Assembly: GCA_900100325.1 (NCBI GenBank)
Contig: LT629697.1
Location: 992,001 to 1,056,000 of the forward strand
From: Frankineae bacterium MT45
Lineage (GTDB): Bacteria > Actinomycetota > Actinomycetes > Mycobacteriales > Jatrophihabitantaceae
Reading direction: 5' to 3'
Length of the DNA: 64,000 nucleotides
Shown: one piece after another, positions 1 through 64,000 of the stretch
How the letters are laid out: every line of letters starts with the position of its first letter
How positions within the stretch are numbered: position 1 is the stretch's first letter
Notes under the pieces: model-generated
What the model saw: only the letters and a program-made list of their open reading frames with translations
The model's database searches: none
Told to the model about the DNA's origin: nothing
Made by a program: the position numbers and the translations under genes

Positions 1-1
1 T

Positions 2-448
2 CTCAAGCAGACCGGCCAGGCGAACCTGCGTATCGGTGAATCGGTGACGGCGAAGGGCGTGAAGGTCACCTTCGATGGCTGGGTGCCCTGGGTGACCCTG
101 CAGGTCTCACATGACCCGTCCCAGACGTACCTACTCTTCGCCGCCGGGGCGATGGTGATCGGCCTGATCGGCTCGCTGTCGGTGCGCCGGCGCCGGATCT
201 GGCTGCGGATCACCCCCGCGGCGGCCGCCTCCACGGGCTCGCCTACCGTTATCTCCATCGGTGGACTCGCCCGCAGTGATGCCGGCAACTTCTCTACCGA
301 GTTCGCCAGCCTGCTGGCCAAGCTGGCCCAGAACACCGGGGCGACTCCGGGACCCGCCGGCGAGCGGATCCCCGCGCCGGACGGCAGCGACGCCCTAGTG
401 AACGCAGTGAATGCAGTGAATGCAACACAGAGCAACGAGAGGACGTGA
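2..448 (+). CDS. resB: ResB-family cytochrome c biogenesis protein, C-terminal part (5' end outside window)
   Basis: Open from the first bases of the window to a TGA, 148 residues visible, no start in view. The piece carries the ResB ending: a periplasmic stretch with FDGWVPWVTLQVSHDPSQ, one membrane helix (about LLFAAGAMVIGLIGSL) and a basic RRRR cytoplasmic edge. In system II cytochrome c maturation ResB and CcsA/CcsB form the membrane complex that carries heme out and attaches it to apocytochrome c. The stop overlaps the start of ccsB by 4 nt (GTGA), so the two are translationally coupled. The C-terminal 50 or so residues after the helix are low-complexity and probably not conserved. Confidence 0.85.
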   Translation, partial: LKQTGQANLRIGESVTAKGVKVTFDGWVPWVTLQVSHDPSQTYLLFAAGAMVIGLIGSLSVRRRRIWLRITPAAAASTGSPTVISIGGLARSDAGNFSTEFASLLAKLAQNTGATPGPAGERIPAPDGSDALVNAVNAVNATQSNERT

Positions 449-1521
449 CCGTGGCGGTCAACGAACACTACGCAAGCCTGTCGAACGTGCTCTTCACGAC
501 GGCGATTGCCACGTATTCGGTGGCGATGATCCTCTACGCCGCCGAGTACGCCTTCGGCCGTCGCGGACGGGTCGCGTCGACTACACCGGCTGCGAGCCGC
601 AGCCTCGTCGGCGCCGCCGGCAGTGGCGCCGACGCCAACGGTGCCGGGTCGGGCGGCCGGGGGATCTCAGTGGTCGTGCCGCCGGAGAACTCGATCACCG
701 CCTCAGGGGTGCGCCACGGGTCCGCCGGTGACCGCTTCGGCCAGCTCGCGGTGCTGGTCACCGTGCTCGGCGCGCTGCTACACGGCGCGTCGGTGACCCT
801 GCGTGGGGTCGCGGCCGACCGCATCCCGTGGGGCAACATGTACGAGTTCGCCACACTGGTCGGGCTGATCGCCGTCCTCGCCTTCCTGGTCGTACTGGCC
901 CGGGCCCCGCAGATCCGCTACCTCGGGCTCTTCGTGATGCTCCCGGTCATCCTGGTGATGTTCCTGGCCGGCACGGTCTGGTACGCCAAGGACGCGCCGC
1001 TGGTGCCGGCCCTGCAGTCGTACTGGCTCGCCATTCACGTCACCCTGGCTGCGACGTCCGAGGGAATCCTGCTCACCAGCGCGGTACTCACCGGCCTCTT
1101 CCTGATCCGCAACCGCTACGACAAGCTGGCCGCGGCACACGCCCTGACGGATTCGACCGAGCCGATGAAGGTCCGCTTCCCGGTGTCGCTCGGCGCGCGG
1201 ATGCCGGCCCCCGAGACGCTGGATCGGGTCGCCTACCGCACCGTCGCCTTCGCCTTCCCCCTGTACACCTGCGGGGTGATCGCCGGTGCGATCTGGGCCG
1301 AGGCGGCCTGGGGTCGCTACTGGGGCTGGGACCCGAAGGAGACCTGGGCCTTCATCGCGTGGGTCATCTATGCCTGCTACCTGCACGCCCGGGCCACCGC
1401 CGGCTGGAAGGGTTCACGGGCCGCGTGGATCAACCTGCTCGGCTTCGGTGCGATGACGTTCAACTTCTTCGTCGTCAACGTGGTCATCTCCGGCCTGCAC
1501 TCCTACGCCGGCCTGAACTAG
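445..1521 (+). CDS. ccsB: CcsB/CcsA-family heme-handling cytochrome c biogenesis protein
   Basis: 358 residues, about eight membrane helices. The tryptophan-rich heme-handling (WWD) motif is clear as WGRYWGWDPKETW near residue 295, followed by HARATAGWKG and a last helix. Conserved histidines expected to ligate heme lie in AIHVTL and HSYAG. GTG start inside the resB stop (GTGA overlap). The N-terminal ~100 residues hold a first helix then a Gly/Ser/Ala-rich linker that is longer than in short CcsA proteins but usual for actinobacterial CcsB. Works with ResB in system II heme delivery to c-type cytochromes. Confidence 0.93.
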   Translation: MTVAVNEHYASLSNVLFTTAIATYSVAMILYAAEYAFGRRGRVASTTPAASRSLVGAAGSGADANGAGSGGRGISVVVPPENSITASGVRHGSAGDRFGQLAVLVTVLGALLHGASVTLRGVAADRIPWGNMYEFATLVGLIAVLAFLVVLARAPQIRYLGLFVMLPVILVMFLAGTVWYAKDAPLVPALQSYWLAIHVTLAATSEGILLTSAVLTGLFLIRNRYDKLAAAHALTDSTEPMKVRFPVSLGARMPAPETLDRVAYRTVAFAFPLYTCGVIAGAIWAEAAWGRYWGWDPKETWAFIAWVIYACYLHARATAGWKGSRAAWINLLGFGAMTFNFFVVNVVISGLHSYAGLN

Positions 1522-1555
1522 CCCACCGTCGATCAGGCGATGAGCCGGTCGCCGG

Positions 1556-3160
1556 TCAGGACCAGTTGACGATGACCTGGCCGTTGATCAGGCCCTTGAC
1601 GCCGTCGTAGGTCCGGCTCAGGGTCGGAGCGCCGGCCGGTGCGGTCTTGGTGCTGGAGATCCAGGTGCCGCCGACGCCGCCACCGCCGTAGCTGTAGGCC
1701 AGTGACGCCCCGCCACCGCCGACCCAGCCGGCGCCGCCGCCGGCCGTTCCGTCACCGGAGCCAGCACCTCCGGGATCGCCCGCCGCGACGCCGTTGGTCG
1801 CGGTGACCGTACCGGCCGAACCGCCGCCGGTGCCACCGCCTGCGTTGCCGCTGCAGCCATAGCCGGCGAGCGGGCTGGTGGTGGTAACCGAGCAGGCCGC
1901 GCCGCCGTCACCGCCGGCCGATCCGCTTCCACCACCACCAGTGCCACCGCCACCGCCGATAACCATCAGCAGAGTCGGCGAGCTGCACGCCGTCGTGGCG
2001 CACAGAGCGACGGCGGTGGCACCGCCGCCACCCCCGCCCGCTGAGCTGGCGCTCCCGGCGGCGGCTCCTCCGTTGGCGTAGCCGACACCGCCTGCGCCAC
2101 CGTTCGTCCCGGAGCCGTTCCCTCCGGCGCAGCCGACCCAGATCTCGAGGCGCTGACCGGGGCTCACCGCGAAGGAGATGTTCGTCGTGTTGGCGTTCGC
2201 CACGCCGGCACCGAAGGTCCCTACCGTTCGGCCGGAGTTGTACTGACTGCTGTTGCCGGAGCCGAACCCACCTGATCCGGCGGCGGCCGCGATCGAGACG
2301 GTGGCGGCTGGATAGGCGACGTCGATCGTCTGCACACCGGCCTGGCAGGTGAAGGTGGTGGGGCCGGCCAGTGAGAACGACGCGGTGGTCGAGAAGGAGT
2401 TTCCATTGCTCTTGTTCGCCGCGGTCCAGGCGCCGTACGTGGCCCCGGACATGGTGGAGAGCCCGACGAACAGAATCACGCCGAGAATTGACGACGGCAT
2501 CAGCAGCCACTGTCGCCTCATTGGCCGGCCGCCCCGTCGCCGGGACGGCTTAACGCCGAGCGCCGACCCTCGGGGCACCCCCGCAACGACCCGGCGTGCT
2601 ACGACGAAGAACGCCCACCCGAGAAGCACCGCCGCCACGCCGACCGCCAAGGCGGCCATGGGCCACCGGGCTGTCCAGAGGCTCGCGACCTTCGGGATGT
2701 TCAAGATGTTTCGTGCGACCCGATCGTCAGCCCGCACCGACCAGACCTCGCCGACCGCGTTCCGGTCGCCCTTCGTGGTGATCTGCAGCGTCGCACCCTG
2801 ATCGGTGATGGCGGCGATGCGATGGGTCAGCTGGGCGCCGTGGAGGTCATTGTCGTGAAAGGTGACGACGTCGCCGACCCGCAGCGTGCGTACCGGAACC
2901 TCACGGCTCAGCACCAGATCGTCGATGTTCACGGCCGGACTCATCGAGCCGGATCGCATGTACGTGACCTGCAGCCCCTCGGCCCTGGCCGCGATCATCG
3001 CGCAGGTGGCGACGAAGACGAGGACCGCCACGAGTGTCAGCACCGACCGGCGCGTCGACCAGGCGCGAAGCAACCCGGTCGACGGCTCGGCAATCGTGCC
3101 GGGGGTCGCCGAAGACAGGTCGCCGCTCGTCGCCGAGGCGTCGATCCGGTCGACGGGCAT
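1556..3160 (-). CDS. SipW-type signal peptidase I fused to a Gly-rich secreted segment with its own signal helix
   Basis: 534 residues. Start chosen at ATG 3160 because a strong GGAGGAGG lies 6 nt upstream; an in-frame start 17 codons earlier has no such site. Residues 38-58 are a membrane anchor, followed by the S26B (ER/SipW-type) peptidase: Ser72 in RSGSMSPA, GDVVTF, His113 in LTHRI, then TTKGDRN; this is a Ser/His dyad family. A second helix is at 168-188. From about residue 214 (MRRQW) a new hydrophobic segment (222-238) reads like a TasA/camelysin-type SipW-dependent signal (SGATYGAWTAANKSNGNSF). The rest, to residue 534, is a Cys-containing Gly-rich domain (several runs of 4-7 Gly). 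No stop separates the halves, so protease and likely substrate are one polypeptide. The frame is open throughout; a sequencing error fusing two genes cannot be excluded, since a TAA lies out of frame near residue 202. Confidence 0.8.
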   Translation of the reverse strand: MPVDRIDASATSGDLSSATPGTIAEPSTGLLRAWSTRRSVLTLVAVLVFVATCAMIAARAEGLQVTYMRSGSMSPAVNIDDLVLSREVPVRTLRVGDVVTFHDNDLHGAQLTHRIAAITDQGATLQITTKGDRNAVGEVWSVRADDRVARNILNIPKVASLWTARWPMAALAVGVAAVLLGWAFFVVARRVVAGVPRGSALGVKPSRRRGGRPMRRQWLLMPSSILGVILFVGLSTMSGATYGAWTAANKSNGNSFSTTASFSLAGPTTFTCQAGVQTIDVAYPAATVSIAAAAGSGGFGSGNSSQYNSGRTVGTFGAGVANANTTNISFAVSPGQRLEIWVGCAGGNGSGTNGGAGGVGYANGGAAAGSASSAGGGGGGATAVALCATTACSSPTLLMVIGGGGGTGGGGSGSAGGDGGAACSVTTTSPLAGYGCSGNAGGGTGGGSAGTVTATNGVAAGDPGGAGSGDGTAGGGAGWVGGGGASLAYSYGGGGVGGTWISSTKTAPAGAPTLSRTYDGVKGLINGQVIVNWS

Positions 3161-3347
3161 CCACAACCTCCTCCGGCAGATCAACCCGTTGGCTGGCCCC
3201 ACGGTGACCACCGTGTCCCAGGATCTGAATCGTCACGTCCCGCCGCGAGGGTCGCAGCTGGCAACGACTCCTATCGGTCGAGTCGGTCAAAACCTGAGCC
3301 TTTCGTCGCGATTGCTGGCCGTGCACGTCGAAATCCGCACTGGTGGC

Positions 3348-5453
3348 TCAGCTCGCGGACAGGTCGTAGACGGTGCTTCCACCGACAGTGGTCGCCTGGT
3401 AGGTCGAGGTCACCCACTGCTGGATTGCGTAGGCCGTCGACGTGGTGGCGTTCGTCGAGCCGATGAAGCCCGAACTGTCGGCGATGTAGTAGTGCACCTT
3501 CCCCTCAGCGACCAGTTGCTTGAACGCACTCAGCGTGATCGCCGGGTCGGTGCCGTTGTAACCACCCAACGCCATCACCGCGGTCCCGCTGGCCAGCTCG
3601 AGCGACGCCGCTTCGTTGTCACCGGTGGTGGCGGCGGCCCAGGTGTAGTTGGCGGCGTCGGACTTCAGGGCGCTGCTGAGCACGGAGCTCACCGTGGTCG
3701 CGCCGCCCAGGCCGCCCCCCATGCCGCTACCCCGGGTGCCGAAGCCACCACCGTTACCGGTCGTCTGTGGCGTCTGGGTGCCGGTCTGGCCGGTCTGGCC
3801 GGTCGTGCCGCCGGCTCCGCCGCCGGGCGGGCCTCCGAACCCGCCGCCGTTCTGCCCGCCGAAGCCGCCACCGGGACGCCCCCCGCCGAAGCCGCCGCCG
3901 AAGCCGCCGGTCGCCGCCGGGCCGGCCGACGGGATCGCCCCGGTGTGTGACGTCGATGCCGTCTGTAGCGAGTAGGCCAGCGGGCCGGCCAGCAGGGCCA
4001 GCGCCACCGCTGGGGCGACGACGAGGGCCGGCCGCCGCAGCACGGTGCGGGGCAGGAAGATGCCGGTGATCGCCACGACCCCGGCCAGCAGGACGACCCA
4101 GCGCAGCCACGGGCTCCAGCTCGCCCGTCCGAGGAGTTCGAAGGTCCAGAGCGAACCGGCTGCGACGACGGCGGTGAGCGCCCAGCGGGAGAACTCCAGG
4201 CGCCGGGTGCGCCAGAGGGTGGCCACCCCGATGCCGACGAGCGCCGCGATCGAGGGTGCCAGCGCGACCGTGTAGTACGGGTGAATGATGCCGCTGGCGA
4301 AGCTGAGCACCAGGCCGGTGACGAGCAGCCAGCCGCCCCAGACGATCAGGCTGCCGCGGAGTACATCCGTGCGAGGCCGTCGCGCGGTGAGGTAGGCGAC
4401 CGCAGCCAGGCTGAGCAGCGCCGCCGGGATGAGCCAGCTGATCTGGGTCCCCATCTCGCTTCCGAAGAGACGGGTCAGCCCGGTCTCGCTCGAGGAGAAG
4501 CCGCCGGCGCCACCATTCACGCTGCCGTTGTTGCTGGCCCCGGTGAGGCGTCCGATGCCGTTGTAGCCGAAGGTCAGTTCAAGGATGGAGTTTCTGTTCG
4601 TGCCGCCGATGTACGGACGGGCACCGGAGGGCCAGAGCTCGACCAGCACGATCCACCAACCGGCGGAGACGACCAAGGCGCCCGCCGCCGCCAACAGGTG
4701 CCCGACGCGCCGCCGCAGTGAGGTGGGCGCGACCACCAGGTAGGCGGCGGCGAAGCCGGGAACCACCAGTAATCCCTGGAGCATCTTGGTGAGGAACGCG
4801 AACCCGACGAGCGAGCCGACCAGCAGCAGCCAGCGCAGACTCGCCTTCTCGATGGCCCGGACCGTCGCATAGGCGGCCGCGGTCATGAGCAGCACGAGCA
4901 GGGCGTCCGGGTTGTTGAAGCGGAACATCAGGGTGGCGACCGGGGTGCAGGCCAGCACGGCGGCGGCCAGCAGGCCAGCGGTTCGCCCGCTGACCCGACA
5001 GACGGCGGCGTAGAGAAGGGCCACCGCGGCAACCCCCTCCAGCGCCTGGGGGACGAGGATCGCCCAGGAGTTGACGCCGAAGAGCCGCACTGAGATGTCC
5101 ATGACCCAGAGGGCGGCCGGGGGCTTGTCGACGGTGATGAAGTTGGACTGATCCAGGGAGCCGAAGAGGAACGCGGTGATGCTCTTGCTACCGGACTGGG
5201 CCGCGGCGGCGTAGAACTCGTTGGCCCACCCCGACCTCGACAGCCCCCAGAGGTAGAGCAGGGCCGTGCTGAGGAGCAACCCGATAAGGGCGGCGTGCCG
5301 GCGCGGGTTGAAGCGAGTCAGGCGGCGGCTTCGGCGGTGTTGCCGGGGCGGCCGCCCCTCCGACGGCGCTGACGCCATCGGAGGGACGATCACGGCCGGA
5401 GCATCGGATCCCCTGTGATACTCGGCTGGTTGGTGGTCGATGAGGCCGGTCAC
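3348..5453 (-). CDS. YkcB-like GT39 family membrane glycosyltransferase (second copy)
   Basis: 701 residues, GT-C fold, about 10-12 helices. The first periplasmic loop has the family signatures NEFYAAAAQSGS and VDKPPAALW; RFNNPDALL and MGTQISWL follow. About residues 500-600 form a Gly/Gln/Thr-rich loop, and a C-terminal soluble domain (about 600-701, MALGGYNGTDPAI...VGGSTVYDL) matches the YkcA/YkcB C-terminal domain type. Expected to move a sugar from a polyprenyl-phosphate donor onto an extracytoplasmic acceptor. GTG start overlaps the stop of its paralogue by 4 nt. No clear ribosome site of its own, so it relies on translational coupling. Confidence 0.85.
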   Translation of the reverse strand: MTGLIDHQPAEYHRGSDAPAVIVPPMASAPSEGRPPRQHRRSRRLTRFNPRRHAALIGLLLSTALLYLWGLSRSGWANEFYAAAAQSGSKSITAFLFGSLDQSNFITVDKPPAALWVMDISVRLFGVNSWAILVPQALEGVAAVALLYAAVCRVSGRTAGLLAAAVLACTPVATLMFRFNNPDALLVLLMTAAAYATVRAIEKASLRWLLLVGSLVGFAFLTKMLQGLLVVPGFAAAYLVVAPTSLRRRVGHLLAAAGALVVSAGWWIVLVELWPSGARPYIGGTNRNSILELTFGYNGIGRLTGASNNGSVNGGAGGFSSSETGLTRLFGSEMGTQISWLIPAALLSLAAVAYLTARRPRTDVLRGSLIVWGGWLLVTGLVLSFASGIIHPYYTVALAPSIAALVGIGVATLWRTRRLEFSRWALTAVVAAGSLWTFELLGRASWSPWLRWVVLLAGVVAITGIFLPRTVLRRPALVVAPAVALALLAGPLAYSLQTASTSHTGAIPSAGPAATGGFGGGFGGGRPGGGFGGQNGGGFGGPPGGGAGGTTGQTGQTGTQTPQTTGNGGGFGTRGSGMGGGLGGATTVSSVLSSALKSDAANYTWAAATTGDNEAASLELASGTAVMALGGYNGTDPAITLSAFKQLVAEGKVHYYIADSSGFIGSTNATTSTAYAIQQWVTSTYQATTVGGSTVYDLSAS

Positions 5454-7561
5454 GACGTGGCCGCCTTGGTCAGGTCGTAGACCGTAGTGCCGCCGACCGT
5501 GGTCGAGCTGAAGTTCGACTCAACCCAGCTGGTGATGCTGCTGCTGCCACTGCTGCCTCCCCGGCCGCCACCGCCGCCGAATCCGCCGCCGGCGATGAAG
5601 TAGCGGATCTCGCCCTTGGCCACCAGTTCCTTGAACTGCGCGAGGGTGGGTGAGTTGTCGCTTCCGGTGAAGCCGCCGATCGGCATGACGTCGGTGTCAC
5701 TGTTGAGTTGCAGGGAGGCCGCGGTCTGCGACCCGATGGTCGCCGCTGACCACTTGGTGCCGGCCGCCTTCAGCAGCGCGATGAGTGCCGCGTCGGTGCT
5801 GCTGGAGTCTGAGCCGCCGCCGGTCGGTGCGGCGGCGGTACCGCCGGTCGTCGGGGCGCTCCCAGCGCTTCCGATTCCGCCGGTGGTCGGTGCGGTTCCA
5901 GTGCCGCCCGTGGTGCCGCCAGCGGTGCCTCCGGCCCCCGGGAAACCGCCCGAAGGCGGGGTACCGCCGTCGCCACCGTTGCCACTGTTTCCGCCAGGCC
6001 CGCCGGAGAAGCCGCCGGCCGGCGCGCCGCCCCGTCCGCCGAACCCGCCACCGAAACCTCCGGTCGCGGCCGGTCCGGCGCTCGGCGTCGAACCGGTGTG
6101 CGGGGTGCTGGCCGTCGAGAGGGCGTAAGCCGCTGATCCGCCACCGAGGACGATGAGCCCGCCGGCCAGACCGACGATGACGGCCTGGCGCCAGCGCTGC
6201 ACGGTGATGGCCAGTGCCGCCACCGCGATGAGCGTCGCCGCCACCAGCAGGTAGGAGATCCACGGGTGCCAGCTGGCGTCCCGCTGCAGCAGTTCGTAGC
6301 CCCAGATGCCGGTGACCAGGACGCCGAGGGCCATGGTCAGTCGGGCGTTCAGGTCGGTCCGCAGCCGCCAGAGCGTTACGGCCGAGATAGCGACGAGCGC
6401 TGCGATGGCCGGGGCGAGTTCGATCGTGTAATACGAGTGAATCGTGCCGCTGGCGAAGCTGAGCACGGCGCCGGTGACCAGCAGCCAGCCGCCCCAGAGG
6501 ATCATCGCCGCCCTCGAACGGTCGGTGCGCGGTGCCCGTCGGGAGAGCGCCGACACGGCGACCAGGCCGATGAGCGCGGCCGGGAGCAGCCAGGAGATCT
6601 GCGTCCCCATCTCGCTGTTGAATAGGCGGAAGAGGCCGGTGCTGCCACTGAAGTTGGCGCCGCCGCCGTTGCCGGCGGTGTCGCCGGTGATCCGGCCGAG
6701 CCCGTTGTAGCCGAAGGCAAGTTCCAGTGCGCTGTTGGTCGTCGACCCACCGATGTACGGACGGCTACCGGCCGGCCAGAGCGCGACGATGGCGACCCAC
6801 CAACCGGCGCTGACGAGCAGGGCCGCACCGGCGGCGAGCAGGTGCAGTAGGCGTCGACCCAGGGAGGTCGGCGCCGCCACCAGATACATCGCGACGAAGC
6901 CGGGAATGACCGTAAAACCCTGCAGGCTCTTGGTCAGAAAGGCGAAGCCGAGCGTAGCTCCGCAGAGCAGCAGCCAGCGGGCGCGGGCCGACTCGACGGC
7001 CCGGGTGATGCAGTACGCGGCCACCACGACGAGCAGCGTGAGCAGCGCATCCGGGTTGTTGAAGCGGAACATCAGCACAGCCACCGGGGTCAGGGCCAGC
7101 AGCCCACCGGCGAGAAAGCCGGCCGAGGTGCCGAACCAGCGCTTCACCGTGAGGTAGAGCAGCCCGACCGCGGCCACGCCCATCAGCGCCTCCGGGATCA
7201 GCATGCTCCAGGAATTGAAGCCAAAGATCCGTCCGGAGAGCTCCATCGGCCAGAGCGAGGCCGGCGGCTTGTCGACGGTGATCGAGTTGCCCCAGTCGGA
7301 GGAGCCGAAGAGGAATGCCTTCCAGCTCTTGGTCCCGGCCTGCACGGCGGCGGCGTAGAACTCGTTGGCGTAGCCGGAGGCGCCGAGGTTCCAGATGTAG
7401 AGGATGGCGGTGGCGATCAGCATCCCGGCCACGCCCAGGCGTCGGCGAACGGGCGAATCAGCCTTGATTGCCGAGGGATTCCAGGCCGGCGGTGGCGGGT
7501 TCACCACATCAGAGGGGGAATCGGAAGAGGAGCCGGAAGAGGAGTTGAGGAGCGTGGTCAC
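5450..7561 (-). CDS. YkcB-like GT39 family membrane glycosyltransferase (first copy)
   Basis: 703 residues from GTG 7561, chosen because it gives the 4-nt GTGA overlap with the upstream gene and has a GGAAA about 6 nt before it; a start nine codons earlier is possible. Same architecture as its neighbour: NEFYAAAVQAGTKSW and VDKPPASLWP in the first loop, RFNNPDALL, SEMGTQISWLLP, a Gly/Thr/Pro-rich loop about 500-590, and a C-terminal domain ending TTVGGTTVYDL. The two GT39 proteins are clearly paralogues. Being encoded directly after a GT2-GtrA protein repeats the ykcC-ykcB arrangement known in Bacillus, in which the GT2 makes the polyprenyl-phosphate sugar that GT39 uses. Confidence 0.86.
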   Translation of the reverse strand: MTTLLNSSSGSSSDSPSDVVNPPPPAWNPSAIKADSPVRRRLGVAGMLIATAILYIWNLGASGYANEFYAAAVQAGTKSWKAFLFGSSDWGNSITVDKPPASLWPMELSGRIFGFNSWSMLIPEALMGVAAVGLLYLTVKRWFGTSAGFLAGGLLALTPVAVLMFRFNNPDALLTLLVVVAAYCITRAVESARARWLLLCGATLGFAFLTKSLQGFTVIPGFVAMYLVAAPTSLGRRLLHLLAAGAALLVSAGWWVAIVALWPAGSRPYIGGSTTNSALELAFGYNGLGRITGDTAGNGGGANFSGSTGLFRLFNSEMGTQISWLLPAALIGLVAVSALSRRAPRTDRSRAAMILWGGWLLVTGAVLSFASGTIHSYYTIELAPAIAALVAISAVTLWRLRTDLNARLTMALGVLVTGIWGYELLQRDASWHPWISYLLVAATLIAVAALAITVQRWRQAVIVGLAGGLIVLGGGSAAYALSTASTPHTGSTPSAGPAATGGFGGGFGGRGGAPAGGFSGGPGGNSGNGGDGGTPPSGGFPGAGGTAGGTTGGTGTAPTTGGIGSAGSAPTTGGTAAAPTGGGSDSSSTDAALIALLKAAGTKWSAATIGSQTAASLQLNSDTDVMPIGGFTGSDNSPTLAQFKELVAKGEIRYFIAGGGFGGGGGRGGSSGSSSITSWVESNFSSTTVGGTTVYDLTKAATS

Positions 7562-8805
7562 GCGATTTCCTTTCGGGTGAAGACCCACATGCGAAACAGG
7601 ACGAATCGCAGGACGGTCGCGGCCAAGTTGGCCGTCAACAGGACGAATAGTTCGGTCGCGCGCCCGGCGTTGGGCGCGACGACGGAGAGAAGGTGAAGGC
7701 AGCCGCTGGTGAGGCCGAGGCCGAGTGCGAAGACCAGCAGGCCCTGAAGTTGGTGCCGCGCCGCGCCCGCGCCCCGCACGCCGAAGGTGAAGCGCCGGTT
7801 CACCGACGTGTTCGCGATCGCCGTCACCAGCAGCGCCACCAGGTTCGCCGGCTGCGCGCCCAGGGGCCCTCGAAGCAGCAAGAAGAGCAGCAGATAGGCC
7901 AGTGTCGAGAGGACACCAACCGCGGCGAAGCGCACCGTCTGGGTGGCCAGCGACGCCGGAACACCAGCAACGGGAAGGGGATTGCGTCCGAGCTGCTGAC
8001 GCAGGTCCTTCAGGGGCAGCGTGCCGCGCGCGATGCTCCGCAGCATCCGGGCCACGCCCTTGAGGTCAGCCGCCGCAGTGGCGACGATGTCGACCCGGCT
8101 ATCAGGATCGTCTACCCAGTCGACCGGAACCTCGGCGATCCGCAGCCCACTCCGCTCGGCCAGCACCAGCAGTTCGGTGTCGAAGAACCAGGCAGTGTCC
8201 TTGACGTGCGGGAGGAGGGCCAGGGCCGCTTCGGTGCGCAGCGCCTTGAATCCGCACTGGGCGTCGCTGAACTGGGCCTGCAGGGTGGTGCGCAGGATGA
8301 GGTTGTAACTGCGCGAGATGAACTCCCGCTTCGGACCACGGACGACCCGGGCCGAGCGGGCCAGCCGGCTACCGATCGCCACGTCGCTGTGCCCGGAGAG
8401 CAGGGGTGCGACCAGGGGTAGCAGCCCGTCGAGGTCGGTGGAGAGGTCGACGTCCATGTAGGCCACGACCCGGGCGGTGCTGGCCGACCAGGTCTGCTTC
8501 AGCGCCCGTCCGCGACCCTTCTGCTCGAGGTGAACCGCCTGTACCTGATCGAGCTCGTAGGTGAGGTCGACGGCCCGCTGCCAGGTCGAGTCGCTGCTGG
8601 CGTTGTCGGCGATGGTGATCTGCCAGCTGAACGGGAAGGCGTCGGTGGAGAGGTAGGCCGCGAGGCGTCGCACACTGGCCGGCAGCGCGACCTCCTCGTT
8701 GTATACCGGGACGACGATCTCGACATCGACGACATCACTGCCGCCGGCAACCGGGTAGGCCGGGATCGTCTCGGCGACGCTCGGGTAACTCTGCAGCGCG
8801 GTCAT
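7558..8805 (-). CDS. GT2 polyprenyl-phosphate sugar synthase fused to a GtrA-like membrane domain
   Basis: 415 residues. Residues about 28-265 are a GT2 (DPM1-like) domain: VVPVYNEE, ADNASSD, the metal-binding MDVDLSTD, GSRLARSARV, and QCGFKALR. Residues about 285-410 form a four-helix GtrA domain (VRFAAVGVLSTLAYLL, NTSVNRRFTF). Predicted to transfer a sugar from NDP-sugar to polyprenyl phosphate and help present it across the membrane for the two GT39 proteins downstream. ATG start overlaps the ferredoxin stop (ATGA). It follows the electron-transfer genes without any gap, which is unusual company. Confidence 0.87.
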   Translation of the reverse strand: MTALQSYPSVAETIPAYPVAGGSDVVDVEIVVPVYNEEVALPASVRRLAAYLSTDAFPFSWQITIADNASSDSTWQRAVDLTYELDQVQAVHLEQKGRGRALKQTWSASTARVVAYMDVDLSTDLDGLLPLVAPLLSGHSDVAIGSRLARSARVVRGPKREFISRSYNLILRTTLQAQFSDAQCGFKALRTEAALALLPHVKDTAWFFDTELLVLAERSGLRIAEVPVDWVDDPDSRVDIVATAAADLKGVARMLRSIARGTLPLKDLRQQLGRNPLPVAGVPASLATQTVRFAAVGVLSTLAYLLLFLLLRGPLGAQPANLVALLVTAIANTSVNRRFTFGVRGAGAARHQLQGLLVFALGLGLTSGCLHLLSVVAPNAGRATELFVLLTANLAATVLRFVLFRMWVFTRKEIA

Positions 8806-9110
8806 CGCCGCCGCCCGACGTGGGCATGGCTCGCTGACTTCATGGGTGTCTCCTTCATCTTTGCGTCGGTCTCCAGACGCAGCGCCAGCGACGGGCAGAG
8901 CGAAACGATTCTGCGCAGCGTTCTAGCATCCGGCTGGGGTGTGGCGCCGGCCTTGGTGCCGGCTGGGTTCGGGCTGTGAGTCGGCAGGATCGGGAATCCC
9001 CATTCGTCGATGGCGATGGCGCCGCCGGAGAGCGCGGCGCAGAGCCCGTGGCCGTCGCAGCGCGTCCAGTCGATGACGAGCTTCGGTGTCGAGCGGTCGC
9101 TGGCGGTCAT
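8802..9110 (-). CDS. Small ferredoxin, probable [3Fe-4S] type
   Basis: 102 residues. The core is DWTRCDGHGLC at about residues 14-24 and CPSLAL at about 71-76; the cysteine pattern (one replaced by Gly/His between the first two Cys, then CP) fits the single-cluster [3Fe-4S] ferredoxins of actinobacteria. The last ~20 residues are polar and probably a tail. ATGA overlaps at both ends with the NuoF-like gene upstream and the GT2 gene downstream. Likely electron partner of the NuoF-like flavoprotein. Confidence 0.82.
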   Translation of the reverse strand: MTASDRSTPKLVIDWTRCDGHGLCAALSGGAIAIDEWGFPILPTHSPNPAGTKAGATPQPDARTLRRIVSLCPSLALRLETDAKMKETPMKSASHAHVGRRR

Positions 9111-10369
9111 AGCGGCAGCACCCCGGTCACCGGTCGTCCGCAGCCCTCGCTGTGCAGGTGCAGATCGCTCTCGTCATGCAGCGCATGCAGGGCGGAGACG
9201 ACGAAGCGGGCGGCCCCGTCCGGGTGCGAGCAGGCCCCGCGGCCGGTGACGCTCCGCGCGTGGCGCAGGGCGGCCTCGACGCCGCGCTGGTCGCCGCGAC
9301 GGATGGCGGCGACGTCCGCAGCGAGTGTCGGGAGGCCGAAGCGGCACGGGCCACACTGGTTCGCTGACTGCTCGGCCAGCCACTCGGAGACCCGCTGCAG
9401 TTCACCGAGGGCACATGTCGTGTCGTCGATGGCGAGGACGACGCCGGCACCCAGCGAGCCGCCGGCGGCGTGCACGCCCGAGCGGGAGAGCCGGATGGAG
9501 CCGATGGGCTGGTGCCAGCTGCCGTGGTAGCCGCCCAGCACGACGCCCTGCAGGTTGGGGTTGGCGCCGCTCGCGGCCAGCACGATGGAGAGCGGCGTGC
9601 CGGTCGGAACCTCCAGCACCGCCGGTCGGGCCACCGCGCCACCGACACTCAGTAGCGTTGTCCCCGGCTCGTTCGGTGCGCCCGTCTCGCAGAAGCGGTG
9701 GGCACCGGCCCGGGCCAGCACAGCGAGTTGGGCGAAGGTCTCGACGTTGCTGACCAGCGTCGGCGCGGTGGCCACCCCGGAGCGCGTCGGCAGCACCTTG
9801 CGGCCCGGTGGCAGCCCAGGGCCGCCGTTCAACGTCTGCATGAGCGCGCCGGCCTCACCACCGACGAAGCGGCTGGCGGTGGTCTCGACGCGGATCGACG
9901 GCTCCCGGCCGATGCTCGCCCGCTCGCCAACCGCAGTGCGCAGTCGCTCGGCGCTGAGACGGTCATGGCAGGCGACGATGATCTCCCGGGCACCGATCGC
10001 CCGGGCCGTCAGTACAGCACCGTCGAGGAGAAGGTGGGGTGCCCGGCGCATCAGGGCCCGATCCTTCCAACTGGCCGGTTCGCTCTCGCTGCCGTTGACG
10101 ACCACGATCGGCGTCGCCCCGGAGCGCAGCGAATTGACCTTGTCGGCAAAGGGGAATCCCGCCCCGCCGCGACCGGTGAGGTTCACCTGGCGGCAGATCG
10201 AGAGGAGCTGGATGCGGTCCAGCACCGGTAGCGGGCCGTGCAGGGCGAGGTGCTCCGGCAGCGGCAGGGTCTCGTAGCGGTCGAGGCCCAGCAGCAGTCG
10301 CGGAGCACCGATAGCACTCACGGGGATCGTCGAAGTGGTGATGGTCGGGCGGTCGGCGAGCAGCGTCAT
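9107..10369 (-). CDS. NuoF-like flavoprotein (NADH-ubiquinone oxidoreductase-F family)
   Basis: 420 residues from ATG 10369, chosen for AAAGGAG 8 nt upstream and a 4-nt overlap with the preceding gene. FMN/NAD region: LTGRGGAGFPFADK near residue 80, NGSESEPASWKDRAL near 105, GGEAGALMQTLNGG, SNVETFAQLA; then a SLBB-like part and the iron-sulfur motif QCGPCRFG near residue 320 with a further Cys in GRGACSHPDG. Complex I NuoF has four cluster cysteines (CGxC..C plus a distant C); all four seem present. No other complex I genes are near, so this is a stand-alone NADH- or ferredoxin-linked electron input for the membrane cytochrome encoded upstream. Confidence 0.85.
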   Translation of the reverse strand: MTLLADRPTITTSTIPVSAIGAPRLLLGLDRYETLPLPEHLALHGPLPVLDRIQLLSICRQVNLTGRGGAGFPFADKVNSLRSGATPIVVVNGSESEPASWKDRALMRRAPHLLLDGAVLTARAIGAREIIVACHDRLSAERLRTAVGERASIGREPSIRVETTASRFVGGEAGALMQTLNGGPGLPPGRKVLPTRSGVATAPTLVSNVETFAQLAVLARAGAHRFCETGAPNEPGTTLLSVGGAVARPAVLEVPTGTPLSIVLAASGANPNLQGVVLGGYHGSWHQPIGSIRLSRSGVHAAGGSLGAGVVLAIDDTTCALGELQRVSEWLAEQSANQCGPCRFGLPTLAADVAAIRRGDQRGVEAALRHARSVTGRGACSHPDGAARFVVSALHALHDESDLHLHSEGCGRPVTGVLPL

Positions 10370-11007
10370 GAGACGAGCTCCTTTACTTTTGTGGGGGGAC
10401 TGACGACAGATGAGGCCGCCTCCGGACGGCGGGGCCGGGTCCGGTAGGCGAGTCGGAGGGCCAGCGAGCCGGCGACGGCGACGACACAACCGAGGTAGAG
10501 CCAGCGGGCCCAGGCGAGGTCGGAGTCGCTGCCGATGGTGAAGCCGTGCAGCGCGCTCACCGCCCAGGCCAGGTAGGCGCTCAGATGCAGCCCGCGCCAG
10601 AGCCGGACCGCCTCGGGGGAGCGGGTGAGGCGCCCGCGGGCGGCCCCGGTGGCCGCGACCAGCACGAAGAGGTACGCGGCGATGGAGCCGAGCGCGACGA
10701 GGCCGGGACGGTAGCCCGAGGCGAACGGGACCATCGCTCCGAGCCAGCCGACGCCGGCGTAGGAGTCGGCGAGAATCGCCGTGACGTGCAGCAGGATCAG
10801 GGCCAGCCCGGCGACGGCGGCCGAGCGGTGCAGGTACTGCAGTAGCACCCGGGTCGGGGCCGACCGGATCGGCGACGGCTGCAACCGGGCCGACGCCAGT
10901 GCGCCGGCTGGCAATCGGGCCGACGCTAGCGCGCCGGCTGCTGTGGCGAGGGTCAGCATCACCAGGGCGGCCAGTCCCGCGCCCCGCGCCGTGTACCAGA
11001 TCGTCAT
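10366..11007 (-). CDS. Ferric reductase-like transmembrane cytochrome b
   Basis: 213 residues, six membrane helices, start at ATG 11007 with GGTGA 3-4 nt upstream. Histidines are suitably placed for two b hemes: LHRSA, LLHVTA, GLHLSAYL and LHGFTIGS. The family (ferric reductase-like TM domain) passes electrons across the membrane. Located between apbE and the NuoF-like gene. A 30-nt tandem duplication near 10885-10945 encodes the repeated AGALASARL at the N-terminal periplasmic side. Confidence 0.8.
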   Translation of the reverse strand: MTIWYTARGAGLAALVMLTLATAAGALASARLPAGALASARLQPSPIRSAPTRVLLQYLHRSAAVAGLALILLHVTAILADSYAGVGWLGAMVPFASGYRPGLVALGSIAAYLFVLVAATGAARGRLTRSPEAVRLWRGLHLSAYLAWAVSALHGFTIGSDSDLAWARWLYLGCVVAVAGSLALRLAYRTRPRRPEAASSVVSPPTKVKELVS

Positions 11008-11011
11008 CTCG

Positions 11012-12061
11012 TCACCTATCGATCCGGCGGGCCGCACCCGAGGAGGCGAGCGGCCACCCGGGCGTGGTCTGCACGCCACCGATGCGATCCACCAGGCGCG
11101 CCGCGTAGCCGTGGGCGGTCAGCCAACTGAGAGCGTCCGTGCCCTTGACGATGGCGGCCGTACTCGCGGTGTTGGCCTCGAGTGCTGAGTCGGCCACGAC
11201 GGTCGCGGTCCGCCAGGGTCCGTCGGCCGGTGCGCCGGTGGCCGGATCGATGATGTGGTGGACGGGTACGCCGTCGTGAAGCCAGCGGCGGCGCATCGTC
11301 GTCGAGGTGGCGACGCCGCCCCGGTGCAGGGCGATCGCCTGGGCGTCGGCTGGGTCGTACAGGTCGTCGTCCGGTCCGGTCTCGCTGACCTCGACCACCC
11401 AGCCGCCGTCCCGTTCGCCGGCGACGGCGATGTCGCCGCCGATCTCGACCAGAACGCCGGTCTGGTAGCGGACCGACGCGTCGTGGGCGGCCAGGTCGGC
11501 GGTGCGGGCCTTGGCTGTGGCGCCGAGGTCGAGGGCGACGTCGGCCGGCATTCGCAGCAGCCCCAGTTCCCGGTTCAGGCTGACGTCGCGCCAGTCGCGG
11601 GTCCGGCCGCGGGCCGGGAGTTGGGCGACCGGTGCACGCGGGGTGGCCACCTGCTCGATCAGGCCACTGAGCGCGTCGCGAGCGGTCGGGAGCTCGCTGA
11701 TGTCGCGGTCGTAGCCGATATTGAGCAGCCCCGCGTGCACGGTCGGGTCTACGGCGCCGTCACTGGTGAGTGCGGCGTGCAAAGCGATTCCGATGAGATC
11801 CGTGAGGAGCCACGGGATGAACGTCGGCCGACCAGCCTGGGCGTTGGCCGCGCTGAGCGCGGAGTCGCGGCGGAAGCGGCTGGCCGCGAGATCCACCCGG
11901 TTCACCAGCGCGTCCACGTCGGCGGCGACCCGGTGCAGCGCCGAGCGGTCCTCGACGACGACCCGGACGTCGCAGCTCCAGGCGCGGGTGCGGTAGCTGT
12001 TGCCCTGAAAAGTTCGGATGATTCGTGGCCCGGCGGAGGTCAACGTGGTCATGGCGGTCAC
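11012..12061 (-). CDS. apbE: FAD:protein FMN transferase (ApbE family)
   Basis: 349 residues. ApbE signatures in order: SRFRRDSALSAAN, DLGATAKARTADLAA (metal/FAD site), VEIGGDIAVAG, GVATSTTMRRRW, HHIIDPATGAPADGPW and VVADSALEANTAST. The enzyme flavinylates Thr in target FMN-binding domains outside the cytoplasm. GTG 12061 overlaps the preceding stop (GTGA); an in-frame ATG three codons later is an alternative start. No signal peptide is evident. No FMN-binding-domain gene lies beside it, so its substrate must be elsewhere or atypical. Confidence 0.88.
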   Translation of the reverse strand: MTAMTTLTSAGPRIIRTFQGNSYRTRAWSCDVRVVVEDRSALHRVAADVDALVNRVDLAASRFRRDSALSAANAQAGRPTFIPWLLTDLIGIALHAALTSDGAVDPTVHAGLLNIGYDRDISELPTARDALSGLIEQVATPRAPVAQLPARGRTRDWRDVSLNRELGLLRMPADVALDLGATAKARTADLAAHDASVRYQTGVLVEIGGDIAVAGERDGGWVVEVSETGPDDDLYDPADAQAIALHRGGVATSTTMRRRWLHDGVPVHHIIDPATGAPADGPWRTATVVADSALEANTASTAAIVKGTDALSWLTAHGYAARLVDRIGGVQTTPGWPLASSGAARRIDR

Positions 12062-12420
12062 GATCCGTTCGACTGGGCGACCGGCGCCGCCGTGGTGGGG
12101 GCGGCGGTCGCGACCGGGGTCGGAGTCGGGGTGGCAGTGGCCGTGGCGCTCGAGCTACTCGCTGACGTCGGGGCGGCGGCGGTCGTGCCGGCTGAGGTCG
12201 TCGCGGCCGACGTGGTGGAGGAGCTGGTCGGGGTAGTCAGCGAGGTCACCGTGGTCGAGCTGGGGCTGGCCCCGGCCGCAACCCCGCTGATGAGGGCCAC
12301 GGTGAGCGACACACCGGCGACGGTCACCCCGCCGACCGCGAGAGCAGAGCGTCGCAGCAGGCTCGACGTCTGCGTGGTGGCAGTGCTGGAGCTGGTTGAG
12401 TTGCTGGCTGGCTGGTTCAT
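12058..12420 (-). CDS. Small Ser/Thr/Ala-rich single-pass membrane protein, first gene of the redox-glycosyl operon
   Basis: 120 residues, not recognised. One hydrophobic helix at about 23-50 (SLLRRSALAVGGVTVAG...), then an extracytoplasmic tail of almost only Ser, Thr, Ala and Pro, ending NGS. Position and topology match the anchor-plus-linker half of actinobacterial FMN-binding proteins flavinylated by ApbE, but the FMN-binding domain itself is missing: apbE starts inside its stop codon. The tail could be O-glycosylated, which is notable because glycosyltransferases end the same operon. A perfect palindrome sits immediately before the ATG. Confidence 0.65.
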   Translation of the reverse strand: MNQPASNSTSSSTATTQTSSLLRRSALAVGGVTVAGVSLTVALISGVAAGASPSSTTVTSLTTPTSSSTTSAATTSAGTTAAAPTSASSSSATATATPTPTPVATAAPTTAAPVAQSNGS

Positions 12421-12435
12421 GGCATTGACAATGCC
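12421..12435. promoter_or_regulatory. Perfect 15-bp palindrome next to start codon
   Basis: GGCATTG-A-CAATGCC abuts the ATG of the small membrane protein gene. It could be an operator; as RNA it could also pair as a short hairpin over the initiation region. No ribosome site is visible otherwise. Confidence 0.4.
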
Positions 12436-12452
12436 GGGGCAAGGCTCACGCC

Positions 12453-12486
12453 AGCCTCAGCCCAACATCAAGCCTCTCCTAAGCCT
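12453..12486. promoter_or_regulatory. Direct AAGCCT/AGCCT repeats, possible response-regulator site
   Basis: AAGCCT occurs at 12470 and 12481, exactly 11 bp apart, with further AGCC(T/C) copies at 12453 and 12459. An 11-bp period is what OmpR-class regulators bind, and such a regulator is encoded two genes away. The site is upstream of the redox-glycosyl operon and downstream of the kinase gene. Confidence 0.35.
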
Positions 12487-12542
12487 GCAGAGGTGAGCGC
12501 TGGGTGCCACCGTTTGCGACTCAGGCGTTGAGGCGCCTGTGC

Positions 12543-13973
12543 TTACGGCGTAGTGGAGCGGACGCGCACAAAATGCAGGGTGATCGAGGCGCCACCGTTG
12601 GCTGAGCGACCGATCTCCATCGACCCGCCGCCGGCCTCGGCCGACCGCCGGGCGATATCCAAGCCGAGACCGGTCGAGCCACGGTCGCTACGGCCGCGCA
12701 CTGCGGCGTCGGCGGGTAGCCCCGGCCCGTCGTCGGCGATGACCAGCGCGGCCTCCTCGGTGCTGAGGATCAGCCGCACCGAGAAGGAGGTGCCCTCCGG
12801 GGTATGCGCGATGACGTTCTCCAGCAGTGCGTCCACCGCCGCGGCTAGATCCTCGGCGGATGCCCTTACAAAGACGGGCTCTTCGGGGATCTCGACGGTG
12901 TGGGTGCGCCCCTGGTCCTCGGCCAGCGCCGACCAGAACTCGACCCGCTCGGTCACCACCGGCGTCAGGTCGGCCGAGGCGATCCGCCCCTCCCGCTGCG
13001 GTCGCCGGGCGGCCCGGATGACGGCGGTGAGGGTGCGCTCGAAGGCACTGACGTCCTCCCCGATCCGCTCGGCCTCGGCCGGGTTCTGCAGGGACTCCGC
13101 GTCCAGGCGCAGCGCGGTCAGCGGGGTCCGGAGCCGATGCGAGAGGTCGGCCACCGTCTCGCGCTCCTCGGCGATGAGGGCGTCGATCCGGTCGGCCAGT
13201 GCGTTCAGCGCCTCCCCGACGGCGGCGATCTCCCGCGGCCCGTCGGTGGGTGCGCGAGCGGTGAGGTCACCCGCTTCGATGCGGTTCGCCGTCCGCGCGG
13301 TGTCGGTGAGTGGACGGACGATGCGCCGGGTGAAGAGCTCGGCCACTCCGGCCCCGATCAGCAGCAGCAGGACGCCCACACCGGCCAGCAGCGCCCACCA
13401 GCGGTAGACGCCGGAGTAACGATCGGCGTCGGAGATGTAGACCTGCACCAGGTACCGGCCGTCGGTGGTGGGCACGACCGTCGTCGCCACCTGCCCTGAG
13501 GCGGCCGGTCGTAGTTGCGCCTGCCCGTCTCCACCGCCGCCGCCGGGTACGCGATCCACCAGCGGTCCGCCGGGGAAGTTGCCCCCGCCGGACGGGGTCG
13601 CAGCAGGCGTCGCGGGTGCACTGCCGGCGGCGGAGATTGGTGTCGGGAAGGCGCCCTCCGGCGGAACGATCCGGGCATCGGCCGGTGGTGGCTCGCCGAG
13701 CACCGTGCCGTCGGAGAGTGTGACCGACGTGTTCAACGACGGGTTCTGGGCGTTGAGATTGTCCAGATAACTCTTCAGTGTTGCCGTGCTCGGGGAGCTG
13801 AAGCGGATGGTGCGGGCCACGTCGTTGGCCTGGGAGACGGCCGCCTGGCCAGCTCGATCACCGACCGACGAGCGGACCAGGATGGCCAGCGGCACCGCCG
13901 CGCAGACCAGCACCAGCGCGATGACGCCGATCACGAGCAGCAGGATGCGCCGGCGCATCGTGGAGCCGGTCAC
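12543..13973 (-). CDS. Sensor histidine kinase
   Basis: 476 residues. Two membrane helices (about 8-31 and 165-190) flank an extracytoplasmic sensor region of about 130 residues with a Pro/Gly-rich insert. HAMP follows (LFTRRIVRPLTDTA), then the dimerisation/phosphoacceptor helix ADLSHRLRTPLTAL, and HATPase_c with N box (LLENVIAHTPEG), DDGPGLP and GSTGLGLDIARR. GTG start overlaps the regulator stop by 4 nt, giving a classical coupled pair. Signal unknown; the neighbouring operon is a plausible target. Confidence 0.92.
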   Translation of the reverse strand: MTGSTMRRRILLLVIGVIALVLVCAAVPLAILVRSSVGDRAGQAAVSQANDVARTIRFSSPSTATLKSYLDNLNAQNPSLNTSVTLSDGTVLGEPPPADARIVPPEGAFPTPISAAGSAPATPAATPSGGGNFPGGPLVDRVPGGGGGDGQAQLRPAASGQVATTVVPTTDGRYLVQVYISDADRYSGVYRWWALLAGVGVLLLLIGAGVAELFTRRIVRPLTDTARTANRIEAGDLTARAPTDGPREIAAVGEALNALADRIDALIAEERETVADLSHRLRTPLTALRLDAESLQNPAEAERIGEDVSAFERTLTAVIRAARRPQREGRIASADLTPVVTERVEFWSALAEDQGRTHTVEIPEEPVFVRASAEDLAAAVDALLENVIAHTPEGTSFSVRLILSTEEAALVIADDGPGLPADAAVRGRSDRGSTGLGLDIARRSAEAGGGSMEIGRSANGGASITLHFVRVRSTTP

Positions 13974-14701
13974 GACGAGCTGCTCGGACGCTCCACGACG
14001 TCGCCGCCGCCCGGCGCCGGCAACTCAGCAGCGACCAGCCGAACCCCTACCCCCCGCACGCTGTGGATGAATCGGGGCTGGGCCGCGGTCTCGCCGAGCT
14101 TGCGGCGCAGCCACGACAGGTGCACGTCCACGGTGCGGTCCGAGCCGCCCCAGGCCAGCTGCCACACCTCGGAGAGGAGTTCCCGCTTGGTGACGACCTC
14201 GCCCGGACGCCGGGCCAGCACCAGCAGCAGGTCGTACTCCTTGCGGGCCAGGTCGACCACCTTGTCATCGACGTAGACCTCGCGGCTGCGGGTGTCGATG
14301 GTGAGATCCCCCAGGTTGAGAACTGCGTCCTCCTCGGTCTTGCCGCTGCGACGCAGCACCGCGCGCACCCGGGCCGTGATCTGGCTTGCGGTGAAGGGCT
14401 TGATCACGTAGTCGTCGGCGCCCAGATCCAGCAGCCGGATGATCTCGCTCTCGTCGTCGCGGGCAGTGGCGATGATGACCGGGACATCGCTGACCGCGCG
14501 GAGCATCGACAGCACGTCAGCGCCGTCCACATCCGGCAGGCCCAGATCGAGGAGCACCACCTCTGGACGCTGCTCCACGGTCGCGGAGAGCGCAGCGATT
14601 CCCGTGTCGACCGCGGTCACCGCGTGCCCTAGTTCGCGCAGCGCCCGAACCAGGGCGGTACGAATGGCAAAGTCGTCCTCGACGAGCAGGATCTGCGACA
14701 C
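13970..14701 (-). CDS. OmpR-family response regulator
   Basis: 243 residues. Receiver domain 1-115 with acidic pocket ED9-D10, phosphoacceptor Asp52 (LLDLGLPD), and Lys101 in VIKPF. Winged-helix effector about 128-225 (DLARKEYDLLLVLARRPGEVVT, WGGSDRTVDVHLSWLRRKLG, VRGVGVRL). GTG start, 5 nt after the stop of the small membrane protein gene upstream; followed by the kinase with a 4-nt overlap. C-terminal ~15 residues are a low-complexity tail. Confidence 0.93.
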   Translation of the reverse strand: MSQILLVEDDFAIRTALVRALRELGHAVTAVDTGIAALSATVEQRPEVVLLDLGLPDVDGADVLSMLRAVSDVPVIIATARDDESEIIRLLDLGADDYVIKPFTASQITARVRAVLRRSGKTEEDAVLNLGDLTIDTRSREVYVDDKVVDLARKEYDLLLVLARRPGEVVTKRELLSEVWQLAWGGSDRTVDVHLSWLRRKLGETAAQPRFIHSVRGVGVRLVAAELPAPGGGDVVERPSSSS

Positions 14702-14706
14702 CGGCG

Positions 14707-15129
14707 CTACTCGCCGCTCGCCGAACCGCCCGCAGCCCCCGGGTTGCCGTCCCCACGACGCAGGTCTTCGTCGATCTTGCGGAGGAAATCGGCGTCGTCG
14801 TCCGGGGCGATGCCGCGGGGTGTGTCCATCGGCGAGGTGCGCTTGCGCAGCGTCGGCGGAACGAACGAGCCGCCGGCCGGAGCACCCCCGGCGGTCGCGC
14901 CACCGGCGCGGCGAGCGGGGCCCGGGCCGACCCCGGCCGCCGAGTAGGGGCGTCCGAAGAGGAACCAGAGCAGCGAACCCAGCACCGTGAAGAGCAGCAC
15001 GACGAGTACCCAGACGGCCTTCGGGAGTAGGCGGATCCGCTCAGACGGGGCCATGATCGAGTCGATCACCGCATAGATCCAGATGAAGAGACCGATGAGG
15101 CCGAAGATGCCACCGAGGCGTACGAGCAT
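14707..15129 (-). CDS. PLDc_N-type two-helix membrane protein
   Basis: 140 residues. Residues 1-65 match the PLD nuclease N-terminal membrane domain: helix, VIDSIM, RLLPKAVWVLVVLLF and WFLFGRP. The rest is a Gly/Pro-rich then acidic cytoplasmic tail (PDDDADFLRKIDEDL). A -10-like TACCCT lies 6 nt upstream of the ATG, so the message is probably leaderless. It heads the operon with the two-component system; role unknown. Confidence 0.75.
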   Translation of the reverse strand: MLVRLGGIFGLIGLFIWIYAVIDSIMAPSERIRLLPKAVWVLVVLLFTVLGSLLWFLFGRPYSAAGVGPGPARRAGGATAGGAPAGGSFVPPTLRKRTSPMDTPRGIAPDDDADFLRKIDEDLRRGDGNPGAAGGSASGE

Positions 15130-15135
15130 GCGTCA

Positions 15136-15141
15136 AGGGTA
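15136..15141 (-). promoter_or_regulatory. -10 box of a probable leaderless transcript (PLDc_N gene)
   Basis: TACCCT on the minus strand, 6 nt before ATG 15129. It lies in the 43-bp gap to the divergent ubiD gene, so the two promoters overlap. Confidence 0.55.
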
Positions 15142-15172
15142 GGACTTTTTGCCGGTGAGGATAATCAACCCG

Positions 15173-16651
15173 GTGAGCTTCGCTGATCTGCAGGACTTCC
15201 TGACCGCCCTGGAACGTGACGGGGACCTCGCCCGGGTGAGCGCGCCGGTCGATCCGCACCTGGAGGTGACGGCCGTGGTGCAGCGGGTGGTCCGCGAGCA
15301 GGGGCCGGCGCTGCTCTTCGAGAATCCGTCGCGGGGGAGCATGCCGCTGGCGATCAACCTCTTCGGCACTCACCGCCGGATGGCGAAGGCGCTGGGCGTC
15401 GACACCCTCGACGAACTGGGGCAGCGAATCGCCGAACTGCTCAAGCCCGAGCTGCCCCAAGGCATCAGTGGGCTGCGCGACGCGCTGGGCAAGGTAGGTC
15501 AGCTGCGAGCCGCTCCACCCCGACGGGTGAAGACCGCCCCGGCGCAGGAGGTGGTGCTGCGCGGACGTGACGTCGACCTGAACCTCCTCCCCGGCATCCT
15601 CGCCTGGCCCGACGACGGCGGCGTCTTCCTCAACCTCGGCCTCACCCACACCAAGCACCCGGAGACCGGGGCCCGCAACCTCGGGATGTACCGGCTACAG
15701 CAGCACGATGCTCAGACGGTCGGGCTGCACTGGCAGATCCACAAGGACTCCACCTCGCACGCCGCGGTCGCCGAGCGCCGGGGTGAGCGGTTACCGGTGG
15801 CGATCGCCTTCGGCTGCCCACCGGCGGTCACCTACGCAGCCTCAGCGCCCCTGCCGGCCGACATCGACGAGTACCTCTTCGCCGGCTTCATCGGCCAGCA
15901 GCGAGTGGAGCTTGTGGACTGTCTCGACGTCCCGCTGCAGGTTCCGGCCGCCTCCCAGGTCGTCCTGGAGGGTTGGGTCGAGCCGGGGAAGCGGCTGCCA
16001 GAGGGGCCCTTCGGGGATCACACCGGTTTCTACACGCCGGTGGAGCCGTTCCCATTCATGCACGTCGAGACGATGACCATGCGCAGCAAGCCGATCTACC
16101 AGTCGATCGTCGTCGGACGTCCACCGCAGGAGGACGGGCCGATGGGGAAGGCCACCGAGCGGATCTTCCTGCCCCTGATCAAGATGACCGTCCCCGAGAT
16201 CGTCGATTACGACCTTCCGGTGGCGGGCGTATTCCACAACTGCTGCATCGTCTCGATCGACAAGCGCTTCCCGAAACACGCCCAGAAGGTGATGAATGCG
16301 ATCTGGGGCGCCGGCCTGCTGTCGCTGTCGAAGTTGATCGTGGTGGTGGACGCCGACTGCGACGTCCACGACTACAACGAGGTGGCTTGGCGCGCCTTCG
16401 GCAACGTCGACTACGCCCACGACGTGCTGCACAGCGTCGGCCCGGTGGATCACCTCGACCACGCCGCCTACGAGCAGTTCTTCGGCGGAAAGCTGGGGAT
16501 CGACGCCACCCGGAAACTCCCGACCGAGGGGTACCGCCGGGACGGGGGCTGGCCGCAGGAGTGCGTGCTGGATGCCGCCACTCTCACCAAGGTCGAGGCC
16601 CGCTGGGCATCGCTGCGGATCGGTCGCGGCCTCGGGGAGGGCCTGCGATGA
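15173..16651 (+). CDS. ubiD: UbiD-family decarboxylase of futalosine menaquinone synthesis
   Basis: 492 residues from GTG 15173; this start gives the family N-terminus (SFADLQDFLTALERDGDL) and has GATAAT 7 nt upstream, while in-frame TTG 15149 and GTG 15155 are possible. prFMN/metal-site segments are visible: GMYRLQQHDAQTVGLHWQIHKDS, PEGPFGDHTGFYTP, and the ERIFLPLIKMTVPEI region. UbiD enzymes use prenylated FMN made by UbiX, encoded two genes on. In futalosine-pathway organisms this trio (MqnL, MqnP, MqnM) prenylates and decarboxylates 1,4-dihydroxy-6-naphthoate. Stop overlaps the prenyltransferase ATG. Confidence 0.9.
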   Translation: MSFADLQDFLTALERDGDLARVSAPVDPHLEVTAVVQRVVREQGPALLFENPSRGSMPLAINLFGTHRRMAKALGVDTLDELGQRIAELLKPELPQGISGLRDALGKVGQLRAAPPRRVKTAPAQEVVLRGRDVDLNLLPGILAWPDDGGVFLNLGLTHTKHPETGARNLGMYRLQQHDAQTVGLHWQIHKDSTSHAAVAERRGERLPVAIAFGCPPAVTYAASAPLPADIDEYLFAGFIGQQRVELVDCLDVPLQVPAASQVVLEGWVEPGKRLPEGPFGDHTGFYTPVEPFPFMHVETMTMRSKPIYQSIVVGRPPQEDGPMGKATERIFLPLIKMTVPEIVDYDLPVAGVFHNCCIVSIDKRFPKHAQKVMNAIWGAGLLSLSKLIVVVDADCDVHDYNEVAWRAFGNVDYAHDVLHSVGPVDHLDHAAYEQFFGGKLGIDATRKLPTEGYRRDGGWPQECVLDAATLTKVEARWASLRIGRGLGEGLR

Positions 16652-17568
16652 GCGGTGCGCCGGTACAGCTCACCGAGAACCCGGAGCCGGAGAACCGCAG
16701 TAAAATAAAGGACTTTCTCCGGCTGGTGATGATCGAGCACTCGGTCTTCGCGCTCCCGTTCGCCTACATTGCGGCGCTGACCGCGATGTGGCATGAGACC
16801 GGCACCGTCCACTGGGGCGAGTTGCTGCTGATCACGATCGCGATGGTCTCGGCCCGCACGGTCGCGATGAGTGCCAACCGCATCCTGGACCGGCACTACG
16901 ACGCGCTGAATCCCCGCACCGCGCAGCGTGAACTCGTCACCGGTGTGGTGAGCGTGCGCACCGCCTGGACCGGCAGCGTCATCGCGCTGGTGATCTTCCT
17001 CGGCAGTGCGGCTGCCCTCTCCTGGCTCTGCCTACTGCTGGCGCCGGTGGCCATCTTCCTGCTGGTGCTCTACTCCTTCGGTAAGCGCTTCACCGACTAC
17101 CCGCAGGCCCTCCTCGCGCTGGCCCAGTTCGTGGCCCCGGTCGGCGCCTGGATCGCCGTCACCGGTTCGGCCTCCTGGGCCGCCTGCGCGCTGGGCATCG
17201 CCGTCGGCACCTGGATCGGGGGTTTCGACCTCATCTACGCCTGCCAGGACGTCGAATCCGACCTGCGCAGCGGGGTCCGTTCGGTGCCGGCTCGGTTCGG
17301 GGTCGGCAAGGCGCTGGCCGCCTCCTCTGTGGTGCATCTCTTCACGGTGGCCGGGTTCGTCTGGTTCGGCGTCGCGGCCGGGATGGGGGTCCTCTGGTAC
17401 GTCGGGGTCGCCATCACCGCGGGCATCCTGGTCTACGAGCACGCGATCGTGAAGGCCAACGACCTCTCGCGGGTGAATCGGGCCTTCTTCACGGCCAACG
17501 GCGTCATCGGGATCGGGCTCTTCGTCTTCGCCCTGGCCGACCTCATCGTCAATGGCTTAGGCATTTAG
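16648..17568 (+). CDS. mqnP: UbiA-type 1,4-dihydroxy-6-naphthoate prenyltransferase
   Basis: 306 residues, about eight or nine helices. First Asp-rich motif NRILDRHYDALNPRT near residue 75, second DLIYACQDVESDLRSG near 195, both for Mg-prenyl diphosphate. ATG overlaps the ubiD stop (ATGA), and ubiX follows after 2 nt, so the three are one operon. The assignment to the futalosine route rather than to ubiquinone rests on mqnE, mqnA and mqnC in the same window. Confidence 0.9.
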   Translation: MSGAPVQLTENPEPENRSKIKDFLRLVMIEHSVFALPFAYIAALTAMWHETGTVHWGELLLITIAMVSARTVAMSANRILDRHYDALNPRTAQRELVTGVVSVRTAWTGSVIALVIFLGSAAALSWLCLLLAPVAIFLLVLYSFGKRFTDYPQALLALAQFVAPVGAWIAVTGSASWAACALGIAVGTWIGGFDLIYACQDVESDLRSGVRSVPARFGVGKALAASSVVHLFTVAGFVWFGVAAGMGVLWYVGVAITAGILVYEHAIVKANDLSRVNRAFFTANGVIGIGLFVFALADLIVNGLGI

Positions 17569-17570
17569 CC

Positions 17571-18239
17571 GTGGCGAGCGAGGAGGGACGCCGGCCCTGG
17601 GTCGTCGGCGTCTCCGGCGCGTCTGGGACCGCGTATGCCAAGGCCGTCCTGACGGGGCTGCTGGACGCGGGGGAGGAGGTCGACCTGATCGTCTCCCGGG
17701 CGGCCCGCCTGACCCTCATCGACGAGGTCGGGTTGAGCTTCCGGGACGCCTATTGGCAGGACGATCTGGGGAGTTGGCTCGGACGTGACACGCAGGGTGT
17801 GCGCTACTGGTCAGCCGCTGATCTGGGGGCCGGTCCGGCCAGCGGCTCGTACCTGACGCGAGGAATGCTGGTCGTGCCGGCCAGTACCGCTGCGGTGGCC
17901 GGGATCGCCATCGGGCTGTCGAAGGACCTGCTGCAGCGGGCGGCCGATGTGACGGTGAAGGAGCGGCGCCCGCTGGTGATCGTGCCACGGGAGACGCCGT
18001 ACACCCGCTCGACGCTGCAGCACCTGATCACCCTCTACGACGCCGGGGCCGTCCTGCTGCCGGCGAGTCCCGGCTTCTACGGTGCACCGCAGAGCGTCCA
18101 GCAACTGGTCGACTTCATCGCGGCGAAGGTCCTGGACGCGATCGGCGTGGAGCACGATCTGATCACCCGCTGGTCGGGGGAACTGGGCGCGGCGCGCCGG
18201 GACCGCGAGGATGTTCCGCCTGACCGGACGAGCAAATAG
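17571..18239 (+). CDS. ubiX: UbiX-family flavin prenyltransferase
   Basis: 222 residues. Flavodoxin-like core with VGVSGASGTAYA near residue 13, VPASTAAVAGIAIGLSKDLLQRAADV, and KERRPLVIVPRETPYT; these are the FMN- and phosphate-binding segments of UbiX. Makes prenyl-FMN for UbiD. GTG start 2 nt after the prenyltransferase stop. The stop codon overlaps the -10 box of the next gene. Confidence 0.92.
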   Translation: MASEEGRRPWVVGVSGASGTAYAKAVLTGLLDAGEEVDLIVSRAARLTLIDEVGLSFRDAYWQDDLGSWLGRDTQGVRYWSAADLGAGPASGSYLTRGMLVVPASTAAVAGIAIGLSKDLLQRAADVTVKERRPLVIVPRETPYTRSTLQHLITLYDAGAVLLPASPGFYGAPQSVQQLVDFIAAKVLDAIGVEHDLITRWSGELGAARRDREDVPPDRTSK

Positions 18240-18242
18240 GCT
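18237..18242 (+). promoter_or_regulatory. -10 box of a probable leaderless transcript (Lrp gene)
   Basis: TAGGCT, 8 nt before GTG 18251; its TAG is also the ubiX stop. Confidence 0.5.
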
Positions 18243-18250
18243 CTACCGTT

Positions 18251-18730
18251 GTGGACACGACCGATCGGCAACTCCTGGACGCGCTGCGCAGCAATGCCCG
18301 CGCGACCTACGCCGAACTGGCCCGGGTGGTTGGCCTCTCGGCACCGGCCGTCCACGAGCGAGTCTCGAAGCTAGAGAGCAACGGGGTCATCACCGGCTAC
18401 CACGCAGCCGTGGCCCCGGAGTCGCTGGGCTACTCGATGAGCGCCCTCATCGGCGTGAACATGTCCGACAACGCCGACGTGGATGCGGTGGCCAGTGCGC
18501 TGGCCAGCGTGGTGCAGGTCGAGGACCTCTGGCTGGTGGCCGGGGATGAGTCCTACATCGCCAAGGTGCGGGTCGCTGACATCGGCGGCCTGGGCGTCGC
18601 GATGCGGGCGGTGAATGACGTCCCCGGGGTGCGCAGCACCAAGACCACGGTCGTCATCGAGACGAAGTTCGAGGGACGGGTCCAGTCCGCCGACACCACC
18701 AAGGCCGAGGACTTCGAACGTGCCGATTGA
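18251..18730 (+). CDS. Lrp/AsnC-family transcriptional regulator
   Basis: 159 residues: N-terminal HTH about 1-60 (DRQLLDALRSNARATYAELARVVGLS; APAVHERVSKLESNGVI) and C-terminal RAM ligand/oligomer domain about 68-145 (VEDLWLVAGDESYIAKVRV). GTG start is 11 nt after ubiX with no ribosome site but a -10-like box, so it probably has its own leaderless transcript. It may control the adjacent quinone operon or amino acid genes elsewhere. Confidence 0.9.
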   Translation: MDTTDRQLLDALRSNARATYAELARVVGLSAPAVHERVSKLESNGVITGYHAAVAPESLGYSMSALIGVNMSDNADVDAVASALASVVQVEDLWLVAGDESYIAKVRVADIGGLGVAMRAVNDVPGVRSTKTTVVIETKFEGRVQSADTTKAEDFERAD

Positions 18731-18805
18731 CGTCCCCGCCCGGACGTCCCCGTCCCCGTCCCAGAATGACGAAGCCCCCGAATGACAAGCGATAGTGAGC
18801 TGAAC

Positions 18806-19435
18806 ATGCACCCCAAGCGCCGAACCGGAGTCCGGGTGGCGATCCTGGTCGTGACCCTCGCTGGCGTCACCGCCTGCCACCACCAGAGCTCGGCGGCCGG
18901 GACGACCACGCCGGTCACCCCGACATCGAGTGCGGTGACCTCGTCACCGGAGGAGTCGCCATCAGAGTCGCCATCGGAGTCCCCAACGGCACCAGCGACC
19001 ACCCCGGCCGCGGCGACGACCTCAAGCGCGGCCACGACGTCCAACCCGGCAACGCCCAGCGGCCCGGCCTGCACGGGCGTGGATGTGAGGTTGGCCGCAA
19101 TTCCGCTCGGCAGCGCATCGCAGCAGACCTTCGTTCGGATCAGTCTCACCAACAAGGGTTCTGTGACCTGCACCATCACCGGCTACCCGGCCGTGCGGCT
19201 GCGCTTGAACGGCTCGCCTGTCGGTTCGGCGGCAACCAACTCGCCCACTCCGCCCGCTACGGTCACCCTGGCGCCGGGGGCAACGGCGTCCGCGCGGCTG
19301 GTCGCGAGCACGGCCTGCAACGCCCCGCTCTCCGACAGTCTCACGGTGATCCTGCCCGGTGATACGGCCGCGCAGAGTGCGGCCGCGCAGTTGCGGGCCT
19401 GCAGTATGACGCTTGAACCGCTAGTTCGAAGCTGA
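18806..19435 (+). CDS. DUF4232 lipoprotein
   Basis: 209 residues from ATG 18806 (GAG 6 nt upstream, and KRR directly before the hydrophobic stretch); ATG 18782 would add eight polar residues. Lipobox LAGVTAC, then a ~65-residue Ser/Thr/Pro/Ala spacer, then a DUF4232 beta-sandwich from about residue 88: CTGVDVRL, FVRISLTNKGSVTCTITGYPAVRL, ending in a Cys-containing strand. Anchored outside the membrane. Function not known. Confidence 0.82.
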   Translation: MHPKRRTGVRVAILVVTLAGVTACHHQSSAAGTTTPVTPTSSAVTSSPEESPSESPSESPTAPATTPAAATTSSAATTSNPATPSGPACTGVDVRLAAIPLGSASQQTFVRISLTNKGSVTCTITGYPAVRLRLNGSPVGSAATNSPTPPATVTLAPGATASARLVASTACNAPLSDSLTVILPGDTAAQSAAAQLRACSMTLEPLVRS

Positions 19436-19476
19436 GCGGAGCCCCACGGTCGGCGGGGTCACCGCCTGAACGTCTC

Positions 19477-19482
19477 TATAGT
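19477..19482 (+). promoter_or_regulatory. -10 box at the start of the glycan island
   Basis: TATAGT, then six G residues, then GTG 19489: a near-consensus -10 at leaderless spacing. Probably drives the FkbM-like/GT4/Wzm/Wzt operon up to 25515. Confidence 0.6.
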
Positions 19483-19488
19483 GGGGGG

Positions 19489-20190
19489 GTGAAATTGGCG
19501 AGATTCGCGTCGTGTGCGGTCAACGGCGAAGACGTTGTGGTCGCACGTGCTTTCGAGGCAGTCGCGGCACCGACCTACCTGCAGGTCCGCGACGGTGATG
19601 GTGGACGGTCGGAGCTCTGTGGCCTCGACGCGATCGGCTGGAAAGGTCAGAGCGTCCGAGTCGAAGCCCCCGAACTAGCCGCCAAGACCATCGCCGGACT
19701 CGAACTCGGGCCAGAAGTGCAAGTGGTGAGCCTTGACTCGGCTCGACTGGTCGGGCCAACGCTGGAGGCACTGCACGCCCGCGGTTCGCTTCCGTGGGTT
19801 GTGCTGGTCACGGTCAGCGCCGCGGAGCGGCCTCCGGGCGCCGGAAAGCCTGAACTGGCCGGTTACACCCACACCCTCTTCGACGGAGTCTCCGACTACT
19901 TCCTCCGGCTCGACCATCCCGAGTTGGCTGCTGGCCTGGGTTACCCGGCCTGCTCCCGCGATGACTTCACCACGCCAGCACAGCGGGAGCTGACGGTCGA
20001 ACTCGACGATGCCACCGCCGCCGCCGGCAAGTGGCAGGCCAAGGCACTCGCCGGGTGGAACGAGCACGCAGCATTCAACGCGAGCAGTGCCGCGCAGGAG
20101 CTGATCGCCATTCGCAAGACCGTCTCATGGCGCGTGACCAAGCCGCTGCGCGCGGTACGGGTACGGGCCGGCATCTGGCGGCGAAAGTGA
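19489..20190 (+). CDS. Degenerate FkbM-like protein lacking the SAM-binding motif
   Basis: 233 residues. The pattern follows FkbM methyltransferases linked to glycan clusters: FASCAVNGEDVVVARAF matches the family opening (NGEDV), GWKGQSVRVEAPE the GW(R/K)G..VE segment, SLDSARLVGPTLEAL the D-x-E-G-x-E region, and TLFDGVSDYFLRLDHPELAAGLGYPACSRDDF the FDG.N.FYV..HPEL...YP.C.FD stretch. But the SAM-binding VDVGA is QVRDGDG and the acidic LSIDVEG is VVSLDSA, so it is unlikely to bind SAM. The end (TVSWRVTKPLRAVR) resembles tails of glycosyltransferases in such clusters. First gene of the forward operon; GTGA overlap with the next GT4. Confidence 0.65.
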   Translation: MKLARFASCAVNGEDVVVARAFEAVAAPTYLQVRDGDGGRSELCGLDAIGWKGQSVRVEAPELAAKTIAGLELGPEVQVVSLDSARLVGPTLEALHARGSLPWVVLVTVSAAERPPGAGKPELAGYTHTLFDGVSDYFLRLDHPELAAGLGYPACSRDDFTTPAQRELTVELDDATAAAGKWQAKALAGWNEHAAFNASSAAQELIAIRKTVSWRVTKPLRAVRVRAGIWRRK

Positions 20191-21749
20191 CGGTGGCGGT
20201 AACGAAGGACGCCGCGCCAGCGAAGGTGGTGTTGGCTCAGCGGATCCTCGCCGTCGCCGCTGTCCTGCTCCCCGAACGAGTAGGCACGACTGGATCGGTT
20301 GCCCTGAACGCGTTCCGCCACGCGGCGGAGGTTGACGAGACGGCTGAGGAGATCTGGGCCGAGGCGGCCGCGTGCCTCGACGGTATCGTCGCTCGTCTCG
20401 TTGATGAGAGTGACCCGGCGGTGGTCTGGCTCGTGATCGCGGCGATCTCCACAGTCACGCCGGACTCCGATGAGGTTCTCGCCGCGCAGCGCGAGCTGGC
20501 GTTGCTCGACCGGGACGAGGCCGCGCAGTGGCTACTCGGAACGTGCATGGCCCTCGCGGTCGACCGGGGCAATCCGCGAATGCCGGTCAGGATCGTCGAT
20601 TCCGGGGTGCTCGTCGAGGTGGACTTCAGTGCCCGCTTCAACCTGCACACCGGCATCCAACGGGTGGTGCGATCGCTGGTTCCGCGGTGGGATCGCGATC
20701 ATGACATCGTCCTGGTGGCCTGGACGCCCGGCGGCGGGGCGATGCGCACGCTCGATCAGGACGAATCGACTCGGGTCCTGAAATGGGCCTCCGGTGGGGT
20801 GCGGACGCGTCAGCTGCGGGCCGCCGCCACCGACGAGCAGCCCTGGTCCCTGGTCATCCCGTGGCGCAGTGTGGTCGTGCTCTCCGAGGTTCCCGATCAG
20901 GGAGTGGCCGCAAAACTAAGCGCATTGGCCGAGTACTCCGGCAATACGGTGGCGGCGATCGGATATGACTGCATTCCCATCATCAGCTCCGACATGCTGC
21001 CGCCGGGCGAGCCGAACAAGTTCGTCAAGTACCTCAGCATGCTCAAGCACATCGACCGGGTAGCCGGTATCAGCGAGTCGGCTAGCAACGAGTTTCGCGG
21101 CTTCGTCGACATGCTGCCGGCGCAGGGGCTTAGCGGTCCTACCGTGACCACCTGCGTGCTTCCGGTGCAGACCCTGCATGAGTCGACCGCCATTCCCAAG
21201 CCCCCGGTCGAGCGGAACCTGGTGCTCTGCGTCGGCAGCTTTGAACCGCGCAAAAACCAGATGGCGGTGCTCTTCGCCGCCGAGCGGCTCTGGCGCGAGG
21301 GTGTCGAGTTCCGGCTGCAGTTCGTGGGCGGCGGCGGGGTCGGCACCGCCTTCCCCTCGTCCGTGAAGCGATTGGCTCGAAAGGGACGGGACGTCGGCAT
21401 CGCGGAGGCGGTCAGCGACTCGGCCCTGGACGAGCTCTACGCTCACGCGCGGTTCAGCGTCTTTGCATCTCTCCACGAGGGGTACGGATTGCCAGTCGCC
21501 GAGTCGTTTGCCCACGGAGTCCCTGTGATTACCTCGGACTATGGCAGTACCCGGGAGATCGCGGGCGACGGTGGGGCGCTGTTGATCGATCCTCGTGACG
21601 ACGACGAGCTCTACGCGGCGATGCGCGAGCTGCTGACGAGCGACTCCACCCTGGTTCGCCTCAAGCAGGAGTTGGCGGATCGGCCGATGCGCAGCTGGGA
21701 TGACTACGCAGCCGACCTCTGGCGTGACCTAGTGGAGGGTGCGCGGTGA
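20187..21749 (+). CDS. GT4 family glycosyltransferase with N-terminal helical extension
   Basis: 520 residues from GTG 20187 inside the previous stop. Residues 1-130 are helical and not recognised; then a GT-B fold: VEVDFSARFNLHTGIQRVVR in the first Rossmann half and LCVGSFEPRKNQMAVL, VFASLHEGYGLPVAESFAHGVPVITSDYGSTREIAG in the GT4 half with the E-x7-E motif. Paralogue of the next gene with the same layout. Both likely build one glycan on the cytoplasmic face before export by the ABC pair. A GTGA overlap joins the two. Confidence 0.87.
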   Translation: MTVAVTKDAAPAKVVLAQRILAVAAVLLPERVGTTGSVALNAFRHAAEVDETAEEIWAEAAACLDGIVARLVDESDPAVVWLVIAAISTVTPDSDEVLAAQRELALLDRDEAAQWLLGTCMALAVDRGNPRMPVRIVDSGVLVEVDFSARFNLHTGIQRVVRSLVPRWDRDHDIVLVAWTPGGGAMRTLDQDESTRVLKWASGGVRTRQLRAAATDEQPWSLVIPWRSVVVLSEVPDQGVAAKLSALAEYSGNTVAAIGYDCIPIISSDMLPPGEPNKFVKYLSMLKHIDRVAGISESASNEFRGFVDMLPAQGLSGPTVTTCVLPVQTLHESTAIPKPPVERNLVLCVGSFEPRKNQMAVLFAAERLWREGVEFRLQFVGGGGVGTAFPSSVKRLARKGRDVGIAEAVSDSALDELYAHARFSVFASLHEGYGLPVAESFAHGVPVITSDYGSTREIAGDGGALLIDPRDDDELYAAMRELLTSDSTLVRLKQELADRPMRSWDDYAADLWRDLVEGAR

Positions 21750-23383
21750 TACGTCGCCCCGCGCTGGGTCTCCGCTCCCTGCCCGCTCCGACGCTGCCGG
21801 CCGAGTTGGCCTCGGCCAAGGCGCTCGCCCTGCACATCGATCATCGTGGCCCGCGCCGTCGCCAGGCCCTGAGGGAGCGACTCGGCACGATCATCACCAC
21901 GCTGGGCGGCGACACGCGTCCCGACCACTCCAGCGTCGAACTCCTCGAGCAGGTCGAAGCGGTCCTGGCCAAGTCCGATCAGGACGGGATGTGGTTGGCG
22001 CTGGCGGTCATCGCCGGACGCCTGCCGGACGACGCGACGGTGATCAGCGCTTTCCGCCGATCCCGCCTCGACGGGCCACTGGCCGCGCTCGCGCACACCA
22101 TTATCGTGCCGCGGATTCCGCGGTCGCGTGAGGCGCTGGCGGCGAGGTCGTCAGCCGAGTCCCGCTGGCCAGAGGTGCGCGTCGAGACCGACGCCGTGCT
22201 GGTCGACCTCCATCACACGTCGCTCACGGAACTCGCCACCGGCATTCAGCGGGTGGCCCGGCAGACGGCGCAGCGTTGGGCCCGCGATCATGAGATCGTC
22301 CCGGTCGGTTGGAGTTCGGATATGGCCGCACTGCGGCGGCTGACTCCGGACGAGACCGCCCAGGCGCTCGGAACCGGTACCGGACCGGACGAGAATGCAG
22401 TCCGCATCGAGGACGAGCTCGTGATTCCCTGGCGAGCCACCTATCTGCTCCCTGAACTCATCACCGAACCGGATCGCCTGCGCGCGCTCCAGGGAATCCT
22501 GCACTTCTCGGGGAGTCGCAGCGGTGTCATCGGCTTCGACTGCGTCCCGATCACCTCAGCCGAGACGGTGGGTGATGGCATGGGCGGGGCCTTCTCCCGG
22601 ATGCTGGCCACTGTGGCCTACAGCGATCGAATCGCGACCATCTCCGACGCTGCCGCCCGGGAGTACTCCGGGTGGCGGCAGATGCTGTCGGGCGCGGGCC
22701 TGGCCGGCCCGCAGATCCAGGCCGTCGCACTGGCGGCGGAGGCACCGACGGCCACCGACGCATCGCTGGCCGCCTGCGCGAAGCTGCTGGACGCCGGCGA
22801 CTCGCCGATCGTGCTCTGCGTAGGCAGCCACGAGCCGCGCAAGAATCATCTGGCCGTGCTCCAAGCGGCCGAAATCGTTTGGCGACGGGGCGTTGACTTC
22901 ACCCTCGTCTTCGTCGGTGGCAACGCCTGGCGCAGCGAACGCTTCAGCGAGCGAGTTGAGGAACTGCAGGAGGCCGGTCGACCGGTCAAACTTCTCCGTG
23001 CCCTCTCCGACGAGGTACTCGGCGCGGCCTACACCCTGGCCGCCTGCGTCATCTTCCCTTCGCTGAACGAGGGATTCGGGTTGCCCGTCGCTGAGGCGCT
23101 GGCGGCCGGAACACCGGTCATCACGTCGAACTTCGGCTCGATGCGCGAAATTGCCGGTGGTGGGGGAGCGCTCCTTGTCGATCCGCGCGCCGATGATGAG
23201 ATCGCCGTTGCCCTGAATGACCTGCTGACCGACCAGGCGCTGAAGGCACGTCTCATCACCGAGGCCCAGGCCTTCAACGTGCGTAGCTGGGATGGCTACG
23301 CGGCCGCCTGCTGGCAGTACTTCGTTGCCGATTCGTCAGTACCCGAGAGAACGAAGGCGTCTGTGGAGCCGACATGTCAATGA
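21746..23383 (+). CDS. GT4 family glycosyltransferase, paralogue of preceding gene
   Basis: 545 residues, GTG start. N-terminal helical extension of about 150 residues, then VDLHHTSLTELATGIQRVAR, IPWRATYLLPEL and the donor-site half: LCVGSHEPRKNHLAVLQAAEI, FPSLNEGFGLPVAEALAAGTPVITSNFGSMREIAGGGGA. Ends MRSWDGYAAA-like (VRSWDGYAAACWQYF), as in its neighbour (RSWDDYAADLW), so the two arose by tandem duplication. Its 3' end overlaps the permease start by 10 nt. Confidence 0.87.
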   Translation: MIRRPALGLRSLPAPTLPAELASAKALALHIDHRGPRRRQALRERLGTIITTLGGDTRPDHSSVELLEQVEAVLAKSDQDGMWLALAVIAGRLPDDATVISAFRRSRLDGPLAALAHTIIVPRIPRSREALAARSSAESRWPEVRVETDAVLVDLHHTSLTELATGIQRVARQTAQRWARDHEIVPVGWSSDMAALRRLTPDETAQALGTGTGPDENAVRIEDELVIPWRATYLLPELITEPDRLRALQGILHFSGSRSGVIGFDCVPITSAETVGDGMGGAFSRMLATVAYSDRIATISDAAAREYSGWRQMLSGAGLAGPQIQAVALAAEAPTATDASLAACAKLLDAGDSPIVLCVGSHEPRKNHLAVLQAAEIVWRRGVDFTLVFVGGNAWRSERFSERVEELQEAGRPVKLLRALSDEVLGAAYTLAACVIFPSLNEGFGLPVAEALAAGTPVITSNFGSMREIAGGGGALLVDPRADDEIAVALNDLLTDQALKARLITEAQAFNVRSWDGYAAACWQYFVADSSVPERTKASVEPTCQ

Positions 23384-24300
23384 TGTCCTCGGCCGCGAGT
23401 TCCGCGGCCAGTGCGGCCCGCGCTGAGGCGCTCGCCGATGAGCCGATGCTCCCGGCGAGCCCGTCCAGTGGCGGACTCTTCAAGGGCACGGTCACGTCGA
23501 TCAAGGCCATCTGGCGGTATCGCGACCTGCTCGGACTGCTCTTCCGGCGTGAGCTCAAGGTTCGCTACAAGGACAGTTTCTTCGGCTTCTTCTGGACGTT
23601 TGTGCGCCCGCTCGCCCAGCTGCTGGTCTACACGATCGTCATTGGCCACTTCCTGGCCCGCGGAACTCCGGGTTACGCCGTCTTCGTCTTCTCAGGGCTC
23701 ACGATCTGGCAACTCTTCTCCGAGATCGTCACCGGCGGTACGGGCGCGATGCTGGCCAACGGCGGCCTGATCAAGAAGGTCTACCTTCCTCGCGAGGTCT
23801 TCACACTCGGAGTCGTCGGTTCGGCGCTCTTTAACTTCGTGATGCAGACGATCATCCTCGTCTTCGGGACTTTCCTGGCCGGCAAGGTGCCTACGGGTAC
23901 CCGTCTGCTCTACGCGCCGTTGTCGATCGTGATCGTGGTTCTCTTCGGGACCGGCCTGGCCTTCGTGCTGGGAGCGGTGAACGTCTATCTCCGCGACGTG
24001 CAGTACCTGGTTGAGGTCGCGCTCATGTGGGGGCTGTGGAGCGCTCCCATCGTGTACAGCATCAGCCTGGTAAGGAAGAGCATCGGCGGGACGTGGCTCT
24101 ACGACCTCTACGTCTGGAGCCCGATCACGCAGGCCGCACTTGGTTTTCAAAGGGCATTCTGGGTCGCCGGGACACCGAAGGACACCGTCGCCCATCTCGG
24201 TCGGAGCATGATCATCACGATCGGCGTGCTCTTCGTCTTCGTCTGGATCTGCCAGCGCATCTTCGCCCGGCTGCAGAGCAACTTCGCGCAGGAGCTGTAG
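23374..24300 (+). CDS. wzm: ABC-2 type polysaccharide export permease (Wzm-like)
   Basis: 308 residues; ATG 23374 has GGAG 5 nt upstream. N-terminal ~50 residues polar, then FRRELKVRYKDSFFGFFWTFVRPLAQLLVY, the classic entry to ABC-2 glycan permeases, six helices, and IKKVYLPREVFTLGVV. VYLRDVQYLVEVALMWGLWSAPIVY marks the second half. Forms the membrane channel of an O-antigen/teichoic-acid-type exporter together with the ATPase that follows directly. Confidence 0.92.
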   Translation: MSMMSSAASSAASAARAEALADEPMLPASPSSGGLFKGTVTSIKAIWRYRDLLGLLFRRELKVRYKDSFFGFFWTFVRPLAQLLVYTIVIGHFLARGTPGYAVFVFSGLTIWQLFSEIVTGGTGAMLANGGLIKKVYLPREVFTLGVVGSALFNFVMQTIILVFGTFLAGKVPTGTRLLYAPLSIVIVVLFGTGLAFVLGAVNVYLRDVQYLVEVALMWGLWSAPIVYSISLVRKSIGGTWLYDLYVWSPITQAALGFQRAFWVAGTPKDTVAHLGRSMIITIGVLFVFVWICQRIFARLQSNFAQEL

Positions 24301-25515
24301 ATGACCACATCCACGACCGTCGTCCGGATCGACGATGTCTCCAAGCGCTTCGTCATCCGCAAAGACAAGTCGCTCAAGGAACGCATCGTCAATCTCGGGC
24401 GATCGAACCAGCACAAGGACGAGTTCTGGGCGCTGCGCAATGTCAACCTGGAGATCGAGTCCGGCTCGACAGTCGGGCTGGTCGGCGCGAACGGGTCGGG
24501 CAAGAGCACGCTGCTGAAGATGATCAGCGGCATCCTGCAGCCGACCGAAGGCACCATCACCAGGCGCGGTCGGCTCGCGGCTCTGATCGAACTCGGTGCC
24601 GGCTTCCACCCCGATCTCACCGGTCGCGAGAACGTCTTCCTCAACTGCGCCATCCTTGGCCTGGACAACGCGCAGACGCTGCGCCAGTACGACTCGATCG
24701 TCGACTTCTCCGGCATCGAGAAGTTCATGGACACCCAGGTGAAGTTCTACTCGTCCGGTATGTACATGCGGCTGGCCTTCGCCGTCGCCGTGCACGTCGA
24801 CCCCGACGTCCTGCTGGTCGACGAGGTGCTGGCCGTCGGCGACGAGCCCTTCCAGCGCAAGTGCATGGACCGCATCCACAGCTTCCAGAACGACGGGCGC
24901 ACGATCATCATCGTGTCGCACGGCCTGGACCAGATCGTCGAGCTCTGCGATCGGGCGGTCGTGCTCGACCACGGCGTCGTGCAGGTCGACGGCGAGCCGG
25001 TGATGGCCCTGCGGCACCTGCGAGCCGACTTCGAAGTGACGCGCCAGGAGGAGCGGGAGCGGGAGCGTGGCCGCGAGCGGGACGTCATCGAGGTCGCACA
25101 GCGCCCAACCGCAGCGCGCGTGAAGTCGGTCGCGATCAACGATCTCCCCACCGGGGAGGTGGCGACGATCAAGCCCGGCGACGGCGTTGAAGTCCACATC
25201 ACGGTTGAGGCAGCCGAGCCGCTCAGCGATTGGCTTGTCGGTGTCGCGTTCTACCTCCCGGGTGGGCTGCTCGTCTTCGGAACCAACACAAAGCTGATGG
25301 ATATCAGAATGCCGGATTTGGTCGGCGAGCATACGTTCACGTATCGCTTCCCTGAGCTGTGGCTCAACGAGGGGTACTACGAGCTGCATGCCGCGATCGG
25401 GGAGTACAGCGGTGTTGAGATCGACCGGCTGATCGAGGCGGCCACGATCGCCGTTGAATCAACGACCGAGAGCATCGGCCCGCTGCACGCGCGGCCATCC
25501 ATCAGCTTTGAGTGA
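24301..25515 (+). CDS. wzt: ABC glycan exporter ATPase with C-terminal sugar-recognition domain (Wzt-like)
   Basis: 404 residues; ATG follows the permease stop directly, GGAG 6 nt upstream. Walker A GANGSGKSTLLKM near residue 63, signature YSSGMYMRLAFAVAV, Walker B DVLLVDEVLAVGD, and HGLD switch. After a charged linker (EERERERGRERD) residues about 270-400 form a beta-sandwich (VKSVAINDLPTG...VGVAFYLPGGLLVFGTNTK) of the Wzt C-terminal type, which in known systems reads the terminal modification of the glycan before export. A coiled-coil methyltransferase that could supply such a cap is encoded at 39487. Confidence 0.92.
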   Translation: MTTSTTVVRIDDVSKRFVIRKDKSLKERIVNLGRSNQHKDEFWALRNVNLEIESGSTVGLVGANGSGKSTLLKMISGILQPTEGTITRRGRLAALIELGAGFHPDLTGRENVFLNCAILGLDNAQTLRQYDSIVDFSGIEKFMDTQVKFYSSGMYMRLAFAVAVHVDPDVLLVDEVLAVGDEPFQRKCMDRIHSFQNDGRTIIIVSHGLDQIVELCDRAVVLDHGVVQVDGEPVMALRHLRADFEVTRQEERERERGRERDVIEVAQRPTAARVKSVAINDLPTGEVATIKPGDGVEVHITVEAAEPLSDWLVGVAFYLPGGLLVFGTNTKLMDIRMPDLVGEHTFTYRFPELWLNEGYYELHAAIGEYSGVEIDRLIEAATIAVESTTESIGPLHARPSISFE

Positions 25516-25635
25516 GCTGAGCTGACACACCGGGACCGAGTACGTGCCGGGAATTCCTAAGTTTCGCTCGTAGCCTTCCGATAGGAACTACAAGCATAGG
25601 ATTCGCGGCCCTGCGATCCGATGAACACTCGAAGC

Positions 25636-25656
25636 CAGGGGGATCGGGGCCCCCTG
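25636..25656 (+). promoter_or_regulatory. GC-rich hairpin in the wzt-lectin gap
   Basis: CAGGGGG (25636-25642) pairs with CCCCCTG (25650-25656) around a 7-nt loop. No T-run follows. Could end the exporter transcript or structure the leader of the lectin gene, whose CAGGAGA ribosome site is 32 nt further on. Confidence 0.35.
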
Positions 25657-25700
25657 ACCTTGGGTGAGCTCTGCCCGCACAACTCAGGAGAACCCGATAC

Positions 25701-27767
25701 ATGTCTGCACGCCTGGCACCTGTTCGAATCGCAGTTGTACTCGCTCTGCTCGTAGGCTTGCTGGTCGCAGCTGTCTCCTCGCCTGGGTCCGCGAGCGCCG
25801 TCACGCCGACCGGACTGCTGCCCGCCGGTAGCACCTTGCTCGCCGGGCAGTCGCTTAGCTCGCCCAACAGCAGATTCGTCCTGAGCATGCAGGGTGACGG
25901 CAACCTCGTTATCTATGACTTCTTCCATCGTCCAATGTGGGCATCGAACACGTCCGGTAAGGGCGTGTCCCACCTCGTGGTGCAGACTGACGGCAACCTG
26001 GTTATCTACAACGCCAAGGGAGCGACGTGGAACACGCGCACGAAGAGTGCCCCTGGTGAGTTGGCCATGCAGAGCGATGGGAATCTGATCCTTCTCAACG
26101 CTGCAGGCGCTCCGACCTGGGCATCGCACACAGCTCTGCCTCTTGGGTCGACGAGCAACCCGAACCCCACGGCCGTGCCGGCCACGCCCGCCAATCGATC
26201 CGTACTTCAGGTTGGCGACACGCTCACCAGCGGGCAGGGAATCAGTTCGCCGGACGGTCGGTACTCGGCGATCATGCAGCCAGACGGCAATTTCGTCGTC
26301 TACGGCCCGTTCAGCAACGTCATGTGGATGTCGAACGCCGGCGGTCGGCCGGGCGCAAGACTGGTTCTGCAGGGTGACGGAAACCTGGTCGAGTACAGCC
26401 CTGCCAACATCCCACTCTTCTTCACGGCCACGTCGGCCGGCGCAGTCCTGGTCATGCAGAGCGACGGCCACCTCGTCCTTTACTCCAGCACCTACGTGCC
26501 GCTCTGGTACGTAGGCGCTGGATCGCCTTCACCGGCCCCAAAGCTCAACCGTGGTGAGACGCTCGCGGTCAACCAGACGCTCTCGTCCCCGAGCGGCGCC
26601 TACCGGCTGGTGCAGCAGTCAGACGGCAACCTCGTGACCTACAACCGGAGCAACGTGGCCGTCTGGAGCTCGCGGACGAGTGGGTCGCCGGGTGCTACGG
26701 CGACGCTCGACTCCAGCGGAGACTTCGTCGTCAAGGACACCACCGGCGCGAATCTCTTCATGAGCTACACCAGTAGCGCCGCCTACCTCACTCTGTTGGA
26801 CACCGGCAATCTCGTCGTGGCGCTCGGAAGTGGCGCACTCGTCTGGGCTTCGCAGGGACAGGTCCGTCCGATGCCTGCCTTCCTCTCCAATGCAGCGGTG
26901 CAGACGACCGTCCCACCGACGTCGGTGAGCCGCTACGTCCGCAATGTCACCGGCGCCTCAAGCGACGTCACGTACTGGTATGCCCGCGGTGCCACCGACG
27001 CTGCGGCGAACGCCAGCGGTCATCAGTACGTGTCACTGCTGGACATCGGAGCGCAGACCACCACCGGTGTGCTGCTTTCGGCGATCGCGGCCTACGTCTC
27101 CTATCCCAAGCTTGTCCTGGCGATGAACGCCTACGTCGACGGCTACGCCAGCAAGCGCAAGGCGAACGCACCGGTCGTCATCGCTCTCGGGACGAACAAC
27201 GACAGCACCTCGCTGAGCGCGACCATCGGGCGACTCTGGTCGCGGCAGGTGGTGAATCCTGTGGCGGTCCACGCTGCCGGGATCTCCGGCATCACCATCG
27301 CCGGCGCCAACGACATCGAGCCCGGGTTCCGGGGCAGCCCCTCATCGACCAAGGCGTGGCTGAGCGGATACCTGGCCTCCACCGGCCAGCCGTTCGTCTT
27401 CAACGGATCAGCCGATGGCTGCAGCTGGACGGTCGCCGTCTCCCACTGCAACAACGGGTGGACGAGCATGGACCTGTACCAGCTGAGCACGGGCATGGCG
27501 CCCGGGCAGATGCTGAGCCTCCCGCAGATCTACAACTCCACGATGCCCAAGCAGTGGAAGTACATCTCGCTGACCGGTATTGCCTACGGTCAGCCGAAGG
27601 TGAACTTCGGCGGCGCCCTCACGGAGCGGTCGGCCTGTGACATCGCCGGACCGTGCGCGAGCCCGGCGACGGCGACGGCCTGGAGCAACCTCTGGGCTCA
27701 GCTGATCTCCGACCCGCGGACCAAACCGACCACGCTGCCCTGGGCTACGGATCTGACGATCAACTAG
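25701..27767 (+). CDS. Secreted multi-B-lectin protein with an unrecognised C-terminal domain
   Basis: 688 residues; ATG with CAGGAGA 8 nt upstream. Signal peptide 1-34 (cleavage near ASA/VT). Residues about 40-395 carry at least seven bulb-lectin (B-type mannose-binding) repeats recognisable by QxDGNLVxY: MQGDGNLVIY, VQTDGNLVIY, MQSDGNLILL, MQPDGNFVVY, LQGDGNLVEY, MQSDGHLVLY, QQSDGNLVTY, then two decayed ones. Residues about 405-688 are another domain with GANDIEPGF, a disulphide-compatible Cys set and SLPQIYNSTMPKQW; the layout suggests a TIM-barrel glycan enzyme but I cannot name the family. Convergent with the next gene. Lies just after the exporter, so it may bind the exported mannose-type glycan. 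Confidence 0.8.
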   Translation: MSARLAPVRIAVVLALLVGLLVAAVSSPGSASAVTPTGLLPAGSTLLAGQSLSSPNSRFVLSMQGDGNLVIYDFFHRPMWASNTSGKGVSHLVVQTDGNLVIYNAKGATWNTRTKSAPGELAMQSDGNLILLNAAGAPTWASHTALPLGSTSNPNPTAVPATPANRSVLQVGDTLTSGQGISSPDGRYSAIMQPDGNFVVYGPFSNVMWMSNAGGRPGARLVLQGDGNLVEYSPANIPLFFTATSAGAVLVMQSDGHLVLYSSTYVPLWYVGAGSPSPAPKLNRGETLAVNQTLSSPSGAYRLVQQSDGNLVTYNRSNVAVWSSRTSGSPGATATLDSSGDFVVKDTTGANLFMSYTSSAAYLTLLDTGNLVVALGSGALVWASQGQVRPMPAFLSNAAVQTTVPPTSVSRYVRNVTGASSDVTYWYARGATDAAANASGHQYVSLLDIGAQTTTGVLLSAIAAYVSYPKLVLAMNAYVDGYASKRKANAPVVIALGTNNDSTSLSATIGRLWSRQVVNPVAVHAAGISGITIAGANDIEPGFRGSPSSTKAWLSGYLASTGQPFVFNGSADGCSWTVAVSHCNNGWTSMDLYQLSTGMAPGQMLSLPQIYNSTMPKQWKYISLTGIAYGQPKVNFGGALTERSACDIAGPCASPATATAWSNLWAQLISDPRTKPTTLPWATDLTIN

Positions 27768-27769
27768 CT

Positions 27770-27796
27770 AGAGGCACTGACCTCTCGCACGTCAGT
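27770..27796. terminator. Short hairpins between convergent genes
   Basis: AGAGG/CCTCT (27770, 27781) and the overlapping ACTGAC/GTCAGT (27776, 27791) can form alternative stems in the 24-bp gap. No T-run, weak case for a bidirectional terminator. Confidence 0.3.
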
Positions 27797-30086
27797 TGAT
27801 GTGAACGCCGTCGGTTGTCGGGATGCCTGACGGCACCTGAGCCACGGAGATGCCGGCCACGCGGAACCAGAGCGTCCGGATGTCCGGCGCCAACACGCAC
27901 CGCAAGCCGCTGGCAGCGAACGAGATGTTCTCGGTGCCGCTCGCGGGCACGACGACGTCGGAGGTGACTTCGTGGGTCGTACGCAGGTCCGTGGTCGCCG
28001 ACTGCTTCGTATCCGAGCGGGTAACCGTCAGTTCAGAGGTCAGATTGCAGGGTGTGTTCGACACCTGGAACGTGACCGTGACACTGCTCGGATGATTCGC
28101 GGTATTCACCAGGTACAAGCGTGCATGTGACTCAATAGCCCAGACGTGGCTGCCGGACTCGCTACTCTCGACCGACGAGAACCCCTCTCCAGGACTTGAC
28201 GTTGTCGGGTGCAGAACCGAGTAGGTGTCAAAGGGCGCTGGATCGACGTTGGCGAGACTGAACATCATCCAGCGGCCGGTCGAGGATCTCGCCACAGGTG
28301 CTCCGAGCAGGGACCGGTAGGTCGTCTGTACGGTCCGCGTCGTGTACGCGGCCTGATCGACGTGTACCGCGCAGAAACCCGCCGCCCGTGCTTGCTTCAC
28401 CTGGGTGGCCAGGTTGGGTGACAGCGATTGGTACCAGTCTCCCTCGGCGGTATCCTTCAGCCCGCCATAGCTGAAGCGGAGGCTAGTGCTGAAGATGTAG
28501 GGCCACATGTGCGTGTAATCGTCCATGTGGTTGATCGGGCCGGCCTCCGGATACGGCACGAGGGGCATCTCCAAGACCGGGCAGTCCTTGGGTAGCACGG
28601 CCTCAGCTGCGCGCACATAGTTGCGCATCTCGACCTGAAATTGCACGGCGGACTTGTAATTGATTGTCAATGGCGACAACGCGGCGTCCACGAACGCCAC
28701 GAGCAGCATCAGCGCGCAGACAGCTGGACCAATCCAGCGCCGACGACCTTCGCGTCGATCACTGTGACGATCCATAAGCGCCGTAACGAGCAAACCTAAG
28801 CAGAGGAAGGCTACGCAGAATACGAATACGCAGATGCGCTCCCACGCTCGGATGTTCGGGCTGACGAGGGAGGCAAAGATCGAGCCGAGCCCGCTTGTGA
28901 CGTAGAAGCCGACGCATATTACGAATACAGCCGGCCAGAAGCCGAGGCTCGCTACGTACGGTGCGAGGCGCCGGGTGCGGGGACCATTAATCCACCGGAA
29001 GAACAGGAACAGGGTTGTGACAACTATGGCGATGGCGCCGAGCGTACTGTTCGGCGAGTCCTGTCCAGCGACGGCCGGCAGCTGACCGAATGTCGTGTTG
29101 GCGAGTCCGGTGTGCAGCGCAATACCAGCGGCGCCGCTCGGACGCACCAAAGTGAAGAGAGACCCGCCGAAGAGCTGACTCTCCGTGGGCAATCGCTGGA
29201 CCGCCCCATTGCCGATACTCGCTGTCACCGCGGAGAGCTTGATCGCGAGCAGAGTGAAGGCGAACACGACAGGAATGATGGCAGCGAGGATGTAGGACTT
29301 GAATGAGCCGCGGAAGCGGCGCCCCATCGCGATCTGCACCACCACCGCCGTGAAGATGAGCACCGCACTAAAGACCGCGTAGTACACGCCGCTGAGAGCA
29401 ACGATGATGGCCGCGATTGCTGTCAGACTGAATCGGAGTTTCTGCCCTGGCGCCGACCACGGCTTGTCACACCAACCGCGGACGACGATCAGCATCACCA
29501 TCAGTCCGAGCGGCACCGGAAAGTAGTCACCCAGAAACGGCTGGGCAAGATGCAGGCCGTGCCACGGTACCGCGGTGAAGGCGAAGGAGAGAATCGAAGC
29601 CGGAGCCGGTCGCATTCCGGCGACGCGGAAAAAGATGCAGGTCGCAATGGGAATCATTGCGTAACTCATCAGGAAGTATGCGTTCACCGTAACGATGGGA
29701 TTTCCGGTCAGCATCGTCAGGAATTTGTACGCGATCAGATGGGTGATATCTGGTTGCGGAAAGTGAGCACTATCCTGCAGGAACGGGTAGCCGAGGGACG
29801 TGTTCGGGGTCCACCAGCCATGGTCGATCATGCCCTTGGCTTCCGAGTAGTACACCGTCATGTCGCCCGCCGACCAGATCGTGCGAATGTTCCACGGTCT
29901 GATTCGGTACGTCTGGATCGCAATTACGAGCGAGACAATTGCCGCTGCGGCGCACCAAGCGGTGTCACGGGCGAGAGTTGCCCACGTGTAGCGAGACTCC
30001 TGTGGCCCATCGGCCTGCTCGGCCGGCTGAGGGGTCTCCTCCTCTGCCGAGGGCGCTGCCTCGTCGCTCACGCTCAGATCGCTCAT
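27792..30086 (-). CDS. Large polytopic membrane protein, probable GT-C type glycosyltransferase
   Basis: 764 residues. Acidic N-terminal tail of about 35 residues, then 11-13 helices to about residue 480 and a soluble extracytoplasmic C-terminal part. The first loop after helix 1 has an Asp/Glu-bearing stretch (WSAGDMTVYYSEAKGMIDHGWW), the position of catalytic acids in GT-C enzymes, and NTSLGYPFLQD follows. No close family recognised; YfhO-like or other lipid-linked sugar transferases are the best guess. ATG 30086. Base composition is visibly less GC-rich than in the flanks. Confidence 0.6.
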   Translation of the reverse strand: MSDLSVSDEAAPSAEEETPQPAEQADGPQESRYTWATLARDTAWCAAAAIVSLVIAIQTYRIRPWNIRTIWSAGDMTVYYSEAKGMIDHGWWTPNTSLGYPFLQDSAHFPQPDITHLIAYKFLTMLTGNPIVTVNAYFLMSYAMIPIATCIFFRVAGMRPAPASILSFAFTAVPWHGLHLAQPFLGDYFPVPLGLMVMLIVVRGWCDKPWSAPGQKLRFSLTAIAAIIVALSGVYYAVFSAVLIFTAVVVQIAMGRRFRGSFKSYILAAIIPVVFAFTLLAIKLSAVTASIGNGAVQRLPTESQLFGGSLFTLVRPSGAAGIALHTGLANTTFGQLPAVAGQDSPNSTLGAIAIVVTTLFLFFRWINGPRTRRLAPYVASLGFWPAVFVICVGFYVTSGLGSIFASLVSPNIRAWERICVFVFCVAFLCLGLLVTALMDRHSDRREGRRRWIGPAVCALMLLVAFVDAALSPLTINYKSAVQFQVEMRNYVRAAEAVLPKDCPVLEMPLVPYPEAGPINHMDDYTHMWPYIFSTSLRFSYGGLKDTAEGDWYQSLSPNLATQVKQARAAGFCAVHVDQAAYTTRTVQTTYRSLLGAPVARSSTGRWMMFSLANVDPAPFDTYSVLHPTTSSPGEGFSSVESSESGSHVWAIESHARLYLVNTANHPSSVTVTFQVSNTPCNLTSELTVTRSDTKQSATTDLRTTHEVTSDVVVPASGTENISFAASGLRCVLAPDIRTLWFRVAGISVAQVPSGIPTTDGVHIN

Positions 30087-30349
30087 CGGGTGCTGTGCCG
30101 GCGAGAATTAGCCAGAATTATTGATCGGTCCACGCACCGGATCCTACCCGCCGCCCCCGGAGTCCCTCGGCGACGGCACAGCAATTCGCCACCTCCGCGC
30201 GCATGCGTAGCTCGGATGTGCGAGGACGTCTCGCGCGCGGCGGTAGGATGATGTTGATTGCGCTGGGCGACTCTGTGAGCCCAGCTTGTTCGCTTTCGCT
30301 CCGGGCCGGGAGCCGACCACTCTGGGGAGTTTCATTCTGTGAGCCGACT

Positions 30350-30748
30350 TTGCGTGCTGCGACACTCTTAAGTAGCGATAAGGTCCGCTTCGTCCTGGCC
30401 GGCGGCTGGAACACACTGCTTTACCTGGTCACCTTCACGGCTGTCCAGTTGCTCTGGGGGGAGTCGCTCGGTTACGTATTGTCACTTACCGTCGCGGCCT
30501 CTATCGTCACGCTGCAAGCCTACTTCGTCGCTCGACGTTGGGTATGGCGAAGTACGAGCGAAGCTCATCGAGAATTTCCGCGCTTCATCTTTGTCTACGT
30601 CGTTCAGTACACGGCAAACTTGCTATTGCTGTATTGCTTCGTGAATCTGCTGGGGGCGCCCGTGATACCGGCCCAGTTGATGATCAACGGGCTTCTGTTG
30701 ATGATGAGCTATTTCGCCCATCGCGGCTGGACGTTCCGCACGACCTGA
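30350..30748 (+). CDS. GtrA-family membrane protein
   Basis: 132 residues if started at TTG 30350; the frame is open further upstream (in-frame ATG 30248), and the real start is uncertain. Four helices in the GtrA pattern: KVRFVLAGGWNTLLYLVTF, SLTVAASIVTLQAYFVARRWVW, FIFVYVVQYTANLLLLY and a last helix with YFAHRGWTF. GtrA proteins help move polyprenyl-phosphate sugars across the membrane. Its partner is probably the GT2 at 33442. The 263 bases before it hold the divergent promoter region and no other gene I can support. Confidence 0.75.
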   Translation: MRAATLLSSDKVRFVLAGGWNTLLYLVTFTAVQLLWGESLGYVLSLTVAASIVTLQAYFVARRWVWRSTSEAHREFPRFIFVYVVQYTANLLLLYCFVNLLGAPVIPAQLMINGLLLMMSYFAHRGWTFRTT

Positions 30749-30792
30749 GTTCGTCACGCGACGGTGATCGCAGATCGCCCATCAAGCATCGG

Positions 30793-31539
30793 CTACTTCG
30801 TCACGACGATCGTGTATCCAAGCGGGTCGTCTTCACTGCCGAGGTGAAGCAGCAGCGATACATGCGCCGCGACTACGCTCACCGCAACGACCGGCAGGGT
30901 CACGAGCCACAATGGAATGAGGGGCAGCTTCCAGCGCGACTTTGGGATGATGTTCCGACCCCACAGGACTATCAACTTGTTGGCGATGATCGCAATATCG
31001 GAGCCGCGTTCTGAGATGGTGACCCCATTGAACTTGGCGAAGATTATCTCCAGGCTGCTCGGCGTATAGCGGAAGAAGTCGTTTGGAATGTAGTGGTATC
31101 TCGCGCTCCACGGAATCGTAAAGACGCCCTGTGCGCCAGGGCGCATGACTCGCCAGATTTCGTCGACGAGCAGTTGATACGTCTGGACGTGCTCAAGTAC
31201 CTCGGTGCAGATGATCCCGTTGAAGGTGGAATCCGGAAACGGAATGTCGACGCCGTTGAAGTAGGTGACATCGGGATTGTCGTACCCGAACTTGTCATCG
31301 GCGTCCGCAATGTCGATTCCGGCGTACTGGACCTTTGACTTGCTCAGCAGAAAGCGATAGGGAGATTGGCCGCACCCAACGTCAAGAACGGCACCACGAT
31401 AGGTCCGTAACTCGCGCTTGAGATCGCGATAGATCGTGAGCATCTGCAGGTCCAACAGCATGCGCCCGTAAAATGCGATCTTGCGCGTAAAGGTATCGGG
31501 TGGCGCGTGGTTTGGTGGCTTCGAGACTTCCTGGCTCAT
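30793..31539 (-). CDS. Class I SAM-dependent methyltransferase
   Basis: 248 residues. SAM site AVLDVGCGQSPY near residue 52, acidic strand end GIDIADADD, GVDIPFPDSTFNGIICTEVLEHV (motif II) and LRPGAQGVFTIPW (motif III), a Methyltransf_11 type. C-terminal ~60 residues add two hydrophobic stretches (LIPLWLVTLPVVAVSVVAA) that may tether it to the membrane. Last gene of the six-gene operon, ATGA overlap with the epimerase. Acceptor sugar unknown. Confidence 0.85.
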   Translation of the reverse strand: MSQEVSKPPNHAPPDTFTRKIAFYGRMLLDLQMLTIYRDLKRELRTYRGAVLDVGCGQSPYRFLLSKSKVQYAGIDIADADDKFGYDNPDVTYFNGVDIPFPDSTFNGIICTEVLEHVQTYQLLVDEIWRVMRPGAQGVFTIPWSARYHYIPNDFFRYTPSSLEIIFAKFNGVTISERGSDIAIIANKLIVLWGRNIIPKSRWKLPLIPLWLVTLPVVAVSVVAAHVSLLLHLGSEDDPLGYTIVVTK

Positions 31540-32525
31540 GCTGGCTGCGGCCGCGCGGCTCGATAGATCGACGTCAGGCGCACGTCATCCTCGGCCAACC
31601 ACGCCGAAAATTTTGCAAATCCGTCGGTCAGGTTCCACTCAGGCGACCAGCCGAGATCGGCGGTGATCGACGTGGAATCGCAGACCCAAACGTCGGTATC
31701 CCAATCGCGATCAGCCATCGAGCCCCAGATGGGCTCACTCGTGATGTTCAGGGTCTTCCTGGCGATCTCGACCAGATCCGCGAGGGATGTCTGGACTCCG
31801 GTACCCACGTTGTAGACACCGCCGAGCACGGTCCGGTCAGCGTCACTCGCGAGTAGGCAGGCCTGTACGACGTCGTCGACGTGGACGTAGTCACGCGCAA
31901 TACTCGGCGAAACCAGCGGAGGTAGCTTCCCCTCCAAGCCGAGTGCCGCCAACCGGGGCATGAGGCGAGTCGGCTCCTCCCAGGGTCCATAGACGCTGTA
32001 GAGCCGAAGCGTAGTAATAGGTATCTCGGACGCGATCGAGGTGTACCGGCAGTACATAGTCGCCGCGGCTTTCGTCACGGCGTAGTGGCTGTTGGGATCG
32101 ACCCATTCGCGCTCACTGGGAGCGTGGTCCTTGTACCCGTATTCGCTCGAAGAACCCGTGTTGACGATCGTGGCGACGTCATGCCTCAGGCACGCCTCAA
32201 CGAGGTTGACGGTGCCGACGATGTTCGTCTCCACCATGCGCTCGACGGAACGTTGCGAGGAGTACGCGCCGTGGGCGGCGAGATGGAACACCCGTTCTGG
32301 ACGCGAGCGCGAGATCAGGTCGACGACCGCGTCACGGTCCTGCAGTGACGCATTCCAGACGGTGATGTCATCCATGATGTCGTCGAGGCGCCAGTTGTCG
32401 CTCGACGGTCCGACCAGGACGTGCACGTCATGGCCGTCGCTCAGGAGGCGCCGCGCCACGTTTGCGCCGACGAACCCTGCCGCGCCGGTTACCAGCACTC
32501 GTCGGGCGTGTGCAAGTCCGCTCAT
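31536..32525 (-). CDS. NAD-dependent sugar epimerase/dehydratase (extended SDR)
   Basis: 329 residues from ATG 32525, which overlaps the upstream stop (ATGA). Rossmann entry VLVTGAAGFVGANVARRL, HLAAHGAYSSQ, catalytic SSSEYG and Y-x3-K (HYAVTKAAA), and the sugar-side RDYVHVDDVVQA. Resembles UDP-glucose 4-epimerase or CDP-sugar epimerase relatives; the exact nucleotide sugar cannot be read. Acts in the operon with a transketolase pair and two methyltransferases, pointing to an unusual branched or methylated sugar. Confidence 0.88.
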   Translation of the reverse strand: MSGLAHARRVLVTGAAGFVGANVARRLLSDGHDVHVLVGPSSDNWRLDDIMDDITVWNASLQDRDAVVDLISRSRPERVFHLAAHGAYSSQRSVERMVETNIVGTVNLVEACLRHDVATIVNTGSSSEYGYKDHAPSEREWVDPNSHYAVTKAAATMYCRYTSIASEIPITTLRLYSVYGPWEEPTRLMPRLAALGLEGKLPPLVSPSIARDYVHVDDVVQACLLASDADRTVLGGVYNVGTGVQTSLADLVEIARKTLNITSEPIWGSMADRDWDTDVWVCDSTSITADLGWSPEWNLTDGFAKFSAWLAEDDVRLTSIYRAARPQPA

Positions 32526-33445
32526 GCGGCTCCCGTCCGGTGCTTGCGCCCGACAGCGGCCAAATTGCCCAGCGGCACGACGAACGTGCGCTTGCGAAGG
32601 CGGGCGCCGAACCGATCCAGAATCTTGATCTTGATCTTGTTCGGTATCGGCACCAACGCGGTCAGGTACGCGGCCGAGTAGCGGTTTCGGATCGTGTCCG
32701 CGCTGACGTCCTCGAACCCGGCCACCTCGAGGAGTTTGGGCGCAGTCTTCAAGTCGTAGAGGTAGGTGTGCTCCACATCGACAATCGGGCTGCGGCTTCC
32801 CATGAGGCGGGCGGACCATGCCTTTGCGTCGTGAACCACGAACACGACGACCCCACCCGGCTTGAGGACGCTGTAGCACAGCCGGAGTATTGCGACCGGG
32901 TCCGGGAGGTGGTCCATCACATGGAAGAGGCATACGACGTCGAAGGTCTCATCGGGGAAGAGACCGGGGCGCATCATGTCGCAGACCATCTTCGATCGGA
33001 CGCTGGGTGCTGCCGCGGCGATGGCCGCGCGGCTCGGCTCTACGCCGGCGACCTCGGAGAACCCCATGGCGAGCGCCTCTTCGAGAACGAAGCCGTTGCC
33101 GCCACCGATCTCAAGGATGGAACCGGACTTGAGATCGTCGGGTACGAAGTCTTCGAGGACCTTGCGGTAGGACCAGCGGAGGTTGTCCAGTTCGTCGCCG
33201 TAGTCAAAGGTGCTGTCTGCATAGAGTTGATCAAGCAGTTCGCCCGAAGCCATCGGGTCAGACCGCAGAAGTGAACAGGCGTCGCACCGGACCCAGCGGT
33301 AGTAACGACGGTCCGGAAGCCGCCGGGCGCTAAAGACCTCGGCCGTGAGCACGTTGGGGTCGAAGTTTGCCGGGTACACCTCGGTCGCGGAGGGACCCGG
33401 CCCGCAGATGGCGCAGGTGGTCGCGTGAAGTCGGACCTCGGTCAC
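32522..33445 (-). CDS. Class I methyltransferase with N-terminal zinc-ribbon-like Cys pairs
   Basis: 307 residues, GTG start in a GTGA overlap. N-terminal CAIC (about 10-13) and CDAC (about 55-58) pairs could bind zinc, as in sugar C-methyltransferases of the NovU/TylC3 type. SAM domain follows: GSILEIGGGNGFVLEEAL, GVEPSRAAIAA, DVVCLFHVMDHLPDP and LKPGGVVVFVVHD. Usual length for those enzymes is about 400, so the C-terminal half is shorter here. Probably methylates a nucleotide sugar made by the neighbours. Confidence 0.82.
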   Translation of the reverse strand: MTEVRLHATTCAICGPGPSATEVYPANFDPNVLTAEVFSARRLPDRRYYRWVRCDACSLLRSDPMASGELLDQLYADSTFDYGDELDNLRWSYRKVLEDFVPDDLKSGSILEIGGGNGFVLEEALAMGFSEVAGVEPSRAAIAAAAPSVRSKMVCDMMRPGLFPDETFDVVCLFHVMDHLPDPVAILRLCYSVLKPGGVVVFVVHDAKAWSARLMGSRSPIVDVEHTYLYDLKTAPKLLEVAGFEDVSADTIRNRYSAAYLTALVPIPNKIKIKILDRFGARLRKRTFVVPLGNLAAVGRKHRTGAA

Positions 33446-34449
33446 GGCCGATCACTCCCATTCGTAGTTGTCGGGGAGACTGGCGCGTTTGCGATGTCCC
33501 TCACGATGTATCCAGGTCGCCTCTTTACCTCGGTGTAGATGTCGGCGATGTAGAAGCCGATGAAGCTGAGGCAGAGTAGTTGGACGCCGCCAAGAAACAG
33601 CACGATGATGATCAGCGAGGTCAGACCGGATGGTGTCGCTGAAGGTCGCACGATCCTCAACACGACCTCGGCAACCGCACCGATCACCGACAGCACCACA
33701 ACACTCATCGCGAGGACGGTGATGGCGTCCAGCGGCGCGTAGGACATCGAAACCAAACCTCGCCTGGCCCAGCCTACGTTCCGTAGCAGCGAGTTCGTCG
33801 TCGTCCCGAACATCCGCTCAGGTCTGACGTACGGGACGCCGATCTGGCGGAATCCGACGTACGCGCGTAGGCCGCGAACGAATCGATACGTCTCCGGCAT
33901 CTGGTTGATCTCGTCGACCACTCGCCGGTCTAGGAGGGAGAAGTCTCCGGCGTCCAGGGGGACCGAGACGTAGGCGGCCTTGCGGAGCGTGCGGTAGAAG
34001 GCCTTGTAGGCGAACCGCATGAAGAAGGACGCTTCCCGGCTGACCCGCTCGCCGTAGATGACCTCGTATCCGTCCCGCCACTTGTGGTAGAAGTCCGCGA
34101 GCAACTCCGGCGGATCCTGAAGGTCACCGTCTAGGAGAGCGACGGCGTCGCCGGTGGCGATGCGCATGCCCGAGCTGAAAGCATTCTGGGAACCAAAGGC
34201 GCGTGAATGCGTTATGACGACCGTCTTCGGGTCCCGAGCCGCCAACTCCGACAGAACGTCGTGGGCGTTGTCCGGACTGCCGTCATTGACGAAGATGATT
34301 TCGTAGTCGACGTCGATCGACTTGAAGGTGTCGGTCAGCCGCTGGTGCATGATCGGCACCGCTTCTGCGTCGCGATAGCAGGCAACTACCGCGGTGAGTT
34401 TCGGTCGGCGGCCTGTGTCGCCGAATGATGCGGACTTCGCATCGCTCAC
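33442..34449 (-). CDS. GT2 glycosyltransferase with two C-terminal helices (ArnC/GtrB-like)
   Basis: 335 residues from GTG 34449, chosen for the GTGA overlap with the upstream stop. GT2 signatures: VVACYRDAEAV, IIFVNDGSPDNAHDVL, DGDLQDPPELL, GERVSREASFFMRFAYKAFYR, GDFSLLDRRV. Two helices near the end (ITVLAMSVVVLSVIGAVAEVV; LIIIVLFLGGVQLLCLSFIGFYIADIY). Predicted to charge polyprenyl phosphate with a sugar; the free GtrA protein at 30350 may be its flippase partner. Confidence 0.88.
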   Translation of the reverse strand: MSDAKSASFGDTGRRPKLTAVVACYRDAEAVPIMHQRLTDTFKSIDVDYEIIFVNDGSPDNAHDVLSELAARDPKTVVITHSRAFGSQNAFSSGMRIATGDAVALLDGDLQDPPELLADFYHKWRDGYEVIYGERVSREASFFMRFAYKAFYRTLRKAAYVSVPLDAGDFSLLDRRVVDEINQMPETYRFVRGLRAYVGFRQIGVPYVRPERMFGTTTNSLLRNVGWARRGLVSMSYAPLDAITVLAMSVVVLSVIGAVAEVVLRIVRPSATPSGLTSLIIIVLFLGGVQLLCLSFIGFYIADIYTEVKRRPGYIVRDIANAPVSPTTTNGSDRP

Positions 34450-35375
34450 GACGGCTGGACCTTCAACTCCGTCAGCACGCTTTCGACTATCGCTTGGCGG
34501 TCTATGCCGTGAACGCTGTGGTAGTAGGCCTCGCTGCCGGTGCGCCCAGTCGAGTGGCCGGTAACGCCGCGACGAACGACTCGACACGATGTTTCAGCCT
34601 CGGCGGCAATTTCAGATACCAGGGATCCGACCCCGCCGACAATGGAGTGTGCCTCAACTGTCATGGCTAACCGATGCTGTCCCAAGATTCTCTGGAGGTC
34701 GCCGATCGGCGCCGGGGTGAGACTCGCGACCACGACAACCGTGCAGTGAACTCCGCGTTCAGCAAGCAGAATTGCGGCCGCTTCCACCTCGCTCGCGATG
34801 CTGCCCATCGTGATCAGGGCAACGTCGTGGCCCTCCCGGACGACTTGGGCTCGGCCGAGTTCGAACGCTCCGTCGAGTCCTTCGACTCGTCGCTTGTCGT
34901 CCTTCCCGATGCGCAGATACGCAGGACCCGGAATCGTGTGGATGGCGCGCACGACGCTTGCCGTCTGGGCGGCGTCAGCCGGCGCCACGAGCGTCAGGTC
35001 ATTCATGACGCGCAGCGTCCCGATGTCATCGATACCGTGATGGGTCGGACCCGCCGCGCCGTATTCAAACCCGCCGCCAACACCGACGATCCGCACCGGC
35101 AAGTGGTGCAGAACGGCGCCATTTCGAATGAATTCGAGTGGCCGCAGTGAGGCAAATGGGGCGATGGAGTAGCAGTACGGACGGTAGCCCGCCTCCGCCA
35201 GACCAGTGGCGAGGCCGATCATATTTTGTTCGGAGACCCCGACGTTGAAGAAGCGGTCAGGGAAGCGGTCGCTGAACGGCTCGAGCGCCATGAACCCCAG
35301 GTCGGCGGTGAGCAGCACGGTTCGCTCGTCTGCTGCCGCGATCTCGGCGAGGGTCTGTACGAAAGAGGTCCTCAT
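34446..35375 (-). CDS. Transketolase C-terminal subunit (Pyr and C-terminal domains)
   Basis: 309 residues. Pyr domain with LTADLGFMALEPF, the Glu that activates thiamin in GVSEQNMIGLATGLA, and GVGGGFEYGAAGPTHHGIDDIG; then the C-terminal domain (VEAHSIVGGVGSLVSEIAA, GVTGHSTGRTGSEAYYHSVHGI). Pairs with the N-terminal subunit upstream (ATGA overlap) to make one TPP enzyme. Split transketolases in glycan clusters are thought to move two-carbon units onto unusual sugar substrates. Confidence 0.9.
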   Translation of the reverse strand: MRTSFVQTLAEIAAADERTVLLTADLGFMALEPFSDRFPDRFFNVGVSEQNMIGLATGLAEAGYRPYCYSIAPFASLRPLEFIRNGAVLHHLPVRIVGVGGGFEYGAAGPTHHGIDDIGTLRVMNDLTLVAPADAAQTASVVRAIHTIPGPAYLRIGKDDKRRVEGLDGAFELGRAQVVREGHDVALITMGSIASEVEAAAILLAERGVHCTVVVVASLTPAPIGDLQRILGQHRLAMTVEAHSIVGGVGSLVSEIAAEAETSCRVVRRGVTGHSTGRTGSEAYYHSVHGIDRQAIVESVLTELKVQPS

Positions 35376-36205
35376 CGCCCAGCCTCAACTTCATTCATGG
35401 CGTCAGCAAACTGCTCATCGTTCATCGGTAGGTAATGCCACTTGATCTGCCGTTCCATGAACGAAACACCGCAGCCGAACGTGGTTCTAGCGACCAGCAC
35501 ACGCGGGGCGGCATCCGGTCGAGCCGGAGCCGAAAGGTGTTGGATGAGGGAATCGTGATCATGCCCGTCGACCTCGATGGTGTCCCACCCGAAGGCCCGC
35601 CAACGAGCGGCCATATCGTCGACGGAGGAAACATCCCGCGTGAAGCCGAGCGCCTGCTGCTCGTTCAGATCGATGATCGCCGTCAATCCGGAGAGTCTGT
35701 GGTGGCCGGCGAACATGGCGGCCTCCCAGATGGATCCTTCGTTGCACTCGGCGTCGCTGACGAGGGCGATCACCCGGCGTGATGACCCCTGCATCTTGGC
35801 GGCCAATGCCGCACCGACGGCCATGGGCAACCCCTGGCCGAGAGAGCCGGTGCTGAAATCGATCCCGCGCAGCGCGTTCTCCGGATGTACTCCGAGCAGC
35901 GAGTCGTCGGCGCAGTACGTGTCCAGATCCGATTCGCTCAGCTGGCCGATGTGGTTGAGCATCGCGAAGAGGGCGAGCGCGGCGTGCCCCTTGGATAAAA
36001 CGAAGCGATCCCGGTCGGCATCGTCGGGGTTGATGTTGTCCATCACCTCGTACGCGGCCGCGATCAGGTCAGCGACTGAGAGTGCCGACCCGATATGTCC
36101 GACTCCAGCGCGTTTGGACTGTTTGAGAACGGTCCTTCGAATGTGCAGCGCCGCCTCTCTCGATGAGACTGCGGACGCGCTCGTTGCGGTTACGTCGATA
36201 CCCAT
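35372..36205 (-). CDS. Transketolase N-terminal subunit (PP domain)
   Basis: 277 residues from ATG 36205; no good ribosome site is seen. TPP-diphosphate domain: HIGSALSVADLIAAAYEVM, FVLSKGHAALALFAML, GSLGQGLPMAVGAALAAKM, and the Mg/TPP motif SDAECNEGSIWEAAMFA ... DLNEQQALG. Ends where the Pyr subunit begins (4-nt overlap). First gene of the operon 36205 to 30793; all five internal joints are 4-nt overlaps. A complete housekeeping transketolase is about 660 residues, so this is a dedicated split form. Confidence 0.9.
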   Translation of the reverse strand: MGIDVTATSASAVSSREAALHIRRTVLKQSKRAGVGHIGSALSVADLIAAAYEVMDNINPDDADRDRFVLSKGHAALALFAMLNHIGQLSESDLDTYCADDSLLGVHPENALRGIDFSTGSLGQGLPMAVGAALAAKMQGSSRRVIALVSDAECNEGSIWEAAMFAGHHRLSGLTAIIDLNEQQALGFTRDVSSVDDMAARWRAFGWDTIEVDGHDHDSLIQHLSAPARPDAAPRVLVARTTFGCGVSFMERQIKWHYLPMNDEQFADAMNEVEAGR

Positions 36206-36319
36206 ATTGAGGTCAGACGTTAGCAGATTCGAGTCGGACAATTCGGTCGCCGTGACGGGTGTTGCACGGATTCCACGTGAACCGCCACGCGCTCGTCGCG
36301 GCCTGAAAAGTTCGTTGGA

Positions 36320-36325
36320 TAACCT
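36320..36325 (+). promoter_or_regulatory. -10 box of a probable leaderless transcript (36332 gene)
   Basis: TAACCT with 6 nt to ATG 36332. The 126-bp gap also has to hold the promoter of the divergent transketolase operon. Confidence 0.5.
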
Positions 36326-36331
36326 GTCGCG

Positions 36332-37363
36332 ATGAAGCTGAACCTTGGGTCGGGCTGGGACAACCGCGACGGTTACATCAACGTGGATTTTCTTGCCGTC
36401 CACCAGCCTGACGTGGTGGCCGACGTCTTCAAGTTGCCCTTTGCGTCGCACTCGGTATCAGAGGTCTTTGGGCAGGATGTGTTGGAGCATCTCCCGCGCA
36501 CTGCGACGGGCGACGCATTGGCCGAGTGGCGTCGCGTGACAAGGGACGGCGGTGTCGCGCGAATTCGGGTACCAAGCCTGTTCCATGCGGCTGACCTGAT
36601 GCAGCGCACGGACACGCTCGAGATGCACGAACTGTTGCTGCAGAACCTTTATGGCACGCAGGCGTACACCGGCGACATACACCTGACCAGCTTTACCGAT
36701 CGGACCATCGCCGCCGCGTTCCACGCGGCCGGGTTTCGTATGGTCACCGCAGAGCTCGTCGATCAGTGGATGTGGGACATCACGGCCGTCGGTGCTGACG
36801 GCCCGCCGCTGGCATTGTTCTGGGATTCGGGCTTCTACGTTGAGGAGTCTTCGTCGCCGGTCGGATCGACGCCGTCGGGCGAGCCCACGCGTTGGCGCTG
36901 GTGCGATCGAGACGGCTCGATCTCGCTCGTCAACACCGGTGACACCCGTCTGCGTGCGTCGCTCACCTTCGAGCTTGTCGCCCCGCACGCGCCCGGGGCG
37001 GCGGTGACGGTTCGAATCGGCGTCGAAGGGCGATCTGCCCCGGTCGGAGAACCCATCACGATAGATTTCGACGTCGAGGCAGGCCAGCGTCTGGTGATCG
37101 ACCTCCACGCTCCATTCGATCAACTCGATGCACCCGCCGACGCGCGAAAGCTCTACTTCCAGACCCAGCATGTCGCGCTTACGGCGCAGCCGGCGAGCGG
37201 AGGCAGCCCACCCACGCTGAACGGAATGGAGTTCATCTCTGACGTGGCGGAGTCGAGCACCGACCCGGCGCAGCCTCCCGCTGAGCTGCCGACTCCGCAG
37301 GCGTCCGGCCCCGAGAAGCGCAGCCGGCGTGCGCTCAAGCGGATCGCCGCGCGGCTGCCCTAA
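36332..37363 (+). CDS. SAM-dependent methyltransferase-like protein with C-terminal beta domain
   Basis: 343 residues. Compact N-terminal methyltransferase of the 'predicted SAM-dependent' type: KLNLGSGWDNRDGYINVDF at the very start, DVFKLPFASHSVSEVFGQDVLEHLPR, WRRVTRDGGVARIRVPSL. Residues about 190-320 look like a beta-sandwich (LRASLTFELVAPHAPGAAVTVRIG) of unknown role, and the tail is basic. Single gene between divergent and convergent operons. Acceptor not predictable. Confidence 0.78.
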   Translation: MKLNLGSGWDNRDGYINVDFLAVHQPDVVADVFKLPFASHSVSEVFGQDVLEHLPRTATGDALAEWRRVTRDGGVARIRVPSLFHAADLMQRTDTLEMHELLLQNLYGTQAYTGDIHLTSFTDRTIAAAFHAAGFRMVTAELVDQWMWDITAVGADGPPLALFWDSGFYVEESSSPVGSTPSGEPTRWRWCDRDGSISLVNTGDTRLRASLTFELVAPHAPGAAVTVRIGVEGRSAPVGEPITIDFDVEAGQRLVIDLHAPFDQLDAPADARKLYFQTQHVALTAQPASGGSPPTLNGMEFISDVAESSTDPAQPPAELPTPQASGPEKRSRRALKRIAARLP

Positions 37364-37387
37364 CCCGCATGCGAGTGGCGCGAAAGC

Positions 37388-38356
37388 TCAGCCAGTGAGC
37401 TCGTCCAGGTCGGACTGGACCATTCGCTGTACCAACTCCGCGAAGCCAACCGACGGACGCCAGCCGAGCTGCTCACGGGCCTTGCCGGCATCACCGAGCA
37501 GCTCGAACGGGTCGGCCGGCCGCATGAACGCCGGATCGGAGCCGACGAGCGGCTGCCAGTCCGTGATCCCCACATGGTTGAAGGCCGCCTCGACGAAGTC
37601 GCGCACTGAGTGGGCCTCGCCGGTGGCCACGATGTAGTCGTCGGCCACCGCATGCTCGTTCGCCAGCACCATCGCGGCCACGTAGTCCGGCGCCCAACCC
37701 CAGTCTCGCCGGGCGTCCAGGTTCCCCAGCACCAGCTTGTCGGCCTGTCCGAGGCTGATCTCGGCCACCGTGCGGGTGATCTTGCGGGTGACGAAGTTGA
37801 GCGGACGTCGGGGCGACTCGTGGTTGTAGAGGATGCAGGTCGAGACGCCGAGATCGCGGTGACGGTAAACCCCGGCCAGGTGATGGGCGAACGCCTTCGC
37901 CGCGCCGTAGGGCGACGTCGGCCGAATCGGCGTCAATTCGTTCTGTGGCGCCTTCTCCGGTGAACCGAAGATCTCGGCGCTGGAGGCCTGGACCACGCGG
38001 ACCGGAGAACCGATGCGCTGCTGCAGTTCAGCTGCGGCGTCGAAGATCGACAGCGCGCCCAGGCCGGTGATCTGCGCCGTCAGCTCCGGTTCCGACCAGG
38101 ACTGGGCGACCGAGCTGATACCAGCCAGGTTGTAGATCTCGGTGGGCGCGACGTCCAGCACGACCGAGCGCACCTGCTGGCCATCCCGGAGGTCGCCGCT
38201 GTGCCAGGTGATCTGATGATGCAGGCCGTCCAGCGCGCGCCCGGCTGATCCGAGTCCGTGGGAGAGCCCGTGAACCTCGTGGCCGGCCGCGAGTAGCTGT
38301 TCGCAGAGGTAACTGCCGTCCTGACCGGAGGTGCCGGTGACGAAGACAGTCGCCAC
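37388..38356 (-). CDS. GDP-mannose 4,6-dehydratase-family SDR (second copy, possibly RMD-like reductase)
   Basis: 322 residues, GTG start 2 nt after the gmd stop. TGTSGQDGSYLCEQLL, NLAGISSVAQSW, ASSAEIFG, Y-x3-K in SPYGAAKAFAHH, NHESPRRPLNFVTRKI and LGNLDARRDWGWAPDYV are all of the GMD family. It diverges from the neighbour mainly in residues 25-60. Either a second dehydratase or the reductase that turns GDP-4-keto-6-deoxymannose into GDP-D-rhamnose; I cannot separate these by eye. Confidence 0.82.
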   Translation of the reverse strand: MATVFVTGTSGQDGSYLCEQLLAAGHEVHGLSHGLGSAGRALDGLHHQITWHSGDLRDGQQVRSVVLDVAPTEIYNLAGISSVAQSWSEPELTAQITGLGALSIFDAAAELQQRIGSPVRVVQASSAEIFGSPEKAPQNELTPIRPTSPYGAAKAFAHHLAGVYRHRDLGVSTCILYNHESPRRPLNFVTRKITRTVAEISLGQADKLVLGNLDARRDWGWAPDYVAAMVLANEHAVADDYIVATGEAHSVRDFVEAAFNHVGITDWQPLVGSDPAFMRPADPFELLGDAGKAREQLGWRPSVGFAELVQRMVQSDLDELTG

Positions 38357-38358
38357 CC

Positions 38359-39333
38359 CTAAGCGCCTTGTTCGGCTAGATCGTTGTCGACCATCATCTC
38401 GACGAGTTCGGTGAAACCGACCTTCGGGGCCCAGCCCAGCTTCTCGCGGGCCTTGGCCGGGTCGCCGATCAGCAGGTCGACCTCGGCCGGGCGGAAGAAG
38501 CGCGGGTCCTGGTACACGAGGTGATCCCAGTCGGTTATCCCGACGCGGGCAAAGGCCACCTCGAGCAGTTCGCGGATCGAGTGGGTCTCACCGGTGGCCA
38601 CCACGTAGTCGTCGCCCTCCGGCTGCTGCAGCATCAGCCACATCGCCTCCACATAGTCACCGGCGAAGCCCCAGTCGCGCTTGGCGTCCAGGTTGCCCAG
38701 CGAGATCTGGTCCTGCAGGCCGAGCTTGATGCGGGCCACGGCCCGGGTCACCTTGCGCGTCACGAACTCGGGACCACGACGCGGTGATTCGTGGTTGAAG
38801 AGGATCCCGGACGAGGCGTGCATTCCATACGACTCGCGGTAGTTGATCGTCATGTAGTGCCCGAAGACCTTCGCGACGCCGTAGGGCGAGCGCGGCCAGA
38901 GTAGCGTCTCCTCCGTCTGCGGCACCTGCTGAACCTTGCCGAACATCTCCGAACTCGACGCCTGGTAGAAGCGGACCTTTGACGCGTCGGAGCCGGCGTA
39001 CAGGCGGGCCGCCTCGAGGATGTTCAACACGCCCTGGCCGGTGACGTCGCTGGTGACGTGGGCGTTCTCCCAGGAGTAGGCGACGAAGGAGATGGCGCCG
39101 AGGTTGTAGATCTCGTCCGGCTGGGAGGCGTTCAGCGCGCGCATCAGGCTGGAGAGGTCGGTGAGGTCGCCGGTCAGCAGCTGCACGCCGGGCACCGTCT
39201 GCTGCACCAGTTCGTACTTCGGGTTGTTCTGGCCGCGAATCAGGCCGAACACCTCGTACCCCTTCGACAACAGAAGCTCGGACAGGTACAAGCCATCCTG
39301 TCCGGTGATGCCGGTGATGAGTGCGCGGGGCAT
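38359..39333 (-). CDS. gmd: GDP-mannose 4,6-dehydratase
   Basis: 324 residues. [18 protein letters not shown] (NADP site), [15 protein letters not shown], catalytic [17 protein letters not shown] and Y-x3-K ([12 protein letters not shown]), [40 protein letters not shown]. Produces GDP-4-keto-6-deoxy-mannose, precursor of GDP-rhamnose, fucose or perosamine. Typical length is 320-370. ATG with AGGTCAC upstream; divergent from the methyltransferase gene across a 153-bp gap. Confidence 0.93.
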
Positions 39334-39486
39334 TTTGTGACCTATCTATTCGGTGGTAAAAGTCCGGTGCCACCTTACGTCATGGGACCTCCGTGGCCGG
39401 AATTCCGCTGATCACCGAGATCCGTGGCCGCTGCTCCGCCTGCCGCTACGATCAGGGCGGCATTCCCTACAGCGAAGTTGGACATC

Positions 39487-40797
39487 ATGTCTTCGGATCT
39501 AGTCAGAGAGCTCGACTCGCTCGCTGCGGCGGCGCTCGGCAGCAATCCCTACGTCGGCCCCATGAGCGTCGAGGCAGCTGAGCGTGACTTCGGCATCAAC
39601 GTGAAGGCCGCCCAGGAAATGGCTGATGTCGACCTCCTTCAGCCGGGTGCGTCCCGTTTGGTCTTCTCAAAGCGGGTTGTCTATCGCTTCGCGCGGATCT
39701 TCCTTACCCGGCAGCGCAACTACAACCGGTCGATCGTCGGAGCGGTGCTGAACCTCGAGCAGCAGATCGCCGCGCTGCGTGCCCGCGAATACAACGACGC
39801 GGCCAGATTGGCGGCCTCGCTCACCAACCTGAACCTGCTCGTCGACCGACTCGACACCCGCATCGACGGCTTGGTCAACGAACTAGGCCCGAACGCCGGC
39901 GCAGCAGCTCGCATCACGACCTCGGTCAACGAGCTGCAACAGAGCCAGCGCAGTGTCCAGGCAGCGGTAGCCATGTTGCGGGCCGACCTCGATGTCGTGC
40001 TGCACGACCTGCGCCCGACCGGGGCCGTACCAGCGCAGCCCGCCACGCTCGCGGATGAGACTTTCGATCAGCTGGCCCAGAGCAAGCGGGCAGAGGAGGA
40101 GGCGTTCTACGAGCGCTTCGAGGACTCGATGCGCGGCTCGACGAGTCACGTCCGTGAGACGCTGGCCCCTTATCTTGCCGATCTGGAGAGCGTGCGCGAA
40201 CTGGGCGGGCCCGTCATCGATGTCGGCACTGGGCGCGGTGAATGGCTGGCCATGATGGCCGAGGCCAACCTGGATGCGATCGGCATCGACACCAACGCCG
40301 AAGCTGTTCAGGTCTCCCAGGCCAGCGGACTGAACGCCATCTGCGGTGACGGCATTGACTACCTGCGAACGCAGCCCGCGCAGTCGGTCGCCGCGGTCAC
40401 CTGTTTTCACGTGGTCGAACACCTGCCGAATCAGCTGCAAGTTGACTTCGTCAAGGCTGCGATGCACGCCCTCAAGCCGGGGGGCCTGCTAATCGTGGAG
40501 ACGCCCAACCCGACCAACCTCAACGTGGGTGCCGCCGCCTTCTACCTCGACCCGACTCATCTGCGCCCGGTCAACCCGGACTACCTTGCTTTCGTCCTGC
40601 GAGATATGGGATTCGCCGACGTAGAGACCCGCTTCCTGCACCCGAACGAGAACTACGTGCCCCGCACTGACCCGGCCGGTCGGGTAACCCTGGACGACGA
40701 ACTCATGTGGGCACTGCGCGGTCCGCAGGACTACGCCGTGATCGCCCGCGCCCCGATGCAGCCGCAGCCGAGCACCGCCGGGTGGGAGCAGGAGTGA
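39487..40797 (+). CDS. Coiled-coil protein with SAM methyltransferase domain
   Basis: 436 residues from ATG 39487 (GGA 6 nt upstream); earlier in-frame start 39424 lacks support. Residues about 75-215 are helical with heptad-like patterns. Residues about 240-400 are a methyltransferase: VIDVGTGRGEWLAMMAE, GIDTNAEAV, VTCFHVVEHLPNQ, LKPGGLLIVETPNPTN, YLDPTHLRPVN. The mix resembles the methyltransferase and coiled-coil parts of WbdD-type chain terminators of ABC-exported O antigens, without a kinase. GTGA overlap with the next GT4. Confidence 0.8.
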   Translation: MSSDLVRELDSLAAAALGSNPYVGPMSVEAAERDFGINVKAAQEMADVDLLQPGASRLVFSKRVVYRFARIFLTRQRNYNRSIVGAVLNLEQQIAALRAREYNDAARLAASLTNLNLLVDRLDTRIDGLVNELGPNAGAAARITTSVNELQQSQRSVQAAVAMLRADLDVVLHDLRPTGAVPAQPATLADETFDQLAQSKRAEEEAFYERFEDSMRGSTSHVRETLAPYLADLESVRELGGPVIDVGTGRGEWLAMMAEANLDAIGIDTNAEAVQVSQASGLNAICGDGIDYLRTQPAQSVAAVTCFHVVEHLPNQLQVDFVKAAMHALKPGGLLIVETPNPTNLNVGAAAFYLDPTHLRPVNPDYLAFVLRDMGFADVETRFLHPNENYVPRTDPAGRVTLDDELMWALRGPQDYAVIARAPMQPQPSTAGWEQE

Positions 40798-41987
40798 CCC
40801 TGCGCATCGCCATCGTCAAGCCTGACTGGGGAATCACCGGGGGGTTCGAGCTGCTCGCCGACGAGCTTGCGCGTCGGCTGCAGGCCTCGGGACACGAGAT
40901 CCGCTGGATGAGCCCGTCGGTGGCTGACCTGGATCCACGCCCCTACGAGCTGAATGTCGATGGCATCGCCGCTCAGGCCCCGGACTATCTGCGTTTCGTC
41001 CAGCTGGTCGAGGCCTTCGGCTCACTCGATCTGCACAGAGCCGACCTGGTGATCTCCACTCAGCCACCCTCCTACGCGATTGACCATCCGCGTCATATCG
41101 CCGTGTTCTCCCACCACTACCGTTCCTTCTACGACCTCAGCGACACGATGATCGAGGCCGGGATGATTAAGGATGTGGCCGCTCATCGGCACGCCGAACT
41201 GCTGGTGCGGCAGATCGATGCCCGCTACCTGACTCCCATTCCACGCATCCTCGCCACCTCTGCGGAGGTGAAGCGGCGGATCGGTGACTTCAACGGCCTA
41301 CATGAGAACGTCGGGGTCTTCCATGCTGGTCTGGGATTTCAAGGCACCTTCCCGCAGCCGCGCAGCTCAGACACCTTCGACTACGCGCTCTGTGTCAGTC
41401 GGCACGAGTTCCCAAAACGCACCGAACTCTTCGTATCCGCCATGTCTCAGGCGCCGGAGGTCGATGCGATCGCCGTCGGTCGGGGCGGACGCTCGGGCTA
41501 CACGATCGAACTGGCCGAACAGCTGCGGGCCGGAGAGCGCGACACCGGTGACGACCGTTCTCTCTGGTGCAACGAGGTGCCCTTCATCGACCCAGGTGAG
41601 CTACCCCGGACGGTCGGGCGGCTGCGCTTCTCCGGGTTCGTCACGGCCGATGAGCTGGATGAGCTCTACCGCGGGGCGCTCTGCGTAGTTGCACCTGCGT
41701 TCCTCGAGGATTACGGCCTCACTGCGATCGAGGCGATGGCCTACGGCAAGCCGCTGATCGTCTGCTCGGACGGCGGCAATCTCGTCAACTTCGTCACCGA
41801 CGAGGTCAACGGGCTGATCGTCGAGCCGACCGGTGCGGCCATCGCCGCCGCCGTTCGCCGACTCGCTGACGACCGCGACCTGGCCCGCCGACTCGGAGCT
41901 GCGGCCCGCGAATTGGCTCAGGAGTTCACCTGGGAGAACGCGATGAAGACCTTCGAAGCGGCCATGGAAGAGGTCCTGGCCGGATGA
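40794..41987 (+). CDS. GT4 family glycosyltransferase
   Basis: 397 residues from GTG 40794 (4-nt overlap with the methyltransferase). GT-B fold starting IAIVKPDWGITGGFELLADELARRL; second half has ALCVSRHEFPKRTELFVSAM, GFVTADELDELYRGALCVVAPAFLEDYGLTAIEAMAYGKPLIVCSDGG with the E-x7-E pair. AGS: cytoplasmic enzyme adding a sugar in the exported glycan. ATGA overlap with the double GT4 that follows. Confidence 0.88.
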   Translation: MTLRIAIVKPDWGITGGFELLADELARRLQASGHEIRWMSPSVADLDPRPYELNVDGIAAQAPDYLRFVQLVEAFGSLDLHRADLVISTQPPSYAIDHPRHIAVFSHHYRSFYDLSDTMIEAGMIKDVAAHRHAELLVRQIDARYLTPIPRILATSAEVKRRIGDFNGLHENVGVFHAGLGFQGTFPQPRSSDTFDYALCVSRHEFPKRTELFVSAMSQAPEVDAIAVGRGGRSGYTIELAEQLRAGERDTGDDRSLWCNEVPFIDPGELPRTVGRLRFSGFVTADELDELYRGALCVVAPAFLEDYGLTAIEAMAYGKPLIVCSDGGNLVNFVTDEVNGLIVEPTGAAIAAAVRRLADDRDLARRLGAAARELAQEFTWENAMKTFEAAMEEVLAG

Positions 41988-44473
41988 GAGTGGCCATCGT
42001 CGCGCCCGAGGCCGTGCCCTTCGCCGTCGGCGGCGCCGAACGACTCTGCGACGGGCTGCGGGAGCAGATCGCCCAGCGCCCCGGCGTGCAGTGCGAACTC
42101 ATCAAGATTCCGACGCCCGAGTATTCGTTCCGGCAGTTGCTCGACTCCTACCAGGCCTTCGCCGAGCTGGATCTGAGTCGTTTCGACCACATCATCTCGA
42201 CCAAGTACCCGAGCTGGATGGTGCGTCACCCCAGCCACTACGTCTACATGCTGCACACGCTGCGCGGCCTCTACGACGCCTACGAACCTTTCGGCCAGCC
42301 CATCGAGGTGCCGCCGTCCGGGGCGCTCGTCGAGCGGGTAATGACGGCGCTGGCTCAGCCGTACGGAACCGCCGACGGCTGGCGTGAAGTCCTGGGCACG
42401 GCACGGACGGCGATCGACGAGATGGGGGACGACGACCCGGCCTTCGTCTTTCCGGGTGCACTCATTCGCCGGGTGATCCACTGGCTGGATCGGGACGCGA
42501 TCGATCCGACCAATGTGGGGCGGTACGCCGCTATCTCGCGGACCGTCGCCGCCCGTCAGGACTACTTCCCGGAGTCAGTCGACATTGAGGTGCTGCTGCC
42601 GCCCACCAACCTGGCCGACCGCCTGCACGCGGGCCCCTTCTCCGCCTTCTTCACCGCCAGCCGCCTCGACGGTGCCAAGCGCATCGAGCTGATCATCCGA
42701 GCGATGGAGTTCGTGGAGGGCTCAGTGCCGCTGCGGATCGCCGGCACCGGCCCCGAGGAGGAGCGGCTGAAGGCGCTGCGGCCGGACGACGCGCGGATCC
42801 AGTTCCTCGGCCGGGTCAGCGAGGAGCAACTGGTCGATGAGTATGCGACGGCGCTGGCCGTGCCGTTCGTCCCCTTCGACGAGGACTACGGGTTGGTGAC
42901 GCTGGAGGCCCAGTTGGCCCATAAGCCGGTGATCACGTGCCGGGACAGCGGTGGCGTCACTGAACTCGTCCTGGACAAGGTGAACGGACGGATCGTCGAA
43001 CCTGATCCGCAGGCGCTGGCGCAGGCGATGTCCGAACTGGCGGCCTCACCTGGGATTGCGGCGATGATGGGCAGCAACGCCGGCGTACGGGCAGCCGAGG
43101 TCACCTGGAGCCGGGTCGTGGAGACGCTCCTGCCGGCGCCGTCGGCTGGACTGGGAGCGCCGTCGATGCAGGGCGACGGGGAGGCCGGCGATGCCCAGCC
43201 AACGACCCAGCCAACGACCCAGTCGCAGCGCCGTCGCATCGTCGTCGGTGCGCGTCCGAAGATCTTGCTCCTATCCAACTATCCGGCGTCACCCGTGCAG
43301 CACGGTGGTCAGATTCGGCTCAATCGCCTTGTGCGCGGCTTGCTTGAGCGCTTCGACGTCGAATTGGTCGCCCTTGGCCATGTCGGAAGTGCGTCGCGCT
43401 CCGAACCAGAGCCAGGTCTACGGCAAGCAGTGATTCCGATCTCGCTCCACCACAACCACCTTGAAAGCATGCTCACTGAGCGATCGAGCATCCCGGTCAG
43501 CGACATTTCGGCGGCGCTCTTCATCCAGCACACGCCCGATTACCTCGACGCGGTGCGCAGCGCCGCGCGCGGTGCAGTGGGCGCGATCGTGGAGCAGCCC
43601 TTTCTGCTTCCGGCGCTGCTCGCGGTGGATCCGTTCCTGCCGTTCGCATACGAATCGCAGAACGCCGAGGCAGATATGAAGGCCGAGCTTATGGCTGGCT
43701 CTGAGCATGCCGCCAATCTGGTTGCCGCAGTTCGGGCGGTCGAACGTACCGCTGTTCGCCGCGCCGAACTGGTGAGCGTCTGTTCGACGCAGGACCGTGC
43801 GGCCTTGGAGCGGCTCGGCCCTACCCTCGCTGACTGGGCACTCGTCCCCAACGGCACCGACGTCTACGAGACGCCGTTCGTGACCGCGCAGCAGCGCCGT
43901 CGCAACAGTCGGGCCTGGTTGCAGCGACACCGCGGCTTGCGCCCGAATTCTCGCGAGGAGCACTTGGCCCTCTTCGTCGGGAGCTACCATCCGCCCAACC
44001 TGGAGGCGGCCTCGGCGATCGCCAGGATCGCGCCGTTGCTGCCGGAGGTCTGCTTCGTCCTCGCCGGAAGGTTGGGTGCCCATTTCGAGGATTGGGCATT
44101 GCCGCCGAACGTCTTGTTCACCGGCCAGGTGAGCGACGCCGGGCTGCGGTTGCTGCTCTCCAGCGCCGATGTTGCACTGAACCCGATGACGTCCGGGGGT
44201 GGCACCAACCTGAAGATCGTCGAGTACTTCGCGGCCGGTGTGCCTGTTGTGAGCACGCCCCAGGGCACCCGCGGGATCGGACTCCAGCACGAGACGGAGT
44301 TGCTGGTGGCCGAAGTGGACCAGTTCCCTGAGGCGATCCGCAGCGTCTTCACTGACACGGAGAACGCCAATCGTCGGGCCCGGCGAGCTCGGGAACTCGC
44401 CGAGCGTGAATATGACTGGCACCCGATCGGGCGTGACTACTCGGACGCGGTGGCAGCCGCGTTCCTACCGTAG
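41984..44473 (+). CDS. Two-domain (tandem) GT4 glycosyltransferase
   Basis: 829 residues, two GT-B enzymes in one chain. Domain A (1 to about 390): VAIVAPEAVPFAVGGAERL, FTASRLDGAKRIELIIRAM, VPFVPFDEDYGLVTLEAQLAHKPVITCRDSGG. Linker about 391-425, Gly/Gln/Thr-rich with three TQPT(T)Q-like repeats and a basic end. Domain B (about 425-829): ILLLSNYPASPVQHGGQIRLNRL, FVGSYHPPNLEAASAIARI, NPMTSGGGTNLKIVEYFAAGVPVVSTPQGTRGI. The two domains are from different GT4 subgroups, so this is a fusion and not a duplication. Probably adds two successive residues. Confidence 0.88.
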   Translation: MRVAIVAPEAVPFAVGGAERLCDGLREQIAQRPGVQCELIKIPTPEYSFRQLLDSYQAFAELDLSRFDHIISTKYPSWMVRHPSHYVYMLHTLRGLYDAYEPFGQPIEVPPSGALVERVMTALAQPYGTADGWREVLGTARTAIDEMGDDDPAFVFPGALIRRVIHWLDRDAIDPTNVGRYAAISRTVAARQDYFPESVDIEVLLPPTNLADRLHAGPFSAFFTASRLDGAKRIELIIRAMEFVEGSVPLRIAGTGPEEERLKALRPDDARIQFLGRVSEEQLVDEYATALAVPFVPFDEDYGLVTLEAQLAHKPVITCRDSGGVTELVLDKVNGRIVEPDPQALAQAMSELAASPGIAAMMGSNAGVRAAEVTWSRVVETLLPAPSAGLGAPSMQGDGEAGDAQPTTQPTTQSQRRRIVVGARPKILLLSNYPASPVQHGGQIRLNRLVRGLLERFDVELVALGHVGSASRSEPEPGLRQAVIPISLHHNHLESMLTERSSIPVSDISAALFIQHTPDYLDAVRSAARGAVGAIVEQPFLLPALLAVDPFLPFAYESQNAEADMKAELMAGSEHAANLVAAVRAVERTAVRRAELVSVCSTQDRAALERLGPTLADWALVPNGTDVYETPFVTAQQRRRNSRAWLQRHRGLRPNSREEHLALFVGSYHPPNLEAASAIARIAPLLPEVCFVLAGRLGAHFEDWALPPNVLFTGQVSDAGLRLLLSSADVALNPMTSGGGTNLKIVEYFAAGVPVVSTPQGTRGIGLQHETELLVAEVDQFPEAIRSVFTDTENANRRARRARELAEREYDWHPIGRDYSDAVAAAFLP

Positions 44474-44486
44474 GTCTCGCTCCACG

Positions 44487-44492
44487 TACCCT
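44487..44492 (+). promoter_or_regulatory. -10 box of a probable leaderless transcript (mqnE)
   Basis: TACCCT with 7 nt to ATG 44500, no ribosome site. Lies directly after the last glycan gene, so mqnE has its own promoter. Confidence 0.55.
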
Positions 44493-44499
44493 TGCCGGT

Positions 44500-45645
44500 A
44501 TGGGAATGACTGGCGCGCGCAAGGAAGAGCTCACCGACAAGGTGAACAACGGTGAACGACTCACCCGACAGGACGGAGAAGACCTCTACGAGAGCGACGA
44601 CCTGGCCTGGCTAGGCGGGTTAGCCCATCAGGTCCGGACCCAGAAGAACGGCGACGTCACCTTCTTCAACGTCAACCGCCACCTAAACCTCACCAACGTC
44701 TGCACCGCCTCCTGCGCCTACTGCAGCTTTGAGCGCAAGCCCGGCCAGAAGGATGCGTACACGATGCGCGTCGAGGAGGCGGTCGAGAAGGCCGTCGCCA
44801 TGCGCGGTGACGGCCTCACCGAACTGCACATCGTCAACGGCCTGCACCCGACGCTGCCCTGGAAGTACTACCCGCGGGTGCTGCGGGAACTCAAGGCCGC
44901 GCTCCCCGACGTCGCGCTCAAGGCCTTCACGGCCACCGAGGTGCACTACTTCGAGTCGATCTCAGGCCTCACCGCCGACGAGATCCTCGACGAGCTCATC
45001 GACGCCGGCCTGGAGTCGCTCACCGGCGGCGGCGCCGAGATCTTCGACTGGGAGGTCCGCAAGCAGGTCGTCGACCACAACACGCACTGGGAAGACTGGT
45101 CACGCATCCACCGGCTGGCCCACTCGAAGGGTCTGAAGACGCCCGCCACCATGCTCTACGGTCACATCGAGGAGCCGCGGCACCGGGTCGACCACGTGCT
45201 GCGCCTGCGGGAGTTGCAGGATGAGACCGGCGGTTTCCAGGTCTTCATCCCACTGCGCTTCCACAACGACAACAACCGGCTCAGCCACCTGTCGATGGCG
45301 CAGCCGGCCGACGTGCTGAAGACCTTCGCCGTCTCCCGGCTGATGCTCGACAACTTCCCGCACGTCAAGGTTTTCTGGGTGATGCACGGCCTCTCCACGT
45401 CGCAGCTCGCGCTCAACTACGGGGCCGACGACATGGACGGCTCAGTGGTTGAGTACAAGATCACCCACGACGCCGACAACTTCGGCACGCCCGACAAGCT
45501 CACCCGCGACGACCTCCTCGATCTGATCCGCGACGCCGGCTTCACGCCGAAGGAGCGCAACACGCGGTATGAGGTCATCCGCGAATACGACGGACCGGTG
45601 TCGCTGGCCGAGCGTCGCGCCGAGCCGCAGGCCATCTGGGCGTGA
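44500..45645 (+). CDS. mqnE: Aminodeoxyfutalosine synthase (radical SAM)
   Basis: 381 residues. Radical SAM cysteines C68-x3-C72-x2-C75 (NVCTASCAYCSF), then HIVNGLHPTLPWKYYPRVL, GGGAEIFDWEVRKQV, IPLRFHNDNNRLSHL and YGADDMDGSVVEYKITHDA. Adds SAM's adenosyl group to 3-[(1-carboxyvinyl)oxy]benzoate from MqnA to give aminodeoxyfutalosine. ATG 44500, or 44506 two codons later. First menaquinone gene after the glycan island. Confidence 0.95.
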   Translation: MGMTGARKEELTDKVNNGERLTRQDGEDLYESDDLAWLGGLAHQVRTQKNGDVTFFNVNRHLNLTNVCTASCAYCSFERKPGQKDAYTMRVEEAVEKAVAMRGDGLTELHIVNGLHPTLPWKYYPRVLRELKAALPDVALKAFTATEVHYFESISGLTADEILDELIDAGLESLTGGGAEIFDWEVRKQVVDHNTHWEDWSRIHRLAHSKGLKTPATMLYGHIEEPRHRVDHVLRLRELQDETGGFQVFIPLRFHNDNNRLSHLSMAQPADVLKTFAVSRLMLDNFPHVKVFWVMHGLSTSQLALNYGADDMDGSVVEYKITHDADNFGTPDKLTRDDLLDLIRDAGFTPKERNTRYEVIREYDGPVSLAERRAEPQAIWA

Positions 45646-45652
45646 CGCACCG

Positions 45653-46012
45653 GTGAAACGCCTGGGAGCGATGTGGCTGTACACCCTGCTTCGGGTGCTC
45701 ATCTTCGCCGTCCTCTTCGGGCTGCTGTGGCTTGTCGGGGTGAAGGGGCTCCTCGGTGCCCTCATCGCCGCGGTGCTCTCCATCCCGGTCTCGTTCGTGC
45801 TGCTGGCCCGGCCGCGGGCGATGTTCGCAGCGACGATCGAGGAGAACATTCAGACCCGTCTGGAGAAGAAGCAGGCCCGCGCCGTCGAACTCGACCCCGA
45901 CGCCGAAGAGGACGCCGACGGTTATGTCGCGGCCGATAGGGCTGACGAAGCGGCCGACGAAGATGCTGACCACGCGGCCGGCGCCGAGGCTGACCCCGGT
46001 CGAAGCGACTAG
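45653..46012 (+). CDS. DUF4229 family small membrane protein
   Basis: 119 residues from GTG 45653 (ATG 45671 is an alternative). Two helices: LYTLLRVLIFAVLFGLLWL and LGALIAAVLSIPVSFVLLA, then a cytoplasmic charged tail that turns very acidic (DPDAEEDADG, ADEDADHAAG). DUF4229 proteins commonly sit beside mqnE in actinobacteria; function unknown. Its TAG stop directly abuts the stop of the convergent phosphatase gene. Confidence 0.78.
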   Translation: MKRLGAMWLYTLLRVLIFAVLFGLLWLVGVKGLLGALIAAVLSIPVSFVLLARPRAMFAATIEENIQTRLEKKQARAVELDPDAEEDADGYVAADRADEAADEDADHAAGAEADPGRSD

Positions 46013-46780
46013 CTAGGTGGCAACGATCCGGGCGGCGATCTCCTCGACCACCTGGTCAGATCCGGCGATATGCCAGCGGTGGCCGTTGTGTTCCACGGTG
46101 TCGGCCCGGCCGCCCGCCGCCCGCACGAGCGCGGCCCCGGGGAGCCAGTCCCAGTCGAGGGAGTCGTGCTGAACCCACCCGCCGAGACGGCCAGCCGCGA
46201 CCGCGGCCAGTTCAACCGAGCCTGAGCCGAGCATCCGCACCGTCGCCGCGCCGGCGATGGCGTTCAGCAGGGGGACCCGGGTGCCGTCGTCGGGGAGGGT
46301 GGCCGGGTGCAGGTAGCTGGCGACGGAGACTTCGGCCAATGGCCGGCTACGCAACTGGGGCAATCGGGTGCCATTGCAGGTGGTCGCCGCGTCCACACCG
46401 CCCAGCCAGAGCTCGTCCCGACCCGGATCGAAGACGGCCCCGAGCAGCGGGGTAGTCGTATCGCTGCCGGTGAGCGCGAGCGCGGAGCACCAAGACGGAA
46501 GGTCCCAGAGAAAGTTGTAGGTCCCGTCGACCGGATCGATGAACCAGGTGCGCTCACCCGGCCGATTGGCCCCCTCCTCGCCGACGATCCCGTCCTGCGG
46601 GCGAGCTATCCGCAGCCGCTCCGCGACGAGTTGCTCGGCGGCCAGATCGGCTGCGGTGACTACGTCAGAGATCGATGTCTTGCGATGCGTCGCGACACCT
46701 TCGCGACGCATCCGGGCCGCCAGCTCGCCCGCCTCGCGAACGAGTGACGCCGCAAGTTCCAGATCTCCGATTGCAGGCAC
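46013..46780 (-). CDS. Inositol monophosphatase-family phosphatase
   Basis: 255 residues. Metal and substrate motifs: GEEG near residue 68, WFIDPVDGTYNFLWDLP near 80, and HDSLDWDWLPGAALVRAAGG near 208. In the classic family the last motif is WDxAAG; here DWDWLPGA keeps the Asp. Could be inositol-1-phosphatase, histidinol-phosphatase or PAP phosphatase. GTG start with a TACAGT box 7 nt upstream, so probably leaderless. Confidence 0.87.
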   Translation of the reverse strand: MPAIGDLELAASLVREAGELAARMRREGVATHRKTSISDVVTAADLAAEQLVAERLRIARPQDGIVGEEGANRPGERTWFIDPVDGTYNFLWDLPSWCSALALTGSDTTTPLLGAVFDPGRDELWLGGVDAATTCNGTRLPQLRSRPLAEVSVASYLHPATLPDDGTRVPLLNAIAGAATVRMLGSGSVELAAVAAGRLGGWVQHDSLDWDWLPGAALVRAAGGRADTVEHNGHRWHIAGSDQVVEEIAARIVAT

Positions 46781-46787
46781 TCTGCGG

Positions 46788-46793
46788 ACTGTA
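46788..46793 (-). promoter_or_regulatory. -10 box of a probable leaderless transcript (phosphatase)
   Basis: TACAGT on the minus strand, 7 nt before GTG 46780. Confidence 0.45.
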
Positions 46794-46871
46794 GTTGGCA
46801 GTCGCTGAGCGGCCCTCCCCGGGACGGTGATCAGCCGGGTGCGCCGAGCTACCGGTCACATCTTTGCCGTC

Positions 46872-46877
46872 TACCCT
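46872..46877 (+). promoter_or_regulatory. -10 box of a probable leaderless transcript (46884 gene)
   Basis: TACCCT, 6 nt before ATG 46884; no ribosome site. Confidence 0.55.
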
Positions 46878-46883
46878 GAACGT

Positions 46884-47909
46884 ATGAGCACCGTTTCGGG
46901 GAACAGTGTGAAATCCGCTTCTTTGCGAATTGCTAGCAAATCAAAGCGATCGGCGGTCCTTGCGGCCAGACGTACGAATGAGTGGCTGGGCTCAGCACAC
47001 GAGCGTGCTGCAGCAAAGCTGAACACCTATCCGGACTACGTCCCGCCCTGGTGGGAGGGCGAGATGACCGATGAGGAGTTCATCGACCGCGCCTACAGCG
47101 TGTTTTTGAACCGTCCCGGTGACGAGGACGGGAGGGCACACAATCTCGGGCTGCTGCGCGCCGGCCAGGCGTCGCGGCACGATCTCGTGATCGGGTTTAC
47201 CAGCACGAATGAGTACATCGATCGTGAGATCAACGGGCAGGTGCTGCACGCCTTCCACGGTGGACGAGTTACCTGGACTCGGAGTCTGCCACCGGCCCGG
47301 CGAATCCTTGACCTCGGCGGTACCGCGCTGGGCGATGATCGGGGCGCGCTGGTCGGTATGGGTTATCCGTACAGCTTTGACGAGGTGGTGATCATCGAGC
47401 TGCCGCCCGAGGACAGGCATGGCCTCTACCGGACGCCCCCGAACCGATCTGTGCAGCTCGACCAAGGACAGGTCACGTACATGTACCGGTCGATGGTCGA
47501 CCTGGCCGACCTCCCGGACGCGTCGTTCGACATGATCTGCTCCGCGCAGACGTTTGAGCACGTGTACCCGGATGCGGGTGTGCACATCCTCAAGGAGGTC
47601 ACCCGGCTGCTCACGCCAGATGGGGTGCTCGCTCTCGATACTCCCAACAAGCCGGTCTCCTACCTCCAGGCGCGGGACATGGGTGAAGAAGTGATCAACC
47701 CGGATCACAAGAAGGAGTACACGCACGCGGAGATGCTCGAGCTATTTGTCAACGCGGGGCTACGTGTTGTGCGCCAGCACGGAATTGGATACATGCCCCA
47801 ATCGGTGGCCGAAGACCGGTACATCAAGGAGGAGCATGTGCGCTATCCGGGGCTCTATGACGACATCGAGAAGTGCTACACATTGGCCTATCTGGCTACT
47901 CGCGAGTAG
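46884..47909 (+). CDS. DUF4214-containing SAM methyltransferase
   Basis: 341 residues from ATG 46884. Residues about 60-115 resemble DUF4214 (MTDEEFIDRAYSVFLNRPGDEDGRAHNLGLL ... LVIGFTSTNEYID), a domain of surface-glycan and adhesin systems. Then a methyltransferase: RRILDLGGTALGDDRGALV, DASFDMICSAQTFEHVYPDAG, LTPDGVLALDTPN. A glycan-type gene lying 2.4 kb outside the main island, within the menaquinone genes. Confidence 0.8.
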   Translation: MSTVSGNSVKSASLRIASKSKRSAVLAARRTNEWLGSAHERAAAKLNTYPDYVPPWWEGEMTDEEFIDRAYSVFLNRPGDEDGRAHNLGLLRAGQASRHDLVIGFTSTNEYIDREINGQVLHAFHGGRVTWTRSLPPARRILDLGGTALGDDRGALVGMGYPYSFDEVVIIELPPEDRHGLYRTPPNRSVQLDQGQVTYMYRSMVDLADLPDASFDMICSAQTFEHVYPDAGVHILKEVTRLLTPDGVLALDTPNKPVSYLQARDMGEEVINPDHKKEYTHAEMLELFVNAGLRVVRQHGIGYMPQSVAEDRYIKEEHVRYPGLYDDIEKCYTLAYLATRE

Positions 47910-47966
47910 CGCGCATTGAGCGTTCTTGAGGCTTAGGCAGCGGTCGGTGACCCGCGTCGGCGGCGG

Positions 47967-48848
<882 letters not shown>

Positions 48849-48860
48849 ATTGACCGAAGA

Positions 48861-48900
48861 TTGGGGCTTGCCCCAAAGGACGTTTGGGGTTCGCCCCAAA
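48861..48900. terminator. Tandem tetraloop hairpins after mqnA
   Basis: TTGGGG-CTTG-CCCCAA (48861-48876) and TTTGGGG-TTCG-CCCCAAA (48883-48900) are two perfect hairpins 6 nt apart, starting 12 nt after the mqnA stop. Loops are CUUG and UUCG in the mRNA. No T-run follows, so this is a terminator or 3'-end stabiliser. Confidence 0.55.
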
Positions 48901-48988
48901 GCGCGACGGAGACCCCGCTACGCGCGGATTGCATGACATCGACTGCCGCTCCAGTAACCACACTGACGGCACTATGAAAGGCCGCACC

Positions 48989-49984
48989 GTGACCGAACAC
49001 CGTGACCCCGCCCTCGCCGTCGACCCGGATATCGCCGGATGGCTGCTGCGCACCGAGTCCGAGGCCGAACCGACCACGGTGGCCGAGGTGCGTGAGCGCA
49101 GCCGTCGCAACAACGCCCTGGCCCTCAGTGAGATGGGCTCGGCCCTACTGACGGCGTCCGAGACCGACCAGGAGATCGACGGCCCCGGCGGACCGCTCCC
49201 GATCCGGGTGCTGCGTCCGGTCGAGACCGCGGCCCACCCCGGTGCGCGTCCGACCATCGTCTACTTCCACGGCGGCGGCTGGGTGCTCGGCGACATCGAC
49301 ACCCACCTGGGCCACGCCCGGCGGATCTGCGCGCAGACGGACGCGGTCGTCGTCTCGGTCGGCTACCGCCTCGCGCCGGAGAACCGCTTCCCGGCCGCCT
49401 TCGACGATGCCGTCGCCGCCACCCAGTGGGTGGCCGCGCACCAGGGTGAGCTCGGCGGCCTCGGCGCCCCGCTCATCGCTGCCGGGGACAGCGCCGGTGG
49501 GCAGTTGGCCGCCTCGGTGGCGATCGCCCGTCGGGACGCCGGTGAGCGTCTGGACGCCCAGTTGCTCCTCTACCCGGTCACCGACGCGGCCGGTCGCTAC
49601 GGCGACCCCGAGGTCAACGAGCGGTACATGTCCCGCCGCACCGTGCGGGGCGCCTCCGGCCTCACCCTGCAGGGGATGGCCAACTTCGCGACCCACTACG
49701 TCGACGAGGCGCAGTCGGCAGACTGGCGCATATCGCCGATCCGCTGCGCCGACCTAACCGGTGTAGCACCTGCAGTTATTCACACGGCCACCCTCGACGT
49801 GCTGCGCACCGAAGGGAACTTCTACGCCGACGCGCTGCGTCGCGACGGCGTCGAGGTGATCAGCCGCGAGTTCCCGACGCTGAACCACTCCTACTTCGGT
49901 CTGGGTGGGGTCTCGGCGGTCGCGAACAGCGCGGCGGCCCAGGCAGCTGAGGACTTGAATTCGGTGCTGCACGTCAGTGTCTGA
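48989..49984 (+). CDS. Alpha/beta hydrolase of the hormone-sensitive lipase family
   Basis: 331 residues from GTG 48989, with GAAAGG 7 nt upstream (ATG 48974 has none). Oxyanion motif YFHGGGWVLGD, VSVGYRLAPENRFPAA, nucleophile GDSAGGQLA, then FPTLNHSYFGL carrying the catalytic His. Carboxylesterase with likely broad short-chain ester substrates; no secretion signal. Unlinked by function to the quinone genes. Confidence 0.9.
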   Translation: MTEHRDPALAVDPDIAGWLLRTESEAEPTTVAEVRERSRRNNALALSEMGSALLTASETDQEIDGPGGPLPIRVLRPVETAAHPGARPTIVYFHGGGWVLGDIDTHLGHARRICAQTDAVVVSVGYRLAPENRFPAAFDDAVAATQWVAAHQGELGGLGAPLIAAGDSAGGQLAASVAIARRDAGERLDAQLLLYPVTDAAGRYGDPEVNERYMSRRTVRGASGLTLQGMANFATHYVDEAQSADWRISPIRCADLTGVAPAVIHTATLDVLRTEGNFYADALRRDGVEVISREFPTLNHSYFGLGGVSAVANSAAAQAAEDLNSVLHVSV

Positions 49985-50088
49985 ACTGCAGGTTCAGCCA
50001 CTGGATGATGGCGCGCTGTAGCTGATCTCGTCGCGCCTTCCAGCTGTGTTCTAACTGTTGGGTACCTGAGGCAGAACTGTCCCTGGCC

Positions 50089-50101
50089 GGTGTTAACGTT
50101 C
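50089..50101 (+). promoter_or_regulatory. Shared GGTGTTAACGTTC motif upstream of DUF11 gene 1
   Basis: GGTGTTAACGTTC lies 30 nt before the ATG and recurs at 51278, 35 nt before the paralogue's start. Followed in both by (T/G)(G/C)CGAG. A common promoter or operator element. Confidence 0.5.
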
Positions 50102-50130
50102 TGCGAGAAATCGTTGAGCCGGGAGGGCAC

Positions 50131-51171
50131 ATGCCGTACACACCCATGTCATTCAGAGCCGTATTCGCTTCGGCTTCGGCGGGAGTTCTGCTCGCGGCAA
50201 CGCTGCTGTTCGCTGCGCCCGCCAACGCGATCGCGCCGGACACCAGCGTGACCGTGCCGGGTCACGCACCGGCCTCGGCGAGCCGCGGCAACACCGTCGT
50301 GCCCGCGTTCCTCGAGTTTGCCTTCACCGTCTCGGACCCGTCCGTCCCGTCCAGCCTTGCCATCACCGTTCCGACCGGGGTGACGCTGTCGTCCTTCACA
50401 TCCGGCACCAGTACGATCACCTGCCCGGCTGTGGCCAACGTCTACACCTGCAACATGGGCGCGGTGGGTAGCGGACAGCTGTTCTTCAATGCGAGCGTCT
50501 CCGCCACGGTGGCGATTGGCACTGTCGAGTCGGTTCAGGCTCACATCACGACCACCGCCGGTCCGGACTCCACGCCGTCCGACAACACGGCCACCACCTC
50601 GTTCACCGTCGTCGGCAACGCCGTGCTGCACGACCTGATCACCCCCAACCCGGCCAAGGTGTCGGTCGGCGCGACGACGAAGTTGCACGCGGTGATCCGC
50701 AATGACGGCCCCGACCCCGCGACCGGCGTCTCGATGAAGATCGTCCCGCCGGGTGGGTCGGGCGTCGTCAGCTTCGTGGCGTTCAGCGCGTCGACGGTCG
50801 TGCGCAACGGCAGCAGCAATGTCACCTGGCCGGTCGGCACGATTCCGGCCGGTGCCACCGCGTCGCTCGACATCACCGTCAAGGGCCTCAAGGCCGCCAA
50901 TCGCTTCGCCATCGGGTACGGCACCACCGCCACCACCGGCGACGCGGTCTGCCACAACCGCGCCTGCGAGAGCGCGATCCTGATCAACGTGACGGCACCG
51001 GTCGCCGCCACGGCAGTCAAGGCGACGCCGGCGCCGGTCGTCGCCGACCCCGCACCGGCCGCCGAGCTGTCCAACACCGGTGCTCCGACCGGAAAGCTGA
51101 CCGGCGTCGCTGCACTGCTGCTACTGGCCGGCATCTGGCTGACCGTCGCTGGCCGGCGCCGACGGGCCTAA
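50131..51171 (+). CDS. DUF11-type surface protein with LxNTG sortase signal
   Basis: 346 residues; ATG with GGGAGG 4 nt upstream. Signal peptide 1-33 (LLFAAPANA). Two beta-sandwich domains of the DUF11/CARDB kind; the second has VSVGATTKLHAVIRNDGPDPATGVSM. C-terminus: Ala/Pro linker, LSNTGAP, helix (VAALLLLAGIWLTV) and RRRRA. In actinobacteria class E sortases cut LAxTG-type signals, so this is probably cell-wall linked. Paralogue of the next gene. Confidence 0.85.
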   Translation: MPYTPMSFRAVFASASAGVLLAATLLFAAPANAIAPDTSVTVPGHAPASASRGNTVVPAFLEFAFTVSDPSVPSSLAITVPTGVTLSSFTSGTSTITCPAVANVYTCNMGAVGSGQLFFNASVSATVAIGTVESVQAHITTTAGPDSTPSDNTATTSFTVVGNAVLHDLITPNPAKVSVGATTKLHAVIRNDGPDPATGVSMKIVPPGGSGVVSFVAFSASTVVRNGSSNVTWPVGTIPAGATASLDITVKGLKAANRFAIGYGTTATTGDAVCHNRACESAILINVTAPVAATAVKATPAPVVADPAPAAELSNTGAPTGKLTGVAALLLLAGIWLTVAGRRRRA

Positions 51172-51273
51172 GCAGTAGCGGCTTCCGAACAGCGGGTGAC
51201 GGTTGGTGGCCGTCTGATGACGGCCTCGCCACAGACGGCACGCCGTGGCCTGTTTCGCTTAGGTAATGTGTAA

Positions 51274-51290
51274 GAACGGTGTTAACGTTC
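51274..51290 (+). promoter_or_regulatory. Shared motif upstream of DUF11 gene 2, with GAACG/CGTTC inverted repeat
   Basis: GAACGGTGTTAACGTTC: outer 5-bp inverted repeat around GTGTTAA, containing the same 13-bp core as at 50089. Confidence 0.5.
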
Positions 51291-51324
51291 GCCGAGCCAT
51301 TGTCACAATGCTGGGGAGCATCGC

Positions 51325-52485
51325 TTGATCAAGCCGGTTATTGCCGCGTGCTTTTTAGGTCTTTCACTCGCGGGCGGGCTGGCTATGGCCGCCCCGGCCA
51401 CCGCCATCACTGCGGCCACCGCGGATCTGACGCTCAGCGTCGACCCCGCCGCTGGCTCGGACCCGGTGCTGGTGCAGCGGGGCGGGAGCATCGCCGACGT
51501 CGCGCTTCAGTTGGCCGGACCGGGTAGCTACGCCTCGACTCTGACCCTCACCGTGCCGGCCACCGCCTCGATCGCCGAGGTCGACACCGACGGCGACGCC
51601 GTCACCTGCACCCAGGCCGGGAGCATCTATACCTGCGATCTGGGCAGCCACACCGGAACCGTCAGCATCGACGTCGGCCTGCAGGTCGACGCCTCGGCCG
51701 CCATCGGAGCGACCGGCTCCGTCCAGGCCGTCGTCGCACCGGTCGGGGGAGCGGACCCTAAGCCCGCCGACAACAGTGTCTCGGTGCCCTTCGCCGTGGT
51801 CGGCAACGCCACGCTGCACCAGAGCGTGACCCCGACGACGGCGACGCTTGCGGTGAACGCGACCACGACGCTGACGGCGACCATCACCAACGACGGTCCC
51901 GACCCGGCGACCAACGTGTCGACGGAGTTCTACTTCCCCGACGCCGACACGTTCGGCATGACCGACTTCAGCCCGTCGGCCGACGTCGACGCTCAGGACC
52001 CCAGCTACGCGATCTGGAACCCGGCCACGATTCCAGCCGGTGGCAGCGTGACCCTGCAGATCACGGTGCAGGCTCTGAAGGCGGCGCAGGACTACCAGCT
52101 CAGCTACGACACGATCGCCGATGGAATCGACGCGGTCTGTGAGGGCGAGGACGACTCCTGCGTCGGGACGGTCTTGCTGACCGCGACCGGCTCCGACACC
52201 GAAGGGCCGTCCCCGTCCGTGCCGCCGGTGTCGGAGCCGGTCGGCCCGGGTCCGATCAGTTCGAGTGACCCCACCGACGCCGAGCCGACCCAGGACGTCG
52301 ACGCGCTGTCGATCACCGACACCAGCGCCGCCGGTACCGATACCGAGCTGGCCAACACCGGTGCTCCGACCGGCAAGCTGTCGCTGGTGGCCGGTGCACT
52401 GCTGATCGGTGGAGCGGCGCTGACGGTGGCCGGACGTCGCCGTGGCGCCGGACGGGGACACCACCCGCGGCACGCCGGTCTCTGA
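51325..52485 (+). CDS. DUF11-type surface protein with LANTG sortase signal
   Basis: 386 residues; TTG start with GGGGAG 6-7 nt upstream. Signal peptide 1-28 (GLAMAAPATA). Two DUF11-like domains as in the preceding gene (TTLTATITNDGPDPATNVST). Acidic Ser/Pro linker about 285-345, then ELANTGAPTGKL, helix, and RRRGAGRG tail. The LANTG motif fits class E sortase. The tandem pair probably arose by duplication and shares an upstream motif. Confidence 0.86.
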   Translation: MIKPVIAACFLGLSLAGGLAMAAPATAITAATADLTLSVDPAAGSDPVLVQRGGSIADVALQLAGPGSYASTLTLTVPATASIAEVDTDGDAVTCTQAGSIYTCDLGSHTGTVSIDVGLQVDASAAIGATGSVQAVVAPVGGADPKPADNSVSVPFAVVGNATLHQSVTPTTATLAVNATTTLTATITNDGPDPATNVSTEFYFPDADTFGMTDFSPSADVDAQDPSYAIWNPATIPAGGSVTLQITVQALKAAQDYQLSYDTIADGIDAVCEGEDDSCVGTVLLTATGSDTEGPSPSVPPVSEPVGPGPISSSDPTDAEPTQDVDALSITDTSAAGTDTELANTGAPTGKLSLVAGALLIGGAALTVAGRRRGAGRGHHPRHAGL

Positions 52486-52529
52486 TCAAACGCGTCCGGC
52501 CGCCCGCCGTCTGTGCGCGGCGGGACAAG

Positions 52530-52535
52530 TAAGCT
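52530..52535 (+). promoter_or_regulatory. -10 box of a probable leaderless transcript (mqnC)
   Basis: TAAGCT, 7 nt before ATG 52543; this decides the start over an in-frame codon 30 nt upstream. Confidence 0.55.
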
Positions 52536-52542
52536 GGCGCCC

Positions 52543-53724
52543 ATGACGCGTGAGATCTCTGAGCTGCTGCAGCGTGGGGCCGACGGCGGGCGCATCAGCC
52601 CCGAGGAAGCCCTCTACCTCTACACCGACGCGCCGCTGCACGCGCTGGGCGAGGCGGCCGACACGGTGCGCCGCCGGCGCTACCCGGAGAACATCGCGAC
52701 GTACATCATCGACCGCAACATCAACTACACCAACGTCTGCCTCACCGCGTGCAAGTTCTGCGCCTTCTACCGCGCACCGAAGCACGCCGAGGGCTGGACC
52801 CATCCGCTCGAGGAGATCCTGCGCCGCTGCGGCGAGGCCGTCGACCTCGGCGCCACCCAGATCATGCTGCAGGGCGGTCACTCGCCCGACCTGGGCATGG
52901 AGTGGTACGAGGAGACCTTCGCAGCGATCAGCCGGGAGTACCCGACGCTCACCCTGCACTCGCTCGGAGCGTCGGAGGTCATGCACATCTCGCGGACCTC
53001 GAACCTGCCCATCGACGAGGTGATCACCCGCCTGCACCGGGCCGGTCTCGCCTCCTTCGCCGGTGCCGGAGCCGAGATCCTGGTCGCTCGTCCACGCACG
53101 GCGATCGCCCCGCTGAAGGAGTCGGGCGAGAAGTGGCTGGAGGTGATGGAGACCGCGCACGGCCTGGGCGTCGAATCCACCGCGACCTTCATGATGGGCA
53201 CCGGCGAGACAAACGCCGAGCGCATCGAGCACCTGCGGATGATCCGGGACGTGCAGGACCGCACCGGCGGCTTCCGCTCCTTCATCCCGTGGACGTACCA
53301 GGCCGAGAACAACCACCTCAAGGGGCGCACTCAGGCCACCTCGCTGGAGTACCTGCGGATGATCGCGGTAGCCCGCCTCTTCTTCGACAACGTCAACCAC
53401 CTGCAGGGGTCCTGGCTGACCACGGGCAAGGACATCGGCCAGCTGACGCTCCACTACGGCGCCGACGACCTGGGGTCCGTCATGCTGGAGGAGAACGTCG
53501 TCTCCTCGGCCGGTGCCCGTCACCGCTCCAACCTCAACGAGCTCATCGACCTGATCCGCAGCGCCGGACGCATCCCGGCTCAGCGTGACACCCTTTACCG
53601 TCACCTCGTCGTGCACACCAACCCCGACGACGACCCGGTCGACAGCCGGGTCCACTCGCACTTCTCCTCGACCGCGCTCGACCCGGCCGAGCGCACGCTG
53701 CTGCCGGTCAGCGCGGCCAGCTAG
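52543..53724 (+). CDS. mqnC: Cyclic dehypoxanthinyl futalosine synthase (radical SAM)
   Basis: 393 residues. Cysteines C66-x3-C70-x2-C73 (CLTACKFCAFYR), then MLQGGHSPDLGMEWYEE, GAGAEILVARPR, TATFMMGTGETNAERIEHL, IPWTYQAENNHL, YGADDLGSVMLEENVV. Cyclises dehypoxanthine futalosine on the way to 1,4-dihydroxy-6-naphthoate. Homologous to MqnE but distinguished by the QGG(H) and GTGETxxERIEHL stretches. Followed after 15 nt by a transporter gene with its own -10 box. Confidence 0.95.
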   Translation: MTREISELLQRGADGGRISPEEALYLYTDAPLHALGEAADTVRRRRYPENIATYIIDRNINYTNVCLTACKFCAFYRAPKHAEGWTHPLEEILRRCGEAVDLGATQIMLQGGHSPDLGMEWYEETFAAISREYPTLTLHSLGASEVMHISRTSNLPIDEVITRLHRAGLASFAGAGAEILVARPRTAIAPLKESGEKWLEVMETAHGLGVESTATFMMGTGETNAERIEHLRMIRDVQDRTGGFRSFIPWTYQAENNHLKGRTQATSLEYLRMIAVARLFFDNVNHLQGSWLTTGKDIGQLTLHYGADDLGSVMLEENVVSSAGARHRSNLNELIDLIRSAGRIPAQRDTLYRHLVVHTNPDDDPVDSRVHSHFSSTALDPAERTLLPVSAAS

Positions 53725-53727
53725 CGA

Positions 53728-53733
53728 TAGCGT
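53728..53733 (+). promoter_or_regulatory. -10 box of a probable leaderless transcript (53740 gene)
   Basis: TAGCGT, 6 nt before GTG 53740, just after the mqnC stop. Confidence 0.45.
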
Positions 53734-53739
53734 GGCCGG

Positions 53740-54600
53740 GTGTCCCTGGCCGTAGCTGTTCCCTGCGCTATCGGCGCCGCACTGGCCTACGGGGCATCCA
53801 ATGCGGTGCAGCACTCGGCCGTCAACACCGGTGCCGGTCAGATCGATGCCCGCCGCCTGGTCGGGCTGCTGCGCAACCCCCGCTGGCTCGCCTCCGTCGG
53901 CGGCGACACCTGCGGCCTGCTGCTGCAGATCATCGCGCTGGCCACCGGGCCGGTCGTGCTGATCTCGCCCCTGCTGGTGCTCGCCGTCCCCGTCTCCCTC
54001 CCGGTGGGGTGGCTGCTCGGCGGTCCGCGCCCCACGTCGGCGGACTACCGCTCCTGCCTGGCCATCCTCATCGGTCTCGGCGTCTTCACCGCGCTGGTTG
54101 GTGACCCGGGAATCGGACGGGCGCTGCCGACCGGGCTCGCCCTCGTCACCGTCCTCATCGCGCTCGGACTGGGGGCGACCGCGTTCCTGCTGGTTCGGGG
54201 CCGGAGTTCGGCGGTTCGGGCCGGGGTCTACGGCGGCGTCTCCGGCGCCGGCTACGGGCTGGTCGGGGTGCTCCTCAACGCGACTACCAGCGTCTACGAC
54301 GACGGCGGCACCCACGAGTTGTTCGCGCCGCGTGGGTTGGTGCCGCTGATCGGGGTGGCGCTCGTCGGGCTGGGGTCGATGATCGTCCTCCAGATCGCGT
54401 TCCAGGTCGGGTCGCTGGCCGCGAGCTTCCCGGCCAACGAGTCGACCGCGCCGGTGGTGGCAGTTCTGCTGGGCGTGCTGCTGCTGCACCAGAAGATCCC
54501 GAACGACGTGGTGCACATCGTCACCTACCTGCTCTGCTTCGCGCTGCTCGTCTTCGGGACCGTCCGGCTGGGGCGGGCTCATGAGCGTCGGGCAGAATGA
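53740..54600 (+). CDS. DMT/EamA-like ten-helix membrane protein
   Basis: 286 residues, nine or ten helices. Begins [20 protein letters not shown], typical of actinobacterial DMT-superfamily exporters (NIPA/EamA-like); two repeats of five helices are visible, the second with [19 protein letters not shown] and the end with [27 protein letters not shown]. Substrate unknown. Set between mqnC and menG; GTG start with leaderless spacing. Confidence 0.82.
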
Positions 54601-54607
54601 GGTCACG

Positions 54608-55306
54608 ATGACGCGCGCAACCCTGGATAAGCAGCCCCGCGAAGTGGCGACGATGTTCGACGGCGTCGCCCGTCGCTACGACGTCACCAACACCGTGCTC
54701 TCCGGCGGTATGGACCGCTACTGGCGCCGGCGCACCCGGCAGGCGCTGGAGCTCCGGCCGGAGAATCGGGTCCTCGACCTCGCCGCCGGAACCGGCGTCT
54801 CGACGGCGGAGTTGGCTCGCTCCGGGGCCACCGCGATCGCCTGCGATTTCTCGATCGGGATGCTGCGGGCCGGACGTTCGCGACGCGCCTCCCTGCCGTT
54901 CGTCGCCGGCGACGCCCTGCACCTTCCCTTCGCCGACGAGGTCTTCGACTCGGCGACGATCTCCTTCGGGCTGCGCAATGTCGCAGACGTCGACCAGGCG
55001 CTGCGCGAGCTGGCCCGGGTGGTGCGCCCGGGCGGGCGACTGGTGATCTGCGAATTCAGCCGCCCGGTCTTCTCGCCGTTTCGCCACGTTTATATGAACT
55101 ATCTGATGCGGGCGCTGCCGGCGATCGCCCGGCGGGTGTCGTCGAATCCGGACGCCTACATCTACCTCGCCGAGTCGATCCGCAGCTGGCCCGACCAGAC
55201 CGCGCTCGCGCAGAAGGTCGCGGCGGCCGGCTGGGGTGAGGTGCAGTGGCGCAATCTCACCGGTGGGATCGTCGCACTGCATCGGGCTCAGCGTCCGGCG
55301 GCGTAG
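54608..55306 (+). CDS. menG: Demethylmenaquinone methyltransferase
   Basis: 232 residues from ATG 54608, with GAGG 5 nt upstream; this gives the family start [23 protein letters not shown] motif [17 protein letters not shown], then [34 protein letters not shown] and [15 protein letters not shown]. Last step of menaquinone synthesis, methylating the naphthoquinone ring. 7 nt after the transporter stop. Confidence 0.94.
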
Positions 55307-55384
55307 ACCGCGAAATCTCCTCCCTCCCCACAATCGCTGTCGCCCGCGCAAACCTCCTGCAACTTGTGTGCCACGACCCCCGGA

Positions 55385-55504
55385 ATGCAGGAGATTTGGG
55401 CGATGAATTCGCGGGTCCCCTGCACGAAGCGTCGACGGCGCACTAGGTTGGATGGGGAGGCCGGATCTCGCCGGCCCGGATCCTCTTCCTGGAGCGCAAA
55501 ATGA
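55385..55504 (+). CDS. Possible short upstream ORF overlapping the repeat-peptide start
   Basis: 39 codons from ATG 55385 to a TGA inside the next ATG (ATGA overlap). Arg/Ser-rich product without recognisable features. The overlap suggests coupling but codon use is not convincing, so this may be chance. The region also holds an 8-bp inverted repeat CTCCTGCA/TGCAGGAG (55354, 55386). Confidence 0.2.
   Translation: MQEIWAMNSRVPCTKRRRRTRLDGEAGSRRPGSSSWSAK
55459..55476 (+). promoter_or_regulatory. Hairpin ahead of the repeat-peptide ribosome site
   Basis: GGCCGG-atctcg-CCGGCC, perfect 6-bp stem, ending 13 nt before the GGAG of the 55501 gene. Could tune its translation. Confidence 0.35.
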
Positions 55505-55797
55505 GCATCAACGACGACGACATCACCACGGCCGACGGCGACGCAGCCGGTGACGGTGGCGCTGACGGTGCGGCCGACGCCGGTGGCGACGGTGGCGCTG
55601 GCTTCCACGACGGTGGTGCCGATGGTGGCGCGGCCGGTGGCGACGGTGGCGCTGATGGCGGCGCCGACTCCGGTGACGGCGGCGCTGACGGTGCGGCCGA
55701 CGCCGGTGGCGACGGTGGCGCTGGCTTCCACGACGGTGGTGCCGATGGTGGCGCGGCCGGTGGCGACGGTGGCGCTGACGGTGGCGCCGACTCCTGA
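55501..55797 (+). CDS. 98-residue Gly/Ala/Asp repeat protein, candidate substrate or precursor peptide
   Basis: ATG with GGAG 6 nt upstream. A 16-residue leader-like start (MSINDDDITTADGDAA) is followed by two nearly identical 41-residue units (residues 17-57 and 58-98) made of Gly, Ala and Asp with one GFHDGG and one DS per unit. No signal peptide, no helix. 19 nt separate it from a JmjC/cupin oxygenase gene that is itself overlapped by a Suc_Fer-like protein gene. I know of no named family. It could be a modified peptide precursor, a structural Asp-rich protein, or a metal-binding protein; the conserved His-Asp in each unit would be a natural hydroxylation site. Confidence 0.7.
   Translation: MSINDDDITTADGDAAGDGGADGAADAGGDGGAGFHDGGADGGAAGGDGGADGGADSGDGGADGAADAGGDGGAGFHDGGADGGAAGGDGGADGGADS
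55549..55794 (+). repeat. Two-copy 123-bp tandem repeat
   Basis: Copies at 55549-55671 and 55672-55794 differ at only a few third positions (for example GGTGGC/GGCGGC and GATGGC/GACGGT). Exactly 41 codons each, so copy number can change without breaking the frame. Confidence 0.9.
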
Positions 55798-55816
55798 CCT
55801 GAGCTAGTCGCTGCAA

Positions 55817-57136
55817 GTGACTGAGAATGCCAACACCGACGGGTCGGCCGCGCTCACGCCGGCCGACCCGATCGTTGACCTGACGGCGCCGACCCTCGCG
55901 CGCTGCATATCGATCTCCAAGGGTGAATTCTCCGATAAAAACTGGGGAAACCGTCCGTTGCTGACTCGTGGCGTCGAGCTACCGGCGAGCTTCGCCGATC
56001 TCTTCGACGCCGCCGCGGCCGATGAGCTCGTCTCGCGACGTGGGCTGCGCACGCCGTTCCTGCGGATGGCCAAGGACGGGTCGGTGCTGGACTCCAAGCG
56101 CTTCACTCGGAGTGGGGGAGCCGGGGCCACCGCGCCGGATCAGGTCGCCGACGACCGGGTGCTGGAGCAGCTGGCCGGCGGCTCCACGCTGGTGCTGCAG
56201 GCGCTACACCGCACCTGGCCGCCGCTGGTCGAGTTCGGCTCGTCGCTGGCGGCCGAGCTCGGGCACCCGGTGCAGATCAACGCCTACATCACCCCGCCGC
56301 AGAATCAGGGGTTCGCCGCTCACTACGACGTCCATGACGTCTTCGTGCTGCAGATCAGCGGACGCAAGCAGTGGCGCATCCACGAGCCGGTGCTCGTCGA
56401 TCCGCTCCCCGATCAGCCCTGGGAGCAGCGCCGGGAGGCCGTCGTCGAGCGTTCTCGCGAAGAGGCGATCATCGACACCGTGCTGGAGCCCGGAGATTCG
56501 CTATATCTTCCCAGGGGATTCCTGCATTCGGCGAGTGCGCTGGGAGAGACCTCCATCCACCTGACGGTGGGCGTGCACCCGATCACCCGAGCCTCGCTCA
56601 TCACCCACCTCCTCACCGCGGCCCGGCGTGACGATGCCCTGCGCGCCTCGCTTCCACTCGGCGCCGACCTCGGTGATCCGGACGCACTCGGCCCGCACCT
56701 GGCGACGACGGTTGAGGCGCTGCAGCAGTGGCTTGACCAGGTCGGGGCCGTCGACGTGGCTCGGCAGTTGGACGGGGAGCTCACCCGGGCAATGCGCCCG
56801 GCGCCGCTCTCCCCGCTGGCCCAGCTGGCCGCCGCTGATGCGCTCACGCACTCCGACTCCCTGCGCCTGCGCCCAGCGCTGCGGGCGCGCTCGACCATTG
56901 AGGACGAGAAGCTCCGCCTCCGGCTGGTCGACCGGACGATCTCGCTGCCGGTCGCCGCCGAGGCCGCCGTCAAGTGCATCCTCACCGGCGCCCCCTTCAC
57001 CCCGGCCGAGCTGCCTGGCCTCGACGCCGAGGAGCAGTTGGTGGTGGCCCGACGGCTGCTGCGCGACGGTGTCGTGGTGCCGGTGTCGGGCTCGGCCGTG
57101 CCGCCGTTGGGCTCGGCCCTGCCGCCGACGGTATGA
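55817..57136 (+). CDS. JmjC/cupin_4-type Fe(II)/2-oxoglutarate oxygenase
   Basis: 439 residues, GTG start. Iron triad H169-x-D171 (AAHYDVHDVFVLQISG) and H237 (LPRGFLHSASA); AYITPPQNQGF and GRKQWRIHEP are typical of the ribosomal-oxygenase branch (YcfD/NO66/MINA-like). Residues about 260-430 form the C-terminal helical and winged-helix-like part used for dimerisation in that branch (DRTISLPVAAEAAVKCIL). Known members hydroxylate Arg or His of ribosomal proteins. Here the gene directly follows the repeat-peptide gene and overlaps the ferredoxin-like gene (ATGA), suggesting another substrate. Confidence 0.88.
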   Translation: MTENANTDGSAALTPADPIVDLTAPTLARCISISKGEFSDKNWGNRPLLTRGVELPASFADLFDAAAADELVSRRGLRTPFLRMAKDGSVLDSKRFTRSGGAGATAPDQVADDRVLEQLAGGSTLVLQALHRTWPPLVEFGSSLAAELGHPVQINAYITPPQNQGFAAHYDVHDVFVLQISGRKQWRIHEPVLVDPLPDQPWEQRREAVVERSREEAIIDTVLEPGDSLYLPRGFLHSASALGETSIHLTVGVHPITRASLITHLLTAARRDDALRASLPLGADLGDPDALGPHLATTVEALQQWLDQVGAVDVARQLDGELTRAMRPAPLSPLAQLAAADALTHSDSLRLRPALRARSTIEDEKLRLRLVDRTISLPVAAEAAVKCILTGAPFTPAELPGLDAEEQLVVARRLLRDGVVVPVSGSAVPPLGSALPPTV

Positions 57137-58044
57137 CGGCGAGCCACGGTGCACCGCGGCCCCGGGAGACCCTGGATCGCTGCGCGCTGCGGGCCCAGCT
57201 GCGGGGCGACCCGATGCTCGGCACCGCGTTCCCGGCCTACCGGCTGCTGCTGGTCGAGCAGCCCGGCCCCTGGGGGCATGCCGGGCTGACCGAGTCGCAC
57301 TTTGACCGGGAGGTGGCTCAGCAGCTGTACCGGCGCACCGAAGCAGCCGGAATGCGAATGCTGGCGATCCGCCGTCCGGGGCGTACCCCCGCCGGCCAGC
57401 CGCGGATCTGGGCCTACGTCGACACCCGTCCCGGTCGGGAGGCGCTGCGCGTCGGCGAGTACACCGAGGAGCGGGAGCTCCTCGACGTTCCGCTGGACGG
57501 GAGTGCCGGAGTCGCCGACCCGAACCCGCTCTACCTCGTCTGCGCCCACAGCAAGCACGATGCCTGCTGCGCGCTGCGTGGGCGTCCCGTTGCGGCGGCG
57601 CTGGCCGAGGCCCGTCCGGGACGCGTCTGGGAGTGCAGCCACGTCGGCGGGGAGCGCTTCGCGGCGAACGTGCTGGTGCTCCCGTCGGGGATGCTCTACG
57701 GACGGGTGCTGCCGTTCGCGGCGGCGGAGTTCGCGGACGCGGCCGACAGTGGCGAGGTGATCGGCGCCCTGCTGCGCGGTCGGGTCGGCTTCACGCCGCA
57801 GGCCCAGGCCGCGATGGCCTTCGCCTACGAGCACCTGGCGCTGCGGGAGATTGATCAGCTCAGGCTGGTCAGTGCGTCGCCGGTACGGAGTGGAGACGCG
57901 CTGGTGCGAGTGGCCGGACCGCATGGCCTCATCGACATCACGGTGCGGGTCGAACGGCGCTCCGGTGAGGGCCTCACCTGCGCCAAGAGCGGCCTCGGCT
58001 CCTACTTCTCCTACCGGGCGATCAGCGCGACCGCCGTCGACTAA
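57133..58044 (+). CDS. Suc_Fer-like (Apd1-type) [2Fe-2S] protein
   Basis: 303 residues, ATG inside the oxygenase stop. Thioredoxin-like ferredoxin fold; YLVCAHSKHDACCALRG gives C137, H139 and C145/C146, and CSHVGGERFAANVLVLPSGMLYGRV gives H170. This is the sucrase/ferredoxin-like family, in which yeast Apd1 binds [2Fe-2S] with Cys and His ligands. The C-terminal ~70 residues add a small beta domain ending in Cys-containing TCAKSGLGSYFSY. Possible electron donor or iron partner of the oxygenase. A strong terminator follows. Confidence 0.85.
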   Translation: MTASHGAPRPRETLDRCALRAQLRGDPMLGTAFPAYRLLLVEQPGPWGHAGLTESHFDREVAQQLYRRTEAAGMRMLAIRRPGRTPAGQPRIWAYVDTRPGREALRVGEYTEERELLDVPLDGSAGVADPNPLYLVCAHSKHDACCALRGRPVAAALAEARPGRVWECSHVGGERFAANVLVLPSGMLYGRVLPFAAAEFADAADSGEVIGALLRGRVGFTPQAQAAMAFAYEHLALREIDQLRLVSASPVRSGDALVRVAGPHGLIDITVRVERRSGEGLTCAKSGLGSYFSYRAISATAVD

Positions 58045-58063
58045 CCCGGACCTACCCTCCCGC

Positions 58064-58105
58064 TTTTGGCAATCTGGCACGGAATCGCGTGCCATATTGC
58101 CAAAA
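58064..58105. terminator. Bidirectional hairpin terminator
   Basis: TTTTGGCAATcTGGCACG pairs with CGTGCCAtATTGCCAAAA (17 of 18 pairs, 6-nt loop). The arms start with TTTT and end with AAAA, so each strand reads T-rich on its exit. Lies between the convergent Suc_Fer-like and pyrophosphatase genes. Confidence 0.85.
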
Positions 58106-58121
58106 CCGGAGAGGGAGCGGG

Positions 58122-58625
58122 TCAGTGCGCGATGGCGTCCGGGTTGTCCTTCAGGCGCTTGATCGAGAGCGCGATCTCGGCCTCGGCCTCCTTGCGCCCC
58201 ACCCAGGACGCGCCTTCAACGCTCTTACCCGGCTCGAGGTCCTTGTAGACCTCGAAGAAGTGCTGGATCTCCAGCCGATCGAACTCCGGCACGTGGTGGA
58301 TGTCGCGCAGGTGCTCCAGCCGCGGGTCGCTCGACGGCACGGCGAGCACCTTGTCGTCCGGCCCCTTCTCGTCGGTCATCCGGAACATGCCGATGGCCCG
58401 GCACTTGACGAGCGTGCCCGGGAAGAGCGGGTCACCCTGCAGGATCACCAGCGCATCCAACGGGTCACCGTCCTGGCCGAGGGTGTCTTCGATGTAGCCG
58501 TAATCGGCCGGGTACTGCGTCGAGGTGAAGAGGGTGCGATCCAGGCGAATGCGGCCGGTCTCGTGGTCCACCTCGTACTTGTTCCGGCTTCCCTTGGGGA
58601 TCTCGATAAGGACGTCGAACTCCAC
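58122..58625 (-). CDS. ppa: Inorganic pyrophosphatase (family I)
   Basis: 167 residues from GTG 58625, GGGAG 8 nt upstream. [42 protein letters not shown] (metal-binding Asp set) and [16 protein letters not shown] are the soluble family I signatures. Hydrolyses PPi and pulls biosynthetic reactions forward. Normal length for bacteria. Confidence 0.96.
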
Positions 58626-58690
58626 GTGTGTACTCCCTGAGACGGGCCTCGGCGGATCGAGGCGGGCCGCGGCGTTGCGGCATCGACGGT

Positions 58691-58696
58691 TAGTCT
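58691..58696 (+). promoter_or_regulatory. -10 box of a probable leaderless transcript (dacB)
   Basis: TAGTCT, 8 nt before ATG 58705. Confidence 0.45.
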
Positions 58697-58704
58697 GGCG
58701 CATT

Positions 58705-60099
58705 ATGCGTGGTGGAAGAACCCGGACCGGGCTCGGTGTGCTTCTCATCATGCTCTCTGCGTGTGCACTGGGCGTAATCGGCTACTTGGTGGCGGCTCGG
58801 GTGAGCGCCACGACGGTGGTCGCCACCCCGGGGCCGCCGGCGCCCCAGCTCGTCGCTGCCGGAACGGTGCCCACCCCCACCGCGACGCCGCTCCCCGGAA
58901 CGCCGGCCTCGCCCCAGGGTGTCGCCGCCGCGCTGGCCGCCCCGCTGGCCGACCCGCGACTGGGCGGGCAGGTGCTGGTCGAGGTGCTGGACACCGCGAC
59001 CGGTGCGCACCTGCTCGACAAGGGCGCGGCGACAGCGACCTCGCCGGCCTCGACGGCGAAGCTGGCCACGACAACGGCGCTGCTCTCGATCAAGGACCCC
59101 GACGACCGGATAACCACCCGGGTCGTGGCCGGGCAGCAGCCCGGCAGCGTCGTGCTCGTGGGAGCGGGCGACCCGACGCTCACCGGGGCGAAGGCCGGTG
59201 CCCCCGGCGCCTACCCGGACGCGGCCCGCATCAGCGACCTGGCCGCCCAGCTCATGGCCCGGCCGGAGTTGGACGTCACCTCCATCGTCGACGACACCTC
59301 GCTCTTCACCGGGCCGGCCATCTCCCCGGACTGGGACGCCACCGACGTCCCGACCAGCTACGGCGCCCCGATCACGGCGCTGATGGTGGACGGTGGCCGC
59401 GATACTCCGACCTCAGTGATTCGCAGCGCCGACCCAGCGACAGCGGCCGGGCGGGCGCTGGCCGTCGCGCTCGGCCTGCCGGCGACGGCGGTGAGCAGTG
59501 GCGTCGCACCGGCCGGGGCGGCGACGCTGGCCAGCGTGGAGTCCCCGCCGCTGAGCGAGCTGGTCGAGCAGGCCCTCATCGACTCCGACAACGTTATCGC
59601 CGAGCAGTTGGCCCGTCAGGTCGCGCTGGCCGCGGGGCAGCCGGCCTCCTTCACCGGTGCGGCGACCGCGGTCTCCGGTGCCCTGCACGGGCTGGGCGTG
59701 AACATCGCCGGCGCGCTGCGCGACGGGAGCGGCCTGGCCCGCAGCGATCGCCTCTCGCCGGCCCAGCTCGCCGCGATCCTGCAACTCGCAGCCTCCGATG
59801 ACCCGTCCCACGACCCGCTGCATGACGTCCTCTCCGGGTTGCCGGTAGCCGGTTGGGACGGCACCCTGGCCTACCGCTTCCTCACCTCATCCCACAGCGC
59901 GGCCGGGCTGGTGCGGGCCAAGACCGGCACGCTGACCTCGGTCTCGGCGCTGGCCGGAGTCGTGCACGACGCCAGCGGCCGGCAGCTCACGTTCGCGCTG
60001 ATGGCCGACAAGGTCGGCCCGACCGTGGCCGACACGACGGCGGCCGAGGCGGCGCTCGATTCGGTCGCCGCGGCGCTGGCCGGCTGCGGCTGCAGCTAG
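58705..60099 (+). CDS. dacB: PBP4-type D-alanyl-D-alanine carboxypeptidase/endopeptidase
   Basis: 464 residues from ATG 58705. Signal-anchor 10-32 ([19 protein letters not shown]), Pro/Thr linker, then the penicillin-binding fold: SxxK in [11 protein letters not shown], SxN in [11 protein letters not shown] and KTG in [12 protein letters not shown]. Class C low-molecular-mass PBP trimming or opening peptidoglycan cross-links. The D-x-S domain insertion (about 170-300) is present, as in PBP4. Ends CGCS. Confidence 0.92.
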
Positions 60100-60145
60100 C
60101 CGGCCGGGCGTCAAACGCGCCTATCCAGCCGGGACGTCAGCGCAC

Positions 60146-61705
60146 CTAACCAGCCGGGAAACTCAGTGGGATCGTCAGCGGCTTGGCGAGGGTCATCGTC
60201 CCGCCGCCGGGTGCGGGCCCGCTGCCTGAGATCGTCAGCGTCGCTGCGGTTACCTCGGCCGGCACCTGGAACGCCCCGACCGCGACGTCGAAGGGCGTGC
60301 GAATCTGCGTCGGGGCGTGCTGGGTCTTGCCGCCGGGGAGGGTGAGGCTGAGCAGCTCCGGAGGGAGCGTCGTCGTGCCGGTCGGATCGGGGAGCCCAGG
60401 CACGCTGTACTGCACGTAGACGTCCAGTTCGGCCATCCCGGGCGCCGCGTGGTGACCACCGACGCCGGTGTAGGCGAGTTCGGTCTGAAGTTCGAGAATC
60501 CGCAATGGAACGTGGGTGGTCCGGCCGTTCTGCAGAATCGAAGCGGTAACCGTGCTGTCGATGCCGGCCGCCTGCACCCGGTTCCGGCGGCCGAGGACGG
60601 CGACGTTCTTCGCGCCGATTCTCCCGCCGGGTAAGGAGATTGTCTGGGTGAGGCCATCCCCGGTGAGGACGAGTTCCACGTCGCGCGCCGCGCTGGGCAC
60701 TGACACCACTCCGAAGGTCGTCTGCTGATCGCTGGAGATGACCATGACCGGGCCGTGATCGACGGAGATACCGATCCGATCCGGGGTGAGGGCATCCTCC
60801 GCGTAGCCGTCGAGGAGGCCGAGGCTGTCAATCTCGAAACCGATGAGACGCTGCCCCGGCGCCGCACGCCGGGCGAAGTCGCCGCTGCCGTAGCCGGCGA
60901 GGTAGCCCGCCCGGGCCAGGGTGTAGGCGCCGGAGCGTCCGCCCATCGTGGGCTGGCCGGCGACCTCGGGGAGCGGGAGCTGATCGAGACCGACCTCCAA
61001 TGTCCCCGTCTGGGCGTATGGGGTCGGTGGCGGCGTCAGGCCGCCGTCGCCGCTCGGGGGGCGCTGGCCGTCCGGACGCAGCAGGTGCGGCGGCAGTGGC
61101 TGCGGCTGCGGGTTGGTCAGATCAGACGCGTTGACGGTGAGCGACACCCCGTGGTCGGACGGAATCGACTCGGCCCGGTAGACGACGTACTCCGACGTCG
61201 GCGTCCCCTGGATGAAGAGCACCGGGCCGCAGTAGATGTATGGGGTGATGTCGCCGCTGCTCTGCCCGCCCGGCGCCGCTGGGCTGAAGTAGCAGCGGGT
61301 ATCGGCGGAGGAGACGCCATGGCGGCTACTCACCTGCTCGGCCGTGAGCGCCTCGGCCTGCCCCAGCACGGCGGGCGCGTTGACGATCGCCTCGTGCTGC
61401 AGCGTCAGCGGCGTGGCCGGTCGGTGCAGGATCGCGTAGAGACTTCCGGTTAGGAGAAAGGCGACGGCGACGACCCCGGCGAGGATGAAGGCTCGGCGCC
61501 TCGGCACCGGCGACGAACCCACGTCCAGTTGCTCATCGGTAGGCCCCGGGTCGACCGGACGCTCGTCGGTCAGGAGCGGGGCCGCTTCGGGTTCGATCTC
61601 GTTCGGGTCGTAAGGGGCGATCTCGAAGATCTCGACCTCGGAGCCAGCGCGGACGGGTCCGGTCGCGGGAAGGCCGGGTGGTTCGGCGTCGCTGCGTCTA
61701 GGCAA
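60146..61705 (-). CDS. Unrecognised single-pass membrane protein with large extracytoplasmic region
   Basis: 519 residues, TTG start with GGGAGGTG 4 nt upstream (61708-61718), which fixes it. Acidic cytoplasmic tail of about 70 residues, helix about 74-95 (AFILAGVVAVAFLLTGSLYAIL), then ~420 beta-rich residues outside the membrane without a family I know. Notable segments: HGVSSADTRCYFSPA, TLARAGYLAGYGSGDFARR. Starts 23 nt after the septum-domain gene, so probably same operon and perhaps envelope function. Confidence 0.7.
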   Translation of the reverse strand: MPRRSDAEPPGLPATGPVRAGSEVEIFEIAPYDPNEIEPEAAPLLTDERPVDPGPTDEQLDVGSSPVPRRRAFILAGVVAVAFLLTGSLYAILHRPATPLTLQHEAIVNAPAVLGQAEALTAEQVSSRHGVSSADTRCYFSPAAPGGQSSGDITPYIYCGPVLFIQGTPTSEYVVYRAESIPSDHGVSLTVNASDLTNPQPQPLPPHLLRPDGQRPPSGDGGLTPPPTPYAQTGTLEVGLDQLPLPEVAGQPTMGGRSGAYTLARAGYLAGYGSGDFARRAAPGQRLIGFEIDSLGLLDGYAEDALTPDRIGISVDHGPVMVISSDQQTTFGVVSVPSAARDVELVLTGDGLTQTISLPGGRIGAKNVAVLGRRNRVQAAGIDSTVTASILQNGRTTHVPLRILELQTELAYTGVGGHHAAPGMAELDVYVQYSVPGLPDPTGTTTLPPELLSLTLPGGKTQHAPTQIRTPFDVAVGAFQVPAEVTAATLTISGSGPAPGGGTMTLAKPLTIPLSFPAG

Positions 61706-61728
61706 CGGTCACCTCCCGCCCGGGTCAC

Positions 61729-64000
61729 TCAGCGGACGCTACGCACGTCCCCAATCACAGTGTGCCCGGAAACCACGACGCACGCCGCACCGTGCCAGCC
61801 CGCGGTCCACTGCAGCGCGTCGGGGGATACGGCGGCTACCGTCAGCGGGGCCTTGCTCCTACCGACGTACGCCGCCTTCTTCGGCGCGCACGCCTTCACC
61901 GCGCGCTGGTTCTCCACCGCCGACCCGGCGAACGTCGTGGTGGCCGGCAGGGTCGTCAGGGCGAAGACCTGGGCGTTGTGCCCCTTACTGCACGGGACGA
62001 CCGGGACGCTCTTCGCGGCCGGGGTCTCGAGGGTGAGATTCAGGCAGTCGCCGACCCGGAGGTCCTTCGGGTCCATCGCCCCCGAGCGGATGATCTGGCC
62101 GCTCGGGCTGCGCAGGCCGTGGGCGTAGTTCTGCTGGTAGTAGCTGTAGCCGGCGTACCCGGCGACGGCGATCCAGAGCAGCGAGAGGAGTGTGGCCGTC
62201 CGGGCCAGTGCCTCACCGCGACGGGCGCCGCGCCGGATCTCCTTGCCGGCGGAACGGGCAAAGGGCAATGAAAGTAGGAAGATTCCCGGAATGGCCAGGA
62301 CGAGAGCCGCGATCGCCTTCCCTGAGACAGGGCGCACCGGAGCTGGGTAGGGGGTGGTGCGGCGCTGACGAGCGTCGTAGTCGTCCCAGGATTCGGCCGG
62401 ATCGCCGACCGGGTGCGGCTCGACGGCGGGGCGGCTCGGCTGGCTGGCCGTCCCGTATCCGGGTGGCCCGTAGCTGGGCGGCGCCGGTCGGGGCTGGCTG
62501 AAGAACGTGGAGGCGACCGGCTCTGCGCCGGTGGGCGGCGGCGGATTGACCGGCGGGCCGTAGGCGACCGAAGTCGAGGTCGAAGTGGTCGGCGCACCGG
62601 CGAGGGCAACCGGAGTCAGCTCGCCGTTGGCCGCTTGGGTGGCCTCGACCGGAGCCACCTCCGCCTCGGCGCGGCGGGCGGCGATCGTCGTGGTCACGGT
62701 CGGAATCGGCTGGCCACCGGCCGCCGCCAGCTTGGACTGAGCGAACTTGGTGGCGATCGACTCCTCGCGCGGTGCCGTGGCGTAGGCGGTGTTCGCCTCG
62801 GCCCGGGCCTGCACCGATTCGCGCCAGGTCGGCTCGTCGAACGCCTCGCTGCCGTAGGCGCGGTGAGCCGGCTCGTGGCGGACGCCGCCCTTCAGGGCCG
62901 CTTCGGCTTCACGCTCGGCCAGTTGGCGGGCGCGAATCTCCAGCTCGGCCGAGCGACGGGCCCAGACGGCCTCCTGCTCGGCCGCTTCACGCGCGCGGCG
63001 CTCGGTGGACATCTGATCGCGGAGCGCCTCGGCGCTCAACTCGGCACCACGCCGTCCCTCGGACTCGCGCAGGGCGGCCTCGCGAGCACCCCAGACCCGA
63101 GCGGCTGCCTCGGCTAGGGCGGCTTCGATGCCGGCGGCTTCCCGCTCGGCGGCTTCGGCCCGGGCCGCCTCGACGGCCGCCGCGGCCCGTGCTTCGGCAT
63201 CCTTGAGCGCGGCCTGCAGGGCTACGGTCTCGGCGGTCCCGGCCTCGGCGGTTATGGCGGGCTCGACCAGGGTGGCGGTCGCGGCGGTGATGACGGTCTC
63301 CGCGGCGCGGGCATCGGCCTCGGCCTTCGCCGCGGCTTCTGCTTCTGCTTCTGCGCGGGCTTGGGCTTCTGCGCGGGCTTGGGCTTCTGCGCGGGCCTGG
63401 GCCTCTGCCCGTGCCTGCGCCTCGCGTTCAGCTGCTTCGGCTAGCTCCGCCAGTCGCTGGGCTTCCAGTCGTTGTGCTTCGAGACGTTCTGCTTCGAGAC
63501 GTTGTGCTTCGAGACGTTGTGCCTCCGCCCGCGCGGCAGCTTCCCGCTCAGCCTGCTCCCGCCGTAGCGCCTCCTGTCGCAGAGCTTCTTGCCGCTGCGC
63601 TTCGGCCCGTCGCTGCGCTTCGGCCTCAGCTTCGGCCGCGCGCCGGGCCGCTTCGCGAGCCTCTGCTTCGCGGGCCTCTGCTTCGCGAGCTTCTGCTTCG
63701 CGGGCCTCCGCCGCGCGAGCGGCCGCCTCCGCCAGCTCACGGGCCTGGGCGGCGCGCTGCTCCTCGAGCAGGGCGGCCGCTGCCCGTTCAGCCTCGGCCT
63801 GGGCGGCGCGGACCCGCTCCACTTCGGCCTTCTCCTGCGCGGCCTTCTCCTGAGCGGCCTTCTCTTGCGCCGCCTTCTCCTGCGCCGCCTCGGCGAGACG
63901 CTCAGCCTCCCGCGCTGAACGGTCGACGGTGGCGGCATTGCTTAGCTGATCGGCGGGCGAACCGGCCCGGGGTGCAGCTGCGGAGCGTCGGGCCGCGTCC
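61729..64000 (-). CDS. Coiled-coil/DUF4190/septum-formation-domain membrane protein (N-terminus outside window)
   Basis: 756 residues visible; the frame is open to the window edge, so the first Met at 63822 is internal. Residues about 30-390 are an Ala/Glu/Arg/Gln coiled coil built of short repeats (EKAAQ, EAREA, EAQRL, AQARAE), TolA-like. A Pro-rich linker follows (about 440-540), then two helices of DUF4190 type (KAIAALVLAIPGIFLL; ATLLSLLWIAVAGYAGYSY) and an extracytoplasmic septum-formation-like domain (DPKDLRVGDCLNL, VPCSKGHNAQVFAL, final disulphide ACVVVSG). Probably cell-envelope or division related. Confidence 0.8.
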   Translation of the reverse strand, partial: DAARRSAAAPRAGSPADQLSNAATVDRSAREAERLAEAAQEKAAQEKAAQEKAAQEKAEVERVRAAQAEAERAAAALLEEQRAAQARELAEAAARAAEAREAEAREAEAREAEAREAARRAAEAEAEAQRRAEAQRQEALRQEALRREQAEREAAARAEAQRLEAQRLEAERLEAQRLEAQRLAELAEAAEREAQARAEAQARAEAQARAEAQARAEAEAEAAAKAEADARAAETVITAATATLVEPAITAEAGTAETVALQAALKDAEARAAAAVEAARAEAAEREAAGIEAALAEAAARVWGAREAALRESEGRRGAELSAEALRDQMSTERRAREAAEQEAVWARRSAELEIRARQLAEREAEAALKGGVRHEPAHRAYGSEAFDEPTWRESVQARAEANTAYATAPREESIATKFAQSKLAAAGGQPIPTVTTTIAARRAEAEVAPVEATQAANGELTPVALAGAPTTSTSTSVAYGPPVNPPPPTGAEPVASTFFSQPRPAPPSYGPPGYGTASQPSRPAVEPHPVGDPAESWDDYDARQRRTTPYPAPVRPVSGKAIAALVLAIPGIFLLSLPFARSAGKEIRRGARRGEALARTATLLSLLWIAVAGYAGYSYYQQNYAHGLRSPSGQIIRSGAMDPKDLRVGDCLNLTLETPAAKSVPVVPCSKGHNAQVFALTTLPATTTFAGSAVENQRAVKACAPKKAAYVGRSKAPLTVAAVSPDALQWTAGWHGAACVVVSGHTVIGDVRSVR
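63353..63888 (-). repeat. Short-period repeats coding for the coiled coil
   Basis: Four 18-bp units at 63353-63424, 15-bp units around 63468-63525 and 63651-63712, and four 15-bp units at 63829-63888. Prone to slippage; each period keeps the reading frame. Confidence 0.75.

Follow-up and report, generated by a model that had tools for sequence, protein, structure and literature searches.

What is a close relative of the human ribosomal oxygenases doing directly downstream of a gene for a short, acidic repeat peptide? Bacterial homologs of those human enzymes are usually assumed to be ribosome-directed, and the cassette described here provides one large clade of such homologs with an obvious candidate for a dedicated substrate. 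The window that we analysed is a stretch of 64,000 nucleotides from Frankineae bacterium MT45. On its forward strand, a 98-residue peptide rich in Gly, Ala and Asp (positions 55501..55797), a 439-residue JmjC oxygenase (55817..57136) and a 303-residue Suc_Fer [2Fe-2S] protein (57133..58044) are encoded in one tight operon, as the initial annotation had proposed: the GTG start of the oxygenase gene lies 19 nt past the peptide stop, and the oxygenase and Suc_Fer genes overlap by 4 nt.

Is the peptide a genuine gene product? Its 98 residues include 39 Gly, 23 Ala, 23 Asp and 2 His, whereas Cys, Arg and Lys are absent. The leader-like N-terminus MSINDDDITT (55501..55530, forward strand), which conforms to the consensus x-[LI]-x-D-D-D-[IM]-x-T, precedes two repeat units of 123 bp on the same strand (55547..55669 and 55670..55792). 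Tandem Repeats Finder (period 123, 97% match) bore out the earlier description of two 41-residue units with one GFHDGG each; the units are 97% alike, and their 3 differing sites are all third codon positions. The pattern of the peptide is far beyond chance: all six GADG-pattern matches in its own genome fall within the peptide ORF, none elsewhere, and reversed-pattern controls gave none. Purifying selection acts on the peptide. The comparison with a sister species yields 26 synonymous and 2 nonsynonymous codon differences and an identity of 98% (78% for the oxygenase); over 33 pairs, synonymous and nonsynonymous differences number 874:354, against a neutral expectation of 26% synonymous, and the peptide is the better conserved of the two proteins in 27 of the 33 pairs. 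Membership of a known family was rejected, as Pfam and NCBIfam models gave nothing above chance even at E=10. RTX calcium-binding repeats are similarly tandem and rich in Gly and Asp, but the RTX nonapeptide contains a hydrophobic position that the peptide with its 4-residue spacing lacks, and this assignment was likewise rejected for want of a Pfam match. Within the literature searched, no description of such a peptide or of a cassette of JmjC enzyme and Asp-peptide was found, and its role is apparently unnamed so far; an earlier description is possible.

The initial annotation had staked its case on whether a Gly/Ala/Asp-rich ORF recurs beside such oxygenases. The answer is strongly positive. 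Of 121 distinct Actinomycetota loci whose upstream sequence was long enough to judge, 120 encode a repeat peptide directly upstream of the oxygenase and on the same strand. An automatic filter found the peptide in 112 of 128 loci, repeats included, the remaining ones being identified by eye, and it passed just 4 other ORFs in 1,219 kb of flanks. At the more distant oxygenase paralogs L026, L029 and L031 the repeat peptide was not seen. The conserved leader and the variable repeat number that had been proposed as further tests were both found across the phylum: the leader motif is present in 103 of 115 scored loci (18 of these leaders were scored by eye), and cores range from 42 to 176 aa with 6-34 Asp each. 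A precursor gene with a leader thus recurrently adjoins a putative modifying enzyme, as is expected of ribosomally made and modified peptides (RiPPs). Genera that carry the cassette include Micromonospora, Geodermatophilus, Agromyces, Curtobacterium, Kribbella and Amycolatopsis, and its occurrence in many common soil or plant-associated actinomycetes suggests a real physiological role. Plasmid matches to the oxygenase are distant homologs only, with less than 60% identity in all places.

Given its sequence and predicted structure, the oxygenase is of the NO66/MINA53 type. It matches PF08007 (JmjC_2) at E=1.1e-28 and a full-length NO66 profile at E=3e-35, and the best Foldseek match of its AF2 model (pLDDT 86) is NO66 (4e4h), over the full length and at E=4e-27. 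With NO66 (RIOX1), MINA53 (RIOX2) and YcfD it shares the HxD...H triad, the Lys of the GRK-W motif (aligned with NO66) and, in the AF2 model, a JmjC domain followed by a C-terminal winged helix. The triad is intact, as first read: H169-x-D171, the first two Fe(II) ligands (codons at 56321..56329, forward strand), align with HYD of NO66, H237, the third ligand (56525..56527, forward strand), aligns with the His of NO66 PRGFIH, and all three are invariant in 17 homologs. Tyr328 of NO66 is retained as Tyr157. The enzyme departs from NO66 in its gene being tied to an acidic repeat peptide and at the position of Ser421, which in NO66 hydrogen-bonds the target His (PMC9994133) and which is here an invariant Gly252. 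The known ribosomal oxygenases of PF08007 hydroxylate ribosomal proteins, either at His (Rpl8, Rpl27a) or at Arg (L16); because these nearest characterised relatives act on basic proteins, an acidic substrate would be a departure.

Which residue might the oxygenase modify? The initial annotation had regarded the peptide as its substrate, modified at His or Asp. The first part has held up well, since the recurrence of the pair makes the peptide very probably the partner or substrate of the enzyme. As far as core sequences can tell, Asp is the sole residue that is both universal and regularly spaced: it occurs in every core, a spacing of 4 is commonest, and 72% of Asp are followed by Gly. Outside the class, the Gly/Ala content is lost, while Asp every 2-4 residues and a short leader, x-D-[DE]-[DE]-[IM]-x-T, are kept. 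Asp is thus the likely target, and we consider it fairly probable that the cassette is RiPP-like, with a NO66-type oxygenase hydroxylating the repeat Asp of a dedicated peptide and Suc_Fer as an accessory. Two known enzymes speak for this proposal. FIH, the HIF asparaginyl hydroxylase, has the JmjC fold and several repeat-protein substrates, and hydroxylates Asp in ankyrin repeats (PMC4543633); it differs in that its broad range of substrates is encoded elsewhere in the genome, with no cognate peptide gene, and its sequence relation to the cassette oxygenase is weak (E=0.007). BipG is a JmjC enzyme that acts on a RiPP, where it hydroxylates one residue of the ribosomally made precursor (PMC12707348), although it is an ornithine hydroxylase for biphenomycin, with a short antibiotic core and a multi-enzyme cluster, and has neither Asp repeats nor Suc_Fer.

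Alternatively, the peptide may be the substrate of a different reaction, such as hydroxylation of His or Pro, C-alpha oxidation of Ala or Gly with backbone cleavage, or cross-linking. His stands beside Asp in many repeats (HDGGADG) and is present in 71% of cores, Pro is present in 90%, NO66 and MINA53 are themselves His hydroxylases, and 2OG-dependent HEXXH enzymes of RiPP clusters carry out small-residue oxidation and backbone cleavage (PMC12636437). However, 30 of 105 cores are devoid of His, distant clades have little in common but Asp, and the Ser that contacts His in NO66 has given way to Gly. On core composition and this replacement we rejected His as a conserved target, the half of the earlier proposal that did not stand, and we regard a different residue or reaction as rather unlikely overall.

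A further possibility is that the enzyme modifies a ribosomal protein, as an ordinary ribosomal oxygenase would, and that the acidic peptide serves as a regulator, inhibitor or chaperone rather than as a substrate. Its closest solved relatives are indeed ribosomal oxygenases, and a polyacidic peptide could conceivably fill a groove built for basic proteins. Yet the regular Asp repeats, their varying copy number and the Asp-only spacing in distant clades look like serial targets, the His-binding Ser of NO66 is lost, and only 47 of 296 sampled Actinomycetota genomes contain any match to the oxygenase, unlike what would be expected of a ribosome-maintenance enzyme. We therefore hold this explanation to be improbable. 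It is highly improbable that the peptide binds or buffers metals through unmodified carboxylates, with the oxygenase and ferredoxin as co-regulated iron-dependent enzymes that make no direct contact: the density of Asp is high and all three proteins could serve iron or redox homeostasis, but the fixed order directly upstream of one oxygenase in nearly every locus and the common leader motif suggest a direct link between enzyme and substrate. That the repeat ORF is an artefact of GC-rich DNA, as its low-complexity, tandemly repeated sequence might suggest, is already refuted by the strong constraint on the protein, its position-specific recurrence and the absence of the pattern elsewhere in the genome, and deserves virtually no credence.

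How might the oxygenase handle a dedicated, Asp-rich substrate? We envision a scenario whereby the C-terminal winged-helix domain (residues about 345-422, at 56849..57082 on the forward strand), a candidate for leader binding by AF2 secondary structure and column association, probably engages the acidic leader x-DDD[IM]-x-T, and whereby the Fe(II)/2-oxoglutarate site would hydroxylate Asp, most likely at C-3, one by one along the Asp-Gly repeats. Residue 417 in the winged helix is acidic in all 103 loci that carry the leader motif, and 9 of the 12 loci lacking it have a non-acidic residue there; this association amounts to 4-6 changes on the tree, a small phylogenetic sample, and is not significant in independent pairs (2:0). 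A resemblance of the winged helix to the RRE is a lead from the literature and a candidate likeness only (PMC12710340).

Suc_Fer may assist by keeping the iron of the oxygenase reduced. The protein belongs to PF06999 (Suc_Fer-like, E=7.9e-18), and residues 129-217 of its AF2 model have the fold of the thioredoxin-like [2Fe-2S] ferredoxin of Aquifex (1m2a; VIA Z 11.4, 86 residues, rmsd 2.1), while plain Foldseek with the model returned no match. Apd1 and Aim32 are of the same family and share the thioredoxin-like [2Fe-2S] domain and the CX8C half-motif, but Aim32 has a bis-histidinyl HX3H (PMC8482512), whereas the cassette protein has C137-X8-C146 and H170-X3-E174; the two Cys and H170 are conserved in the aligned homologs, whose fourth position is E or D. 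In line with the helper role suggested initially, Suc_Fer is a frequent partner, present in 38 of the 41 genomes that encode a cassette-type oxygenase as against 39 of the 255 that do not, but it is dispensable, and its absence from Micromonosporaceae loci makes it a probable helper rather than a core part.

What would the cassette make? The product might be an intracellular chain, densely carboxylated and hydroxylated and suited to hard metal ions such as Fe and Ca. Typical RiPP clusters often, if not universally, include a peptidase or transporter; here, neighbour clustering over 80 loci with noisy ORF calls yielded no protease, peptidase, transporter or exporter common to the loci, and no shared neighbour beyond the peptide, oxygenase and Suc_Fer, and the cores are conserved rather than hypervariable. 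These features disfavour a classical antimicrobial RiPP; a polyanionic product that stays inside the cell and possibly binds metals is more probable than an antibiotic. More tentatively, these peptides may constitute an undescribed, phylum-wide class in which a dedicated NO66-type JmjC oxygenase converts Asp repeats to chains with many beta-hydroxyaspartates, with the leader read by the winged helix, yielding conserved intracellular metal-binding polymers. If true, a genetically encoded chain with up to dozens of modified Asp would be a new type of biopolymer, and bacterial enzymes homologous to human ribosomal oxygenases would have a non-ribosomal role. A corollary is that the specificity of the enzyme becomes directly testable, given a dedicated candidate substrate.

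Beyond the operon, a palindrome with 18-bp arms (58064..58105) separates the convergent Suc_Fer and pyrophosphatase genes. Although the initial annotation had closed the set with a strong terminator, this was not borne out: no U tract follows the GC-rich hairpin, a terminator scan came back empty, and a canonical intrinsic terminator was rejected. The palindrome is nonetheless very stable (dG -52 kcal/mol, fold z -7.4), both of its arms match one pattern, and it is possibly a non-canonical bidirectional terminator.

The best-supported reading of the cassette is that the repeat peptide and the JmjC oxygenase form a dedicated substrate-enzyme pair. The genes, which lie in the single 4.23-Mb contig of the MT45 genome, were found as the initial annotation had described them: an ORF of 98 residues (55501-55797), a JmjC oxygenase gene starting 19 nt 3' of it (439 aa; PF08007, E=1.1e-28) and a Suc_Fer-like gene overlapping the latter by 4 nt (303 aa; PF06999, E=7.9e-18). 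The peptide contains 39 Gly, 23 Ala, 23 Asp and 2 His residues and no Cys, Arg or Lys. Its N-terminus, MSINDDDITT, is followed by a pair of 123-bp units (97% match), all three differences falling on third codon positions. A model for the peptide was found in neither Pfam nor NCBIfam, NCBIfam has none for the cassette oxygenase or the Suc_Fer protein, and no description of the cassette was found in the open-access literature searched. The cassette would belong to a known kind of system, RiPP-like modification by a 2OG oxygenase.

The same order of peptide, oxygenase and Suc_Fer was found again in relatives. A scan of named species genomes gave 80 loci, all in Actinomycetota (Microbacteriaceae, Cellulomonadaceae, Nocardioidaceae, Kribbellaceae, Geodermatophilaceae, Micromonosporaceae, Pseudonocardiaceae, Dietziaceae and others), with the peptide immediately 5' of the oxygenase in all except those truncated by contig ends; at L105 it is present, interrupted by Ns. 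In a phylum-wide sample, 47 of 296 genomes had an oxygenase match. When applied to 128 loci with sufficient upstream sequence, an automatic composition filter recovered the peptide in 112 and passed four ORFs elsewhere in 1,219 kb; among the 16 loci that it missed, the peptide is visible by eye in 15, the sole remaining exception (L123) having only a divergent acidic ORF. Once same-genome duplicates are removed, the peptide lies directly upstream in 120 of 121 distinct loci, so that the recurrence on which the initial annotation had staked its proposal is borne out. It was not found at the distant paralog loci L026, L029 and L031. Within MT45, all six matches to a GADG-type DNA pattern fall inside the peptide ORF, and apparent stray clusters in two relatives turned out to be further peptides of this type, located at contig ends. 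Fragmented assemblies break within or beside the repeat at L142 (G003:C190) and L143 (G010:C168), and draft genomes therefore under-count the peptide. Loci from other classes also have a peptide directly before the oxygenase; it keeps the leader and has an Asp every 2-4 residues, without the Gly/Ala pattern (for example, MSDERSLSDEDINTVTGG...ADADAADADGVDGDTVDAVDGDAADAVDGD).

Selection on the peptide marks it as a conserved protein rather than as repeat noise at the DNA level. It differs from that of the sister species by 26 synonymous and 2 nonsynonymous codons in 98, the oxygenases being 78% identical. Over 33 equal-length pairs, confined to peptides at least 70% identical and sharing lineages, such that totals are neither independent nor unselected counts, 874 differences are synonymous and 354 nonsynonymous (71% synonymous, with 26% expected at random), behaviour unlike that of a fast-diversifying antimicrobial core; in 27 of these pairs, conservation is higher in the peptide than in the enzyme.

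Which residue might be modified? The initial annotation had named His or Asp. Asp occurs in each of 105 peptides (6-34 per core, most commonly four residues apart), with Ala before it in 63% and Gly after it in 72%, and the peptides have few or no Cys, Lys and Arg residues. Invariant in the oxygenase are the Fe(II) ligands H169, D171 and H237, the Lys of GRK-W, and Tyr157. In human NO66, the target His is hydrogen-bonded by Tyr328 and Ser421 (PMC9994133); by counting along the alignment, Tyr328 is kept as Tyr157, whereas the position of Ser421 is Gly252. There is a precedent for both halves of the proposed chemistry: Asp in ankyrin repeats is hydroxylated by FIH, which shares the fold (PMC4543633), and a residue of a RiPP precursor by the JmjC enzyme BipG (PMC12707348). 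Because of these precedents, the universality of Asp, the loss of His from 30 of the 105 cores and the Ser421 replacement, we infer that Asp is the first-choice target, and the case for His recedes. L131 (G282), a locus without Suc_Fer, combines the same DDDI leader with a third core type of ADGTDQGVxGGTYGPRDA repeats, a divergent candidate substrate useful for target-residue comparison.

We envision that the acidic leader would be gripped by the oxygenase, probably through its winged helix, and that the enzyme, using Fe(II) and 2-oxoglutarate, would oxidise the recurring Asp-Gly sites. An AF2 model (pLDDT 86) depicts a full-length NO66-type enzyme with a C-terminal winged helix (Foldseek against the NO66 structure 4e4h, E=4e-27). 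A recent survey (PMC12710340) reports eukaryotic proteins in which an RRE-like fold is fused to a PF08007 JmjC domain, as well as bacterial homologs in RiPP-like contexts; it does not describe the cassette family. Residue 417 of the winged helix (57065-57067) has the strongest leader association among all enzyme alignment columns: all 103 loci that carry the leader motif have an acidic residue there, and 9 of the 12 that lack it a non-acidic one; with 18 leaders scored by eye, 4-6 changes on the tree and independent pairs at 2:0, this is suggestive only. The leaders are unlike secretion signals, and neighbour clustering of loci, with noisy ORF calls, gave no common protease or exporter; the product is therefore probably intracellular. 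Metal binding by dense hydroxylated carboxylates is a guess from chemistry.

The Suc_Fer protein may maintain the iron in its reduced state. Among the sampled genomes, 38 of the 41 that have a cassette-type oxygenase also encode it, as do 39 of the 255 others (Fisher p 7e-23, uncorrected for relatedness); the latter include six genomes that have only distant paralogs and are not counted as cassette-type. Its gene directly follows the oxygenase in 95 of the 120 distinct loci for which sufficient sequence is available. It is nevertheless an accessory to the pair, because it is absent from the Micromonosporaceae loci and was gained or lost several times on the tree. Its central domain has a structural match (Z 11.4) among the thioredoxin-like [2Fe-2S] ferredoxins. 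The cluster motif of Aim32 combines CX8C with HX3H (PMC8482512); here, the CX8C half is retained, whereas HX3H is replaced by HX3[ED] (C137...E174, 57541-57656), and judging from this motif the cluster ligands of actinobacterial Suc_Fer proteins may thus differ from the bis-histidinyl type.

Just 5' of the cassette lie mqnC (futalosine-pathway menaquinone), a DMT-type permease gene and menG (demethylmenaquinone methyltransferase; 52513-55306, + strand). MenG adjoins the cassette in many, not all, same-family relatives and in only 2 of the 80 named loci, so the menaquinone link is probably accidental. Farther upstream, two tandem paralogous DUF11 proteins (50131-51171 and 51325-52485, + strand) end in LSNTG or LANTG, a hydrophobic stretch and an Arg tail, and look like LAXTG-type sortase-anchored surface proteins. 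On the 3' side, the strong terminator of the initial annotation holds as a stable palindrome between convergent genes, TTTTGGCAATCTGGCACG-N6-CGTGCCATATTGCCAAAA (58064-58105; region dG -52.4 kcal/mol, z -7.4), and fails in that the palindrome has no U tract; it is possibly a non-canonical bidirectional terminator. A second, similar arm pair occurs once in the same genome (C1:311900-311935), with one mismatch per arm.
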